Shown here piece after piece: positions 1 to 44,607 of a stretch of DNA of 44,607 nt. Numbering within the stretch: the first letter of the stretch is position 1; the number at the start of each line of letters is the position of its first letter. The notes beneath the pieces were generated by a model. The model saw nothing but the letters and a program-made list of their open reading frames with translations, was not told the origin of the DNA and ran no database searches. This stretch comes from Verrucomicrobiota bacterium (lineage in GTDB: Bacteria > Verrucomicrobiota > Verrucomicrobiia > Opitutales > Opitutaceae): assembly GCA_030605125.1 (NCBI GenBank), contig JAUWBD010000012.1:1-44607 (forward strand), written 5' to 3'. The position numbers and the translations under genes were made by a program.

Positions 1-3000
1 TCGATCCCCAGCGCAAAGCGCGAGCCGCCCAGGAGGCTGCTCAAGGAGTTGGCGGAATCGGGCGCGATCCAGGTGTTCATGATCAACTCCACGCGGGTCG
101 GGCCGAAGCCGGCGGGGTAGAGGCGACCGTCGGTCTGGGGCGCTTTTTTCCAGTGGAGCGTGGAGCTGTCCACGAAGACCGGGACGCGATACCGGTCGGG
201 CGCTTCGTCGTCGGGCAGGAGGGTGAACCAGCCGCCGAGGTAGTTGTTACCCTTGGCGTGCGGGCGGGTGAAGCAGCGGTAGTAGCCTTGAAGCTCGTCC
301 TCGGCGTAGGCGGGCAGGGCGAGGGTGAGCGGTGTGCCGTCGCCGAGGCGGAGGCGGGCGGTGAGGGCTCCTTGTGTGGTCACGCGGGCGGTGCCGTGGG
401 CGGCCAAGGGCGGGTGGTTCGCGCCGTAGTTCTCGATCACGTCGGTGTAGCCGAGCCCGAGCGTATAGGCGCCGGCGCAGGAGACGGGGCCGTCGGTGCG
501 CTCGCGCAGGCGGAGGGAGAGGGCCTCGGCCACGACTTCGTCGGCGGCCACGGCTTCGGCGTAGGAGCCGTTGACGGGGTCGAGGGCGACGCGCAGCAAG
601 GTCGCGGAGCCGGGCGGGGTGATGAGGGCGAGAGCGGCGTCTTCGTCGCCGTGCAGTTCGAAGCGGCCGCGCACCGAGCGGGCGGGGGCGTCGGCGGATT
701 GCCAGGTGCCGGTGAACTGGCCGTTGGCGGCGACCTTGAACTGGAGGCGACCCCAAGGGAGGGAATGGTCGCCGGTCTGCGCAAAGAGCGCGTCGTAGGC
801 GCCGACCAGCGAGGCGGGGAAGGCGGAGACGGAGAGGGTGAAGCGGCTGACCTCGCTCTTGGCGGAGCCGAACTGCGTCCAGAGTCGCACCGCGTAATCG
901 CCGGGACGGGCGGTGATCGTGCCGGTGAGGCGGCCGGTTTCCGCGTCGAGCTTGAGGCCGGCGGGGAGGCCGGCGGCGAGGAAGCGCAGGCCGGGGCGGG
1001 CTATCCCGTGATCGAGTGCGAGGTCGAGGACGGAGCCGGTGCGCGCGGCGATGTCGCCGATCTCGGCGGGAGCGGGCGGGCGCACCGCCACGCGGATCGT
1101 CGCGGAGGCCGCGCCGGCGGAGTTGGTGGCGGTGACGGTGTAGCTGCCGGCGTCGCTCAGGGTGAGGGGGCCGAGTTCGAGTTCCGGGCCGGTGCCGAGG
1201 ACGAGTTTGTCCCGTCGCCAGACGATGGTGGGGGCCGGATGGCCCGTGACCGAGACGGAGAGGACGAGCGATTCGCCGATCCGGCCGACCTCGGGGAGAT
1301 GGGCGGTGAGGGTGGGTGCGCTGGAGCTCAGGGTGAGTTTGCCGGGGAGGCTCATCACGGAGCCGTGCTCACTGCTCACAAGCACGGTGTAGTTGCCCGC
1401 GGCGTCGGCCTTCACGGGATCGAGGACGAGCGAGGGAGCGTTCGAGTCGGGGATGGCGGCGCCGTCGTGATACCACTGGTAGGTCAGCGGGAGGGTGGAG
1501 TTGGTGGTGATGAAAAACGTCGCCACACCGCCGACCGACACGAACTGGGGTCGCGGCTGGGTGGTGATGGAGAGCACGGGCACCAGAGGCGGGGTGTTCA
1601 CGGTGAGCGTGGCCGCGGCGGATTCGGCGGTGGCGCCGTAGCCGTTGCCGACCAGGCAGCGGAGCTGCAGACCGTGCGAGGCGGAGGGCACGTTCAGCGC
1701 GGCGAGCTGCGCGGTGTTGGCGCCGTCGTAGAAGACGCCGTCGTTGACGATGTTGATCCAGCGGGCGGTCGCCACCGAGTAGCGTTGCCATTGGTAGGTG
1801 AAGCTCGCGGGGGCTCCGCTGGCGCTCACGGTGAAAAGCGCGTCGCCGCCGCGGAACACCGCGGTGTCGGCGGGGGAGGTGACGATGGTGGCGGGTTGGG
1901 CGCGGAGGAGCTTGGCGGCGTGGCTCGTCACGGAGCCCGCGGAATTGGTGAGGACGACGTCGTATTGGCCGAAGCTGAGCTCGGTGACGCTCAGGCTGAG
2001 GGTGAGGGATGTCGCGCCGGTGATGTTGGCGCCGTCGCGGCGCCATTGCACGGTCGCGCCGTTCAGGGTGGCCGAGGCGGAGAAGGTCGCGGTGCCGCCG
2101 GGGAGGGCATAGCGATCAACGGGGTGGGAAAGGAGCACCGGCGGCGGCGGCGGGATGAGCTTGGCCACGGCGCTGCGCACCTCCCCTCCTTCGTTGGTGA
2201 CGACGACCGTGTAGTCGCCGTAGGCCGCGGCGGTGAAGCCGGAGAAGGCGAGCGAGGCGGAGGTGGCGCCGGCGACGGGGTCTTCGCCCTGATACCATTG
2301 GTAGGAGAGGCCGGTGCCGGTGGCGGTGACCGAGAGGGTGAAATAGCTGCCGAGCTGCGCGACGCGGCCAACGGGCTGCGTGGTGATGACGGGCGCAGGC
2401 GGGGGCGGGTTTACGGTGAGCGTGGCGGGGGAACTGGTCGCGTGGCCAAAGGCGTTGCTCACCTTGACGGTGTAGCGGCCGGCGTGGGAGTCCTGCACGC
2501 TCGCGATCAGGAGCGTGGCCGAGCTCGCGCCGGGAATGGGCTCCCCCTCGAAGGCCCACTCGTAGGTGAAAGGTTCGCTGCCGCGGGCCGTGACGGAGAG
2601 CGTGGCCGATTTTCCCCGCGTGACGGTGACGGAGGCGGGCGGCGTGCCGATGTAGGCCGGAGTGGATACGGAGCCGTCGCCGGCGAGGTCCACGATCGAG
2701 AAAACGACGCGTCCCGCGGCGGTGCTGCCGTAGGGATAGGAGGTGCTGACGGTGGTGGCGGAGGACGTGAGCGCCAGCAGGCGGCCGTCGGAGAGCGGAA
2801 GGAGGCGCAGGGGGAAGCCGGGGATGCTCAGGCCGCGTTCGAAGAGATAGCTTTGGCTCCAGCTTTGGAGCTGGGTGTCGTTGCCGTTGGCCCGGATCGT
2901 GTGCCAGCGGTTGTTGATCGAGGTGCCGTCGGTGATCGCGTTGGCCAGCGATCCGACGAGGGCGAGGCTGGTGGCGCTGAAGATGCGACCCGGGCCGGTG

Positions 3001-4580
3001 AGCACGCCGGTCTGGTCGGAGGACAGTCGAATCGGGTGGGTGAAGGAGTAGTCGCCGTGGTAGGGCGAGTCGGTGGAGGCGCCGACGACGCCGGCGTCGG
3101 AGATCGGCGTGGCGAGGAGGTCGTTGGGCGAGGTGTTGTCCCGGAAGTGGTAGAGCTTTTTCTGGACCGAGCTCCAGACGTAGTTGCGCGAGTAATACGC
3201 CCATTCGCGGGAGGATTTGAGCGCGCCGGCGGAGGAGTAGATCCAGTGGGTGCCCCAGGCGCCGGTGGAGTCCATCGCGAAGACGAAGGGCCCGGCGGCT
3301 TGCAGGGCGAGCACGGAGGTGGGCAGGTTGACGAAGGGCGATTCGTGGGAGGCGCCTTCGTCGAGTTTGATCTGTTTGATCTCGCCGGTGGCGTAGCCGG
3401 TGTAGAGGCGGTTCAGCGTGGGGGAGTAGGCGACATGGTCGGCCACCCCGCCGAGGACGAAGGACGGGCCGTAGGCGCGGGTCGTCGCGTCCCAGCTGAA
3501 GATCGCCTTGTGGGCGCGGCTGTAGAGGAAGGCGGTGTCGTCGGGGCCCGGGATGATGTGGTCGGGGATGAAGTCGAGGCGCTCGGGCTCGGGCGCGGCG
3601 CCGGGCACGGCGGTGGTGAGGGAAGAGAGGGCGACCTTGGCGACGGAAATGCCGCTGGCGGAGGTGGCGTCGGCGGAGAAGGCGAAGGCGGAGTCTTGGG
3701 AGACGGCGACGCCTTGCGCGGGCTTGGCCAAGGTGCGCGAACCGGAGGCCAGGAAGGTGTTGTCGTAGGCGACCAGCTTGTCGCCGCGGAGGACGATGAA
3801 GACATCGGCGCCGTGGTAGGCCATGTCGTCGAAAGCTCCGGCCAGGCTGGCGCGGTAGGCGAGCGAGGCGGGATCGTAAACGTGTCCGGTGCCGAGCACG
3901 AGAGACGAGGCGTCGGGCGCGAGGTAGGTGCGGGCGGCGGAGTTGTAGCCGTAGTGGGTGGCGGGCCCGGTGATGTAGCCCGGGTAGCCGGTGGGCCACG
4001 CGCCGGTCGTGCTGAAGGTGATGCTATGCAGCGAGGAACCGGAAGTGTAGGTGTCGATCCCATACACGCGGCGGGCTTCCGGATCTATCGCCAGTCCGCC
4101 TCCGAAGCTGTAGTATCCGGACCAGGTGGCAATGAACTGCCGGTCCGAGCGCCGGAGGGTGGTCAGGTAAGGGTAGGCGCTGCTTCCGCTGACGACGACG
4201 ATGAAGCCGGGGGAGTGCAGGAGCCCGCGGACATCGTAGGAGGAGTTGTAGAGCGCGGTCTCGCCGGAGCCGTCGAGGGCGCGGGTGTAGATCGTGCGGC
4301 CGTAGGCGACGCTCATGCCCGAGGCGTCCACGGCAAAGGCGGCGGGCGTGTTGGTCAGCGCGATGGGGGCGAGCCAAGCCTGGCTCGCGAGGTCGTAGCG
4401 CTCGACGCGTGCCGGAGAGGCGAAGGTGAAGAAAACAACGTCGCCGACCCGCGCCTTATGCAGCCACTGCGGGGCGGTCGTCTGCGCGGCGAGGCCTCCT
4501 GCGGTGAGGAGGAGCAGCGAGGTGAGGGCGAAGAAGAAGCGGAGGGCCCAAGAGGCGCGGGGGCAAAAAGGCGAGGGCAT
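1..4580 (-). CDS. Giant exported beta-propeller / Ig-like repeat protein, 3' end outside window
   Basis: The minus frame starting with ATG at 4580 is open to the left edge (about 1526 codons), so the C-terminus is missing. The product opens with a Sec-type signal peptide ending in a GGLAAQ-like site at about residue 32. Residues about 40-640 are rich in repeated Gly/Tyr/Trp segments as in propeller-like surface proteins. Roughly six Ig-like modules follow (starting near residues 647, 730, 813, 898, 1003 and 1090), each with the SYQWY...G...Y.V.V.N pattern typical of I-set/Ig_3 repeats. Next comes a putative-Ig (He_PIG-like) module around 1167-1250 with an LPAGLKLD...G.L.GT motif, then a beta-rich tail. 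Likely cell-surface or secreted, in adhesion or substrate binding; the exact role is unknown. The start fits the signal peptide; no strong ribosome binding site is visible. The plus strand here also holds a very long open frame, a GC-driven shadow. Confidence 0.85.
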   Translation of the reverse strand, partial: MPSPFCPRASWALRFFFALTSLLLLTAGGLAAQTTAPQWLHKARVGDVVFFTFASPARVERYDLASQAWLAPIALTNTPAAFAVDASGMSVAYGRTIYTRALDGSGETALYNSSYDVRGLLHSPGFIVVVSGSSAYPYLTTLRRSDRQFIATWSGYYSFGGGLAIDPEARRVYGIDTYTSGSSLHSITFSTTGAWPTGYPGYITGPATHYGYNSAARTYLAPDASSLVLGTGHVYDPASLAYRASLAGAFDDMAYHGADVFIVLRGDKLVAYDNTFLASGSRTLAKPAQGVAVSQDSAFAFSADATSASGISVAKVALSSLTTAVPGAAPEPERLDFIPDHIIPGPDDTAFLYSRAHKAIFSWDATTRAYGPSFVLGGVADHVAYSPTLNRLYTGYATGEIKQIKLDEGASHESPFVNLPTSVLALQAAGPFVFAMDSTGAWGTHWIYSSAGALKSSREWAYYSRNYVWSSVQKKLYHFRDNTSPNDLLATPISDAGVVGASTDSPYHGDYSFTHPIRLSSDQTGVLTGPGRIFSATSLALVGSLANAITDGTSINNRWHTIRANGNDTQLQSWSQSYLFERGLSIPGFPLRLLPLSDGRLLALTSSATTVSTSYPYGSTAAGRVVFSIVDLAGDGSVSTPAYIGTPPASVTVTRGKSATLSVTARGSEPFTYEWAFEGEPIPGASSATLLIASVQDSHAGRYTVKVSNAFGHATSSPATLTVNPPPPAPVITTQPVGRVAQLGSYFTLSVTATGTGLSYQWYQGEDPVAGATSASLAFSGFTAAAYGDYTVVVTNEGGEVRSAVAKLIPPPPPVLLSHPVDRYALPGGTATFSASATLNGATVQWRRDGANITGATSLTLSLSVTELSFGQYDVVLTNSAGSVTSHAAKLLRAQPATIVTSPADTAVFRGGDALFTVSASGAPASFTYQWQRYSVATARWINIVNDGVFYDGANTAQLAALNVPSASHGLQLRCLVGNGYGATAESAAATLTVNTPPLVPVLSITTQPRPQFVSVGGVATFFITTNSTLPLTYQWYHDGAAIPDSNAPSLVLDPVKADAAGNYTVLVSSEHGSVMSLPGKLTLSSSAPTLTAHLPEVGRIGESLVLSVSVTGHPAPTIVWRRDKLVLGTGPELELGPLTLSDAGSYTVTATNSAGAASATIRVAVRPPAPAEIGDIAARTGSVLDLALDHGIARPGLRFLAAGLPAGLKLDAETGRLTGTITARPGDYAVRLWTQFGSAKSEVSRFTLSVSAFPASLVGAYDALFAQTGDHSLPWGRLQFKVAANGQFTGTWQSADAPARSVRGRFELHGDEDAALALITPPGSATLLRVALDPVNGSYAEAVAADEVVAEALSLRLRERTDGPVSCAGAYTLGLGYTDVIENYGANHPPLAAHGTARVTTQGALTARLRLGDGTPLTLALPAYAEDELQGYYRCFTRPHAKGNNYLGGWFTLLPDDEAPDRYRVPVFVDSSTLHWKKAPQTDGRLYPAGFGPTRVELIMNTWIAPDSANSLSSLLGGSRFALGI

Positions 4581-4633
4581 GTGCGAGAATGCGCATGCAA
4601 CTCGCTGAAGTGGCTGTTGACGAGAATTTAACA

Positions 4634-4660
4634 ATCCCCGCCGGGCGGAAGTAGCGGGGC
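4634..4660 (-). terminator. Candidate terminator after the AHSA1 gene
   Basis: A 6-bp GC stem (CCCCGC at 4636-4641 pairing with GCGGGG at 4654-4659) with a 12-nt loop is followed, in the minus direction, by an AT-rich stretch (ATTGTTAAAT). It lies about 110 nt downstream of the AHSA1 stop and upstream of the next minus gene. The U-run is weak, so this is only a candidate; the AT-rich part could instead contribute to the promoter of the giant protein. Confidence 0.35.
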
Positions 4661-4768
4661 GAGAGCCACGATCAGTCCGGCTCCATGGGCGGACTCACCC
4701 GAGCAAGCGGGCCGCGGCGGTCGTGGTGGGTTGCGCCAGTTATCCCCGCTGGCGACCCCGGGGCTGTT

Positions 4769-5362
4769 TCAGCAACGGCTTGAGATGCAGCCGGCGTCGG
4801 GCGGGGTGGAGCTTATCTGGCAGTAGAGCGGTTTCAGGCGCGCGTGCTCGCTCCAGAAGGCCGGGCGGGGCGCGCCTTCGAGCAGGGCGATGAGCATGCC
4901 GAAATGGATGTGCCAGCCGGAGGCGAAGCTGCCGACCTCCTTGAGATCCTCGCCGGAGGCGCGGTGCGTGAGCAGGAGCCGCACCTTGTCCCCCTCGGGC
5001 TTGAGGTCGAAGGTCACGACCGAATCGTCGCCGCCAAAGGTGAACACGAGCAGGCGGGGCGCCTCGCAGCGGAGCACGCGTCCCTCGAAGGTGACGCCGG
5101 GGTCCTGCACCTTGGCGTATTCGGGCGGGGGCGTCTCGCCGGGCGCGAGGTTCTTGTGGTGCATCGCGAAGACGAATCTGCCGCCGGCCTTTTGCTCGAG
5201 GAGGCCGCCGCAGAACCAGCGGGCGCGTTTTTCGGGATCGGTGATAAAGTCCCACACGCGTTCGATCGGACCAGGGAGCAGGCGCACGAGGCGCACTTCG
5301 CCGGGCGCGGGGAAACTGGCGAGGGACTGATTTTCGTCGGGGGAGGGGGTGGCGGGTTTCAT
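4769..5362 (-). CDS. SRPBCC / AHSA1-family protein
   Basis: A 197-residue protein of the START-like SRPBCC fold, AHSA1 subfamily. The diagnostic early motif is visible at about residues 25-55 (IERVWDFITDPEKRARWF, then GG), followed by G..FVF, the central VTFEGRVLR..AP..LVFTF strand pair, and a late GWHIHFGMLI..LEG helix. These domains form a hydrophobic pocket; the ligand cannot be told. Its ATG overlaps the stop of the upstream ArsR-type regulator by ATGA, so the two are one operon. This is a common pairing in which the regulator controls an AHSA1 partner. Cytosolic, with no signal peptide. The last 20 or so residues are Cys/Ser-rich and unlike the family core. Confidence 0.88.
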   Translation of the reverse strand: MKPATPSPDENQSLASFPAPGEVRLVRLLPGPIERVWDFITDPEKRARWFCGGLLEQKAGGRFVFAMHHKNLAPGETPPPEYAKVQDPGVTFEGRVLRCEAPRLLVFTFGGDDSVVTFDLKPEGDKVRLLLTHRASGEDLKEVGSFASGWHIHFGMLIALLEGAPRPAFWSEHARLKPLYCQISSTPPDAGCISSRC

Positions 5363-5712
5363 TTGGATTTCTTTTTGGGTTTGGCGGATTTGGCGGAGGC
5401 CTGCTGGCGGGCGTCGTCGGCGAGCAGCTCGCGTTCGAGGGCGTCGAGGCGGCGGGACCAGACGGCGCGGGTTTTTTCGAGCCAGCGTTCGAGCTCGTCG
5501 AAGCCGGCGGGGTTGAGCGACTGGATGCGCGACTGGCCTTCGGCGCGGGTGACGACGAGGCCGGCCTCGCGAAGGACGTTCAGGTGCTGGGAGATGGCGG
5601 GCGCGCTGAGGTCGAAGGCCTCGACGAGCTGGCCCGCGCTGCGCTCGCGCTCGGCGAGCAGCTCGACGATGCGCCGGCGGGTCGGGTCGGCGATGGCGGC
5701 AAGGCTTTGCAT
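5359..5712 (-). CDS. ArsR-family winged-helix transcriptional regulator
   Basis: A 117-residue ArsR/SmtB-type repressor. It begins with the typical MQSLAAIADPTRRRIVELL helix, then the recognition helix region (LSAPAISQHLNVLREAGLV, about residues 38-56) and the wing (VTRAEGQSRIQSLNP). The C-terminus is a Lys/Ala-rich tail. No Cys pair typical of the metal-sensing ArsR site is present, so it more likely belongs to the non-metal ArsR group that partners AHSA1 proteins. It overlaps the downstream AHSA1 gene by 4 bp. A 9-bp perfect inverted repeat lies 9 nt upstream of its start codon and is probably its autoregulatory operator. No Shine-Dalgarno sequence is evident, so the transcript could be leaderless or short-leadered. 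Confidence 0.92.
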   Translation of the reverse strand: MQSLAAIADPTRRRIVELLAERERSAGQLVEAFDLSAPAISQHLNVLREAGLVVTRAEGQSRIQSLNPAGFDELERWLEKTRAVWSRRLDALERELLADDARQQASAKSAKPKKKSK

Positions 5713-5720
5713 GCCAAGAA

Positions 5721-5742
5721 TAATTAAGTGAAAACTTAATTA
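5721..5742 (-). promoter_or_regulatory. Palindromic operator upstream of the ArsR/AHSA1 operon
   Basis: TAATTAAGT (5721-5729) and ACTTAATTA (5734-5742) form a perfect 9-bp inverted repeat around a GAAA spacer, in otherwise GC-rich DNA. It ends 9 nt from the regulator ATG at 5712. A short, AT-rich dyad like this is typical of ArsR-family operators overlapping a promoter. A TTGCTT at 5743-5748 (minus strand) could be the -35 element, but the -10 element is not clear. Confidence 0.7.
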
Positions 5743-5786
5743 AGCAAGAGCGAAATTATCCCGGTAGGGTGAGGGAGTGGGGTTTT

Positions 5787-5914
5787 AACCGCGGATGGCG
5801 CGGATGGGCGCGGATTTTTTAAGGCCTTCGTGATTCTATCCGTGTTTATCCGTGGGATCCGTGGTGGCTCGAACGAGTATGAATTCACCGCAGATCGCGC
5901 AGATGGGCGCAGAT
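5787..5914. repeat. CGGAT/CAGAT-type intergenic inverted-repeat element
   Basis: Three related arms of about 27 nt lie between the ArsR unit and the next gene. Arm 1 (5789-5815) reads CCGCGGAT, GGCGCGGAT, GGGCGCGGAT. Arm 2 (5838-5865) is its imperfect inverse (ATCCGTG, TTTATCCGTG, GGATCCGTGG). Arm 3 (5887-5914) is a direct variant with CAGAT in place of CGGAT. Arms 1 and 2 would form a hairpin around a loop of about 22 nt. From general knowledge, elements of this style are scattered between genes in Verrucomicrobiota and Planctomycetota. Function is unknown; no coding frame here looks real. Confidence 0.65.
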
Positions 5915-5925
5915 GTTCGGAAGCG

Positions 5926-6204
5926 CTATGCTTGGGTAATCCACCAGCCGAGGCCGGCGAGGCCGGTGGCGAGACCAAAGACGATCAGGCCGAGGCAGCC
6001 GCCCTTGCCGGCGGGCTTGGCGGGGAATTGGTCGGGGAATTTGGCCCGCAGGCCGGCCTCGATGGCCTCGATCTCGTCCTTCGACTCCTTGAGCCCGAGG
6101 CCGGTGGCTTCGCGGTGGAGTTTGATGGCTTCGATCTTGTTGCCGGCGCGCAGGGCGTCGGCGATGGGGTTCATCTGGGAGTCGGTAAGGGAGGGCGAGG
6201 GCAT
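5926..6204 (-). CDS. Small membrane protein with ribosomal L7/L12 C-terminal-like domain
   Basis: A 92-residue protein. Residues about 11-50 match the L7/L12 C-terminal fold as reused in non-ribosomal proteins: a helix with NKIEAIKLHREATGLGLKES followed by KDEIEAIE. A Pro/Lys/Gly linker follows, then one transmembrane helix (about residues 70-90: GCLGLIVFGLATGLAGLGWW). The domain is expected on the cytosolic side of a C-terminal anchor. Proteins of this kind occur in many bacteria and their role is not established. Start taken at ATG 6204; ATG at 6174 is a possible alternative. The gene is monocistronic, with the repeat element immediately downstream. Confidence 0.8.
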   Translation of the reverse strand: MPSPSLTDSQMNPIADALRAGNKIEAIKLHREATGLGLKESKDEIEAIEAGLRAKFPDQFPAKPAGKGGCLGLIVFGLATGLAGLGWWITQA

Positions 6205-6276
6205 GGGGAGCAGAGTGCCGCCGATTTAGCGGACGTTTTGACGCGGAGGCGAGCGCTCGGGCAGGCTGCGGGCTCG

Positions 6277-7470
6277 ATGGCCTGTTCATCCCTAAATGTC
6301 GCGATTGTCGGTGCGGGCACCGCCGGCCCGGCGGCGGCGATTTTCTTGTCGAGAGCGGGGCATCGGGTGCGCTTGTTCGAGCGGGCTCCGGTGAACCTGC
6401 CGGTCGGCGCGGGGTTTCTGCTTCAACCCACGGGTATGCGGGTCTTGGCGGAGCTGGGTTTGCTGGACGCCTTGCTGCCGCAGACGCAGGTCATTCGTCG
6501 CTTGCATTGCCTGGATCGGCGGAAGCGGGCGCTGCTCGATCTGCATTACGCGGATGTCGCGGAGGGGCTTCATGGCGCGGGCACCCATCGGGCCACGCTG
6601 CTGAACCTGTTGCTCGGCGCGGCGGAGGAGGCCGGCGCGCGGGTGGAGTGGAACCGCCCCATCGGGCAACTGAAGCGGGATGCGGACGGGCGATGCCGGC
6701 TGATCGACGCACAGGGTCGCGAAGAGGGGCCCTTCGACCTCGTGCTCTTGTGCGACGGGGCGCAATCGGCGCTGCGTGCCCAATCGGGCATCCCGTGCAA
6801 GGCGACCCGCTACCCGTGGGGCGCATTGTGGTTTATCGGCCGGCGCCCGCCGCAGCTGGCCGCCGACATGCTGTGGCAACGCGTGGGAAGCACGCGGGAG
6901 CTGGTGGGTTTTTTGCCGACGGGCACGAAGGATGATCTGGTCAGTCTGTTCTGGAGTATCCGGCTGGATCGCGTGGAGGCGTGGCGTGCGGGAAATCTGG
7001 ATACGTGGAAGAGCGAGGTGCGCGCGCTCGTCCCGCAGGCGGCGGGTTTGCTCGACCAGATCGAGGGTCAGGCGCAGTTATCGGTCGCGGCCTATCACGA
7101 CGTGCGCATGCGTCGGTGGCACGGCGACCGCGTGGCGGTGTTGGGCGACGCGGGCCACGCGCTGAGTCCGCAGCTCGGGCAAGGCGTGAACCTCGCGCTG
7201 ATGGACGCGGCGGAGTTGGCGCGGGCTTTGGGCGAAGAGTCGTCGTTGGAGGCGGCTTTGAACCGCTATTCGGCGCGACGAAGGGCGCATCTGCGGTTCT
7301 ACCAGGTGGCGACGCGCTGGCTGACGCCCTTGTTCCAGTCCGACGCCACGGCCTTGGGCGCGGCGCGGGATTTCGCGTTGCCGCTGGCCCAGCGGATCCC
7401 GTGGGTGCGACGCCAGATGATTCTCACGATGGCGGGCTACAAGACGGGCGTGTTTGGCAGCCGGCGTTAG
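6277..7470 (+). CDS. FAD-dependent monooxygenase (PHBH-like flavoprotein)
   Basis: A 397-residue group A flavoprotein monooxygenase. The N-terminal Rossmann motif (VAIVGAGTAGPAAAIFLSRAG, ending in an acidic residue at LFER) starts at residue 8. The FAD-ribityl motif GDAGHALSPQLGQGVNLALMDA lies near residue 290, and the mid-protein DLVLLCDGAQSALR segment fits the conserved DG motif. Enzymes of this family hydroxylate or epoxidise an organic substrate using NAD(P)H and O2; the substrate cannot be inferred. The open frame extends far upstream, but ATG 6277 sits directly before the Rossmann strand and matches the family start, while the upstream frame overlaps an intergenic repeat and an opposite-strand gene. 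It stands alone, convergent with the toxin-antitoxin pair. Confidence 0.9.
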   Translation: MACSSLNVAIVGAGTAGPAAAIFLSRAGHRVRLFERAPVNLPVGAGFLLQPTGMRVLAELGLLDALLPQTQVIRRLHCLDRRKRALLDLHYADVAEGLHGAGTHRATLLNLLLGAAEEAGARVEWNRPIGQLKRDADGRCRLIDAQGREEGPFDLVLLCDGAQSALRAQSGIPCKATRYPWGALWFIGRRPPQLAADMLWQRVGSTRELVGFLPTGTKDDLVSLFWSIRLDRVEAWRAGNLDTWKSEVRALVPQAAGLLDQIEGQAQLSVAAYHDVRMRRWHGDRVAVLGDAGHALSPQLGQGVNLALMDAAELARALGEESSLEAALNRYSARRRAHLRFYQVATRWLTPLFQSDATALGAARDFALPLAQRIPWVRRQMILTMAGYKTGVFGSRR

Positions 7471-7480
7471 TCAAGCAGTC

Positions 7481-7500
7481 CAGCGCCGCGGAGGCGCTCC
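7481..7500. terminator. Hairpin between convergent genes
   Basis: AGCGCC (7482-7487) and GGCGCT (7493-7498) form a 6-bp stem around GCGGA, between the stops of the monooxygenase (7470) and the DUF5615 toxin (7516). There is no U-run on either strand, so it may be a Rho-assisted terminator or a small dispersed repeat rather than an intrinsic terminator. Confidence 0.35.
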
Positions 7501-7515
7501 AACCGGAGTTCTGGC

Positions 7516-7845
7516 TCAACGCACCTCGACGACGCGCGCACCCTGCTCAATCAGTCGAACCAGTTTCGGTATCTGCGGCACCAGCCAGGCGCGCAGCGCC
7601 GCGTTGGAGGTGTTGCCGAGGCGAAGCCAGACGATCACCGGGCCGGCCGCGCCCGTCTGCGCTCGCTGCGCGAAGTCCTCGTCTTTGGTGACGACCACTT
7701 GCCCCTGCGCCTGCGCGTATCGCCAGATCGCGCCGTCCTCGGCCTCACGCAGGCCGACCTCGCGGACCGCTTGCGCATCCTGCCCGGCTTCTCGCAGCCA
7801 CTGAGCGAGCGCTGGCGGCAACTGGGCATCGACCAGAAACTTCAC
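7516..7845 (-). CDS. DUF5615 PIN-like toxin
   Basis: A 109-residue protein of the DUF5615 family, which has a Mut7-C/PIN-like RNase fold and serves as the probable toxin with DUF433 antitoxins. The GTG start at 7845 is chosen because the family always begins with KFLVDAQLPPALAQWL, and because this GTG overlaps the antitoxin stop as GTGA. Candidate acidic active-site residues are the first Asp (FLVDAQLP), the ESD-like pair in REAEDGAIW, and the TKDEDF motif near residue 66, a hallmark of the family. A WLRLGN motif follows at about residue 83. Predicted to cleave RNA and to be neutralised by the upstream partner. Confidence 0.88.
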   Translation of the reverse strand: MKFLVDAQLPPALAQWLREAGQDAQAVREVGLREAEDGAIWRYAQAQGQVVVTKDEDFAQRAQTGAAGPVIVWLRLGNTSNAALRAWLVPQIPKLVRLIEQGARVVEVR

Positions 7846-8075
7846 CGCGAAGCGAGGGTGAGCACCGGGTGGTCGAGTTGCGCGGCGGCATACTCCAAGC
7901 AAGCCCGGATGTCGTCCGCCTCAAGGTCGGGATAGTCGGCAAGGATTTCTGACTCGGGGACCTTGGCAGCCAGCAGATCGAGCACATCTTTTACCCGGAT
8001 GCGCATACCCCGGATGCAAGGGCGCCCGCCGCATTGGTTGGGATTGAAGGTTATCCGTTCCATGAACGTGCTCAT
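7842..8075 (-). CDS. DUF433 antitoxin
   Basis: A 77-residue DUF433 protein, a helical domain resembling a winged helix that partners DUF5615 toxins. The hallmark ITFNPNQCGGRPCIRGMRIRV lies near the N-terminus, followed by VLDLLAAKVPESEILADYPDLEADDIRACLEYA. ATG 8075 is preferred because a GGTAGGA sequence sits about 9 nt upstream; ATG 8084 would add three residues. It overlaps the toxin by 4 bp, so the two are translationally coupled. The open frame upstream of the ATG runs into remnants of a vsr gene and is not part of this protein. Confidence 0.88.
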   Translation of the reverse strand: MSTFMERITFNPNQCGGRPCIRGMRIRVKDVLDLLAAKVPESEILADYPDLEADDIRACLEYAAAQLDHPVLTLASR

Positions 8076-8104
8076 ACACTTCATCCTACCCGCTTCGTCT
8101 CCGC

Positions 8105-8230
8105 TAGCAAGCCCCGCCGCCAGCCGGTGATGCGGAGCGCGAAAGACGGCCACGAGACGCAGTTCGGTGGAGGCGTTACCCCAACCCGGGCGGCGTTCGT
8201 ATTTACGGGTGAGTTCGTGTTGTGAGCAGC
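8105..8230 (-). pseudogene. Scrambled remnants of a second vsr gene
   Basis: Two stretches match the intact vsr at 8445-8912. At about 8105-8190 the minus strand encodes GNASTELRLVAVFRA, then, after a frame change, FALRITGWRRG; the intact gene has GNASTELRLVVVFRA and LGITGWRRG. Directly upstream, at about 8195-8230, it encodes HELTRKYERR, against HELTKRYERR near the C-terminus of intact Vsr. The nucleotides are also clearly alike (for example GCCAGCCGGTGATG in both). The C-terminal fragment precedes the N-terminal fragment, as expected if tandem copies recombined with an internal deletion. No function is expected. Confidence 0.75.
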
Positions 8231-8444
8231 GCCGCCCGCGGGGCACCCGGCGATGCCCACCCCTTCAGCCGCGAACGCGGCTTCCGGGGCCGCGCCGGGG
8301 ACGGCGCGACATGTATGTGAGACCGCACCCAAAGGGTGCCCGCCGTCTCTCACCTTTCCGCTTCGCTGCAAGGCCACGCGCAGTCGCCTGGCCATCTACG
8401 TGCTGCCGCACTTCGTGCACGCTGCCGCGCTTCCGTCCCAGAGG
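8231..8444. other. Intergenic spacer without a recognisable gene
   Basis: About 210 nt between the vsr remnant and the intact vsr stop. It contains several short GC-rich dyads (for example around GCGAACGCGGC and GGTGCCCGCCG) and no convincing coding frame. It is presumably debris of the same rearrangement that produced the vsr remnant. Confidence 0.4.
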
Positions 8445-8912
8445 CTAATCCAGCAGCCCGATCCGACGCAGACGCGCGAGGAGGCGGCGCTCGTAGCGTT
8501 TGGTCAGCTCGTGCTCCCAAAGGCGGAGGACGCGCCAGCCGCGGGCGCGGAGCTGGCGGGTGACGAGGCGGTCGCGGGCCTGGTTGTTCGCGATCTTGTC
8601 GCGCCAAAACTTCGCGTTCTGCCGGGGCTGGGTTGCGTGGATCGGGCAGCCGTGCCAAAAGCAGCCGTCCACGAAGACAGCGAATTTATGGACGGGAAAA
8701 ACGAAGTCGGGGCGGACTTGGAAGCGTCGCTGTCCGGCTTGGACCTCCAAGGCCGAAACCTTCCTCCCTCGAAGCGTTTTCCCCCGACGCCAGCCGGTGA
8801 TGCCGAGCGCACGAAAGACGACGACGAGCCGCAGCTCGGTCGAGGCGTTGCCCTTGCTCCGCACTTTGGCCATGAGCGCCGAACGTTGGGCCTTGGTGAG
8901 GATGTCGGGCAT
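8445..8912 (-). CDS. vsr: Very short patch repair endonuclease (Vsr)
   Basis: A 155-residue Vsr endonuclease, which nicks 5' of the T in T:G mismatches arising by deamination of 5-methylcytosine at the cognate methylase site. The catalytic Asp lies in RPDF (D69), followed by the zinc/intercalation region FVDGCFWHGCP (80-90) and the C-terminal block ARDRLVTRQLRARGWRVLRLWEHEL. A GTG at 8921 is possible, but ATG 8912 fits the family start (MPDILTKAQRSALMAKVRSKG). It is the last gene of the EcoRII-type set on the minus strand. Vsr of E. coli acts at Dcm/EcoRII-type CCWGG sites, matching the neighbouring methylase and nuclease. Confidence 0.95.
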   Translation of the reverse strand: MPDILTKAQRSALMAKVRSKGNASTELRLVVVFRALGITGWRRGKTLRGRKVSALEVQAGQRRFQVRPDFVFPVHKFAVFVDGCFWHGCPIHATQPRQNAKFWRDKIANNQARDRLVTRQLRARGWRVLRLWEHELTKRYERRLLARLRRIGLLD

Positions 8913-8977
8913 GGCGGGCACGTGGGGCTGGCCAGGGGGAGGCCGAAAGACGCAAGAACTCCGTCACCCGGAATGCG

Positions 8978-10150
8978 TCAACTGCTGCCGGGCGTCTGCA
9001 GGCGATGGAGCTTGGCCAAGAAATCGTCGACGCTGAGCAACCGGATGCCGGTGCGGAGATCGTAGCCCTTATGAAACGGCTTCGGAACCACCAAGGTGAC
9101 GTTGGCCTCGCGCATCTCCAGCAATTGGTTGGCCGAAATGCCTTCTTGAAGAGTAACGAGATGCTTCTCGGGGATGCGTTTGCTCTCGTTGAGAATCTGA
9201 CGCCAGCGATCTTTGCAGGTGGTTTTGAGACCAGCCACAACGAGGCGTGAAACGGGGAAAGCCGGGTTTTCGTAGGCCGCCTTACCGGGGATGAGCAGGT
9301 CCGGCTTCACGTTGCCGTCGATTCTCGGTTGTCGATCAAAGGGGAGGCCGTCGCCGCGCAGTAGTTCCTCCACATGGTTTTCAAAGCTGTGGCCAGCGCG
9401 GGATTTTCTCCGGTTCATCAACGTCGCCGCCACGTCCATGAATGCATCGAGGTCCAAAAACGGACGCTGGATCGAGGGAAGCGCGAGCTTTGTCTCCAGG
9501 CGTCTGAAGAGCTGGTATTCCGCCTCGATCCAGCGGAGGAGCTTCTCGTCGGCGGACGTGGGTATGGAGGAGCCGGCGCAGTGGTTGACGGCGTCACGGG
9601 CCCGTGCGGCCATCCATTTACCGTCCGGAAACTCATCCAAAGTGGTGACGGTTTTCTCGATCACGCGTTCGATGCAGCCTCTGGTTCCGTCATGTTTCGC
9701 CGCGCCGGGCGCATACACGCCCCAGCCGCCAAGGGTTTCGACGCCGAGCGCGGTTTTCAGTAGCTCGATGTCGGCATCCGTTTCGAGGACATGGGCGCCA
9801 AAGCGCGTGAGTGAAAAAGGAACGAGCACCAGCAGGCTGCCCACATAGCGTTCGTCCATCCACGGAAAGCCGCGTCCAAAGCAGGTGAGCCGGTATTCGC
9901 TGCGAGTTTTTTCACCATACCACGTCACCACAGAATCGGTTGCGAAACCGTGTGGCCATTGAACCCGCACGGATGACTTGTCCTTGCGCCCCTTCAGCGG
10001 CGGGTGAGCGGTGAAGAGGGGCCAAGCATGCTTCGGGAGGTGGAAGCCGCATTGGTGTGAATCTGTCGCGCCAACGTCATTTCGCGTGATGAACTTGCAG
10101 AGGGCACGTCCCGCCGCGAGCGCGTCGGAGATGGCGGATTCGACAGACAT
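8978..10150 (-). CDS. EcoRII-type restriction endonuclease
   Basis: A 390-residue type IIE restriction enzyme, close to the length of EcoRII (about 400). The N-terminal effector-binding domain starts with CKFITRNDVGATDSHQCGF (18-36). The C-terminal PD-(D/E)xK-like domain has GHSFENHVEELL (about 253-264), VKPDLLIPG (281-289) and GLKTTCKDRWRQIL (307-320), the EcoRII-C signature. The family needs two sites and cuts before CCWGG; that specificity here is inferred from family membership. ATG 10150 is used because the family-like region starts right after it; the upstream extension has low similarity to anything. It lies 22 nt downstream of the methylase. No clear ribosome binding site. Confidence 0.93.
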   Translation of the reverse strand: MSVESAISDALAAGRALCKFITRNDVGATDSHQCGFHLPKHAWPLFTAHPPLKGRKDKSSVRVQWPHGFATDSVVTWYGEKTRSEYRLTCFGRGFPWMDERYVGSLLVLVPFSLTRFGAHVLETDADIELLKTALGVETLGGWGVYAPGAAKHDGTRGCIERVIEKTVTTLDEFPDGKWMAARARDAVNHCAGSSIPTSADEKLLRWIEAEYQLFRRLETKLALPSIQRPFLDLDAFMDVAATLMNRRKSRAGHSFENHVEELLRGDGLPFDRQPRIDGNVKPDLLIPGKAAYENPAFPVSRLVVAGLKTTCKDRWRQILNESKRIPEKHLVTLQEGISANQLLEMREANVTLVVPKPFHKGYDLRTGIRLLSVDDFLAKLHRLQTPGSS

Positions 10151-10172
10151 GGGGGGTGCTGGCGCCGGCGGC

Positions 10173-11264
10173 TCAAACGGGTTTGCCGCGCTTTCGTTTC
10201 CCCGAAGGCGGCTTGGTGGCGAAGTAACGGGCTTGAGGCTCTTCGAGAACAAGGTCGGGCGGTCGCCCTAAAGGCGCCCGTAGGGACTCGATCACCGCGT
10301 GCGCGAGGCGTTCTACGACCGGGACGACGACGGAGTTGCCGAATTGGCGGTAGGCCTGGGTGTCGGAGACGGTGATCTTGAAATCGTCGGGGTAGCCCAT
10401 GAGCCGCGCGCACTCGCGCGGCGTCAGGCGTCGAGGCGTTTTGCCCGCCCCTTGGGATACAAGAATCTCCGAACCGTCCTTGTAGTAGCGGGCACTGAGT
10501 GTGCGGGTGGTGCTTTGGGCGGTGACGAGACCGAAGCCGAAGCCGTTGCCCGCGGCCTGATGCTTTCTCGCGTAGTCTTGGAGATAGGCCCAGAGCTTGG
10601 GCGTAAGCGTGTATTTTGCCGGCACGTCTTTTTCGAGAATCGACCCGAGGCGCGGGCCTTCGCCTTCGGCGGGGAACTCGGGAAACTCGAAGTAACGGGG
10701 TTCGCGAAAGCCGATGAGAAAGATGCGCTCGCGGTGCTGCGGGACCACGCCTTGCGCATCGATGATCTTGTAGTGGACCTGATAGCCGAGCTCGTGGGCG
10801 AGCGTGTCGTAGATGACGCGGAAGGTGCGGCCCTTGTCGTGGCTCTTCAGGTTCTTGACGTTCTCCAGCACGAACGCGGCTGGACGGTGGTGCTCCAGGA
10901 TGTCGCGGATGGCGAAGAACAGGTTGCCTTGCCGCTCGTCGTCGAAGCCGTGCTTTCGGCCCAAGCTCTTCTTCTTCGAAACGCCAGCAATGCTGAAAGG
11001 CTGGCAGGGGAAGCCTCCGCAGAGGATGTCGTGGGCTGGGATTTGCTCGACCGGCAGGGCGTTGATGTCGCCGTGCGGCGATTCGCCGAAATTGGCGGCG
11101 TAGGTCTTTTGTGAATACTTGTCCCAGTCGCTCGAGAACAGGCAGCGGGCGCCCGCTCGCTCGAAGGCGATGCGGAAGCCGCCGATGCCGCAGAACAGGT
11201 CGATGAAGCGGAGCGGCCGGTCGGAAGTGACCGCGCGGGGCGCCGCGGGAAGCGCGGCGTGCAT
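10173..11264 (-). CDS. DNA (cytosine-5-)-methyltransferase, Dcm/EcoRII-like
   Basis: A 363-residue C5-cytosine methylase using S-adenosylmethionine. In order: motif I ([19 protein letters not shown], about residues 20-38), motif IV with the catalytic cysteine (GGFPCQPFS, Cys near 87), motif VI (VLENVKNL, near 133-140), motif VIII ([11 protein letters not shown]), a short target-recognition region, and motif X ([12 protein letters not shown]). With Vsr and the EcoRII-type nuclease downstream it is probably a CCWGG methylase that modifies the inner cytosine. ATG 11264 overlaps the regulator stop as TGATG; a TTG just before it is less likely. The tail is basic (Lys/Arg/Pro-rich). Confidence 0.95.
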
Positions 11265-11488
11265 CAATCGATCTCCTCGCAGAGGTCGGCCAGACGGACG
11301 CGGAGCGCCTTCGCGATGCGAACGGCGCTGATGATAGTGGGGTTTCGCTCACCGCGCTCGATGCCGCCCACGTAGGTGCGGTCGAGTTCCGCAATCGCGG
11401 CGAGGTTCTCTTGGGAGATGCGGTAGGCTTCGCGCTTACGTCGGACGTTCTGGCCGAACTTCTTGAGGATAGGTTCTCGGTCGGACAT
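11264..11488 (-). CDS. XRE-type regulator of the restriction-modification operon (C-protein-like)
   Basis: A 74-residue single-domain HTH_XRE protein. The helix-turn-helix spans about residues 20-50 ([27 protein letters not shown]), with the [14 protein letters not shown] continuation typical of small restriction-modification controllers. Its stop overlaps the methylase start (TGATG), placing it as first gene of the operon regulator, methylase, nuclease, vsr. Controller proteins delay nuclease expression or repress the methylase; which applies here is not visible. A short dyad 10-28 nt upstream of its ATG could be its binding site. Confidence 0.88.
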
Positions 11489-11497
11489 CCGCCGAGA

Positions 11498-11516
11498 ATA
11501 TCGAAACGCCGATTAT
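11498..11516. promoter_or_regulatory. Candidate operator between XRE regulator and HNH gene
   Basis: In the 89-nt space between the divergent regulator and HNH genes, ATCG (11500-11503) and CGAT (11510-11513) form a short dyad inside an AT-richer ATATCGAAACGCCGATTAT. A second, wider pair, CAGACG (11517-11522) and CGTCTG (11545-11550), lies beside it. Either could be bound by the small XRE regulator. Weak evidence, based on position and symmetry only. Confidence 0.3.
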
Positions 11517-11577
11517 CAGACGACGGACTATGAGTATCATCTGGCGTCTGGAGCGGCCCTTTGCAGCCTGGGCAGAC

Positions 11578-12387
11578 ATGGCGAAATCACCTTCCGTCAG
11601 ATGGACGCGTGAACATCTGCTGATGGCGTTGAGCCTTTATCCGCAGTTGAACTTCGGGCGTCTGCATTCCCGTAATCCGCACATTAAAGGAGTCGCCGAA
11701 AAGATGGGGCGAAGCGCGGGGAGCCTGGCCTTGAAGCTGACCAACTTTGCTTCGCTCGATCCGCTGCTGAAACAGAAAGGGATGGCGCACACGTCGGCGC
11801 AAGACCGCGCCCTATGGGCTGAGTTTGAGACGCGTCGCGGAGACGTTCGCGCCGAAGGCGAGACGCTGCTTCACGCCCTGTTCGGCCTGCGCGAGGACCA
11901 GGAGCTGGATTTTCTCGATCCGAAGGGAATTCGAGTCGTTGCCTCCGAGATGGAGATCGAGGCGGAGGAGACGGCGGAGAAAACCGATGACGAACTCCGG
12001 AGGTTGCGACGCGGCTATTGGTTCTTTCGTCAGGCCATTCTCAACATCTACGACGTGCAATGTTGCATCACCGGCATCGCCATGCCGCGTCTGCTGATTG
12101 CGAGCCATATTCGGCCAGCCCGGAAGTTCCCGGAGGAGCGCTTCAACCTGAACAACGGGCTTTGCCTCTCGGGGCTGCATTCTCCCGCGTTCGCGGGGGG
12201 ACTGATCACCTTGGACGAGAAATACCGCTTGGTGCTCAGCCCGCGGCTGAAGAAGCAGTTTTCCAAGGAAGCGCTGAAAACGAATTTCGAGCCCTATGAG
12301 GGGCAGCCGATCCGTTTGCCGAACGTTTTGGCGGAGCCTTCCCAAGAAAGCTTAGCCTACCATCGCGAACACGTGTTCACCGCTTAA
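11578..12387 (+). CDS. HNH endonuclease (putative restriction endonuclease, HNH_2 type)
   Basis: About 269 residues. The N-terminal half has the conserved arrangement of this family: WTREHLLMALSLYPQLNFGRLHSRNP, then VAEKMGRSAGSLALKLTNFASLDP, a helical module probably binding DNA. The C-terminal HNH_2 nuclease begins at CCITGIAMPRLLIASHIRPA (ASH at about residue 174) and continues NLNNGLCLSGLH, carrying the H-N-H residues. ATG 11578 is chosen because related proteins start with MAKS.TRE; ATG 11530 would add 16 unrelated residues. It is divergent from the restriction-modification operon and its stop overlaps that of the next minus gene by 2-3 nt. Probably an accessory restriction nuclease; its target is unknown. 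Confidence 0.85.
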   Translation: MAKSPSVRWTREHLLMALSLYPQLNFGRLHSRNPHIKGVAEKMGRSAGSLALKLTNFASLDPLLKQKGMAHTSAQDRALWAEFETRRGDVRAEGETLLHALFGLREDQELDFLDPKGIRVVASEMEIEAEETAEKTDDELRRLRRGYWFFRQAILNIYDVQCCITGIAMPRLLIASHIRPARKFPEERFNLNNGLCLSGLHSPAFAGGLITLDEKYRLVLSPRLKKQFSKEALKTNFEPYEGQPIRLPNVLAEPSQESLAYHREHVFTA

Positions 12388-13330
12388 ATCAGCCCATGAA
12401 GTTTGAGGTAATCGTCGATCGACTTGATTACCCCGCCGTTAGGGTCGCGGGCGAGGTGCCGGACAATAACAGCCCGAAAGAGTTCTTCGCGTGGCAACGG
12501 CTTCAATAGCATGCCAACACGCTCCCTAGCTTGTTCTTCTCCGAAGACCTTCAAGTGTGTTTCGGTGCCGTGTGCGTGGCTTGAGTGAACGACGATGGCA
12601 TCGAGCTCTCGATGTGCTTTTAAAAAGGCTTGAGCCGTCGCTTCCAGAACGGCGTCGGCGGGAAAGAACGTTGAGACGCATCCGATGTTAAGTGTTCCAT
12701 TTCCTGAGCGTGAGAATTTGCCAGTAAGCGATTCGAACCTGCTTTGATGACGACGACCTTTATGGGCGTTGTCCAATATGCCGGTCCATTCACCGCGCCA
12801 GTTTTTGACTTCGATAACGAGCGAAGTGCTGCGGGAGATCAGGCTCCAATCAGCATCTAGTCCGGTGTCCGAATTGAGGACTGGTCCCGACACGGCTTGT
12901 GCATCCTGCCAACGGTCGAGCCAGCAAAGTTCTTCTACTGTATCCAAATGTTTCTGGGGATCCCTTAGGCCATCGAGAAGATGCTTAGGCAAACGGCCAA
13001 GGAGTAGACGCCCCGTTTCGAGCGCGCGGCCAAGCTTGAGCAGGTCTCCATGACTTATGCCGGGTGCATTCACGGCGAACGCATCCTGCGCTCCAAAACC
13101 GAAGTCGGCAGAGTCTAAATTGTAACGCGGATCGCTTAACTCGTAAGCCGGATAAGGTGCTCCGAACGGTGTTTTCCACCCGATCAGCTTCAGGGGATAT
13201 CGCGTAGTAGCTACCCAATCTTGTATAGCCTCCGCGCGTGTTCCTGCTTCCGCTTGAGTCAAAAGTGCCCTGCCTTTGCCGTCTGTGGCAGACAGCAGGG
13301 CTAGCCTAAGCTGGTCAGGGCTTGGGGGCG

Positions 13331-13334
<4 letters not shown>
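12384..13334 (-). CDS. Uncharacterised protein with PD-(D/E)xK nuclease-like core
   Basis: A 316-residue protein I cannot place in a named family. Around residues 160-180 it has DADWSL, about a dozen residues, then [13 protein letters not shown]. The D162 / E175-x-K177 spacing is the signature of PD-(D/E)xK nuclease cores, so a DNA-cleaving role is plausible but inferred. The apparent start is TTG at 13334, overlapping the metH stop as TTGA, which suggests translational coupling. No internal Met offers a better start. Base composition is visibly less GC-rich than metH, consistent with acquisition. Its 3' end overlaps the HNH gene stop by 3 nt. Membership in the defence region fits the nuclease reading. 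Confidence 0.7.
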
Positions 13335-18322
<4,988 letters not shown>

Positions 18323-18385
18323 GGAACGGGAGAGCAGGAGGCGAAAGAGAAAGGGACGAAAGGCGATTTTCCCTCGTCGGTCAAA

Positions 18386-18419
18386 AACATATCTTTACTT
18401 TTAGATATGTTGATATGTT
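18386..18419 (-). promoter_or_regulatory. Candidate operator upstream of metH (AACATATC half-sites)
   Basis: AACATATCT (18386-18394) and AGATATGTT (18403-18411) form a perfect 9-bp inverted repeat with an 8-nt spacer, and a third half-site, GATATGTT, follows directly (18412-18419). The cluster is AT-rich in GC-rich DNA and lies 64-97 nt upstream of the metH ATG. Such spacing fits a repressor site overlapping the metH promoter. The ATATC/GATAT style recalls operators of ArsR-family regulators, some of which control methionine-cycle genes in other phyla; that link is an inference. Confidence 0.6.
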
Positions 18420-18484
18420 GCTCAGTGCGTCGGGATTTTCCTTGTCCGGCCTACGCGCGTTTTTTGCCAAGCTCTTATCGGCTG

Positions 18485-18715
18485 GTGAACAAGGCTCGCG
18501 TGCGGCGCGGCGGGGCCAAAACTCGGCGATGTTCGCGTTCTTTGCACGTTTTCAGAGTCAGGGAAGGCCGTGAGAACCGGCCACAGTTGCGCTGCGGTAT
18601 CGTGCCACAAACTCCCACCTCGTCGGCGAACGGCGAGGGCAAAGCCAATCGGGTTAGCAGCCCGGTGAAGGCGAGGAGCGAGGTCTGAAGCACGGAGTCC
18701 GAAGATCTGTTCTGG
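18485..18715 (+). promoter_or_regulatory. Cobalamin riboswitch
   Basis: The plus strand carries the ordered conserved blocks of the cobalamin riboswitch. AGGGAAGGCCGTGAGAACC (from 18560) matches the GGGAA..GGTG..AA.CC core. ACAGTTGCGCTGCGGT (18583-18598) corresponds to the AC.GTCGCGC.GC.GT region, and GTGCCAC follows at 18602. The B12-box-like GAGTCCGAAGATCTG runs from 18695. GAACA (18487-18491) can pair with TGTTC (18708-18712) to close the outer stem. It lies about 130 nt upstream of the first gene of the btu/cob operon, so high cobalamin should switch that operon off. The expression platform was not resolved. The P3-P5 region deviates from the usual consensus. Confidence 0.8.
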
Positions 18716-18843
18716 AATCGTCTCACGCGTCGGTCGCCAAACTTTTGCGGGCGTCCGATCGCGAAATCTTCATCGCAAAAATGAAGCGTGAGAGCAGGTC
18801 GGCCTTCGGTCGTTTGCTCGCACCAGCAGTCCACCGAAAGCCC

Positions 18844-19686
18844 ATGCAACTCGAACCAAACACCTCCGTCCTCTCGCGGGTCGGCGCCCTGCGCCGTCTC
18901 TCCCTTGCGCTCGCCGCCCTTGGCGCCGGGGCCTCGCTCGCCTCCGCGGCCGTGATCGATTTCTCCGATCTCACGCTCGCGCCCAATTCCTTTTTCAACG
19001 GCGGCCCGACCACCAACAGCACCGGCTGGACCAGTGGCGGCGCTACCTTTGGCAACAGCTACAACTCGAGCTGGGGCGGCTTCTGGAACGGCCTCGTGTA
19101 TTCGAACGTCAACGACACCACCACCCCGGGCTTCGGCAACCAATACGCCGCCTTCACCGGCGCCGGCGTGGGCGGCTCCGGCATCTACGCCGTGGCCTAC
19201 TCCGGCCCGGCCGCCTTCATCAACCTGCCCGCCGGCACCTTCGCGCAGTCGGTGTATTTGACCAACACCACCTACGCCGCGCTCGACATGCTCAACGGCT
19301 CGCCCTTCTCGAAAAAGTTCGGCGGCGAGACGGGCGACGACGAGGACTTCTTCGACGTCATCATCACCGGCTACACCGGCCTCGGCGGCACGGGCGCCGT
19401 GACAGGCTTTGTGACCTTCCGCCTCGCCGATTACACCTTCGCGGACAACAGCCAGGATTACATCGTCAACACCTGGTCCTACGTTGACCTCACCCCGCTC
19501 GGCGCCGCCGCCTCGCTCATTTTCACCTGGAACTCATCCGACGTCGGGGAATACGGCATCAACACCCCCACCTACGTCGCCCTCGACAATCTCACCGTCA
19601 TCCCCGAGCCCGCCAACGCGGCCGGTCTGGCCGGCGTGGTTGCGCTCGCGCTGCTGGGCTTCCGTCGCCGCAAGCTCCGCCGATGA
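18844..19686 (+). CDS. DUF4465 protein with PEP-CTERM sorting signal, first gene of the B12 operon
   Basis: A 280-residue exported protein. Signal peptide about residues 1-35 (RRLSLALAALGAGASLASA). The mature part has the DUF4465 pattern: WNGLVYSNVNDTTTPGFGNQYAAFTG, an SGIYAVAY segment, VYLTNTTYAALDMLNG, FSKKFGG, and DLTPLGAAASLIFTWNSSDVG..GINTPTYVALDN. The C-terminus is a classical PEP-CTERM tail (VIPEPANAAG, hydrophobic helix, FRRRKLRR) recognised by exosortase. ATG 18844 puts the signal peptide at the start; the frame also extends upstream to 18745. From memory, DUF4465-containing proteins have been linked to surface cobalamin binding in Bacteroidetes (BtuH); this should be confirmed. The cobalamin riboswitch upstream and BtuFCD downstream support a B12-binding surface role here. 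Confidence 0.85.
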   Translation: MQLEPNTSVLSRVGALRRLSLALAALGAGASLASAAVIDFSDLTLAPNSFFNGGPTTNSTGWTSGGATFGNSYNSSWGGFWNGLVYSNVNDTTTPGFGNQYAAFTGAGVGGSGIYAVAYSGPAAFINLPAGTFAQSVYLTNTTYAALDMLNGSPFSKKFGGETGDDEDFFDVIITGYTGLGGTGAVTGFVTFRLADYTFADNSQDYIVNTWSYVDLTPLGAAASLIFTWNSSDVGEYGINTPTYVALDNLTVIPEPANAAGLAGVVALALLGFRRRKLRR

Positions 19687-20891
19687 AAACCGCACGCGCC
19701 AACGCGGCCGCGCTCGCGGTCGTCGCCGCGCTCCTCTGGGCCGGCGCCGCGAGCCTGCGCGCCGGCCCCTACTCCCCGGCCGGCGGTCAACCCGGCTCCA
19801 CCGCCATCTCCCGCACCAGCCCCGAAATCGGCGGCTGGGCCACGGGCGTGGCGCAGCTCGTGCGAGGCCCCGCGCAGATCGACGAGCCCGACTACGGCTA
19901 CGCCAATCACGGCACCGGCGCCGACGCGCTCGGTCCCGCCGGCACGAACGTCTTTGGCACCGTCAGCCTCGGAGACGGGGGCTCGATCACGCTCACCTTC
20001 GCGGAGCCGATCCGCAACGGCGAGGGCTGGGACTTCGCGGTCTTCGAGAACGGTTTTCTTCAATTTGGCACCACCTATTTTTGCGAACTCGCCTTCGTCG
20101 AAGTGAGCTCGAACGGAGTCGATTTTTTCCGCTTCCCCTCGGTCTCGCTCACGCAGACCGGGCGTCAGATCGACAGCTTCGAAGGCATGGATCCGACCAA
20201 TATCCACAACCTCGCCGGCCGCGACCCGCTCGGCTGGGGCACACCCTTTGACCTTTCCGACTTGGCCGAGGTGGCGGCTGCGCACCCGACTACGCTCAAC
20301 CTCAACGCGATCACCCACGTGCGCATCATCGACGTCGTGGGCTCCATCGACCCCGCCTACGCCTCCTACGATTCGCTCGGCAACATCATCAACGATCCCT
20401 GGCCCACGCCCTTCGGCACCGGCGGCTTCGACCTCGACGCCGTCGCCGTGCGCTACCGCGAGCCGGTCGCGGCCTCGCTCTACGACCAGTGGCGGGCGTC
20501 TTGGTGGGACGAGGAGGAGCTTACCGACGCGAGCGTCAGCGGCGACCATGCGGACCCGGACGCGGACGGCCTGCCCAACCTGCTCGAATACGCGCTCGGC
20601 GGCTCGCCGCTTGATCCCGCCTCCGCGCCCCGTCCTCAGCCCGGTCTTGGCTCGGCTGTGTTGGAGGGGCAGACGCGCAGCGTGCTCACCCTTGGCTTCA
20701 GTCGCGTGGCCGATCCCGAGCTGATCTACCGTGTCGAGGCGGCCAACGAACTTGCCGGCTCGCCGATCTGGACGACGATCTTCACGTCCACCGGCGCGCA
20801 GAACATCGCCGGCGCCGTTACCGTCCACGACACCGTCGCCCTCGGCGCCACGCCGCGCCGCTTCCTTCGCCTGCGGGTGGAACGTCCATGA
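19683..20891 (+). CDS. Exported surface protein of the B12 operon
   Basis: A 402-residue protein with a signal peptide (residues 1-27, ALAVVAALLWAGAASLRA). The body resembles a family of cell-surface proteins found near corrinoid-transport genes: GSVSL-like strand pairs (FGTVSLGDGGSITLTF), GWDFAVFENGF, AFVEVSSNGVDFFRFPS and THVRIIDVVGS. The C-terminal third has DADGLPNLLEYALGGSPLDP, a probable calcium-binding segment frequent in Opitutaceae secreted proteins, then a beta-domain. Start ATG overlaps the previous stop (ATGA), so the genes are translationally coupled. Likely acts outside the cytoplasm with the DUF4465 protein in corrinoid capture; that role is inferred from the operon. Confidence 0.8.
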   Translation: MKTARANAAALAVVAALLWAGAASLRAGPYSPAGGQPGSTAISRTSPEIGGWATGVAQLVRGPAQIDEPDYGYANHGTGADALGPAGTNVFGTVSLGDGGSITLTFAEPIRNGEGWDFAVFENGFLQFGTTYFCELAFVEVSSNGVDFFRFPSVSLTQTGRQIDSFEGMDPTNIHNLAGRDPLGWGTPFDLSDLAEVAAAHPTTLNLNAITHVRIIDVVGSIDPAYASYDSLGNIINDPWPTPFGTGGFDLDAVAVRYREPVAASLYDQWRASWWDEEELTDASVSGDHADPDADGLPNLLEYALGGSPLDPASAPRPQPGLGSAVLEGQTRSVLTLGFSRVADPELIYRVEAANELAGSPIWTTIFTSTGAQNIAGAVTVHDTVALGATPRRFLRLRVERP

Positions 20892-21721
20892 ACACCCGGG
20901 CAAAGCTCCAGCGCTCCCGGCCCGGCGTCCGCCCGGGCTTCACCTTGATCGAGTTGCTCACGGTCATCGCGATCATCGGCGTGTTGGCGGCGATCCTTGT
21001 GCCCGTCGTCGCGCGCGCGCGCATGGCCGGGCGCATGGCCGCCAGCGCGAGCAACCTCCGCCAGCTCGCCGCCGCCACGCACACCTACATCGCCGACAAC
21101 CGGGGCTTCTTCCCGCATTCGATGTCGCAGGATAACAACACCCGCTGGCATGGCGCCCGCCCCGACGAATCGGCGCCCTTCGACGGCTCCAAGGGCTACC
21201 TCGGCCCCTACCTTGGCCAGGATGGCCGCGTGAAGGTCTGCCCGCAGTTCGCGACCATGGACCTCGCCTCGGACGGCGGCGTGTTCGAGCTCTCCGCCGG
21301 GGGCTACGGATACAACTCGAACTACCTCGGCGGCGGCGTCCTGCATCCGTCCGGGCAGACCAACTTCCCACGCGCTCGCCTCGAGCGCCTGCGCCAGCCG
21401 AGCCGCACGCTGATGTTCGCGACCACGGCCCTTGCGCGGGCGGATGGCCTCCAGGAATACGCGTGGGCGGAGCCCCGGCGCTCGCTGGTGCCCTCGGGCT
21501 TGCCCACCGGCTTCCAGCTCCAGCCGAGCGTCCACTTCCGCTTCGCCGGCAAGGCGCTGGTGGTCTGGTGCGACGGACGCGTGTCGAGCGAGAGCCGCAA
21601 CAGCACCACCGGGCCCAACTACTACGGCGGCGACAACGTGAATGCGGACATCGGCTGGTTCGGCCCGATGGAGAACAACGGCTACTGGAACCCCGCCTAC
21701 CCCGACGCGCGGCCATGGTGA
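20888..21721 (+). CDS. Type II secretion-like pseudopilin in the B12 operon
   Basis: A 277-residue pseudopilin. The prepilin peptidase motif PGFTLIELLTVIAIIGVLAAILVPV sits at residues about 16-40, with Glu at +5 of the mature protein. The Gly-Phe cut would leave a methylated Phe. The C-terminal globular domain has the GGYGYNSNYLG and WCDGRV..E features of Verrucomicrobiota/Planctomycetota pseudopilins (the DUF1559-like, h-x-GG group). Start ATG overlaps the upstream stop as ATGA; the downstream btuF ATG overlaps its stop. Such genes are very numerous in these phyla, but translational coupling to a B12 importer is notable. It may form part of a pseudopilus or an anchored envelope fibre; its function is not known. 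Confidence 0.88.
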   Translation: MNTRAKLQRSRPGVRPGFTLIELLTVIAIIGVLAAILVPVVARARMAGRMAASASNLRQLAAATHTYIADNRGFFPHSMSQDNNTRWHGARPDESAPFDGSKGYLGPYLGQDGRVKVCPQFATMDLASDGGVFELSAGGYGYNSNYLGGGVLHPSGQTNFPRARLERLRQPSRTLMFATTALARADGLQEYAWAEPRRSLVPSGLPTGFQLQPSVHFRFAGKALVVWCDGRVSSESRNSTTGPNYYGGDNVNADIGWFGPMENNGYWNPAYPDARPW

Positions 21722-22602
21722 ACATGCACGCGATCTATCTCGTCGAATCTTTCCGTCGTCTGTTCGTCGGCTGCATCGCGTTCGTGTTTGCGCTCGCCGG
21801 AGCCGCGTCCGCCGACGTGGCGCGCGTCGTCTCCCAGACCGTGGGCAGCGACGAACTTCTCCTCGCCGTCGCCGCGCCCGGGCAGATCGCGGCGCTCTCG
21901 CACCTCGCGCGCGATCCGCAGTTCTCCGGCGTGGCGGAGCAGGCCAAGGCCTTTCCCCAGATCACGCTTGGCGACGCCGAGACGATCCTGCGCCACCGCC
22001 CCACGCTCGCGCTCTTCGCCGACTACAGCCGGGCCGAGCTGGTCGAGCAGGTGCGTCGCTCGGGCGTCGAGGTGATGATCTTCGACCGCTACGCCTCGCT
22101 CGCCGACGCCCACGCCAATCTGCGCCGGCTCGCCGCCGCGCTCGGGCCCGAGGCCGAGGCGCGCGCGGAGCGTATCGTGGAGGCGGATACGCAGCGCCTC
22201 GCCGCCCTGCGCGTCCGCCTCGCGGACGCCCGGCCCGCCCGCGTGATCGCCCCCTCCACCTACGGCATCATCGCCGGCTCGGGCACGACCTTTCAGGATC
22301 TCTGCGACCACGCCGCGGCCGAGAACCTCGCCGCCACGCTTGGCGGCTTGCGCGGCCACGCGGCGCCGCCGGTCGAGCGGCTGCTCACCTGGCCGGTCGA
22401 TCAGGTGGTGCTGGCGGGCGAATCCGTCTCGCAGGCGCTCGCTCCCTACCGCCGCCTGCCGCCCTACCAGTTCATGCGGGCCTTTCGCGAGGAGCGCGCG
22501 GTGTTGCTCGCTCCGTGGATGCTCGGCTGCGTGAGCCACCTGCGGGTGGACGCGTATGAGCGCTTGGCTCGCGCGCTGCATCCGGAGAGGTTCGCGGAAT
22601 GA
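21715..22602 (+). CDS. btuF: Cobalamin ABC transporter, periplasmic binding protein
   Basis: A 295-residue helical-backbone (class III) substrate-binding protein of the BtuF/FecB type. Signal peptide about residues 1-37. The two lobes are linked by a long helix (ANLRRLAAALGPEAEARAERIVEADTQ). Typical segments are VGSDELLLAVA near the start of lobe 1, then TLALFADYSRAELVEQVRRSGVEVMIFDRYAS, and VIAPSTYGIIAGSGTTFQDLC in lobe 2. ATG 21715 overlaps the pseudopilin stop; ATG 21724, three nucleotides after that stop, is equally possible. It overlaps btuC by ATGA. Corrinoid specificity is inferred from the riboswitch, btuCD and the cobO/cobQ genes. Confidence 0.88.
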   Translation: MVNMHAIYLVESFRRLFVGCIAFVFALAGAASADVARVVSQTVGSDELLLAVAAPGQIAALSHLARDPQFSGVAEQAKAFPQITLGDAETILRHRPTLALFADYSRAELVEQVRRSGVEVMIFDRYASLADAHANLRRLAAALGPEAEARAERIVEADTQRLAALRVRLADARPARVIAPSTYGIIAGSGTTFQDLCDHAAAENLAATLGGLRGHAAPPVERLLTWPVDQVVLAGESVSQALAPYRRLPPYQFMRAFREERAVLLAPWMLGCVSHLRVDAYERLARALHPERFAE

Positions 22603-23612
22603 GTGCTTCAGGCAGGGCGGCACCCTCGGGCCCGCCGAAACGCGCGACGGCGGTCCCGCCCTACCTGCTCGCGTTCGCGCTCCTGCTCTTGCTGGCGGCC
22701 GTCTCGCTGGCGGTGGGCGACGTGCGTCTCTCGCCCGCGCAGCTCTGGGCGGGGTTGCTGCGGCAGGACGAGTTTGCCGCCACGATCCTCTGGCACATCC
22801 GCTTGCCACGCCTGATCATCGCCATGCTCGTCGGCGCGGCGCTCTCGGCGAGCGGCCTCGTCATGCAGGCCTATTTTCGCAACAGCCTCGCGAGCCCCGG
22901 TCTGCTCGGGGTGAGCGCGGGCGGCGCGGCCGGCGCGGTGGTGGCGATCGGCTGCGGCCTCGCGGCGATATCGCTCCTCACCGTGCCCTTCTTCGCGATG
23001 GCGGGCGCCCTGGTGGCGACCGGAGCGGTGATCAGCCTCGCGCGGCGCGGGGCGAGCACCGAGCGCCTGCTGCTCGCCGGCGTGGCCCTCAACGCCCTGC
23101 TCGGCGCGGTGACGAGCTACGTCCTCTCCGCGCACACCATCACCTACGAGCGCAATGCGCAGATTCTCTTCTGGCTGCTCGGCGGCCTCGAGGATCGCAC
23201 CTGGGAGCACGTGTGGATGGCGGCGGCGATCGTGCCCGCGGCCTGTTTGCTCCTGCCGCTGGGACGGCCGATGGATCTGCTCAGCCTCGGCGCGACCGAG
23301 GCGCAGAGTCTGGGCGTGGATGTGCGGCGTCTGCGGCGCTGGCTGATCGGGCTCTCGACCGTGCTCACCGCGCTCGCGACCGCGGTGGCCGGCACGGTGG
23401 GCTTCGTGGGCCTGATTGTCCCGCACATCCTGCGCCTGCTGGTGGGGCCGGAGCACCGGCGGCTCGTGCCGCTCAGCCTCGTGGCCGGCGGCGCCTTTGT
23501 GGTGGGTTGCGATGTGATCGGACGCACCGTGGGCGATCTGCGCCTCGGCATCGTCACCTCGCTCATCGGCGGGCCGTTTTTCCTGTGGCTGCTGAGGAGG
23601 GGCGAGCGATGA
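22599..23612 (+). CDS. btuC: Cobalamin ABC transporter, permease
   Basis: A 337-residue FecCD/BtuC-type permease with about ten transmembrane helices. Visible hallmarks: WHIRLPRLIIAMLVGAALSASGLVMQAYFRNSLASPGLLGVSAGG (the conserved early block, cut here only in wording), WLLGGLEDRTWEHVWM in the middle, and GTVGFVGLIVPHILRLLVGPEHRRLVPLS near residue 265, which contacts the ATPase. Works as a dimer with BtuD to move corrinoid across the inner membrane. ATG overlaps the btuF stop and the gene overlaps btuD by 4 bp. Confidence 0.93.
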   Translation: MSASGRAAPSGPPKRATAVPPYLLAFALLLLLAAVSLAVGDVRLSPAQLWAGLLRQDEFAATILWHIRLPRLIIAMLVGAALSASGLVMQAYFRNSLASPGLLGVSAGGAAGAVVAIGCGLAAISLLTVPFFAMAGALVATGAVISLARRGASTERLLLAGVALNALLGAVTSYVLSAHTITYERNAQILFWLLGGLEDRTWEHVWMAAAIVPAACLLLPLGRPMDLLSLGATEAQSLGVDVRRLRRWLIGLSTVLTALATAVAGTVGFVGLIVPHILRLLVGPEHRRLVPLSLVAGGAFVVGCDVIGRTVGDLRLGIVTSLIGGPFFLWLLRRGER

Positions 23613-24379
23613 CGGCGGCGCATCAAGGCAGGGACGGACCGCCTGAACCGCGCAGGACGCGCGCGGCGCTCACCCTGACCGAAGTCTCGGTGCCGGGTCG
23701 CCTGCATCCGCTCAGCCTTGAGGTCGAGGCGGGCAAGCTGGTCGGGCTCGTGGGGCCGAACGGCTCGGGCAAATCCACCCTGCTCTCGGTCGCGGCGGGC
23801 TTGCTGCCGAGCGCGGCGCCGGGGCGTGTGCGCTGGGGCGCGGACGAGTTGCCCACGATTCCGGTGATCGAGCGGGGCCGCCGCACCGCCTGGGCGCCGC
23901 AGGAGGCGCATTTCGAGTTCGGGTTCAGCGTTCGCTCGGTCGTCGCGCAGGGCCGCTACGCGCATGGCGACGACGAGGCGGGCGTGGCGGAGGCGCTCGC
24001 GGCGATGGATCTCGGCGGCCTCGCCGCGCGTCCCGTCAACCGCCTGTCCGGCGGCGAGCGCCAGCGCGTGCTGCTCGCGCGTGCCCTCGCCACCGACGCG
24101 CCTCTGCAGCTTTGGGACGAGCCGCTCGCGGCGCTCGACGTGCGCCACGGGCTGCAAACGCTCGCGCTCGCCGACCGCCTGAAGCGCGCGGGCCGCACGA
24201 TCGTCCTCTCCCTGCACGATCTGCGCCTCGCGCACTGCCTCGACCTCGTGGTGGTCCTGCACGAGGGGCGCCTGCGCGCGGTCGGCGCGCCCGAGGCGGT
24301 GCTCACCCCGGAGCTGCTGCACGAGGTCTTCGGCGTGCGCGCCTCCTTCCGCCCCGGCCTCACCCTCGAGCTTTCATGA
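23609..24379 (+). CDS. btuD: Cobalamin ABC transporter, ATP-binding protein
   Basis: A 256-residue ABC ATPase. Walker A GPNGSGKST (49-57), Q-loop APQEAHFEF (about 96-104), signature LSGGERQRV (146-154), Walker B LQLWDEP (166-172), H-loop LSLHDLRLAH. The short N-terminal Pro/Arg-rich extension before the first strand is unremarkable. Completes BtuFCD. ATG overlaps the btuC stop and its own stop overlaps the cobO start (ATGA), so the importer is coupled to adenosylation of the incoming corrinoid. Confidence 0.92.
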   Translation: MTAAHQGRDGPPEPRRTRAALTLTEVSVPGRLHPLSLEVEAGKLVGLVGPNGSGKSTLLSVAAGLLPSAAPGRVRWGADELPTIPVIERGRRTAWAPQEAHFEFGFSVRSVVAQGRYAHGDDEAGVAEALAAMDLGGLAARPVNRLSGGERQRVLLARALATDAPLQLWDEPLAALDVRHGLQTLALADRLKRAGRTIVLSLHDLRLAHCLDLVVVLHEGRLRAVGAPEAVLTPELLHEVFGVRASFRPGLTLELS

Positions 24380-24990
24380 GCAAGCAAAACCACACGCTCC
24401 CCACCGACGAGGAGCACGCCGAGCGCATGCGCGCGGTGCAGGCCGAGATGCGGGCGCGCATCGACGCCGCGCAGTCGGAGCGGGACCTCGTCATCGTCCA
24501 CACCGGGCCGGGCAAGGGGAAGAGCACCGCCGCCTTCGGCATGCTCCTGCGCAACATCGGGCACGGCCGCAAATGCGTCGTGGTGCAGTTCGTGAAAGCG
24601 GGCGACACCGCCACCGAGCGCGCCTTCGGCGGCACGCCGTTGCTCACCTGGCACCGCGTGGGCGACGGTTTCACCTGGGACACCCAGGACCGGGCGGGCG
24701 ACATCGCCGCCGCGCGCGCCGGCTGGGCGCTCGCGCTCGACGCGCTGCGCGATCCCGACACGCGTTTCGTCCTGCTCGACGAGCTCAACGTCGTCCTGGA
24801 TTACGAATACATCCCTGTCGCCGAGGTCCTCGCCGGCCTGCGCGAGCGCGCTCCGGGCCGGCACGTCGTCATCACCGGCCGCGGCGCGCCGCCGGAGTTG
24901 GTGGAGTGCGCCGACCTCGTCACCGAAATGACCGAGATCAAGCATCCCTTTCGCTCCGGGGTGAAGGCGCAGGTCGGGGTGGAGCTCTGA
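24376..24990 (+). CDS. cobO: Corrinoid adenosyltransferase CobO/BtuR, first copy
   Basis: A 204-residue CobA/CobO-type ATP:co(I)rrinoid adenosyltransferase, which attaches the adenosyl group of coenzyme B12. The P-loop VHTGPGKGKSTAAFG lies at residues 41-55; further family blocks are VVVQFVKAGD, GFTWDTQDRAGD, DTRFVLLDELNVVLDYEYIPV, HVVITGRGAPPELVECADLVTEM and KHPF. The ATG overlaps the btuD stop. A second copy lies after cobQ and carries conservative differences throughout (for example the P-loop here has GPGKGKST, the second GDGKGKTS). Confidence 0.94.
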   Translation: MSKQNHTLPTDEEHAERMRAVQAEMRARIDAAQSERDLVIVHTGPGKGKSTAAFGMLLRNIGHGRKCVVVQFVKAGDTATERAFGGTPLLTWHRVGDGFTWDTQDRAGDIAAARAGWALALDALRDPDTRFVLLDELNVVLDYEYIPVAEVLAGLRERAPGRHVVITGRGAPPELVECADLVTEMTEIKHPFRSGVKAQVGVEL

Positions 24991-25035
24991 AGCGGCCCCG
25001 CCACCCGCGTTCGCGCGCCCGACGTTTCGCAGTCC

Positions 25036-26502
25036 ATGAAAGCCATTGGCGTCCTCGGCACTTCGTCGCATGCGGGCAAGACGTGGATCGCCACCGCGCT
25101 CTGCGCCTGGCTTCGCCGCGAGGGCGTGAACGTCGCGCCCTTCAAGGCGCAGAACATGTCGAACAACGCCTGGGCCTTGCCCGACGGCCGCGAGATCGCC
25201 CGCGCCCAAGCGGTGCAGGCCGAGGCCTGCGGGCGTGCGCCCGAGGTGGCGATGAATCCCATCCTTCTCAAGCCCTCGGGCGCGATGGGCTCGCAGCTCG
25301 TGCTCCACGGGCGCGCGGTCGGGCACCAGGCGGGGCGCGACTACTACCGCGACTTCGATCGGCTCTGGGCGGAGGTGCGGACGACGCTCGACGGCTGGCG
25401 CGGGCGTTGCGACGTGCTTGTGCTCGAGGGCGCGGGCAGCCCGGTGGAGCTCAACCTGATGGCTCGCGATCTGGTCAACCTGCGCCCGCTGCGGCATCTC
25501 GACGGGCGCTGGGTGCTGGTGGGCGACATCGACCGCGGCGGCGTTTACGCCCAGCTCGCGGGCACCTGGGCCTTGCTGCCGCCGGAGGACCGCGCGCGCG
25601 GCCTCGGCGCGATCGTCAACCGCTTCCGCGGGGATCTTTCGCTCTTTCCGGATCCGGCGGCCTGGCTCGCGCCGCACGCCCCGGGCCTCGGGGTGCTCGG
25701 CACCGTGCCCTATCGCGCCGACCTGCGCCCGGAGGAGGAGGACGGGCTGGGCGAGGCCGACGCGGATCGCGGCGATCCGACGGCGGGGACGCTCGCCTGG
25801 GTGCGCCTGCCGCACGCCGCCAACCTCACGGATTGCCAGCCTTGGTGGGACGACGCCGGCGTGCGGGTCCGCTGGACCGCGTCGTCGAACGTGTTGGCCG
25901 AGGCGCGCGCGATCGTGTTGCCCGGTTCGAAAAACACCCTCGCCGATCTGCGCTGGCTGCGCGTCACCGGGCTCGACGCGACGATCCTGGCCGCGGCTCG
26001 GCGCGGGGTGCCGGTGCTCGGGCTGTGCGGAGGTTACCAGATGCTCGGCGAGTGGCTGAGCGATCCCGGCGGCGTGGCGGGCGACGCGGGCGAGGAGCCC
26101 GGCCTCGGTCTCCTGCCGGTGCGGACGCGCTTCGAGGCGGAAAAGATCGTGCGCCCGGTGACGTGCGAGTGTGAGGGACGGCGCTGGACGACCTACGAGA
26201 TCCACATGGGGCGGAGCGAACTCGGGGCGGGCGCGCAGCCCCTGCATCATGTCCGCGACGAGCCGCACGGGCCGGCGCGGCCGGAGGGCGCGTGCGTGGG
26301 CATGGTGTGGGGCACGTATCAACACGGCTGGTTCGAGGTGCCGGAGACACGCGGGCGCTTCGCCGCCGCGGCCGGGCTGCACAGCCATCGGGCTCCCGGC
26401 TTCACGTGGGCGGAGAAGCGCCAGACGATCTACCGCGCGATGGCGGACCATCTCGCGGAGCATGTGGACATGGATCCGGTGCGCCGCCATCTCGGGCTCT
26501 GA
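25036..26502 (+). CDS. cobQ: Cobyric acid synthase
   Basis: A 488-residue CobQ/CbiP amidotransferase that amidates side chains b, d, e and g of adenosyl-cobyrinate a,c-diamide using glutamine. The N-terminal synthetase domain has the P-loop-like LGTSSHAGKTWIATALC (7-23), then FKAQNMSNNAW and EGAGSPVELNL. The C-terminal glutaminase has VLPGSKNTLADLRWL, a nucleophile-elbow GLCGGYQMLG (Cys331) and YEIHMG (His near 390). It sits 45 nt after cobO on the same strand, likely in the same transcript. Full length and intact. Confidence 0.94.
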   Translation: MKAIGVLGTSSHAGKTWIATALCAWLRREGVNVAPFKAQNMSNNAWALPDGREIARAQAVQAEACGRAPEVAMNPILLKPSGAMGSQLVLHGRAVGHQAGRDYYRDFDRLWAEVRTTLDGWRGRCDVLVLEGAGSPVELNLMARDLVNLRPLRHLDGRWVLVGDIDRGGVYAQLAGTWALLPPEDRARGLGAIVNRFRGDLSLFPDPAAWLAPHAPGLGVLGTVPYRADLRPEEEDGLGEADADRGDPTAGTLAWVRLPHAANLTDCQPWWDDAGVRVRWTASSNVLAEARAIVLPGSKNTLADLRWLRVTGLDATILAAARRGVPVLGLCGGYQMLGEWLSDPGGVAGDAGEEPGLGLLPVRTRFEAEKIVRPVTCECEGRRWTTYEIHMGRSELGAGAQPLHHVRDEPHGPARPEGACVGMVWGTYQHGWFEVPETRGRFAAAAGLHSHRAPGFTWAEKRQTIYRAMADHLAEHVDMDPVRRHLGL

Positions 26503-26572
26503 GCGGAAGAAACGAGCCCAGACGGAAGCAGAAGCGTTGAAAGACACCGATTATCCCCGGACAACCCTTCCC

Positions 26573-27178
26573 ATGAGCAAATATCGCACCGAGACCGAGG
26601 CCGAGCACCGCGAGCGCATGCGCGAGCTGCAGGAGGAGATGCGCGCGAAGACCCGCGCCGCCAAGGACCGGCGCGGGCTGATCCTTTGCCACACCGGCGA
26701 CGGGAAGGGTAAAACTAGCGCGGCCTTCGGCATGGTGGCGCGCCAGCTCGCGCACGGAAACAAGGTCGCCGTGGTGCAGTTCATCAAGGCCAGCAACGAC
26801 CACGTGGAGCGCCTGCTCCGCGGGCCGCTGCTCACCTGGGACCACTACGGCGAGGGCTTCACTTGGGACACGCAGGACCGCGCGGCCGACATCGCCTGCT
26901 GCCGCCGCGGCTGGGCGCGCGCGCTCGAGCACCTGGCGGATCCGGAGGTGGATTTCGTGCTGCTCGACGAGCTGAACGTCGTGCTCCAGCTCGAGTATCT
27001 GCCGGTGGCGGAGATTGTGGAGGCCTTGAAGAAAAAGCGCGCGGACCAACACGTCGTGCTGACGGGCCGCGGGGCGCCGCCGGAGATCATCGAGCTGGCG
27101 GACCTCGTGACGGAGATGCGCGTGATCAAGCATCCCTTCGACGTCGGCGTGCCGGCGCAGGCGGGCATCGAGTTCTGA
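26573..27178 (+). CDS. cobO: Corrinoid adenosyltransferase CobO, second copy
   Basis: A 201-residue paralogue of the first cobO. P-loop CHTGDGKGKTSAAFG at about 39-53, then VVQFIKASND, GFTWDTQDRAAD, DFVLLDELNVVLQLEYLPV, HVVLTGRGAPPEIIELADLVTEM and KHPF. It lies 70 nt after cobQ. Both copies keep all visible family motifs, so both are probably active. They may differ in corrinoid preference or expression, or one may come from a recent duplication that then diverged. Length is normal for the family. Confidence 0.93.
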   Translation: MSKYRTETEAEHRERMRELQEEMRAKTRAAKDRRGLILCHTGDGKGKTSAAFGMVARQLAHGNKVAVVQFIKASNDHVERLLRGPLLTWDHYGEGFTWDTQDRAADIACCRRGWARALEHLADPEVDFVLLDELNVVLQLEYLPVAEIVEALKKKRADQHVVLTGRGAPPEIIELADLVTEMRVIKHPFDVGVPAQAGIEF

Positions 27179-27254
27179 CGGTGCGCGGGAGCGCGGGGCG
27201 CTGGTGGCTGGACAAGGCGGCGCGAGTCCGCCCAGCGTGGGGCGCTTTCACCCC

Positions 27255-28784
27255 ATGTCTCCGTCACCCCTGCTGGATCATGCCGTCAAAGAGGCGGTCG
27301 AGGAACCTTCGCGCTATGGCCTTCGCCAGTGGTCGGGCTGGGTGCTCGGGCCGGCCTGCTTGCTCGCGACCCTGGTGTTGCCGCCGCCGGAGGGACTGGC
27401 CGTGGCAGGCTGGCGCACCGCGGGCGTGGCGCTGTTCATGGCCGTTTTCTGGATCAGCGAATCGCTGCCGATCCCGGCCACGGCCCTGCTGCCGTTGGTC
27501 TTGTTTCCGCTGTTGGGGCTGGCCGACGGGCGAGAGGCCGCGGCGCCCTACGCGAACCCGATCATCTACCTTTTTCTCGGCGGCTTCCTGCTGGCGGCGG
27601 CGATGCAGCGCTGGAATCTGCACCGGCGCGTCGCGCTGAATCTCGTCGGCGCGCTCGGCACGCGGCCCACGCGCATCGTGGGCGGCTTCCTGCTCGCCTC
27701 GGCGGTGATCAGCATGTGGGTGAGCAACACCGCCACGGCGCTCATGATGTTGCCCATCGCGCTCTCGGTGGCGCAGCTCGCGCCCGCGGCCGAGCAGGCC
27801 GAGGCGCGCACGCGGGCCTTCGCCACGGCGCTGCTGCTGGCGGTGGCCTACGGCGCCACGACGGGCGGCATGGCCACGTTGATCGGCACGCCGCCAAACG
27901 CGCTGCTCGCCGGCTACCTGGAGAAAGTTTACGGGCAGCGCATCGGCTTCGGGCAATGGATGCTGCTCGGCGTGCCGGTGACGCTCGTGGCGCTGCCGGT
28001 GGTGTATTGGGTGCTCACGCGCGTGTCGTTTCGCCTCGGGCGCGAGCCGGTGGCGGGCATGGCCGAGCTGCTCGCGGCCGAGCGCGCGAAGCTGGGCGGC
28101 TTTTCCCGCGGCGAGACGATCGTGGCGACGGTCTTCGCCCTCACCGCGGCCGGTTGGGTGACGCAGCCCTGGCTGGCGAAGCTCGTGCCGGGAGTGAGCG
28201 ACACCCTGATCGCGATGGCGGGTGCGCTCGTGCTCTTCGCGATTCCGGTCAACGTGCGCCGCGGCGAGTTCGCGCTCGGCTGGGATACCGCCAAGACGGT
28301 GCCGTGGGATGTGCTGCTGCTCTTCGGCGGCGGCCTCAGCCTCGCCGGCGTGATCGAGAAGCACGGGCTCTCGCGCTATCTCGGCGAACTCTGCGGCGGC
28401 CTCGCGGGCTTCCCCATGCTGCTCACGCTCGCGATCGTGTGCTTCGGCATCCTGATGTTGACCGAGCTGACGAGCAACACCGCCACGGCCGCGACTTTCC
28501 TGCCGATCACCGGCGCGCTGGCGCTCAGCCTCGGCCAGAACCCCCTGCTCTTTCTCGTGCCGACGGCGCTGGCGGCGAGCTGCTCCTACATGATGCCGGT
28601 GGGCACGCCGCCCAACGCGATCGTGTTTGGCAGCGGCCGTGTCACGCTCCCCCAGATGGCCAAGGCGGGCCTTTGGCTGAACCTCGCGCTGGTGCCGATC
28701 TTGCTCGGCGTGATCTGGCTGCTCGGAGGCTGGGTCTTCGGCGTGCAGCCGGGCGTGGTGCCCGAGTGGGCGGCGGGCAAGTGA
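27255..28784 (+). CDS. DASS/SLC13-family anion:sodium symporter
   Basis: A 509-residue membrane protein of the divalent anion:Na+ symporter family (di/tricarboxylates or sulfate). The two family signature SNT loops are visible: SMWVSNTATALMMLPI near residue 155 and LTELTSNTATAATFLPI near residue 405. Both inverted repeats also have the GTPPNA motif (LIGTPPNALL and PVGTPPNAIVFG). About eleven to twelve transmembrane segments. ATG 27255 matches the usual cytosolic N-terminal length; the frame extends 17 codons further upstream. It follows the second cobO by 76 nt on the same strand, but no role in B12 metabolism is indicated. Confidence 0.9.
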   Translation: MSPSPLLDHAVKEAVEEPSRYGLRQWSGWVLGPACLLATLVLPPPEGLAVAGWRTAGVALFMAVFWISESLPIPATALLPLVLFPLLGLADGREAAAPYANPIIYLFLGGFLLAAAMQRWNLHRRVALNLVGALGTRPTRIVGGFLLASAVISMWVSNTATALMMLPIALSVAQLAPAAEQAEARTRAFATALLLAVAYGATTGGMATLIGTPPNALLAGYLEKVYGQRIGFGQWMLLGVPVTLVALPVVYWVLTRVSFRLGREPVAGMAELLAAERAKLGGFSRGETIVATVFALTAAGWVTQPWLAKLVPGVSDTLIAMAGALVLFAIPVNVRRGEFALGWDTAKTVPWDVLLLFGGGLSLAGVIEKHGLSRYLGELCGGLAGFPMLLTLAIVCFGILMLTELTSNTATAATFLPITGALALSLGQNPLLFLVPTALAASCSYMMPVGTPPNAIVFGSGRVTLPQMAKAGLWLNLALVPILLGVIWLLGGWVFGVQPGVVPEWAAGK

Positions 28785-28803
28785 GCGTGGCCCGCCGGGG
28801 TCG

Positions 28804-29106
28804 TCACGCGGCCTGCCGCGCGAGCGGCCGCAGCACGCGCGCCTCGAAAACGAAGGGGCCGGCGGGCAGCACGCTGGCCAGCACGGCGAGGCCGATGGTT
28901 TTCCAGCTCCAGCGGTAGTCGAGCGCCACCGGCACGATGGCCAGCAGGTAGAGCAAAAACAGGATGCCGTGCGCCATGCCGACGTAGCGCACCGCCAGCG
29001 GCTGGTCGGCGAGATACTTGAGCGGCATCGCCACGAAGAGCAGCAGCAGGAAAGAGACGCCTTCGAGGATGCCGACGAGGCTGAGACGGGAGAGACCTGA
29101 TTTCAT
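28804..29106 (-). CDS. DUF3817 small integral membrane protein
   Basis: A 100-residue protein with about three transmembrane helices. The DUF3817 features are GILEGVSFLLLLFVAMPLKY at residues about 12-31, MAHGILFLLYLLAI, and KTIGLAVLASVLPAGPFVFE. Some members occur fused to or beside transporters; the function is unknown. ATG 29106 starts the family domain directly; the longer upstream frame is a shadow. It is convergent with the DASS transporter gene. Confidence 0.88.
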   Translation of the reverse strand: MKSGLSRLSLVGILEGVSFLLLLFVAMPLKYLADQPLAVRYVGMAHGILFLLYLLAIVPVALDYRWSWKTIGLAVLASVLPAGPFVFEARVLRPLARQAA

Positions 29107-29114
29107 TCGGAATG

Positions 29115-29142
29115 TCCAATGACCAATGTCCAATGGCCAATG
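29115..29142. repeat. Four tandem 7-nt CCAATG-type repeats
   Basis: Four units of the pattern N-CCAATG lie between the divergent DUF3817 and carboxypeptidase genes, starting 9 nt upstream of the DUF3817 ATG. Read on the minus strand they are CATTGG repeats. Such short CATTGG arrays are, from general knowledge, recurrent between genes in Verrucomicrobiota and Planctomycetota. They could also be regulatory because of their position in the divergent promoter region. Confidence 0.6.
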
Positions 29143-29227
29143 AAGGACGAAATGCACGATGGCGGGTGGAAGGGGCGAGGTTTGTTTCCAACGTTGCGGA
29201 GGGCGGGCGCGGAGGCAGCTTGCCCGC

Positions 29228-30736
29228 ATGGCAAACGAACTCGCGGCATACTCGGAACTTCGGGCGCGGCTGAAGCGCGTGCACGTGCTCGGCTCGGTCG
29301 GCGGTCTCCTCGGCTGGGACGAGCAGGTCAACCTGCCCCCGGCCGCGGCCGCCCAGCGCGGCGAGCAGATGGCGCTCGTCGCCGAGCTGGTCCACGCCGA
29401 GGCCACCGCGCCCGCTCTCGGCGCCGCGCTCGCGGCTTGTGAGGCGGCGCCCGCCGGCGCGCTCGACGAGGAGGCGAGCGTGGTCGTGGCCGCGGCGCGG
29501 CGGGATTTCGACCGCGCGACCAAGCTGCCGGCGGAGCTCGTCTCGGAAAAAGCCCGCCTGAGCAGCGAGGCCTACCACGCCTGGGCGGCGGCGCGGGCCG
29601 CGCGGGATTTCGCCGCCTTTGCGCCTTATCTCGAAAAACACCTCGCGCTCGCCCGGCGCGAGGCCGAGCTGCTCGGCTACGGCGAGCGTCCCTACGATCT
29701 CGCGATCGACCGGCACGATCCCGGCCTCACCGCCGCGCGGATCGACACGCTCTTCACCGAGCTGCGCGCCGGCCTGGTGCCGCTCGTGCGCCGGATCGAC
29801 GCGCGGGCCGAGGCCGCCCGCGCGCGCGGCGAGGCGCCCTTGGCGCTGAAGGGCTTCGACATCGCGGCGCAACGCGAGCTGGTGCGGCGCGTGACGGAGC
29901 GGATCGGCTTCGACTACGGGCGCGGCCGCCTCGACGTCTCGCTCCACCCCTTCTGCGAGGGCTCGGGCGACGACCTGCGGCTCACCACCCGCTTCGACGC
30001 CGACAACCCCCTCGACGCCCTCTACAGCTCCATCCACGAGGCCGGCCACGGCATGTATGAGCAGGGCCTCCCGCGCGAGCACGCGGGCACGGCGCTCGCC
30101 CAGGCCGCCGGCATGGCCGCGCACGAATCGCAGAGCCGCCTCTGGGAAAACCAGGTCGCCCGTTCGCGCGCCTTCTGGCGCTGGCTGGGGCCGGAGCTGC
30201 GCGCGGCCTTCCCCGGGCCGCTCGCAGGAGTATCGGAGGAGCAACTACACGCGGCGGCCAACGCCGTGGAGCCCGGCGGCATGATCCGCGTGGACGCCGA
30301 CGAGGTGCACTACAACCTGCACATCCTGCTGCGTTTCGATCTGGAAAAGCGGCTCTTCGCCGGCGCGCTACGCGTGGCCGAGCTGCCCGCGGCCTGGGAC
30401 GCGCTTTGCGAGGAGCTCTTCGGGCGCCGCCCGGCCCACGCGGGCGAGGGCGTGTTGCAGGACGTGCACTGGAGCGGCGGCGCCTTCGGCTATTTTCCGA
30501 GCTACACGCTGGGCAACATGATGGCGGCGCAGCTCTGGGCGGCGGCGCGCGCGCGGCTGGCGGGGATCGAGGAGAATTTTTCCCGGGGCGAGTTCGGACG
30601 CCTGCTCGGCTGGCTGCGCGCCGAGGTGCACGCGCGCGGCCGGCGCGAGGACGCCTTTGCCCTCACCCGCCGGGTGACGGGCGAGGATCTCGGCGCGAAG
30701 GCCCTGCTCGCGTATCTGGAGGAGCGCTACGGGTGA
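29228..30736 (+). CDS. Metallocarboxypeptidase, family M32
   Basis: A 502-residue thermostable-carboxypeptidase-1-type (M32) enzyme removing C-terminal residues from peptides; cytosolic. All family motifs are present in order: SLHPF, DLRLTTRF, the zinc site HEAGH (270-274), HESQSRLWEN with the third zinc ligand, RVDADEVHYNLH, and GVLQDVHWSGGAFGYFPSYTLGN. Length is normal. ATG 29228 starts directly at the family N-terminus (ELRARLKRVHVLGSVGGLLGWDEQ); the upstream frame covers intergenic DNA. Confidence 0.95.
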   Translation: MANELAAYSELRARLKRVHVLGSVGGLLGWDEQVNLPPAAAAQRGEQMALVAELVHAEATAPALGAALAACEAAPAGALDEEASVVVAAARRDFDRATKLPAELVSEKARLSSEAYHAWAAARAARDFAAFAPYLEKHLALARREAELLGYGERPYDLAIDRHDPGLTAARIDTLFTELRAGLVPLVRRIDARAEAARARGEAPLALKGFDIAAQRELVRRVTERIGFDYGRGRLDVSLHPFCEGSGDDLRLTTRFDADNPLDALYSSIHEAGHGMYEQGLPREHAGTALAQAAGMAAHESQSRLWENQVARSRAFWRWLGPELRAAFPGPLAGVSEEQLHAAANAVEPGGMIRVDADEVHYNLHILLRFDLEKRLFAGALRVAELPAAWDALCEELFGRRPAHAGEGVLQDVHWSGGAFGYFPSYTLGNMMAAQLWAAARARLAGIEENFSRGEFGRLLGWLRAEVHARGRREDAFALTRRVTGEDLGAKALLAYLEERYG

Positions 30737-30813
30737 GCGGGCGGCCGGCCGCAAAGGCGGGGGTTGACTCGCCCGGCGGGCCGGCCTCCCTTGCTCGCCT
30801 AGCGTTGGAATCT

Positions 30814-30890
30814 CGGGGTGTAGCTTAGCCTGGTAGAGCGCCTGGTTTGGGACCAGGAGGTCGTAGGTTCGAATCCTATCGCCCCGACCA
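30814..30890 (+). tRNA. tRNA-Pro (UGG)
   Basis: A 77-nt cloverleaf with CCA encoded. The acceptor arm CGGGGTG pairs with CGCCCCG, the anticodon stem CCTGG/CCAGG encloses TTTGGGA (anticodon TGG at 30848-30850), and the T-arm loop is GTTCGAATC. A TTGACT at 30764-30769 about 45 nt upstream is a plausible -35 element, but no clear -10 element could be chosen. Confidence 0.97.
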
Positions 30891-30914
30891 ACTCGCTAAC
30901 GGATACGATCCCGC

Positions 30915-31430
30915 ATGCAGACCGCGCCCACACCGTGGACCGAACCGGAGAGCCGCGCGCTCCACGAGCGCCTGCTGGCGCTCGGCGCGAGGGTGGCCGC
31001 GGCGGAGAGCATCACCGGGGGGCGCGTGCAGACCGAGCTGACGCGAAGGAGCGGCGCCTCGGCCTACTTCGTCGGTGGGCTCACGGCCTACGCGATCGCC
31101 GCCAAGGCGCGGCTGCTCGGGGTGGACGCCGCCCACGCGGAGGAGGTCAACGCGGTCTCGGAGCGCGTGGCCGCCGAGATGGCGCGCGGCGCCGCCCGGC
31201 TCTTTGGCGCTTCTATCGGCGTGGCGACGACCGGCTACGCGGAGCCCGATCCGGCGCGCGGCGTGCCGGAGTCCTTCGCCTGGGTGGCCGTGGCCTGGGG
31301 CGAGGAGCCGCCGCGCGTGGAGCGCGTGGAGGGCGCGGGGCTCGGCCGCGAGGCGATGCAGGCGCAGGTCGCCGCGGCGGCGCTGCGGCTGCTGGCGCGG
31401 CGCGCGGCGGATGCGGCGTTGCGATGCTGA
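30915..31430 (+). CDS. CinA C-terminal domain protein (nicotinamide-nucleotide amidase-like)
   Basis: A 171-residue stand-alone CinA C-terminal domain (PncC type), which deamidates NMN in known members. The hallmark VAAAESITGGRVQTELTRRSGASAYFVGGLTAYA begins near residue 27 (quoted in shorter parts elsewhere it reads AESxTGG), followed by LGV, NAVSERVAAEMARGA and GVATTGYAEPDP. It starts 25 nt after the tRNA and may be read from the same promoter. The Ser and Gly-Gly residues of the active site region are kept. Cytosolic. Confidence 0.9.
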   Translation: MQTAPTPWTEPESRALHERLLALGARVAAAESITGGRVQTELTRRSGASAYFVGGLTAYAIAAKARLLGVDAAHAEEVNAVSERVAAEMARGAARLFGASIGVATTGYAEPDPARGVPESFAWVAVAWGEEPPRVERVEGAGLGREAMQAQVAAAALRLLARRAADAALRC

Positions 31431-31456
31431 GCGGGCGGCCTCTTGCTGCCTGCGCC

Positions 31457-31969
31457 ATGCATTTTCGACAACTCGCCTTCTTCCCCGTTTTTCTCGCCGC
31501 CGCCTTGTTTGCCGCCGAGCCCGCGACGGACTCCGCCACGGCTTCCGCGCCGGCCGCGGCGCCGGCCGCCGCCGACTACGCGGGCGCGGTCAAGGTCACC
31601 CGCCTGCTCAAGAGCACGACCGACGCCGCCGGCCGCCCGCTCGCGTATCCAAAACCCGAGGACGGCCAGGCCGAGGTGCAGGCCCTGTTGGTCGAGATCG
31701 CGCCGGGCGGCCAGACGGGCTGGCACAAGCATCCGATCACGTGCCTCGCCCATCTGATGGAAGGCGAGATCGAGGTGACCCTCGCCGACGGGCGGGTCAA
31801 CGTGGTCAAGGCCGGCGAGTCGCTCTGCGAGGTCGTCGATCTGGCGCACAACGGCGTGAACCGCGGCGCCGAGCCGGCGAAGTTGGTGATGTTTGTCCTC
31901 GGCACGGTGGATGGCGGACCCTTCACCGTGCGGGTGCCCGCGCCGGATTTCGCCAAGGCGGCGGAGTAA
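31457..31969 (+). CDS. Secreted cupin-domain protein
   Basis: A 170-residue protein with a signal peptide (about residues 1-19, FFPVFLAAALFAAEP) and an Ala/Pro-rich linker, then one cupin_2 barrel (about 75-155). The metal motif GGQTGWHKHPI...LMEGEIEVTLADG is kept, with two His and the Glu of motif 1; motif 2 is DLAHNGVNRGAEPAKLVMF. Likely a periplasmic small-molecule or metal-binding cupin; substrate unknown. ATG 31457 is chosen because it starts the signal peptide; ATG 31424 is in frame but would bury it. Confidence 0.85.
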   Translation: MHFRQLAFFPVFLAAALFAAEPATDSATASAPAAAPAAADYAGAVKVTRLLKSTTDAAGRPLAYPKPEDGQAEVQALLVEIAPGGQTGWHKHPITCLAHLMEGEIEVTLADGRVNVVKAGESLCEVVDLAHNGVNRGAEPAKLVMFVLGTVDGGPFTVRVPAPDFAKAAE

Positions 31970-31992
31970 CGGATCAAACCGGATAAGGTTTA

Positions 31993-32081
31993 GCGCGAAG
32001 ACGCGAAGAACGGGCCGAAGGTCGCAAGGCCCTGACCCTGGGCTTGGTTTGTTCTTCGCGGACCTTGGCGACCTTCGCCCT
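31993..32081. repeat. GCGAAG-type intergenic inverted repeat
   Basis: The left arm (31993-32030) reads GCGCGAAG, ACGCGAAGAA, GGGCCGAAGGTCGCAAGG. The right arm (32051-32081) is its imperfect inverse (TTCTTCGCGGACC, then TTGGCGACCTTCGCCC). The two arms enclose about 20 nt. The style is like the CGGAT element at 5787-5914: short CGAAG words at regular spacing in both arms. It lies between two convergent genes, the cupin and the cyclophilin, next to a strong terminator. Confidence 0.65.
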
Positions 32082-32099
32082 GAAAAATCCAAATGGCGC

Positions 32100-32134
32100 A
32101 AAAAAGCGCCGCGCGGCTGAGGCCGGCGCGGCGC
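32100..32134 (-). terminator. Intrinsic terminator of the cyclophilin gene
   Basis: On the minus strand a 9-bp perfect GC stem (GCGCCGCGC / GCGCGGCGC), with an inner GGC/GCC extension around CTCA, is followed directly by six Ts (32105-32100). It lies 24 nt downstream of the cyclophilin stop: a textbook Rho-independent terminator. Confidence 0.9.
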
Positions 32135-32158
32135 GAAAGGGCGGAGGGCGGCAGGCGA

Positions 32159-32662
32159 TCAGGCGGCGACGAAGGAGATCGACTTGATCTCGATGCGCTC
32201 GCTCGGGGTGCTGCGCTCGGGGCCCGAGGTGGGCACGGTGGCGATGGCCTCGAGGACCTCGTCGCCCTTCACGAGCTGGCCGAAGGCGGTGTATTGGCGG
32301 TCGAGGAACTTGGCGTCGCCGTGGCAGATGAAAAACTGCGAGCCGGCGCTGTCGGGGTTGGACGAGCGGGCCATGGAGAGCACGCCGCGCACGTGCGACT
32401 TGGTGTTGAACTCGGCCTTGATCTGGTAGCCGGGGCCGCCGGTGCCGGGCATGCCGCGGCCGCCGGGCTTGGTGTTGGGGCAGCCGCCCTGGATCATGAA
32501 GCCCTTGATGATGCGGTGAAACGCCGTGCCGTCGTAGAAGCCCTGCTTGGCGAGTTTCTTGAAGTTCTCGACGTGGCCGGGCGCGACGTCGGGCCAGAAC
32601 TCGAGGGTGAGATCGCCCTTGGTGGTGGAGATGACGGCCAGTTCTTTGGTGGTGTTGCTCAT
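32159..32662 (-). CDS. Peptidyl-prolyl cis-trans isomerase, cyclophilin type
   Basis: A 167-residue cytosolic cyclophilin (no signal peptide). Family motifs: VENFKKLAKQGFYDGTAFHRIIKGFMIQGG (active-site Arg and Phe in FHRIIKGFMIQ), GSQFFICHGDAKFLDRQYTAFGQLVKG, and the extended loop CPNTKPGGRGMPGTGGPG seen in bacterial PpiB-like enzymes. Start ATG 32662; the longer frame upstream is Arg/Gly-rich and not family-like. It ends at a strong terminator, and the next minus gene is 76 nt upstream. Confidence 0.93.
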   Translation of the reverse strand: MSNTTKELAVISTTKGDLTLEFWPDVAPGHVENFKKLAKQGFYDGTAFHRIIKGFMIQGGCPNTKPGGRGMPGTGGPGYQIKAEFNTKSHVRGVLSMARSSNPDSAGSQFFICHGDAKFLDRQYTAFGQLVKGDEVLEAIATVPTSGPERSTPSERIEIKSISFVAA

Positions 32663-32738
32663 GGTGAAAAACGCGAGCCCACCGCCGCCGCGCCGGCGGC
32701 GCAAGCCCGCGTTCGGCCCGCCGTTTCGCTTCGCCGTA

Positions 32739-33080
32739 TCAGGCGGTGTCCGGCAGGTCGGGTTTTTTCATCTGGCACTCCAGCACGCCCATGTAGTCGT
32801 GCCAGGTGAGGAGGGCGTCGGGATCGTCGTCCACGAGATGTTCCTCGTTCATACGCCGCCAGAAGGGGAGCGCCTCGGGCAAGGGGTGCACGATGTGCAC
32901 CTCGAGGCCGGCCTGCTTGAGCTCCCGCAAAAAACTGCGACCGATGCCGGCGTGGAGCCGCGTGGCGCGCAGGTAGCGGATCGAAATCGCCGACTCCCCG
33001 AGCATCTCGATGCGCGAGCGCGGGTCGAGCAGACCGCTGGCGACGAAACGCGCGAGGATCTGAAGGGGCGACGGATCCAT
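32739..33080 (-). CDS. Conserved hypothetical protein
   Basis: A 113-residue protein without a recognised domain. It is well behaved as a coding sequence: mixed alpha/beta with an IGRSFLRELKQAGLEVHIVHPLPEALPFW centre (about residues 46-75) and DYMGVLECQMKKPD near the end. No signal peptide or membrane segment. Upstream of, and on the same strand as, the cyclophilin gene. Function unknown; probably lineage-restricted. Confidence 0.75.
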   Translation of the reverse strand: MDPSPLQILARFVASGLLDPRSRIEMLGESAISIRYLRATRLHAGIGRSFLRELKQAGLEVHIVHPLPEALPFWRRMNEEHLVDDDPDALLTWHDYMGVLECQMKKPDLPDTA

Positions 33081-33281
33081 GAGGGGGGGCTTCTCCGCGT
33101 CGAGGCATACCGGCGCGGGAAGGACCGCTCAACCCAAGCCGACACGGGCGATGGCGGGTAAAAGCCCGGCTGTTGCGGCGCATGCCCGAAACTGGTGGTG
33201 GGGGGCGCGGAGGCGTGGTTCCGAGGCCGCGCCCGACGTTTTAGGATTTGGCGGGGCGGCGCTTCGGGTTTCGCTCCGTCC

Positions 33282-34430
33282 GTGCCCTATTTCGACCACA
33301 ACTCCACCACGCCGCTCGCCGACTGCGCCCGCGAGGCCTGGCTCCGCGTGCAGACGGAGAACTGGCACAACCCCTCCAGCCCCACGCGCGCCGGGGCGCG
33401 GGCGCGCATCCGGCTCGATACGTATCACGAGGCGCTCGCGATCCTGCTCGGCGGAAAGCCGGAGGAATACGTCTTCAACTCGGGCGCGACCGAGGGCGCG
33501 CACGCGGTGCTGGCCTACTGGGCGGCGAGGCTGCCGGCCGGCGCGCGCATCGCGGTGGCGCGCACGGAGCACGCGGCGGTGCTGGCGGCGGCGGGCAAGT
33601 TTTTCGAGGGGCGGATCGACTGGCTGCCGCACGACGCAGCCGGGGTGGTGTCGCCCGAGTCGGTGCGCGCGGCGCTCGCGGCCGGCGCGGCCGGCGTGGT
33701 GCTGATGGCGGCGAACAACGAGACGGGCGTGCTCCAGCCCTGGCCGGAGATCGCGGGTCTATGCCGCGAGGCGGGCGGCGGCGCGGGCGTGCCTTTCCTG
33801 TGCGATGTCACGCAATGGCTCGGCAAGCTGCCGGGCGCGGGATTGGGCGACTGTGGCGCGTGGTTGATCGCGAGCGGGCACAAGTTTGGCGCGCCGAAGG
33901 GCGTGGGATTTGTGAAGCTGCCGGCGGGCGCGGCCGAGCCGGATTTCGTGGCGCAGGGTGGCGGGGCGCAGGAAAAGGGGCACCGAGCCGGCACGGAGGA
34001 TGTGGCGGGGGCGGCGGCGCTCTGCGCGGCGCTCGGCGAATGCGAGCGCGTGCACGTGATCTGGGAATGGCAGCGCGAGGAGTGGCGAAAGGCCTTCGAG
34101 CGCGAGCTGGTGGCGGCGCTCCCCGGCACACGTATCATTGGCATGGATATGGGCGTGGATCGGCTCTGGAACACGGTGTTCGCGGTGATGCCGCATGGGG
34201 AGGCGACGCGCTGGATCGCCAAGCTGGACAAGCGGGACGTGCAAGTCTCGAGCGGCGCGGCCTGCACGGTGGGCAAGGGCGCGGCCTCGCACGTGCTGGC
34301 CGCCCTCGACGTGCCGGCCGAGGAGGCGCGCCGCGCGCTGCGCTTCAGCGCAGGGTGGGGGACGACCGAGGCCGACTGGGCGGCGCTGATCGCCGCGCTG
34401 CGCGAGGTGGCGGGGGAGATTGGAAGCTAA
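33282..34430 (+). CDS. Cysteine desulfurase family protein (NifS/IscS-like)
   Basis: A 382-residue PLP enzyme of the class V aminotransferase fold that takes sulfur from cysteine. The GTG start at 33282 is chosen because the family begins with YFDHNSTTPL right after it. The PLP lysine is in SGHKFGAPKG (K201), preceded by LCDVTQWLGKLP (the D/Q pair). The persulfide cysteine is in SSGAACTVG (C328). RAGTEDVAGAAAL matches the RxGTxN/D motif. The active-site loop has SGAACT where IscS has SGSACT, a minor change. It ends exactly where the convergent helicase gene ends (34430/34431). Confidence 0.9.
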   Translation: MPYFDHNSTTPLADCAREAWLRVQTENWHNPSSPTRAGARARIRLDTYHEALAILLGGKPEEYVFNSGATEGAHAVLAYWAARLPAGARIAVARTEHAAVLAAAGKFFEGRIDWLPHDAAGVVSPESVRAALAAGAAGVVLMAANNETGVLQPWPEIAGLCREAGGGAGVPFLCDVTQWLGKLPGAGLGDCGAWLIASGHKFGAPKGVGFVKLPAGAAEPDFVAQGGGAQEKGHRAGTEDVAGAAALCAALGECERVHVIWEWQREEWRKAFERELVAALPGTRIIGMDMGVDRLWNTVFAVMPHGEATRWIAKLDKRDVQVSSGAACTVGKGAASHVLAALDVPAEEARRALRFSAGWGTTEADWAALIAALREVAGEIGS

Positions 34431-37400
34431 TCAGCCCGAGCCGGAAAGAATTCGCCAAATGTTTTTGTATTCGCTACCGGTAAGTTGTGCATCGACCGGC
34501 CTTGCTCGGTTCCAAACCTCCACATCAGCGGCGGCTAGAAATGAACGAGCTGATTGCAGTGTCGGTTGCGTGCCTGGGGTGGTGCGAAAACTGATGCCGA
34601 TGGTTTCGGCAATTGACCGCGGAACACCGTTCATGCGCATCAGGACGGCTTCTTCGCTCCTTACCCCGTGATAGATCATCGCTGGGAGTAGGTTAATCTG
34701 TCGCTTTTGTGCGTCAGATAAACGGTCGAAATCCATACCCGAAAGTCTGCTCAAAGCTGAAAGGCCCCACGTGCCGTTATTGGTTAGGTTTCGGTAGATC
34801 GCCTTGCATGCCTCTGTGATGGCGCGGGTAGCGTCCTGATCGGCTCGGAAGTAAGTTTTAGCGATTTCTTGGATCGTCTTTCCGTTTACCCAGTCGCGTG
34901 TGATACTAGCGAGGTGCTCATGCTCGATCCCACTCGGCGTGATCTCATTTAGTTGTCGCGCCAGCTGCGGGATTCGAAGCATCACGCCGTAAAAATCGGC
35001 CATGCTGCCAGCTTCACCGAAAAGGCGGTCAGCCGAAAAATCAGCCGGAGTGAGCTTACGTTCAAGCTGCCCGATGCCAATCATGGCCTGTGTGACTCCT
35101 TCGAACGAGAAGCCTGTGCTATCTGCTTGCGCGACACATCCGGGATTTTGGGCGATCTTATTGGCGTAGAGCTTAGTCGCGTCGACTAGCTTACGCGCAC
35201 GGAGCTGACCTTCGGGCGTCTCTTGAAGCACGCGATATCCGTATGTGTTGCGAAGCGAATCTTCTACCGTGGAGATCACACGGTCTAGGTCGCGTATTTC
35301 ATTTACGAGATGATTAACGTAGCAGCGAAAATCTTCCCACTGCTCCTGGTGCAGCACGCCGAGGAGAGCGGCTCCGTCATTCGCGTGATCTAGCTCGGCC
35401 ACGATCGTTACGAGCCGTGAGGCGAGGTCGCCGGCTGCATCCTTAACATACCTGCGAACGGCGTCCGGCCGATTGGCGTCGGCTATGCCAACCACGCCCA
35501 CACTCTCTTGGTTCATGCGGCCAGCGCGGCCTGCGAGATTCCAAAACTCACGAGCACCCATCGGTCGCCGATAGGGGTAACTGCTCTGTCGGATCTCAGT
35601 AGTCGCCAAGAAAATCGAAGACACCGGAAAGTTGATTCCCTGTGCCAAAGTTGTCGTGGCGCAGAGCACCTTGATTTCGCCTTCCTCAGTCAACCACTCG
35701 ACCAACGAACGCACCTCATCTGAGAGGCCGGCGTGATGAACGCCTACGCCGCGCCCAAGCATGTCAATTAGCTCAAACTGTGGGCTGATCTCGGCGGCCA
35801 GGAAGCGTTGCACCAGTTGCAGGCGCTCTGGGACCACGTCCATGATCGGCCGCGCTTTGGCTACTTCACGCGCCATGGCCCACGCCGAGGAAGGCGAGTC
35901 GCCCACCGCAATGCTGGTGCCGCGCGTGGCGAACACCGAAGCCATTGCCGCGGCTTGAAGATTCATCCCGCTTTGCGAGCCGTCGGCCGTTACGAATCTC
36001 GACCGGGCCAACTGCGGCAGAGGTTTGGCACCGTTCACCCGATGGATGCCGCGAAGTTGAATCGTTTTGCGCGTGGTGAGCAGGGTTTCGAACTCCATGC
36101 GCCATCCCGCGCGGACGGTGTCGTCGCGTTGGGCGCGGAACATGCCGACAACTTGCTCATTAGGCCGCCAAGGGGAGGTGCCAAAGCTGATCGAACGACC
36201 AGCGTGCGGGCCGTCGGCGAGCCAACGGGCAAGCGCGTCCACCCGCTCCACGAAGGGCATGAGCAGGAGAAAATTCACGCCCGTGCATTCCTGCTTGATG
36301 GTGGCGAGCAGCAGTTCGATACGCAGGCCGCGCGTATCGTTTTCGAGGTTATGCGCCTCGTCCATAACGACGAGCGCGAGAGGACGTGTGATCTTCTTGT
36401 TCCGGATGACCAGTTGAAGCTTTTCCGGAGTGGCAACCAAGATGTCGAAGGTCCGATCTTCCTTGGTTGCCGTGGAGGCGAGCAGCTCCTGCTCGATGGC
36501 ATCGATTTCCAAGGCGCCTGTAAGCTGTTCGACGCGCACATCGATAGGGCCAAAATCACGACGCAAGCGGCGCGTGATCTGGTTACTCAATGCTTTCGTT
36601 GGCACCACGTAGGCCACCCATCCGCCGCGATCCGCAAATTGGTTGAGCGCCTGGAGCATTCGGAACTGGGCTAGCAGGGTTTTTCCTCCTGATGTGGGAA
36701 GGTCGATGACCACGGCCGTCGCTGCCGCGTCGAGCAAACCCTGCTCTTGCAGCGCGGCGCGCTGGGGTGGCAGCAGCTCGAACATGGATTGATGCTGAGT
36801 GACCGAGCCCACGAAACGGGTGACGCGCGAGTTAATCGCGTGCGCCACCCACCAAAGCGAGTTGGCTACCATCTGCCGGGAAGTGGCGTGGAGCCAGCGC
36901 ATGAGCATTTCAAGCGTGGCGTCCCCCGCCAACATGCCGGCTTCAGTCGCGGCCTCGAAGTGCTTGTCGAGAAGGGCGTGAATTCCACGCGGCTCACCTT
37001 GAAGCATGTAGCGCGCGAGGAGTTCGGTGGCGCGAGCCCAGTTGTAAAGGGCCACGAGGCGCAGGGCCATCGCACGGTCCTGGCTGTTGGACCCGCTGTT
37101 GATAGAGCTGCGTTCAAAGTCACGTTGGTCTTCGCGCAAACCCGCGATGGTTTCCCGAATGCGGTCGAGGTCGTCCCATCCGTTTTTGCGCAGCAAGCGG
37201 ACCCAGCAGTCAAATAACCGATATAAAAGTCGTCGATCCCAAGCCTGCTCGGCTACGCTCGGTGTTTCGATGGCGGCGGGAATTTCCACGAACCAACGGC
37301 GGATGTCGGACCAGCGGTCGCCACAATAAGCTAGGCTGGCCAAATGGAGCACGTGAAATAGCCGGTTCGTCGTGGCTAGCGGCACAGGTATGAGTCTGCG

Positions 37401-37703
37401 AAACGCGAAGGCGCGCCACGCTCCGGCGGCGCACTGTCTGCGCAGGACGTCCTGCTCCGGTGATTGGCCGATGAACGCAGGCAGACCCTCGATGGCTGCC
37501 ATTTCGTATGCCAGCGCCACGCGCTGCAAAAGGTCTTCCTCCGCCGTGGAAACTTGGGCCGCAAGGTTCAGTTGGTGCCCCACTGTCTTTCGCACGAGAC
37601 ATGCGACGGACAGCTCCATGGCGCGCTGGCGGTCTGCTTGGGGAATTGCCGCAACCGCCCAGTGCGTTTCGAGCAGGTCCAAAGTGTCTTGTTTGAAAAT
37701 CAC
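34431..37703 (-). CDS. Ski2-like DEAD/DEAH helicase of a Hachiman-like defence module (HamB-like)
   Basis: A 1090-residue superfamily 2 helicase. After a helical N-terminal region of about 320 residues come motif I (LPTSGGKTLLA, about 332-342), YVVPTKALSNQITRRL, motif II (VVMDEAHNLE, DEAH at about 447), motif V (LCATTTLAQGINFPVSSIF) and motif VI (NLAGRAGRMNQ, about 722), then a long helical C-terminal region. The GTG at 37703 overlaps the partner stop (GTGA) and has GGGAGGTG just upstream, so it is chosen over the longer frame. Base composition is less GC-rich than both flanks, a sign of transfer. The pairing with an upstream D...ExK nuclease resembles Hachiman (HamA-HamB) or AbpAB. The N-terminal extension may mean a distinct subtype. 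Confidence 0.75.
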   Translation of the reverse strand: MIFKQDTLDLLETHWAVAAIPQADRQRAMELSVACLVRKTVGHQLNLAAQVSTAEEDLLQRVALAYEMAAIEGLPAFIGQSPEQDVLRRQCAAGAWRAFAFRRLIPVPLATTNRLFHVLHLASLAYCGDRWSDIRRWFVEIPAAIETPSVAEQAWDRRLLYRLFDCWVRLLRKNGWDDLDRIRETIAGLREDQRDFERSSINSGSNSQDRAMALRLVALYNWARATELLARYMLQGEPRGIHALLDKHFEAATEAGMLAGDATLEMLMRWLHATSRQMVANSLWWVAHAINSRVTRFVGSVTQHQSMFELLPPQRAALQEQGLLDAAATAVVIDLPTSGGKTLLAQFRMLQALNQFADRGGWVAYVVPTKALSNQITRRLRRDFGPIDVRVEQLTGALEIDAIEQELLASTATKEDRTFDILVATPEKLQLVIRNKKITRPLALVVMDEAHNLENDTRGLRIELLLATIKQECTGVNFLLLMPFVERVDALARWLADGPHAGRSISFGTSPWRPNEQVVGMFRAQRDDTVRAGWRMEFETLLTTRKTIQLRGIHRVNGAKPLPQLARSRFVTADGSQSGMNLQAAAMASVFATRGTSIAVGDSPSSAWAMAREVAKARPIMDVVPERLQLVQRFLAAEISPQFELIDMLGRGVGVHHAGLSDEVRSLVEWLTEEGEIKVLCATTTLAQGINFPVSSIFLATTEIRQSSYPYRRPMGAREFWNLAGRAGRMNQESVGVVGIADANRPDAVRRYVKDAAGDLASRLVTIVAELDHANDGAALLGVLHQEQWEDFRCYVNHLVNEIRDLDRVISTVEDSLRNTYGYRVLQETPEGQLRARKLVDATKLYANKIAQNPGCVAQADSTGFSFEGVTQAMIGIGQLERKLTPADFSADRLFGEAGSMADFYGVMLRIPQLARQLNEITPSGIEHEHLASITRDWVNGKTIQEIAKTYFRADQDATRAITEACKAIYRNLTNNGTWGLSALSRLSGMDFDRLSDAQKRQINLLPAMIYHGVRSEEAVLMRMNGVPRSIAETIGISFRTTPGTQPTLQSARSFLAAADVEVWNRARPVDAQLTGSEYKNIWRILSGSG

Positions 37704-38494
37704 GCGGCACCTCCCCGATTTTGAGCTGCGATCACTTGAGCGGCCAACGTGGAGATGCTTCCCGCCGGCAAGTAGAGCGCGACGAGCTCGATCAAGGTTG
37801 CCGCCGGACAATCCACGGCAAGCGCACCGACCCGCGCACGCAGATCGTCCTCATGGGGTGGCACGTCGCGGACCATGAGAGCGAAGAGGCGCACGTCGCA
37901 GATATCCTTCAGGTAGGCCCCCACCGCCGCTTGGTAGCGGCTCCGCCAGGTGGCGGCGGGCGCACGGTGGCCCAAGTAGCGCACGAGGTCATCGCGCACT
38001 TCGCGACGATCGCGCAGGTCCTCCATCTGTTGCTTGAGGCCGTGGCGACCGTAAGACACACTGGGAGGATTCGCGGCGTGAGACGATGTTTTCACCTCGC
38101 CGAAGGCAAAGCGTTCTTGGCCATCGCTGGATTGAAAGCCGACGAGGTCGGCACCGGGCAGGCTCGAGCCGCGCTTGCGCTCGTCGCGCCCGTCGGGCCA
38201 AGGGAAAAAGCAGTCTCGGTTCGCCGTAAGGTAACGTTCCGCCAAGGCCTCGCCGACCTGCCAATCCTCCGGTTCACCTGTGTCGGTGAGCAAGGTCTCC
38301 AAGTTGTCTTTCGCAAACTGTGTGTCCGGGAGGCCATCGAGCAAGTTGCGCAGTTCTCGAGTGCCTGCGTGATCCAAGACCAGCGCAGCAGTGGGGCCGG
38401 CCAGTTCCTCGGCGAGCGCCTGCATATCCACGCCCAATCCCGTGCCCGTGACCGGGATTGTGCCTAGCTGGTAATGCGTGACGCTTGGACGCAT
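37700..38494 (-). CDS. PD-(D/E)xK-type nuclease partner (HamA-like)
   Basis: A 264-residue protein with a compact nuclease core. WQVGEALAERYL (78-89) supplies the helix with E82, then PGADLVGF (113-120, D116), then FAFGEVKTSS (129-138, E133-x-K135). This GE...D...ExK order matches the PD-(D/E)xK fold and the DUF1837/HamA layout, in which the helicase regulates a DNA-cleaving partner. No signal peptide. It is first in the two-gene unit and overlaps the helicase by GTGA. Assignment to Hachiman proper, rather than a sister nuclease-helicase family, rests on gene order and motif spacing only. Confidence 0.7.
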   Translation of the reverse strand: MRPSVTHYQLGTIPVTGTGLGVDMQALAEELAGPTAALVLDHAGTRELRNLLDGLPDTQFAKDNLETLLTDTGEPEDWQVGEALAERYLTANRDCFFPWPDGRDERKRGSSLPGADLVGFQSSDGQERFAFGEVKTSSHAANPPSVSYGRHGLKQQMEDLRDRREVRDDLVRYLGHRAPAATWRSRYQAAVGAYLKDICDVRLFALMVRDVPPHEDDLRARVGALAVDCPAATLIELVALYLPAGSISTLAAQVIAAQNRGGAA

Positions 38495-38612
38495 AACGGG
38501 GGTATGCTAGGGGCTAAAAGTCTGGTCGAGGATAGATAGACGGAAGATGTTGGTGACGGTCGCCGGCGTTCTGGAGCAAATCTTGGTATGGGAAGACGAA
38601 GAATACCGGAAC

Positions 38613-40046
38613 TCAGCGGCGGCCGTCGCGTCGCTGCCAGTGGGCGCCGGGACGGCCTTTTTGGATAAACGGATTCGGGGCGCGGTCCTTGTCGCGTTGC
38701 TGGCCGCCGCTGCCTTTGCCGCCCGTCGTGCCGGGGAGCGGGGCGCGGGGGCTCAGATCGTCGCCACGACGGTGGTCGGCGCGCTGCGGCTGGCCCGAGG
38801 TCGGACGGCCGTCGGGACGGTGACCGTGGTGGCGGGGTTGCGCGCGCGGATCGAAGCGGCCACCGCCCTGCCGCGGGGGACGCGGACCTTGGCCCTGCCC
38901 CGGCGCAGGCACCGGGGCCTTCGCCTTGTAGTCAAAACCCTCCATCGTGAGCTGCGGAATCGTCGCCTTGATGAACTTTTCGATCGCGCGCAGTTCGCCC
39001 GTCTGGTCGGGCGTCACGAGCGTGAAGGCATCACCCTCGGCGGCGGCACGACCCGTGCGGCCGATGCGGTGCACGTAGTCGTCGGGCGTGGCCGGGATGT
39101 CGTAGTTGATGACGTGCGTCACGCCCGCCACGTCGAGGCCGCGCGCGGCGATATCGGTCGCGACCATGACCTCGAGCGTGCCGTTCTTGAAACCTTCGAG
39201 CGCGGCCTTGCGCTGGCCCTGGCTGCGATCGCCGTGGAGGAGCGCGACGGTGTGGCCCTCGGCCTTGAGCTTGCGGGCGATCTTGTCGGCACCGTGCTTG
39301 GTGCGGCTGAAGACGATCACGCTCTTGTAGTCGGTCTTCTTGAGCAACTCGAGCAGGAGGGGGAACTTCAGGTGGTGCGCGACCGGGTAGATGGCGTGGG
39401 TGACGGATTCGTTGACCGAGCGCGTGCGGCCGATGGTGACGTGGGCCGGGTCCTTGAGGGCGAAGCGGGCGATCTCCTGGATCTCGGGCGGAATGGTGGC
39501 GGAGAAGAAGAGCGTCTGGCGCTGCTTGGGGCAGAGGGAGACGATTTTTTTGACGTCCTTGATGAAGCCCATGTCGAGCATGCGGTCCACCTCGTCGAGG
39601 ACGAGGACCTGGAGGTGGTCGAGGCGGAGGACGCGTTCGTTGAGAAAATCGAGCAGGCGGCCGACGGTGGCGGTGACGATGTCGGCGCCGGCGAGGAGGT
39701 CGGCGCGTTGTTTGCCGTAGCCGACGCCGCCGTGGAGGAGGGCGCGCTTGAGGTCGGTGAACTTGCCGAAATCGGCGAAGTTTTCGTCCACCTGGGCGGC
39801 GAGTTCGCGGGTGGGCTCGAGGATGAGGACGCGCGGGCCGGGCTTTTTGTGCGGGCCGAGGCGGTTGAGGATGGGAAGGGCGAAGGCGGCGGTCTTGCCG
39901 GTGCCGGTCTGGGCGGAGGCCACGAGGTCGCGGCCGGTGAGCACGATGGGGATCGCCTGTTCCTGGATGGGCGAGGGCGTGGTGTAGCCTTTGGCGGTGA
40001 CGGCGCGCAGGATGCTGGAGTGGAGACCGAGGGAGTCGAACGACAT
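38613..40046 (-). CDS. DEAD-box RNA helicase, RhlE-like
   Basis: A 477-residue ATP-dependent RNA helicase. Q-motif GYTTPSPIQEQAIP (20-33), motif I AQTGTGKT (45-52), Ia PTRELAAQ, motif II DEVD (151-154) in place of DEAD, motif III SAT (182-184), motif V ATDIAARGLDV and motif VI HRIGRTGR. The C-terminal 110 residues are basic and Gly/Pro/Arg-rich, as in RhlE tails that bind RNA. Presumed roles are ribosome assembly or mRNA turnover. The DEVD variant keeps both acidic residues needed for ATP hydrolysis. Confidence 0.93.
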   Translation of the reverse strand: MSFDSLGLHSSILRAVTAKGYTTPSPIQEQAIPIVLTGRDLVASAQTGTGKTAAFALPILNRLGPHKKPGPRVLILEPTRELAAQVDENFADFGKFTDLKRALLHGGVGYGKQRADLLAGADIVTATVGRLLDFLNERVLRLDHLQVLVLDEVDRMLDMGFIKDVKKIVSLCPKQRQTLFFSATIPPEIQEIARFALKDPAHVTIGRTRSVNESVTHAIYPVAHHLKFPLLLELLKKTDYKSVIVFSRTKHGADKIARKLKAEGHTVALLHGDRSQGQRKAALEGFKNGTLEVMVATDIAARGLDVAGVTHVINYDIPATPDDYVHRIGRTGRAAAEGDAFTLVTPDQTGELRAIEKFIKATIPQLTMEGFDYKAKAPVPAPGQGQGPRPPRQGGGRFDPRAQPRHHGHRPDGRPTSGQPQRADHRRGDDLSPRAPLPGTTGGKGSGGQQRDKDRAPNPFIQKGRPGAHWQRRDGRR

Positions 40047-40120
40047 GGCTGGGATAAGCGTGGCGGCGACGGGAGGAGGCGAGGGAAAAGCCGCGCCGCC
40101 GTGCGGGGCGCCCCCGCGGG

Positions 40121-40840
40121 CTAGCGGAGCGGGCGCGTGGTTTGCGCGGCGGTCCGGCGCGGGCGGGTGACGAAGAAGAGCACGATGCCGGCGAGCGAGG
40201 CGAGAAAGGCGAGGCTGGTGAAGGCGACGAGGAGGGCGTCGCGCACGGGCTTGTGGGGGATGAAGTTGTATTTGTGGAGGGCGCCGAAGAGGTTGGCCTC
40301 GAGTTGACGGCGGTCGTCGGTGTGGCGGGCGACGCCGCCGGTCACGGTGCTCACGTAGAGGCGCGTGCCGCGGCCGTCGGCGACCTCGATCCGGTGCACG
40401 GGCAGGAGCCGGAAGATCGCGGCGTATTCACGGTCGAAGGCGTCGAGGCGGCGCGCGTGGGTGAAGGCCTCCGGCGGCAGCCCGGCGGCGGCGAGGTGGC
40501 GGCGGGCGATGTCGAGGGCGAGGCGGCTTTCGAGCCGCGGCTCCTCGCGGCCGTCGGCCGCGCTGAAGTAGCGGACGCCGTCCGTAGTGGAAACCTGATA
40601 CCACGGTTCGTCGTCGAGCAGGCGCATCTGGACGGAGCGGATGCGCAGGTCGGCGGGGAGCGAGGCGAGGGGAAACGTCGCGACGGCGGGCGCGAAACCG
40701 GGCGGCGGCTCGGGGCGGGGCGGCGGGGACTGCGTCCAGGTCATGGCGACGTGGAGGATGCCGCTGCCGGTGGCGACAAGCAGCGGGAGGGCGCAGGCGA
40801 GGCCGATCCAGCGGTGGAGGCGGCGGAGGGAAGGACTCAT
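40121..40840 (-). CDS. PepSY-domain membrane protein
   Basis: A 239-residue protein with an N-terminal transmembrane helix (LHRWIGLACALPLLVATGSGILHV, with the family-typical RxxHRWxG start), a periplasmic region carrying PepSY-like strands (WYQVSTTDGVRYFSAADGR and HRIEVADGRGTRLYVSTVTGGV), and a C-terminal helix ending FFVTRPRR. PepSY-TM proteins often accompany TonB-dependent siderophore or metal receptors and may take part in reduction or transfer of the ligand. The TonB receptor gene lies 72 nt upstream on the same strand, consistent with one operon. Confidence 0.85.
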   Translation of the reverse strand: MSPSLRRLHRWIGLACALPLLVATGSGILHVAMTWTQSPPPRPEPPPGFAPAVATFPLASLPADLRIRSVQMRLLDDEPWYQVSTTDGVRYFSAADGREEPRLESRLALDIARRHLAAAGLPPEAFTHARRLDAFDREYAAIFRLLPVHRIEVADGRGTRLYVSTVTGGVARHTDDRRQLEANLFGALHKYNFIPHKPVRDALLVAFTSLAFLASLAGIVLFFVTRPRRTAAQTTRPLR

Positions 40841-40912
40841 GTGGAAATGACCAAGGACCGATGGCGGACGGCGGAGGTCGAGCGAGAGGAGGCGGGCGTG
40901 GCGTCGGGCGGA

Positions 40913-43027
40913 TCAGAACTTGTATTCACCACCGACATACAGGGCGCGGCCGTCGCCGGGGAGGAACTGGGCGGAGTCGGCGCCGGCGGCGTTGAGGATG
41001 ACGCCGTGGGTGGCGGCGTGGGTCTTGTCGGCGAGGTTGCGCGCCTCGACGAAGAAGGAGAGCCCGCGGGGGAGGCGGCGGCCGGCCTTGAGGCCGACGA
41101 GCGCGTAGGGATCGGCGTGGAGGGTGTTGGCGTGGTCGATGTAGCTCTTTTGCGGCACCCACTCGAAGGTGGGGCCGGCATACCAGCCGGAGGCGTGCTC
41201 GAGGAGCAGCTCGCCGCGCAGCAGGTGCGGGGGCAGGCCGGCGATGCGGTTGTCCGCGGAGCCGGGCACGCCGGGCACGGGGCCGTCGAAACGAAAGTCG
41301 CCGTAGGTCCAGGCGAGGCGGGCGACGAGGCGCTGCGCGGGGGAGGTGTCGGGCTCGGTTTTCCAAGGCGTGCCGAGGAGGTCGGCCTCAAGGCCGAGCT
41401 CGACGCCCTGGTGGATGGTGCGGTCGGCGTTGAGCGTGCCGGTGACGGGGCCGGGTAGCTGGATGGCAAGCAGCTCGTCGTCGATGCGGGCGTGGTAGAG
41501 CGAGAGATCCCAGCGCAGGGGGCCGCGGGCGCCGCGGGTGCCGACCTCGTAGGTGAGCGCTTCCTGGGCGCGGTTGGCGATCACGGTGGCGCCGGTGGTG
41601 CCGCCCTCGCTGAAGGAGGGCGGCTCGTAGCTGCCGCTGACGTTGGCGTAGAATTGCAGGTCCCGCGCGGCGTTGTCCCAGCGGGCGCCGATCTTCGGCG
41701 CGAGGTGATCGAAGCTCCGGTCGTAGGTGCTGCCGGCGGGGTTGGCGACGGGCGTGCCGGCGGCGTTGGCGGTGAGGAGGCGGGTGTTGCGGCGGGTGTT
41801 TTCGGAGGCCGAGAGGCCGAGGATGCCGGTGAAGCCGGCCCCGAGGGCGAGCTGGCTCTCGGCGTAGGCCTCGAGGTTGGAGGCGACCTGCTCGTCGCGC
41901 TGGCGGAGCGCGCCACGGGCGCCGGCGTTGTTGTTGAACTGGGCGGCGGAGGTTTCGCCGCGGTGGTAGAGCAGGCCGGCGCGGAAGAGGTGGTCGCGCT
42001 CGAGCAGCTCTCCGGATCGGGTGAACGTCAGCCCGAGCAGGGCGTCGTTGGAGAGCTGGTCGATGACTTGGAAGATCGGGTGGTCGAGGTCCTTGTAGGT
42101 CCAGGCGGCGAGGAGGGAGACGGAGCTGTCGGCGCCGAGGGTGGCGGTGGTCTTGGAGGCGACGCGGAGAAGCTCGAAGTCGCGCTTTTCGTTGCCGGTG
42201 ATGTTGGCGGGGTTGGCCTGGCGCGGGTCGGCCGCGAGCTGGGCCTTGGTGAGGTTGCCCGGGAGTTCGGAGTCGGTCTTCACGGCGGTGAGGAAGAGGC
42301 GCGTTTCGACGCGGTCGGTGAAGCGGTGGCCGGCGTTGGCGAAGAGGCGCTGGGTGTCTTGCGCGGCGTGTTCGCGAAACCCTTCCTGCCGCGCCTGGGT
42401 GAAGCTCGCGTAGGCGTCGTTGGCGCCGGAGGCGAGGCCGCCGCCGAGCGTGGCGCGGAGGTAGTCGAAGGAGCCGAGTTCGAGGCGGGCGGAGGCGCCG
42501 GGATCGGAGCGGCCGGTGCGTGAGACGTAGTCGATGGCGCCGCCGAGGGTGGAGCCGCCGTGCGCGAGGGCGTTGGACCCGCGGTGCACGGTGACGTAGG
42601 CGGCCGCGGCGGGCTCGAGCGACTGCATGTCGAAGCCGCCGTCGGCGAGGTTGAGCGGCACGCCGTCCTGGAGCACGCGGATGCCGCGGCCGTGGAACGT
42701 GCGCTGGAGACCGGAGCCGCGGATGGAGAGGCGCGCCTCTTCGGCGCCGAAACGGGGCTGGGCGAACACGCCGGGCGCGAGGAAGAAGGTGTCGGCGAGG
42801 GTGGAGGCGCGGCCGCGCAGGTAGGCGCCGGGGTCGATCACGCCGACGCCACCGGGCACGCGGGCTAGGTCGGCGCGCGCGGCGTCGAGATCGGGGACGG
42901 TGAGCGAGGGGGCGGGCGGTGCGGAGGCCGAGACTTCCAGGAGGTCGAGTTCGACGACGGGTTGGCCGAGGAGCGGCGCGGAAAGAAGGAGGACGGTGGG
43001 AAGCGGGGAAAGGCTGCGGGTGTGCAT
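40913..43027 (-). CDS. TonB-dependent outer-membrane receptor, siderophore/metal type
   Basis: A 704-residue receptor. A short signal peptide (about residues 1-20) is followed by a TonB-box-like VELDLLEVSA. The plug domain reads SIRGSGLQRTFHGRGIRVLQDGVPLNLADGGFDMQ and VTVHRGSNALAHGGSTLGGAIDYVS, the pattern of FecA-like siderophore receptors. A beta-barrel follows to a C-terminal aromatic residue (GGEYKF, ending in Phe), required for outer-membrane insertion. The start at 43027 fits the signal peptide. The linked PepSY protein and a small CxxC protein suggest iron or copper uptake. Nothing ties it to cobalamin: no B12 box was seen in its leader. Confidence 0.9.
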   Translation of the reverse strand: MHTRSLSPLPTVLLLSAPLLGQPVVELDLLEVSASAPPAPSLTVPDLDAARADLARVPGGVGVIDPGAYLRGRASTLADTFFLAPGVFAQPRFGAEEARLSIRGSGLQRTFHGRGIRVLQDGVPLNLADGGFDMQSLEPAAAAYVTVHRGSNALAHGGSTLGGAIDYVSRTGRSDPGASARLELGSFDYLRATLGGGLASGANDAYASFTQARQEGFREHAAQDTQRLFANAGHRFTDRVETRLFLTAVKTDSELPGNLTKAQLAADPRQANPANITGNEKRDFELLRVASKTTATLGADSSVSLLAAWTYKDLDHPIFQVIDQLSNDALLGLTFTRSGELLERDHLFRAGLLYHRGETSAAQFNNNAGARGALRQRDEQVASNLEAYAESQLALGAGFTGILGLSASENTRRNTRLLTANAAGTPVANPAGSTYDRSFDHLAPKIGARWDNAARDLQFYANVSGSYEPPSFSEGGTTGATVIANRAQEALTYEVGTRGARGPLRWDLSLYHARIDDELLAIQLPGPVTGTLNADRTIHQGVELGLEADLLGTPWKTEPDTSPAQRLVARLAWTYGDFRFDGPVPGVPGSADNRIAGLPPHLLRGELLLEHASGWYAGPTFEWVPQKSYIDHANTLHADPYALVGLKAGRRLPRGLSFFVEARNLADKTHAATHGVILNAAGADSAQFLPGDGRALYVGGEYKF

Positions 43028-43188
43028 GGCACGGAATGGGGGCAGGATAGGTAGGGACCGGGGCGGCGTCCCCAAGGTGGACGACGCGGCGCGGGACCGG
43101 GTGAAACTCCGGAAAGCGCCACGGAGGCGCGGAGAAACGCGCCGCGCGGCGACGCGCCGGGTGGAGGATGCTTGGGTGTGGTGTCGCC

Positions 43189-43587
43189 TCAGGCCGCGCG
43201 CGGCGGCTCGGTGGGCGGGGCGGGACGCGCGCAGGCGTCGGCCACGAAACGCTCCGCCGGCCACTCGGGCGCGGGTGCGGAGGAGAAAACGAAAACGTGC
43301 TCCGGCGGGCGCGCGAGCGGGAGCTTGGCCTTGGCGCCGTTGTCCACCGGAACGTTGTCGGCGGCCTTGCCCTCGGCGTCGGCGCGGGTGTGGGCGGCGG
43401 CGACGAAGGCGCACACGCCGCAGAGATTGTCGGGCGTGAAGGTGAGGCGGACGGCCTGCGAGACCGGCATGGTGCGGCTGTAGTTCGCGATCATGCGGCC
43501 CCAGGCGAAGCCCTGCAGCAGGTCCCACTGCGCGCCGCTGGCCAGGAGCCAGGCGCAGAGGATGAAAACTGCGGGGAAGCGACGCAT
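43189..43587 (-). CDS. Small exported protein with CxxC motif next to TonB receptor
   Basis: A 132-residue protein with a signal peptide (FPAVFILCAWLLASGAQW), a conserved-looking WDLLQGFAWGRMIANYSRTMPVSQAV, and a CGVC motif at about residue 56. The C-terminus is Pro/Ala-rich. Proteins of this style precede TonB receptors in related genomes and may bind copper or another metal; the function is inferred from position. It reads in the same direction as the receptor, with 161 nt between them. ATG 43587 starts the signal peptide; the long upstream frame antisense to the next gene is a shadow. Confidence 0.65.
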   Translation of the reverse strand: MRRFPAVFILCAWLLASGAQWDLLQGFAWGRMIANYSRTMPVSQAVRLTFTPDNLCGVCAFVAAAHTRADAEGKAADNVPVDNGAKAKLPLARPPEHVFVFSSAPAPEWPAERFVADACARPAPPTEPPRAA

Positions 43588-43738
43588 CGGGAGGAGGCGC
43601 AGGTCAGGCGGAAGCGCCTGCGCTTGGCAAGGGCGGAGTCGGGCTCGTGCGTGGCGGTGAGATTGGGCTCGGCAAGCGCGGGGGCGCTGCGATTTGGTCG
43701 AGGGCGCCTCACACCAGAACCCACGCACCCCCGCACAT

Positions 43739-44607
43739 ATGGCCCTTTGGGAATATAAAGTGATCACCAGCGGCAAAGGCGGCTTCGCCTCCGCCACCAT
43801 GCTCGAGAGCTTCCTCAACCAGCTCGGCAAGGACGAATGGGAGATCATCGACTTTCGCGCCGATCCTAACAATCCGCTCATCTTCAACGGTCTCGCGCGT
43901 CGCCCCACGCAGCGCGAATGGACCCTCGAAGCCGCCGTCGCCGCCGCCGCCAAGGCCGAGGCCGACAAGCTTCGCGCCGAGCTGATGCAGAAGCAGCACG
44001 CGGGCGACGCCCACGCCTCGGCCGACGCGCCCGTGGGCGCGAGCGCGGCCGGCGAGAAGGCCGCCGGCCCGGAGAGCCTGCGCCAGCTGCGCGACACCGA
44101 TCGCGACCACGATCCCGAGGCGCTCGCCGAGGAGGCCGCGCAGACCGACGATTGGGCCAACCTCGACGACTTCGAGGACGACCTCCCGACCTTTTTCGAC
44201 GCGATCAAGCCCCACCTCCGCAAAAATCAAAACGCCCCGGGCCAGTCCGTCGCGCTCAACTACCTCGCCAAGCGCTGGGAGCAGCCGGAGACCGATCTGC
44301 ACGGTGCGCTCGTCGAGTGCGGCTTCGTGATCCCCGAGAACGAGACCGACGCGCCCGTTTACCTCGAATACGAGGGCGATCTCTACTGGGTGGAGAAGAA
44401 CAACCGCGGCCAGTTCTTCCTCAACACCCGCGAAAAACCGCGCCCGAAATTCCGCGTCGCCCAGGGCAAGCCGCTCGACCCGAGCGATCCCGCCTTTGTG
44501 GCGCTCGCCGAGGAACAGGCCGCGCTCGAGGCCGAGCGTGCCAGGCGCGCCGCCGAGCAGGCCGCCCGCGAGGCCGAGGCCGCCGCGCGCCGCGCCGAGC
44601 GCGAGGC
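43739..44607 (+). CDS. Conserved protein with DUF4177-like N-terminus and Glu/Ala-rich coiled coils, truncated
   Basis: Open from ATG 43739 to the right edge (289 codons), so the C-terminus is missing. Residues 1-40 resemble the short DUF4177 pattern (WEYKVITSG..., LNQLGKDEWEIIDFR). Next comes an Ala/Glu/Lys-rich helix, an acidic stretch (DDWANLDDFEDDLPTFFDAIKPHLRK), a central globular part (SVALNYLAKRWEQPETDLHGALVECGFV ... YWVEKNNRGQFFLN), and a second long Ala/Glu/Arg coiled coil at the edge. Cytosolic. Function unknown; probably a lineage-specific protein. Confidence 0.8.
   Translation, partial: MALWEYKVITSGKGGFASATMLESFLNQLGKDEWEIIDFRADPNNPLIFNGLARRPTQREWTLEAAVAAAAKAEADKLRAELMQKQHAGDAHASADAPVGASAAGEKAAGPESLRQLRDTDRDHDPEALAEEAAQTDDWANLDDFEDDLPTFFDAIKPHLRKNQNAPGQSVALNYLAKRWEQPETDLHGALVECGFVIPENETDAPVYLEYEGDLYWVEKNNRGQFFLNTREKPRPKFRVAQGKPLDPSDPAFVALAEEQAALEAERARRAAEQAAREAEAAARRAERE

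Follow-up and report, generated by a model that had tools for sequence, protein, structure and literature searches.

Two genes of low GC content lie between a cysteine-desulfurase-like gene and an rhlE gene in the window, which is the whole stretch of 44,607 nucleotides analysed, and they raise the question whether they form a phage defence module and, if so, of which kind. An earlier note, made from the letters alone, had read them as a Hachiman-like nuclease-helicase module in a 'zero-gap' island. By profile the pair is PDC-M23 (phage defence candidate M23 of PADLOC-DB 2.0, models PDLC04527-04532), with both proteins matched near full length and the genes adjacent. The locus itself is thus an already-catalogued candidate and not new; what is new is the link between PDC-M23 and Hachiman. 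No paper naming PDC-M23 was found in the literature searched.

Gene layout and distribution

The features of the locus are the following.
33195..34430, + strand: left neighbour, cysteine-desulfurase-like class V aminotransferase (iscS-like; PF00266, E 5e-34)
34428..34433, left edge of the insert: abutting stops of the iscS-like gene (+, 34428-34430) and the helicase gene (-, 34431-34433), from sequence
34431..37703, - strand: PDC-M23B, Ski2/HamB-like SF2 helicase, 1090 aa, GTG start
37700..37703, - strand: GTGA, in which the nuclease stop and the helicase start overlap, from sequence
37700..38494, - strand: PDC-M23A, HamA-like PD-(D/E)xK nuclease, 264 aa, with E82, D116, E133 and K135
38495..38612, no strand: spacer of 118 bp from rhlE stop to nuclease start, from sequence
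38613..40046, - strand: right neighbour, RhlE-type DEAD-box RNA helicase (PF00270, E 4e-51; PF00271, E 1e-32)

Both reading frames, the helicase length, the GTGA overlap and the position between the two neighbours had been described correctly in the earlier note, and the overlap predicts translational coupling of the pair. The iscS-like and rhlE genes are convergent, flank the pair and stand outside the candidate system. The description of the island as 'zero-gap' holds on the iscS-like side, where the stops abut, but not on the rhlE side. No sigma-70-type promoter or terminator pattern was found in the 118 bp spacer, and the insert showed no convincing transposon ends, att-like repeats, promoter or terminator patterns. 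The sequence TCAGC at 34431 is repeated at 38613 and is too short for a target duplication; integration at a tRNA was likewise rejected, the sole tRNA of the window lying at 30814-30890, 3.5 kb off.

The pair has a GC content of 0.600 as compared with a window mean of 0.677, and GC3 is 0.67 and 0.73 in its two genes versus 0.87-0.95 in eight neighbouring genes, in agreement with the lower GC noted before. The iscS-like gene is present in 15 of 15 genomes of the genus, the helicase is absent from all 14 other genomes, and in one congener (G396) only 11 bp separate the stop of the iscS-like gene from that of rhlE, with nothing in between. Horizontal gain of the locus between these two genes forms part of the explanation that we regard as probable. 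In related strains the iscS-like/rhlE site carries different cargo. The closest relatives of the pair are found in Azonexus and Yanghanlia (66-74% identity). PDC-M23 is sporadic, with 8 of 388 sampled genomes of the phylum and 2 of 398 of another phylum. The two-gene unit with the identical 4-base overlap recurs in seven genomes of several phyla (L002-L008) and in further genomes, so that the pairing is not due to chance.

Family and structure of the two proteins

The nuclease matches PDLC04529 with E 3.8e-95 (residues 5-257 to model positions 7-260 of 265). A DUF1837/HamA profile search had been proposed as a check, and it gave no match at E up to 1 (PF08878; Pfam, PADLOC and NCBIfam). DUF1837/PF08878 gave no match in the genomes bearing PDC-M23 either, with control genomes also silent, so that absence is not proven by this result. 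The motif D116/E133-x-K135 is exactly as first read and is invariant in nine close relatives and in 19 of 19 aligned family members. The AlphaFold2 model of the nuclease (pLDDT 72) aligns end to end with E. coli HamA (8vx9_A) with Z 15.8 over 225 residues at rmsd 4.1, and Foldseek returned the same structure with E 3.3e-5 and probability 1.00. The top three structural matches are all of HamA/AbpA type (Z 15.8, 13.6 and 12.0), followed by the next at 5.7. A mere common PD-(D/E)xK core was rejected as the source of this likeness because the match covers the whole protein and lies 6 to 10 Z above other PD-(D/E)xK nucleases. Profile-profile alignment of PDC-M23A with HamA gave probability 93.5 and P 2e-7; the 183 aligned columns take in the active site, and controls scored 0.2-0.4. 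Two bridging pairs (L043, L080) match both PDC-M23A (1e-8 to 4e-9) and HamA (5e-4, 1e-5). AbpA was rejected as the nearest relative (hhalign 0.1).

The helicase matches PDLC04531 with E 0 (residues 13-1088 to model positions 4-1059 of 1060), the HamB models of PADLOC being second with E 2.3e-52; the Pfam match is DEAD (PF00270, E 2.5e-23). An N-terminal helical domain (about 1-300) is followed by RecA1, with PTSGGKT at 336-342 and DEAH at 448-451, by RecA2, with GRAGR at 725-729, and by a C-terminal helical region. In a model that is poor overall (pLDDT 56) the top structural match is HamB (Z 16), which is also the sole helicase aligned from residue 4 across the N-terminal domain, the others starting at about 267. 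The N-terminal domains of PDC-M23B and HamB show no sequence homology (hhalign probability 1), and the regulatory contact between helicase and nuclease is for this reason a proposal drawn from a model. The N-terminal region of roughly 320 residues, suggested earlier to set the protein apart from HamB, is real, with motif I from residue 335. It is not distinctive: seven annotated long HamBs, with motif I at residues 294-334, have an N-terminal region of comparable length, and HamB alone aligns with this region in structure. Motif III is MPFV or TPFI in PDC-M23B versus SAI or SAV in HamB; DNA unwinding may therefore differ from that of HamB. Phylogenetic trees group the helicase with HamB/AbpB against Hel308, Slh1 and ASCC3 and place it beside or inside HamB/AbpB. 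Strict nesting inside HamB was suggested by two trees and is not claimed, since the alternative is not rejected (AU p 0.27).

The window pair resembles PDC-M23 over the whole length of both proteins and has the same two-gene overlap; no difference was found, and the window copy lacks the restriction-modification surroundings of several relatives. With Hachiman (HamAB of E. coli ECOR31; PDB 8vx9) it shares the HamA fold, the E/D/E-x-K residues, a HamB-like Ski2 helicase with an N-terminal helical domain, and, as in several annotated HamAB pairs, the nuclease gene first with a 4-base overlap. It differs in having only about 12% nuclease identity and no DUF1837 profile match, in helicase N-terminal domains unrelated by sequence, in DEAH instead of DEGH in motif II, and in MPFV instead of SAIL in motif III. 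AbpAB (E. coli K-12 yfjL/yfjK) is likewise a nuclease-helicase pair with a 4-base overlap, and its motif III shows the same P-F pattern (LTGPFV in AbpB, LLLMPFV in the window helicase). In AbpA there is an additional N-terminal (Cap4-like) nuclease, and the HamA-like domain is inactive (PMC12278908), whereas PDC-M23A is a single domain of 264 aa with intact active-site residues and no AbpA profile match; AbpB is short (729 aa) and, unlike the window helicase, lacks the long N-terminal domain. Pairs on Rhizobium/Ensifer plasmids (L093, L094, L102) have a helicase 28-29% identical over about 86% of its length with a related N-terminal domain (hhalign 99.3), but their nuclease has Q-x-K instead of E-x-K and they fall outside the M23 clade.

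'Hachiman-like' is accordingly apt as a statement of likeness, on account of the HamA fold, the grouping of the helicase with HamB/AbpB, and the gene order with its overlap; as a family assignment it gives way to PDC-M23. No profile assigned the pair to an unrelated DNA repair system, the outcome that the earlier note had named as speaking against it.

Mechanism, alternatives and restriction context

We consider it probable, taking family membership, mechanism and horizontal gain as one explanation, that the pair is a member of PDC-M23, that PDC-M23 forms a diverged branch within the Hachiman/AbpAB nuclease-helicase superfamily, and that it acts in the Hachiman manner. By analogy with HamAB the two proteins would form a complex, in which the helical N-terminal domain of the helicase may hold the PD-(D/E)xK nuclease inactive. 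Engagement of free or damaged DNA by the helicase, as in phage replication, would be the trigger, again after the example of HamAB, and ATP-driven movement of the helicase would free or activate the nuclease. As Hachiman destroys all DNA in the infected cell (PMC12278908), the nuclease would then degrade phage and host DNA and infection would be aborted. PDC-M23, so far a catalogued candidate, gains a concrete, testable mechanism by this tie, and DUF1837 profile searches would be missing one of the Hachiman branches. Diversification of the Hachiman family can be approached through the bridging pairs and through the motif III pattern that PDC-M23B shares with AbpB.

Several relatives carry the pair next to restriction-modification genes. 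In 4 of 17 relatives (L004, L006, L038, L087) it lies inside a type I restriction operon, between the methylase/specificity genes (hsdM/hsdS) and the restriction gene (hsdR); in two more it adjoins a type III system directly downstream (L002) or a type IIG enzyme (L040). Given this repeated siting, one may ask whether the trigger is restriction-cut DNA. The siting also suits a reading, in our judgement rather improbable, in which the pair belongs to the same family and is still defensive but backs up restriction: the helicase would move along phage DNA, such as DNA that is unmodified or cut by restriction, and feed it to the nuclease, so that phage DNA is cleared and the cell survives. The departure of motif III from HamB and the diverged N-terminal domain agree with such a function. 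On the other hand, the window copy is solitary, with no adjacent known defence gene or restriction-modification system, and must therefore act by itself; the fold, of HamA type, and the catalytic residues suggest that the nuclease acts as HamA does; and the altered motif III is common to AbpB, for which activation by DNA damage is reported (PMC12278908). In this genome the locus is a solitary candidate defence module, probably gained horizontally. Under a wider proposal, which we put forward tentatively and hold to be somewhat unlikely in its entirety, PDC-M23 would stand next to HamAB and AbpAB as a third Hachiman branch, marked by an interface of its own between nuclease and helicase and by the altered motif III. 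It would also have become a mobile add-on in restriction-modification operons, triggered by the DNA ends that restriction leaves and acting as a cell-killing second line behind these systems.

Hel308-type helicases act in repair, and the window helicase matches NCBIfam Hel308 models; a host nuclease-helicase for DNA repair or end processing with no immune role is nevertheless very unlikely, as those matches reach 99-145 bits, far under the cut-offs of 887-1216, and the sporadic occurrence, the shifted GC and the linkage to restriction-modification in relatives do not fit a host function. Decay of the insertion into a non-functional remnant is the least credible reading. Loss does occur, since in one genome (G384, L042) the nuclease is truncated and joined to an unrelated tail and the helicase is gone, but the window copy has two open, full-length frames with catalytic and helicase motifs intact.

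Searched against plasmid and phage collections, the nuclease gave no match, and the helicase found only distant relatives, on 20 plasmids at less than 60% identity. One contig of the viral collection (L087), not necessarily of phage origin, bears the pair and holds the type I restriction-modification operon. One of the Rhizobium/Ensifer plasmid pairs adjoins a CBASS locus.

Gene pair and family assignment

The pair lies on the reverse strand, and both reading frames proposed in the earlier note were recovered with the same coordinates, helicase length and GTGA overlap, in which the GTG start of the helicase sits within the stop of the nuclease gene.

The pair and its flanking genes in the window
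33195-34430, +, class V aminotransferase/cysteine-desulfurase-like gene (PF00266)
34431-37703, -, PDC-M23B helicase, 1090 aa, GTG start
37700-38494, -, PDC-M23A nuclease, 264 aa
38613-40046, -, rhlE, upstream of the nuclease gene

The stops of the helicase and cysteine-desulfurase-like genes adjoin each other, and 118 bp separate rhlE from the nuclease gene. The pair has a GC content of 0.600, with a GC3 of 0.67-0.73 versus 0.87-0.95 in eight neighbouring genes.

Nuclease and helicase are full-length matches to the PADLOC models PDC-M23A (3.8e-95) and PDC-M23B (E 0), respectively; for the helicase the PADLOC models of HamB, the Hachiman helicase, rank second (2.3e-52). The nuclease has no match to HamA, the Hachiman nuclease, in Pfam, PADLOC or NCBIfam, and because the defining DUF1837 profile is not matched the pair is not filed as Hachiman. 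The earlier designation as a Hachiman-like module thus holds for the likeness, by fold, profile and tree, but the family is PDC-M23, a catalogued, uncharacterised candidate for phage defence of which the window pair is a typical member. PADLOC candidates were derived by 'guilt-by-embedding' and most are unvalidated (PMC12988326). The name PDC-M23 was not found in the literature searched, which did not include preprints, so a prior link to Hachiman could exist.

Insertion site and inferred horizontal gain

From distribution, composition and an empty site we infer that the pair was acquired horizontally. The helicase is absent from all 14 other genomes of the genus, and of 388 genomes sampled from the phylum only 8 have the nuclease family. 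The closest relatives are found in Azonexus and Yanghanlia (nuclease 66-68%, helicase 73-74% identity), while a copy in a genome of the same family is just 37-38% identical. In the congener G396 (L047) the orthologues of rhlE and of the iscS-like gene converge, their stops lying 11 bp apart, and the DNA becomes similar to the window again precisely at the rhlE stop. In the congener G140 an 8.4-kb block separates these genes; it contains an AraC-like regulator and two large ORFs of carbohydrate-active appearance, named by reading the translations. Across the two congeners and the window, the gap (window 34430/38613; loci L047 and L057) contains in turn no insert, a large probable carbohydrate operon and the PDC-M23 pair, so that the site takes varied cargo.

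Comparison with HamA and HamB

Modelled with AlphaFold2 from nine sequences (pLDDT 72), the nuclease matches the HamA chains 8vx9_A, 8vxy_A and 8zue_A with Z 15.8, 13.6 and 12.0 over residues 1-263, followed by the next chain at Z 5.7; the same three chains are the top Foldseek hits. Profile-profile alignment of M23A with HamA gave a probability of 93.5 (P 2e-7, 183 columns), against 0.2-0.4 for unrelated controls. The HamA segments GDLGEIFATEW, RGEDVIGI and LKTEAKSR (PDB 8vx9) align with QVGEALAERYL, PGADLVGF and FGEVKTSS of the window nuclease. D116, E133 and K135 are retained in 19/19 M23A sequences and E82 in 18/19. Two bridging pairs (L043, L080) match both the PDC-M23A and the HamA models. 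Nuclease-helicase pairs on Rhizobium/Ensifer plasmids (L093 4746-8718, L094 4773-8778, L102) are further intermediates between PDC-M23 and Hachiman; their nuclease reads Q-x-K, and the L093 pair adjoins a CBASS locus.

The helicase clusters with HamB and AbpB (E. coli K-12 yfjK) against Hel308, Slh1 and ASCC3 (94-98% bootstrap); placements inside and beside HamB were both kept (AU p 0.27). Its N-terminal region, previously taken as a possible mark of distinction from HamB, is of similar length in long HamBs: motif I starts at residue 335, versus 294-334 in seven annotated long HamBs, and at 120-165 only in short HamB-type helicases and AbpB. Only three HamB chains align from residues 4-11 of the helicase model onwards (Z 16), other helicases from about 267-290; within residues 10-290 the model is mostly confident (about 77-89), whereas overall it is poor (56). 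The N-terminal helical domain of HamB binds HamA (PMC12278908). Because of motif I position, structural coverage by HamB only and this binding role, the modelled region is read as a likeness to HamB, diverged beyond detectable sequence similarity.

Motif II is DEAH, versus mostly DEGH in HamB, although one annotated HamB (L096) also has DEAH. At motif III (residues about 479-486 in the window helicase) PDC-M23B has MPFV/TPFI where long HamBs carry SAI/SAV and Hel308 carries SAT; the P-F pattern recurs in bridging helicases (TPFV/SPF) and AbpB (GPFV). Motif III of SF2 helicases helps couple ATP hydrolysis to unwinding, so PDC-M23B may be, as a prediction only, more an ATP-driven sensor than an unwinder.

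Proposed action and genomic surroundings

Anatomy, fold, active site, pairing, mobility and defence linkage in relatives are shown here for PDC-M23, and the mechanism is drawn from HamAB (PMC12278908). By this analogy the pair likely works like Hachiman, and we consider the following course quite probable: the helicase would form a complex with the nuclease and restrain it, sense free 3' ends or damage, and hydrolyse ATP, freeing the nuclease to destroy DNA of phage and host. A variant in which the pair acts as a non-suicidal restriction partner appears unlikely. Among annotated neighbours at 17 loci, tallied without random control, four relatives (L004, L006, L038, L087) have the pair flanked by type I methylase/specificity genes on one side and by the type I restriction gene on the other, and its ends overlap or abut both neighbours in L087; a type III system directly follows the pair in L002, and a type IIG enzyme adjoins it in L040. 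The window pair has no restriction-modification neighbour beside it, the EcoRII-type block lying 22 kb off.

The PADLOC candidate PDC-S02 (L004 5508-6620, L006 5149-6276) shares its type I restriction-modification operon with the PDC-M23 pair at both loci. In L042 (8959-10035) a truncated PDC-M23A, fused to an unrelated tail reading like ADP-ribosylglycohydrolase and without helicase, is a decayed copy.

Second low-GC block of the window (8445-12387; EcoRII-type restriction-modification and HNH protein) and the ORF at its edge
8445-8921, -, Vsr
8978-10252, -, EcoRII-like nuclease
10173-11267, -, C5 methyltransferase
11530-12387, +, HNH protein
12384-13334, -, 316-aa ORF

For the 316-aa ORF neither PADLOC nor Pfam, at E up to 1e-5, gave a match; it contains VIEVKNWRG, which resembles an E-x-K nuclease motif.
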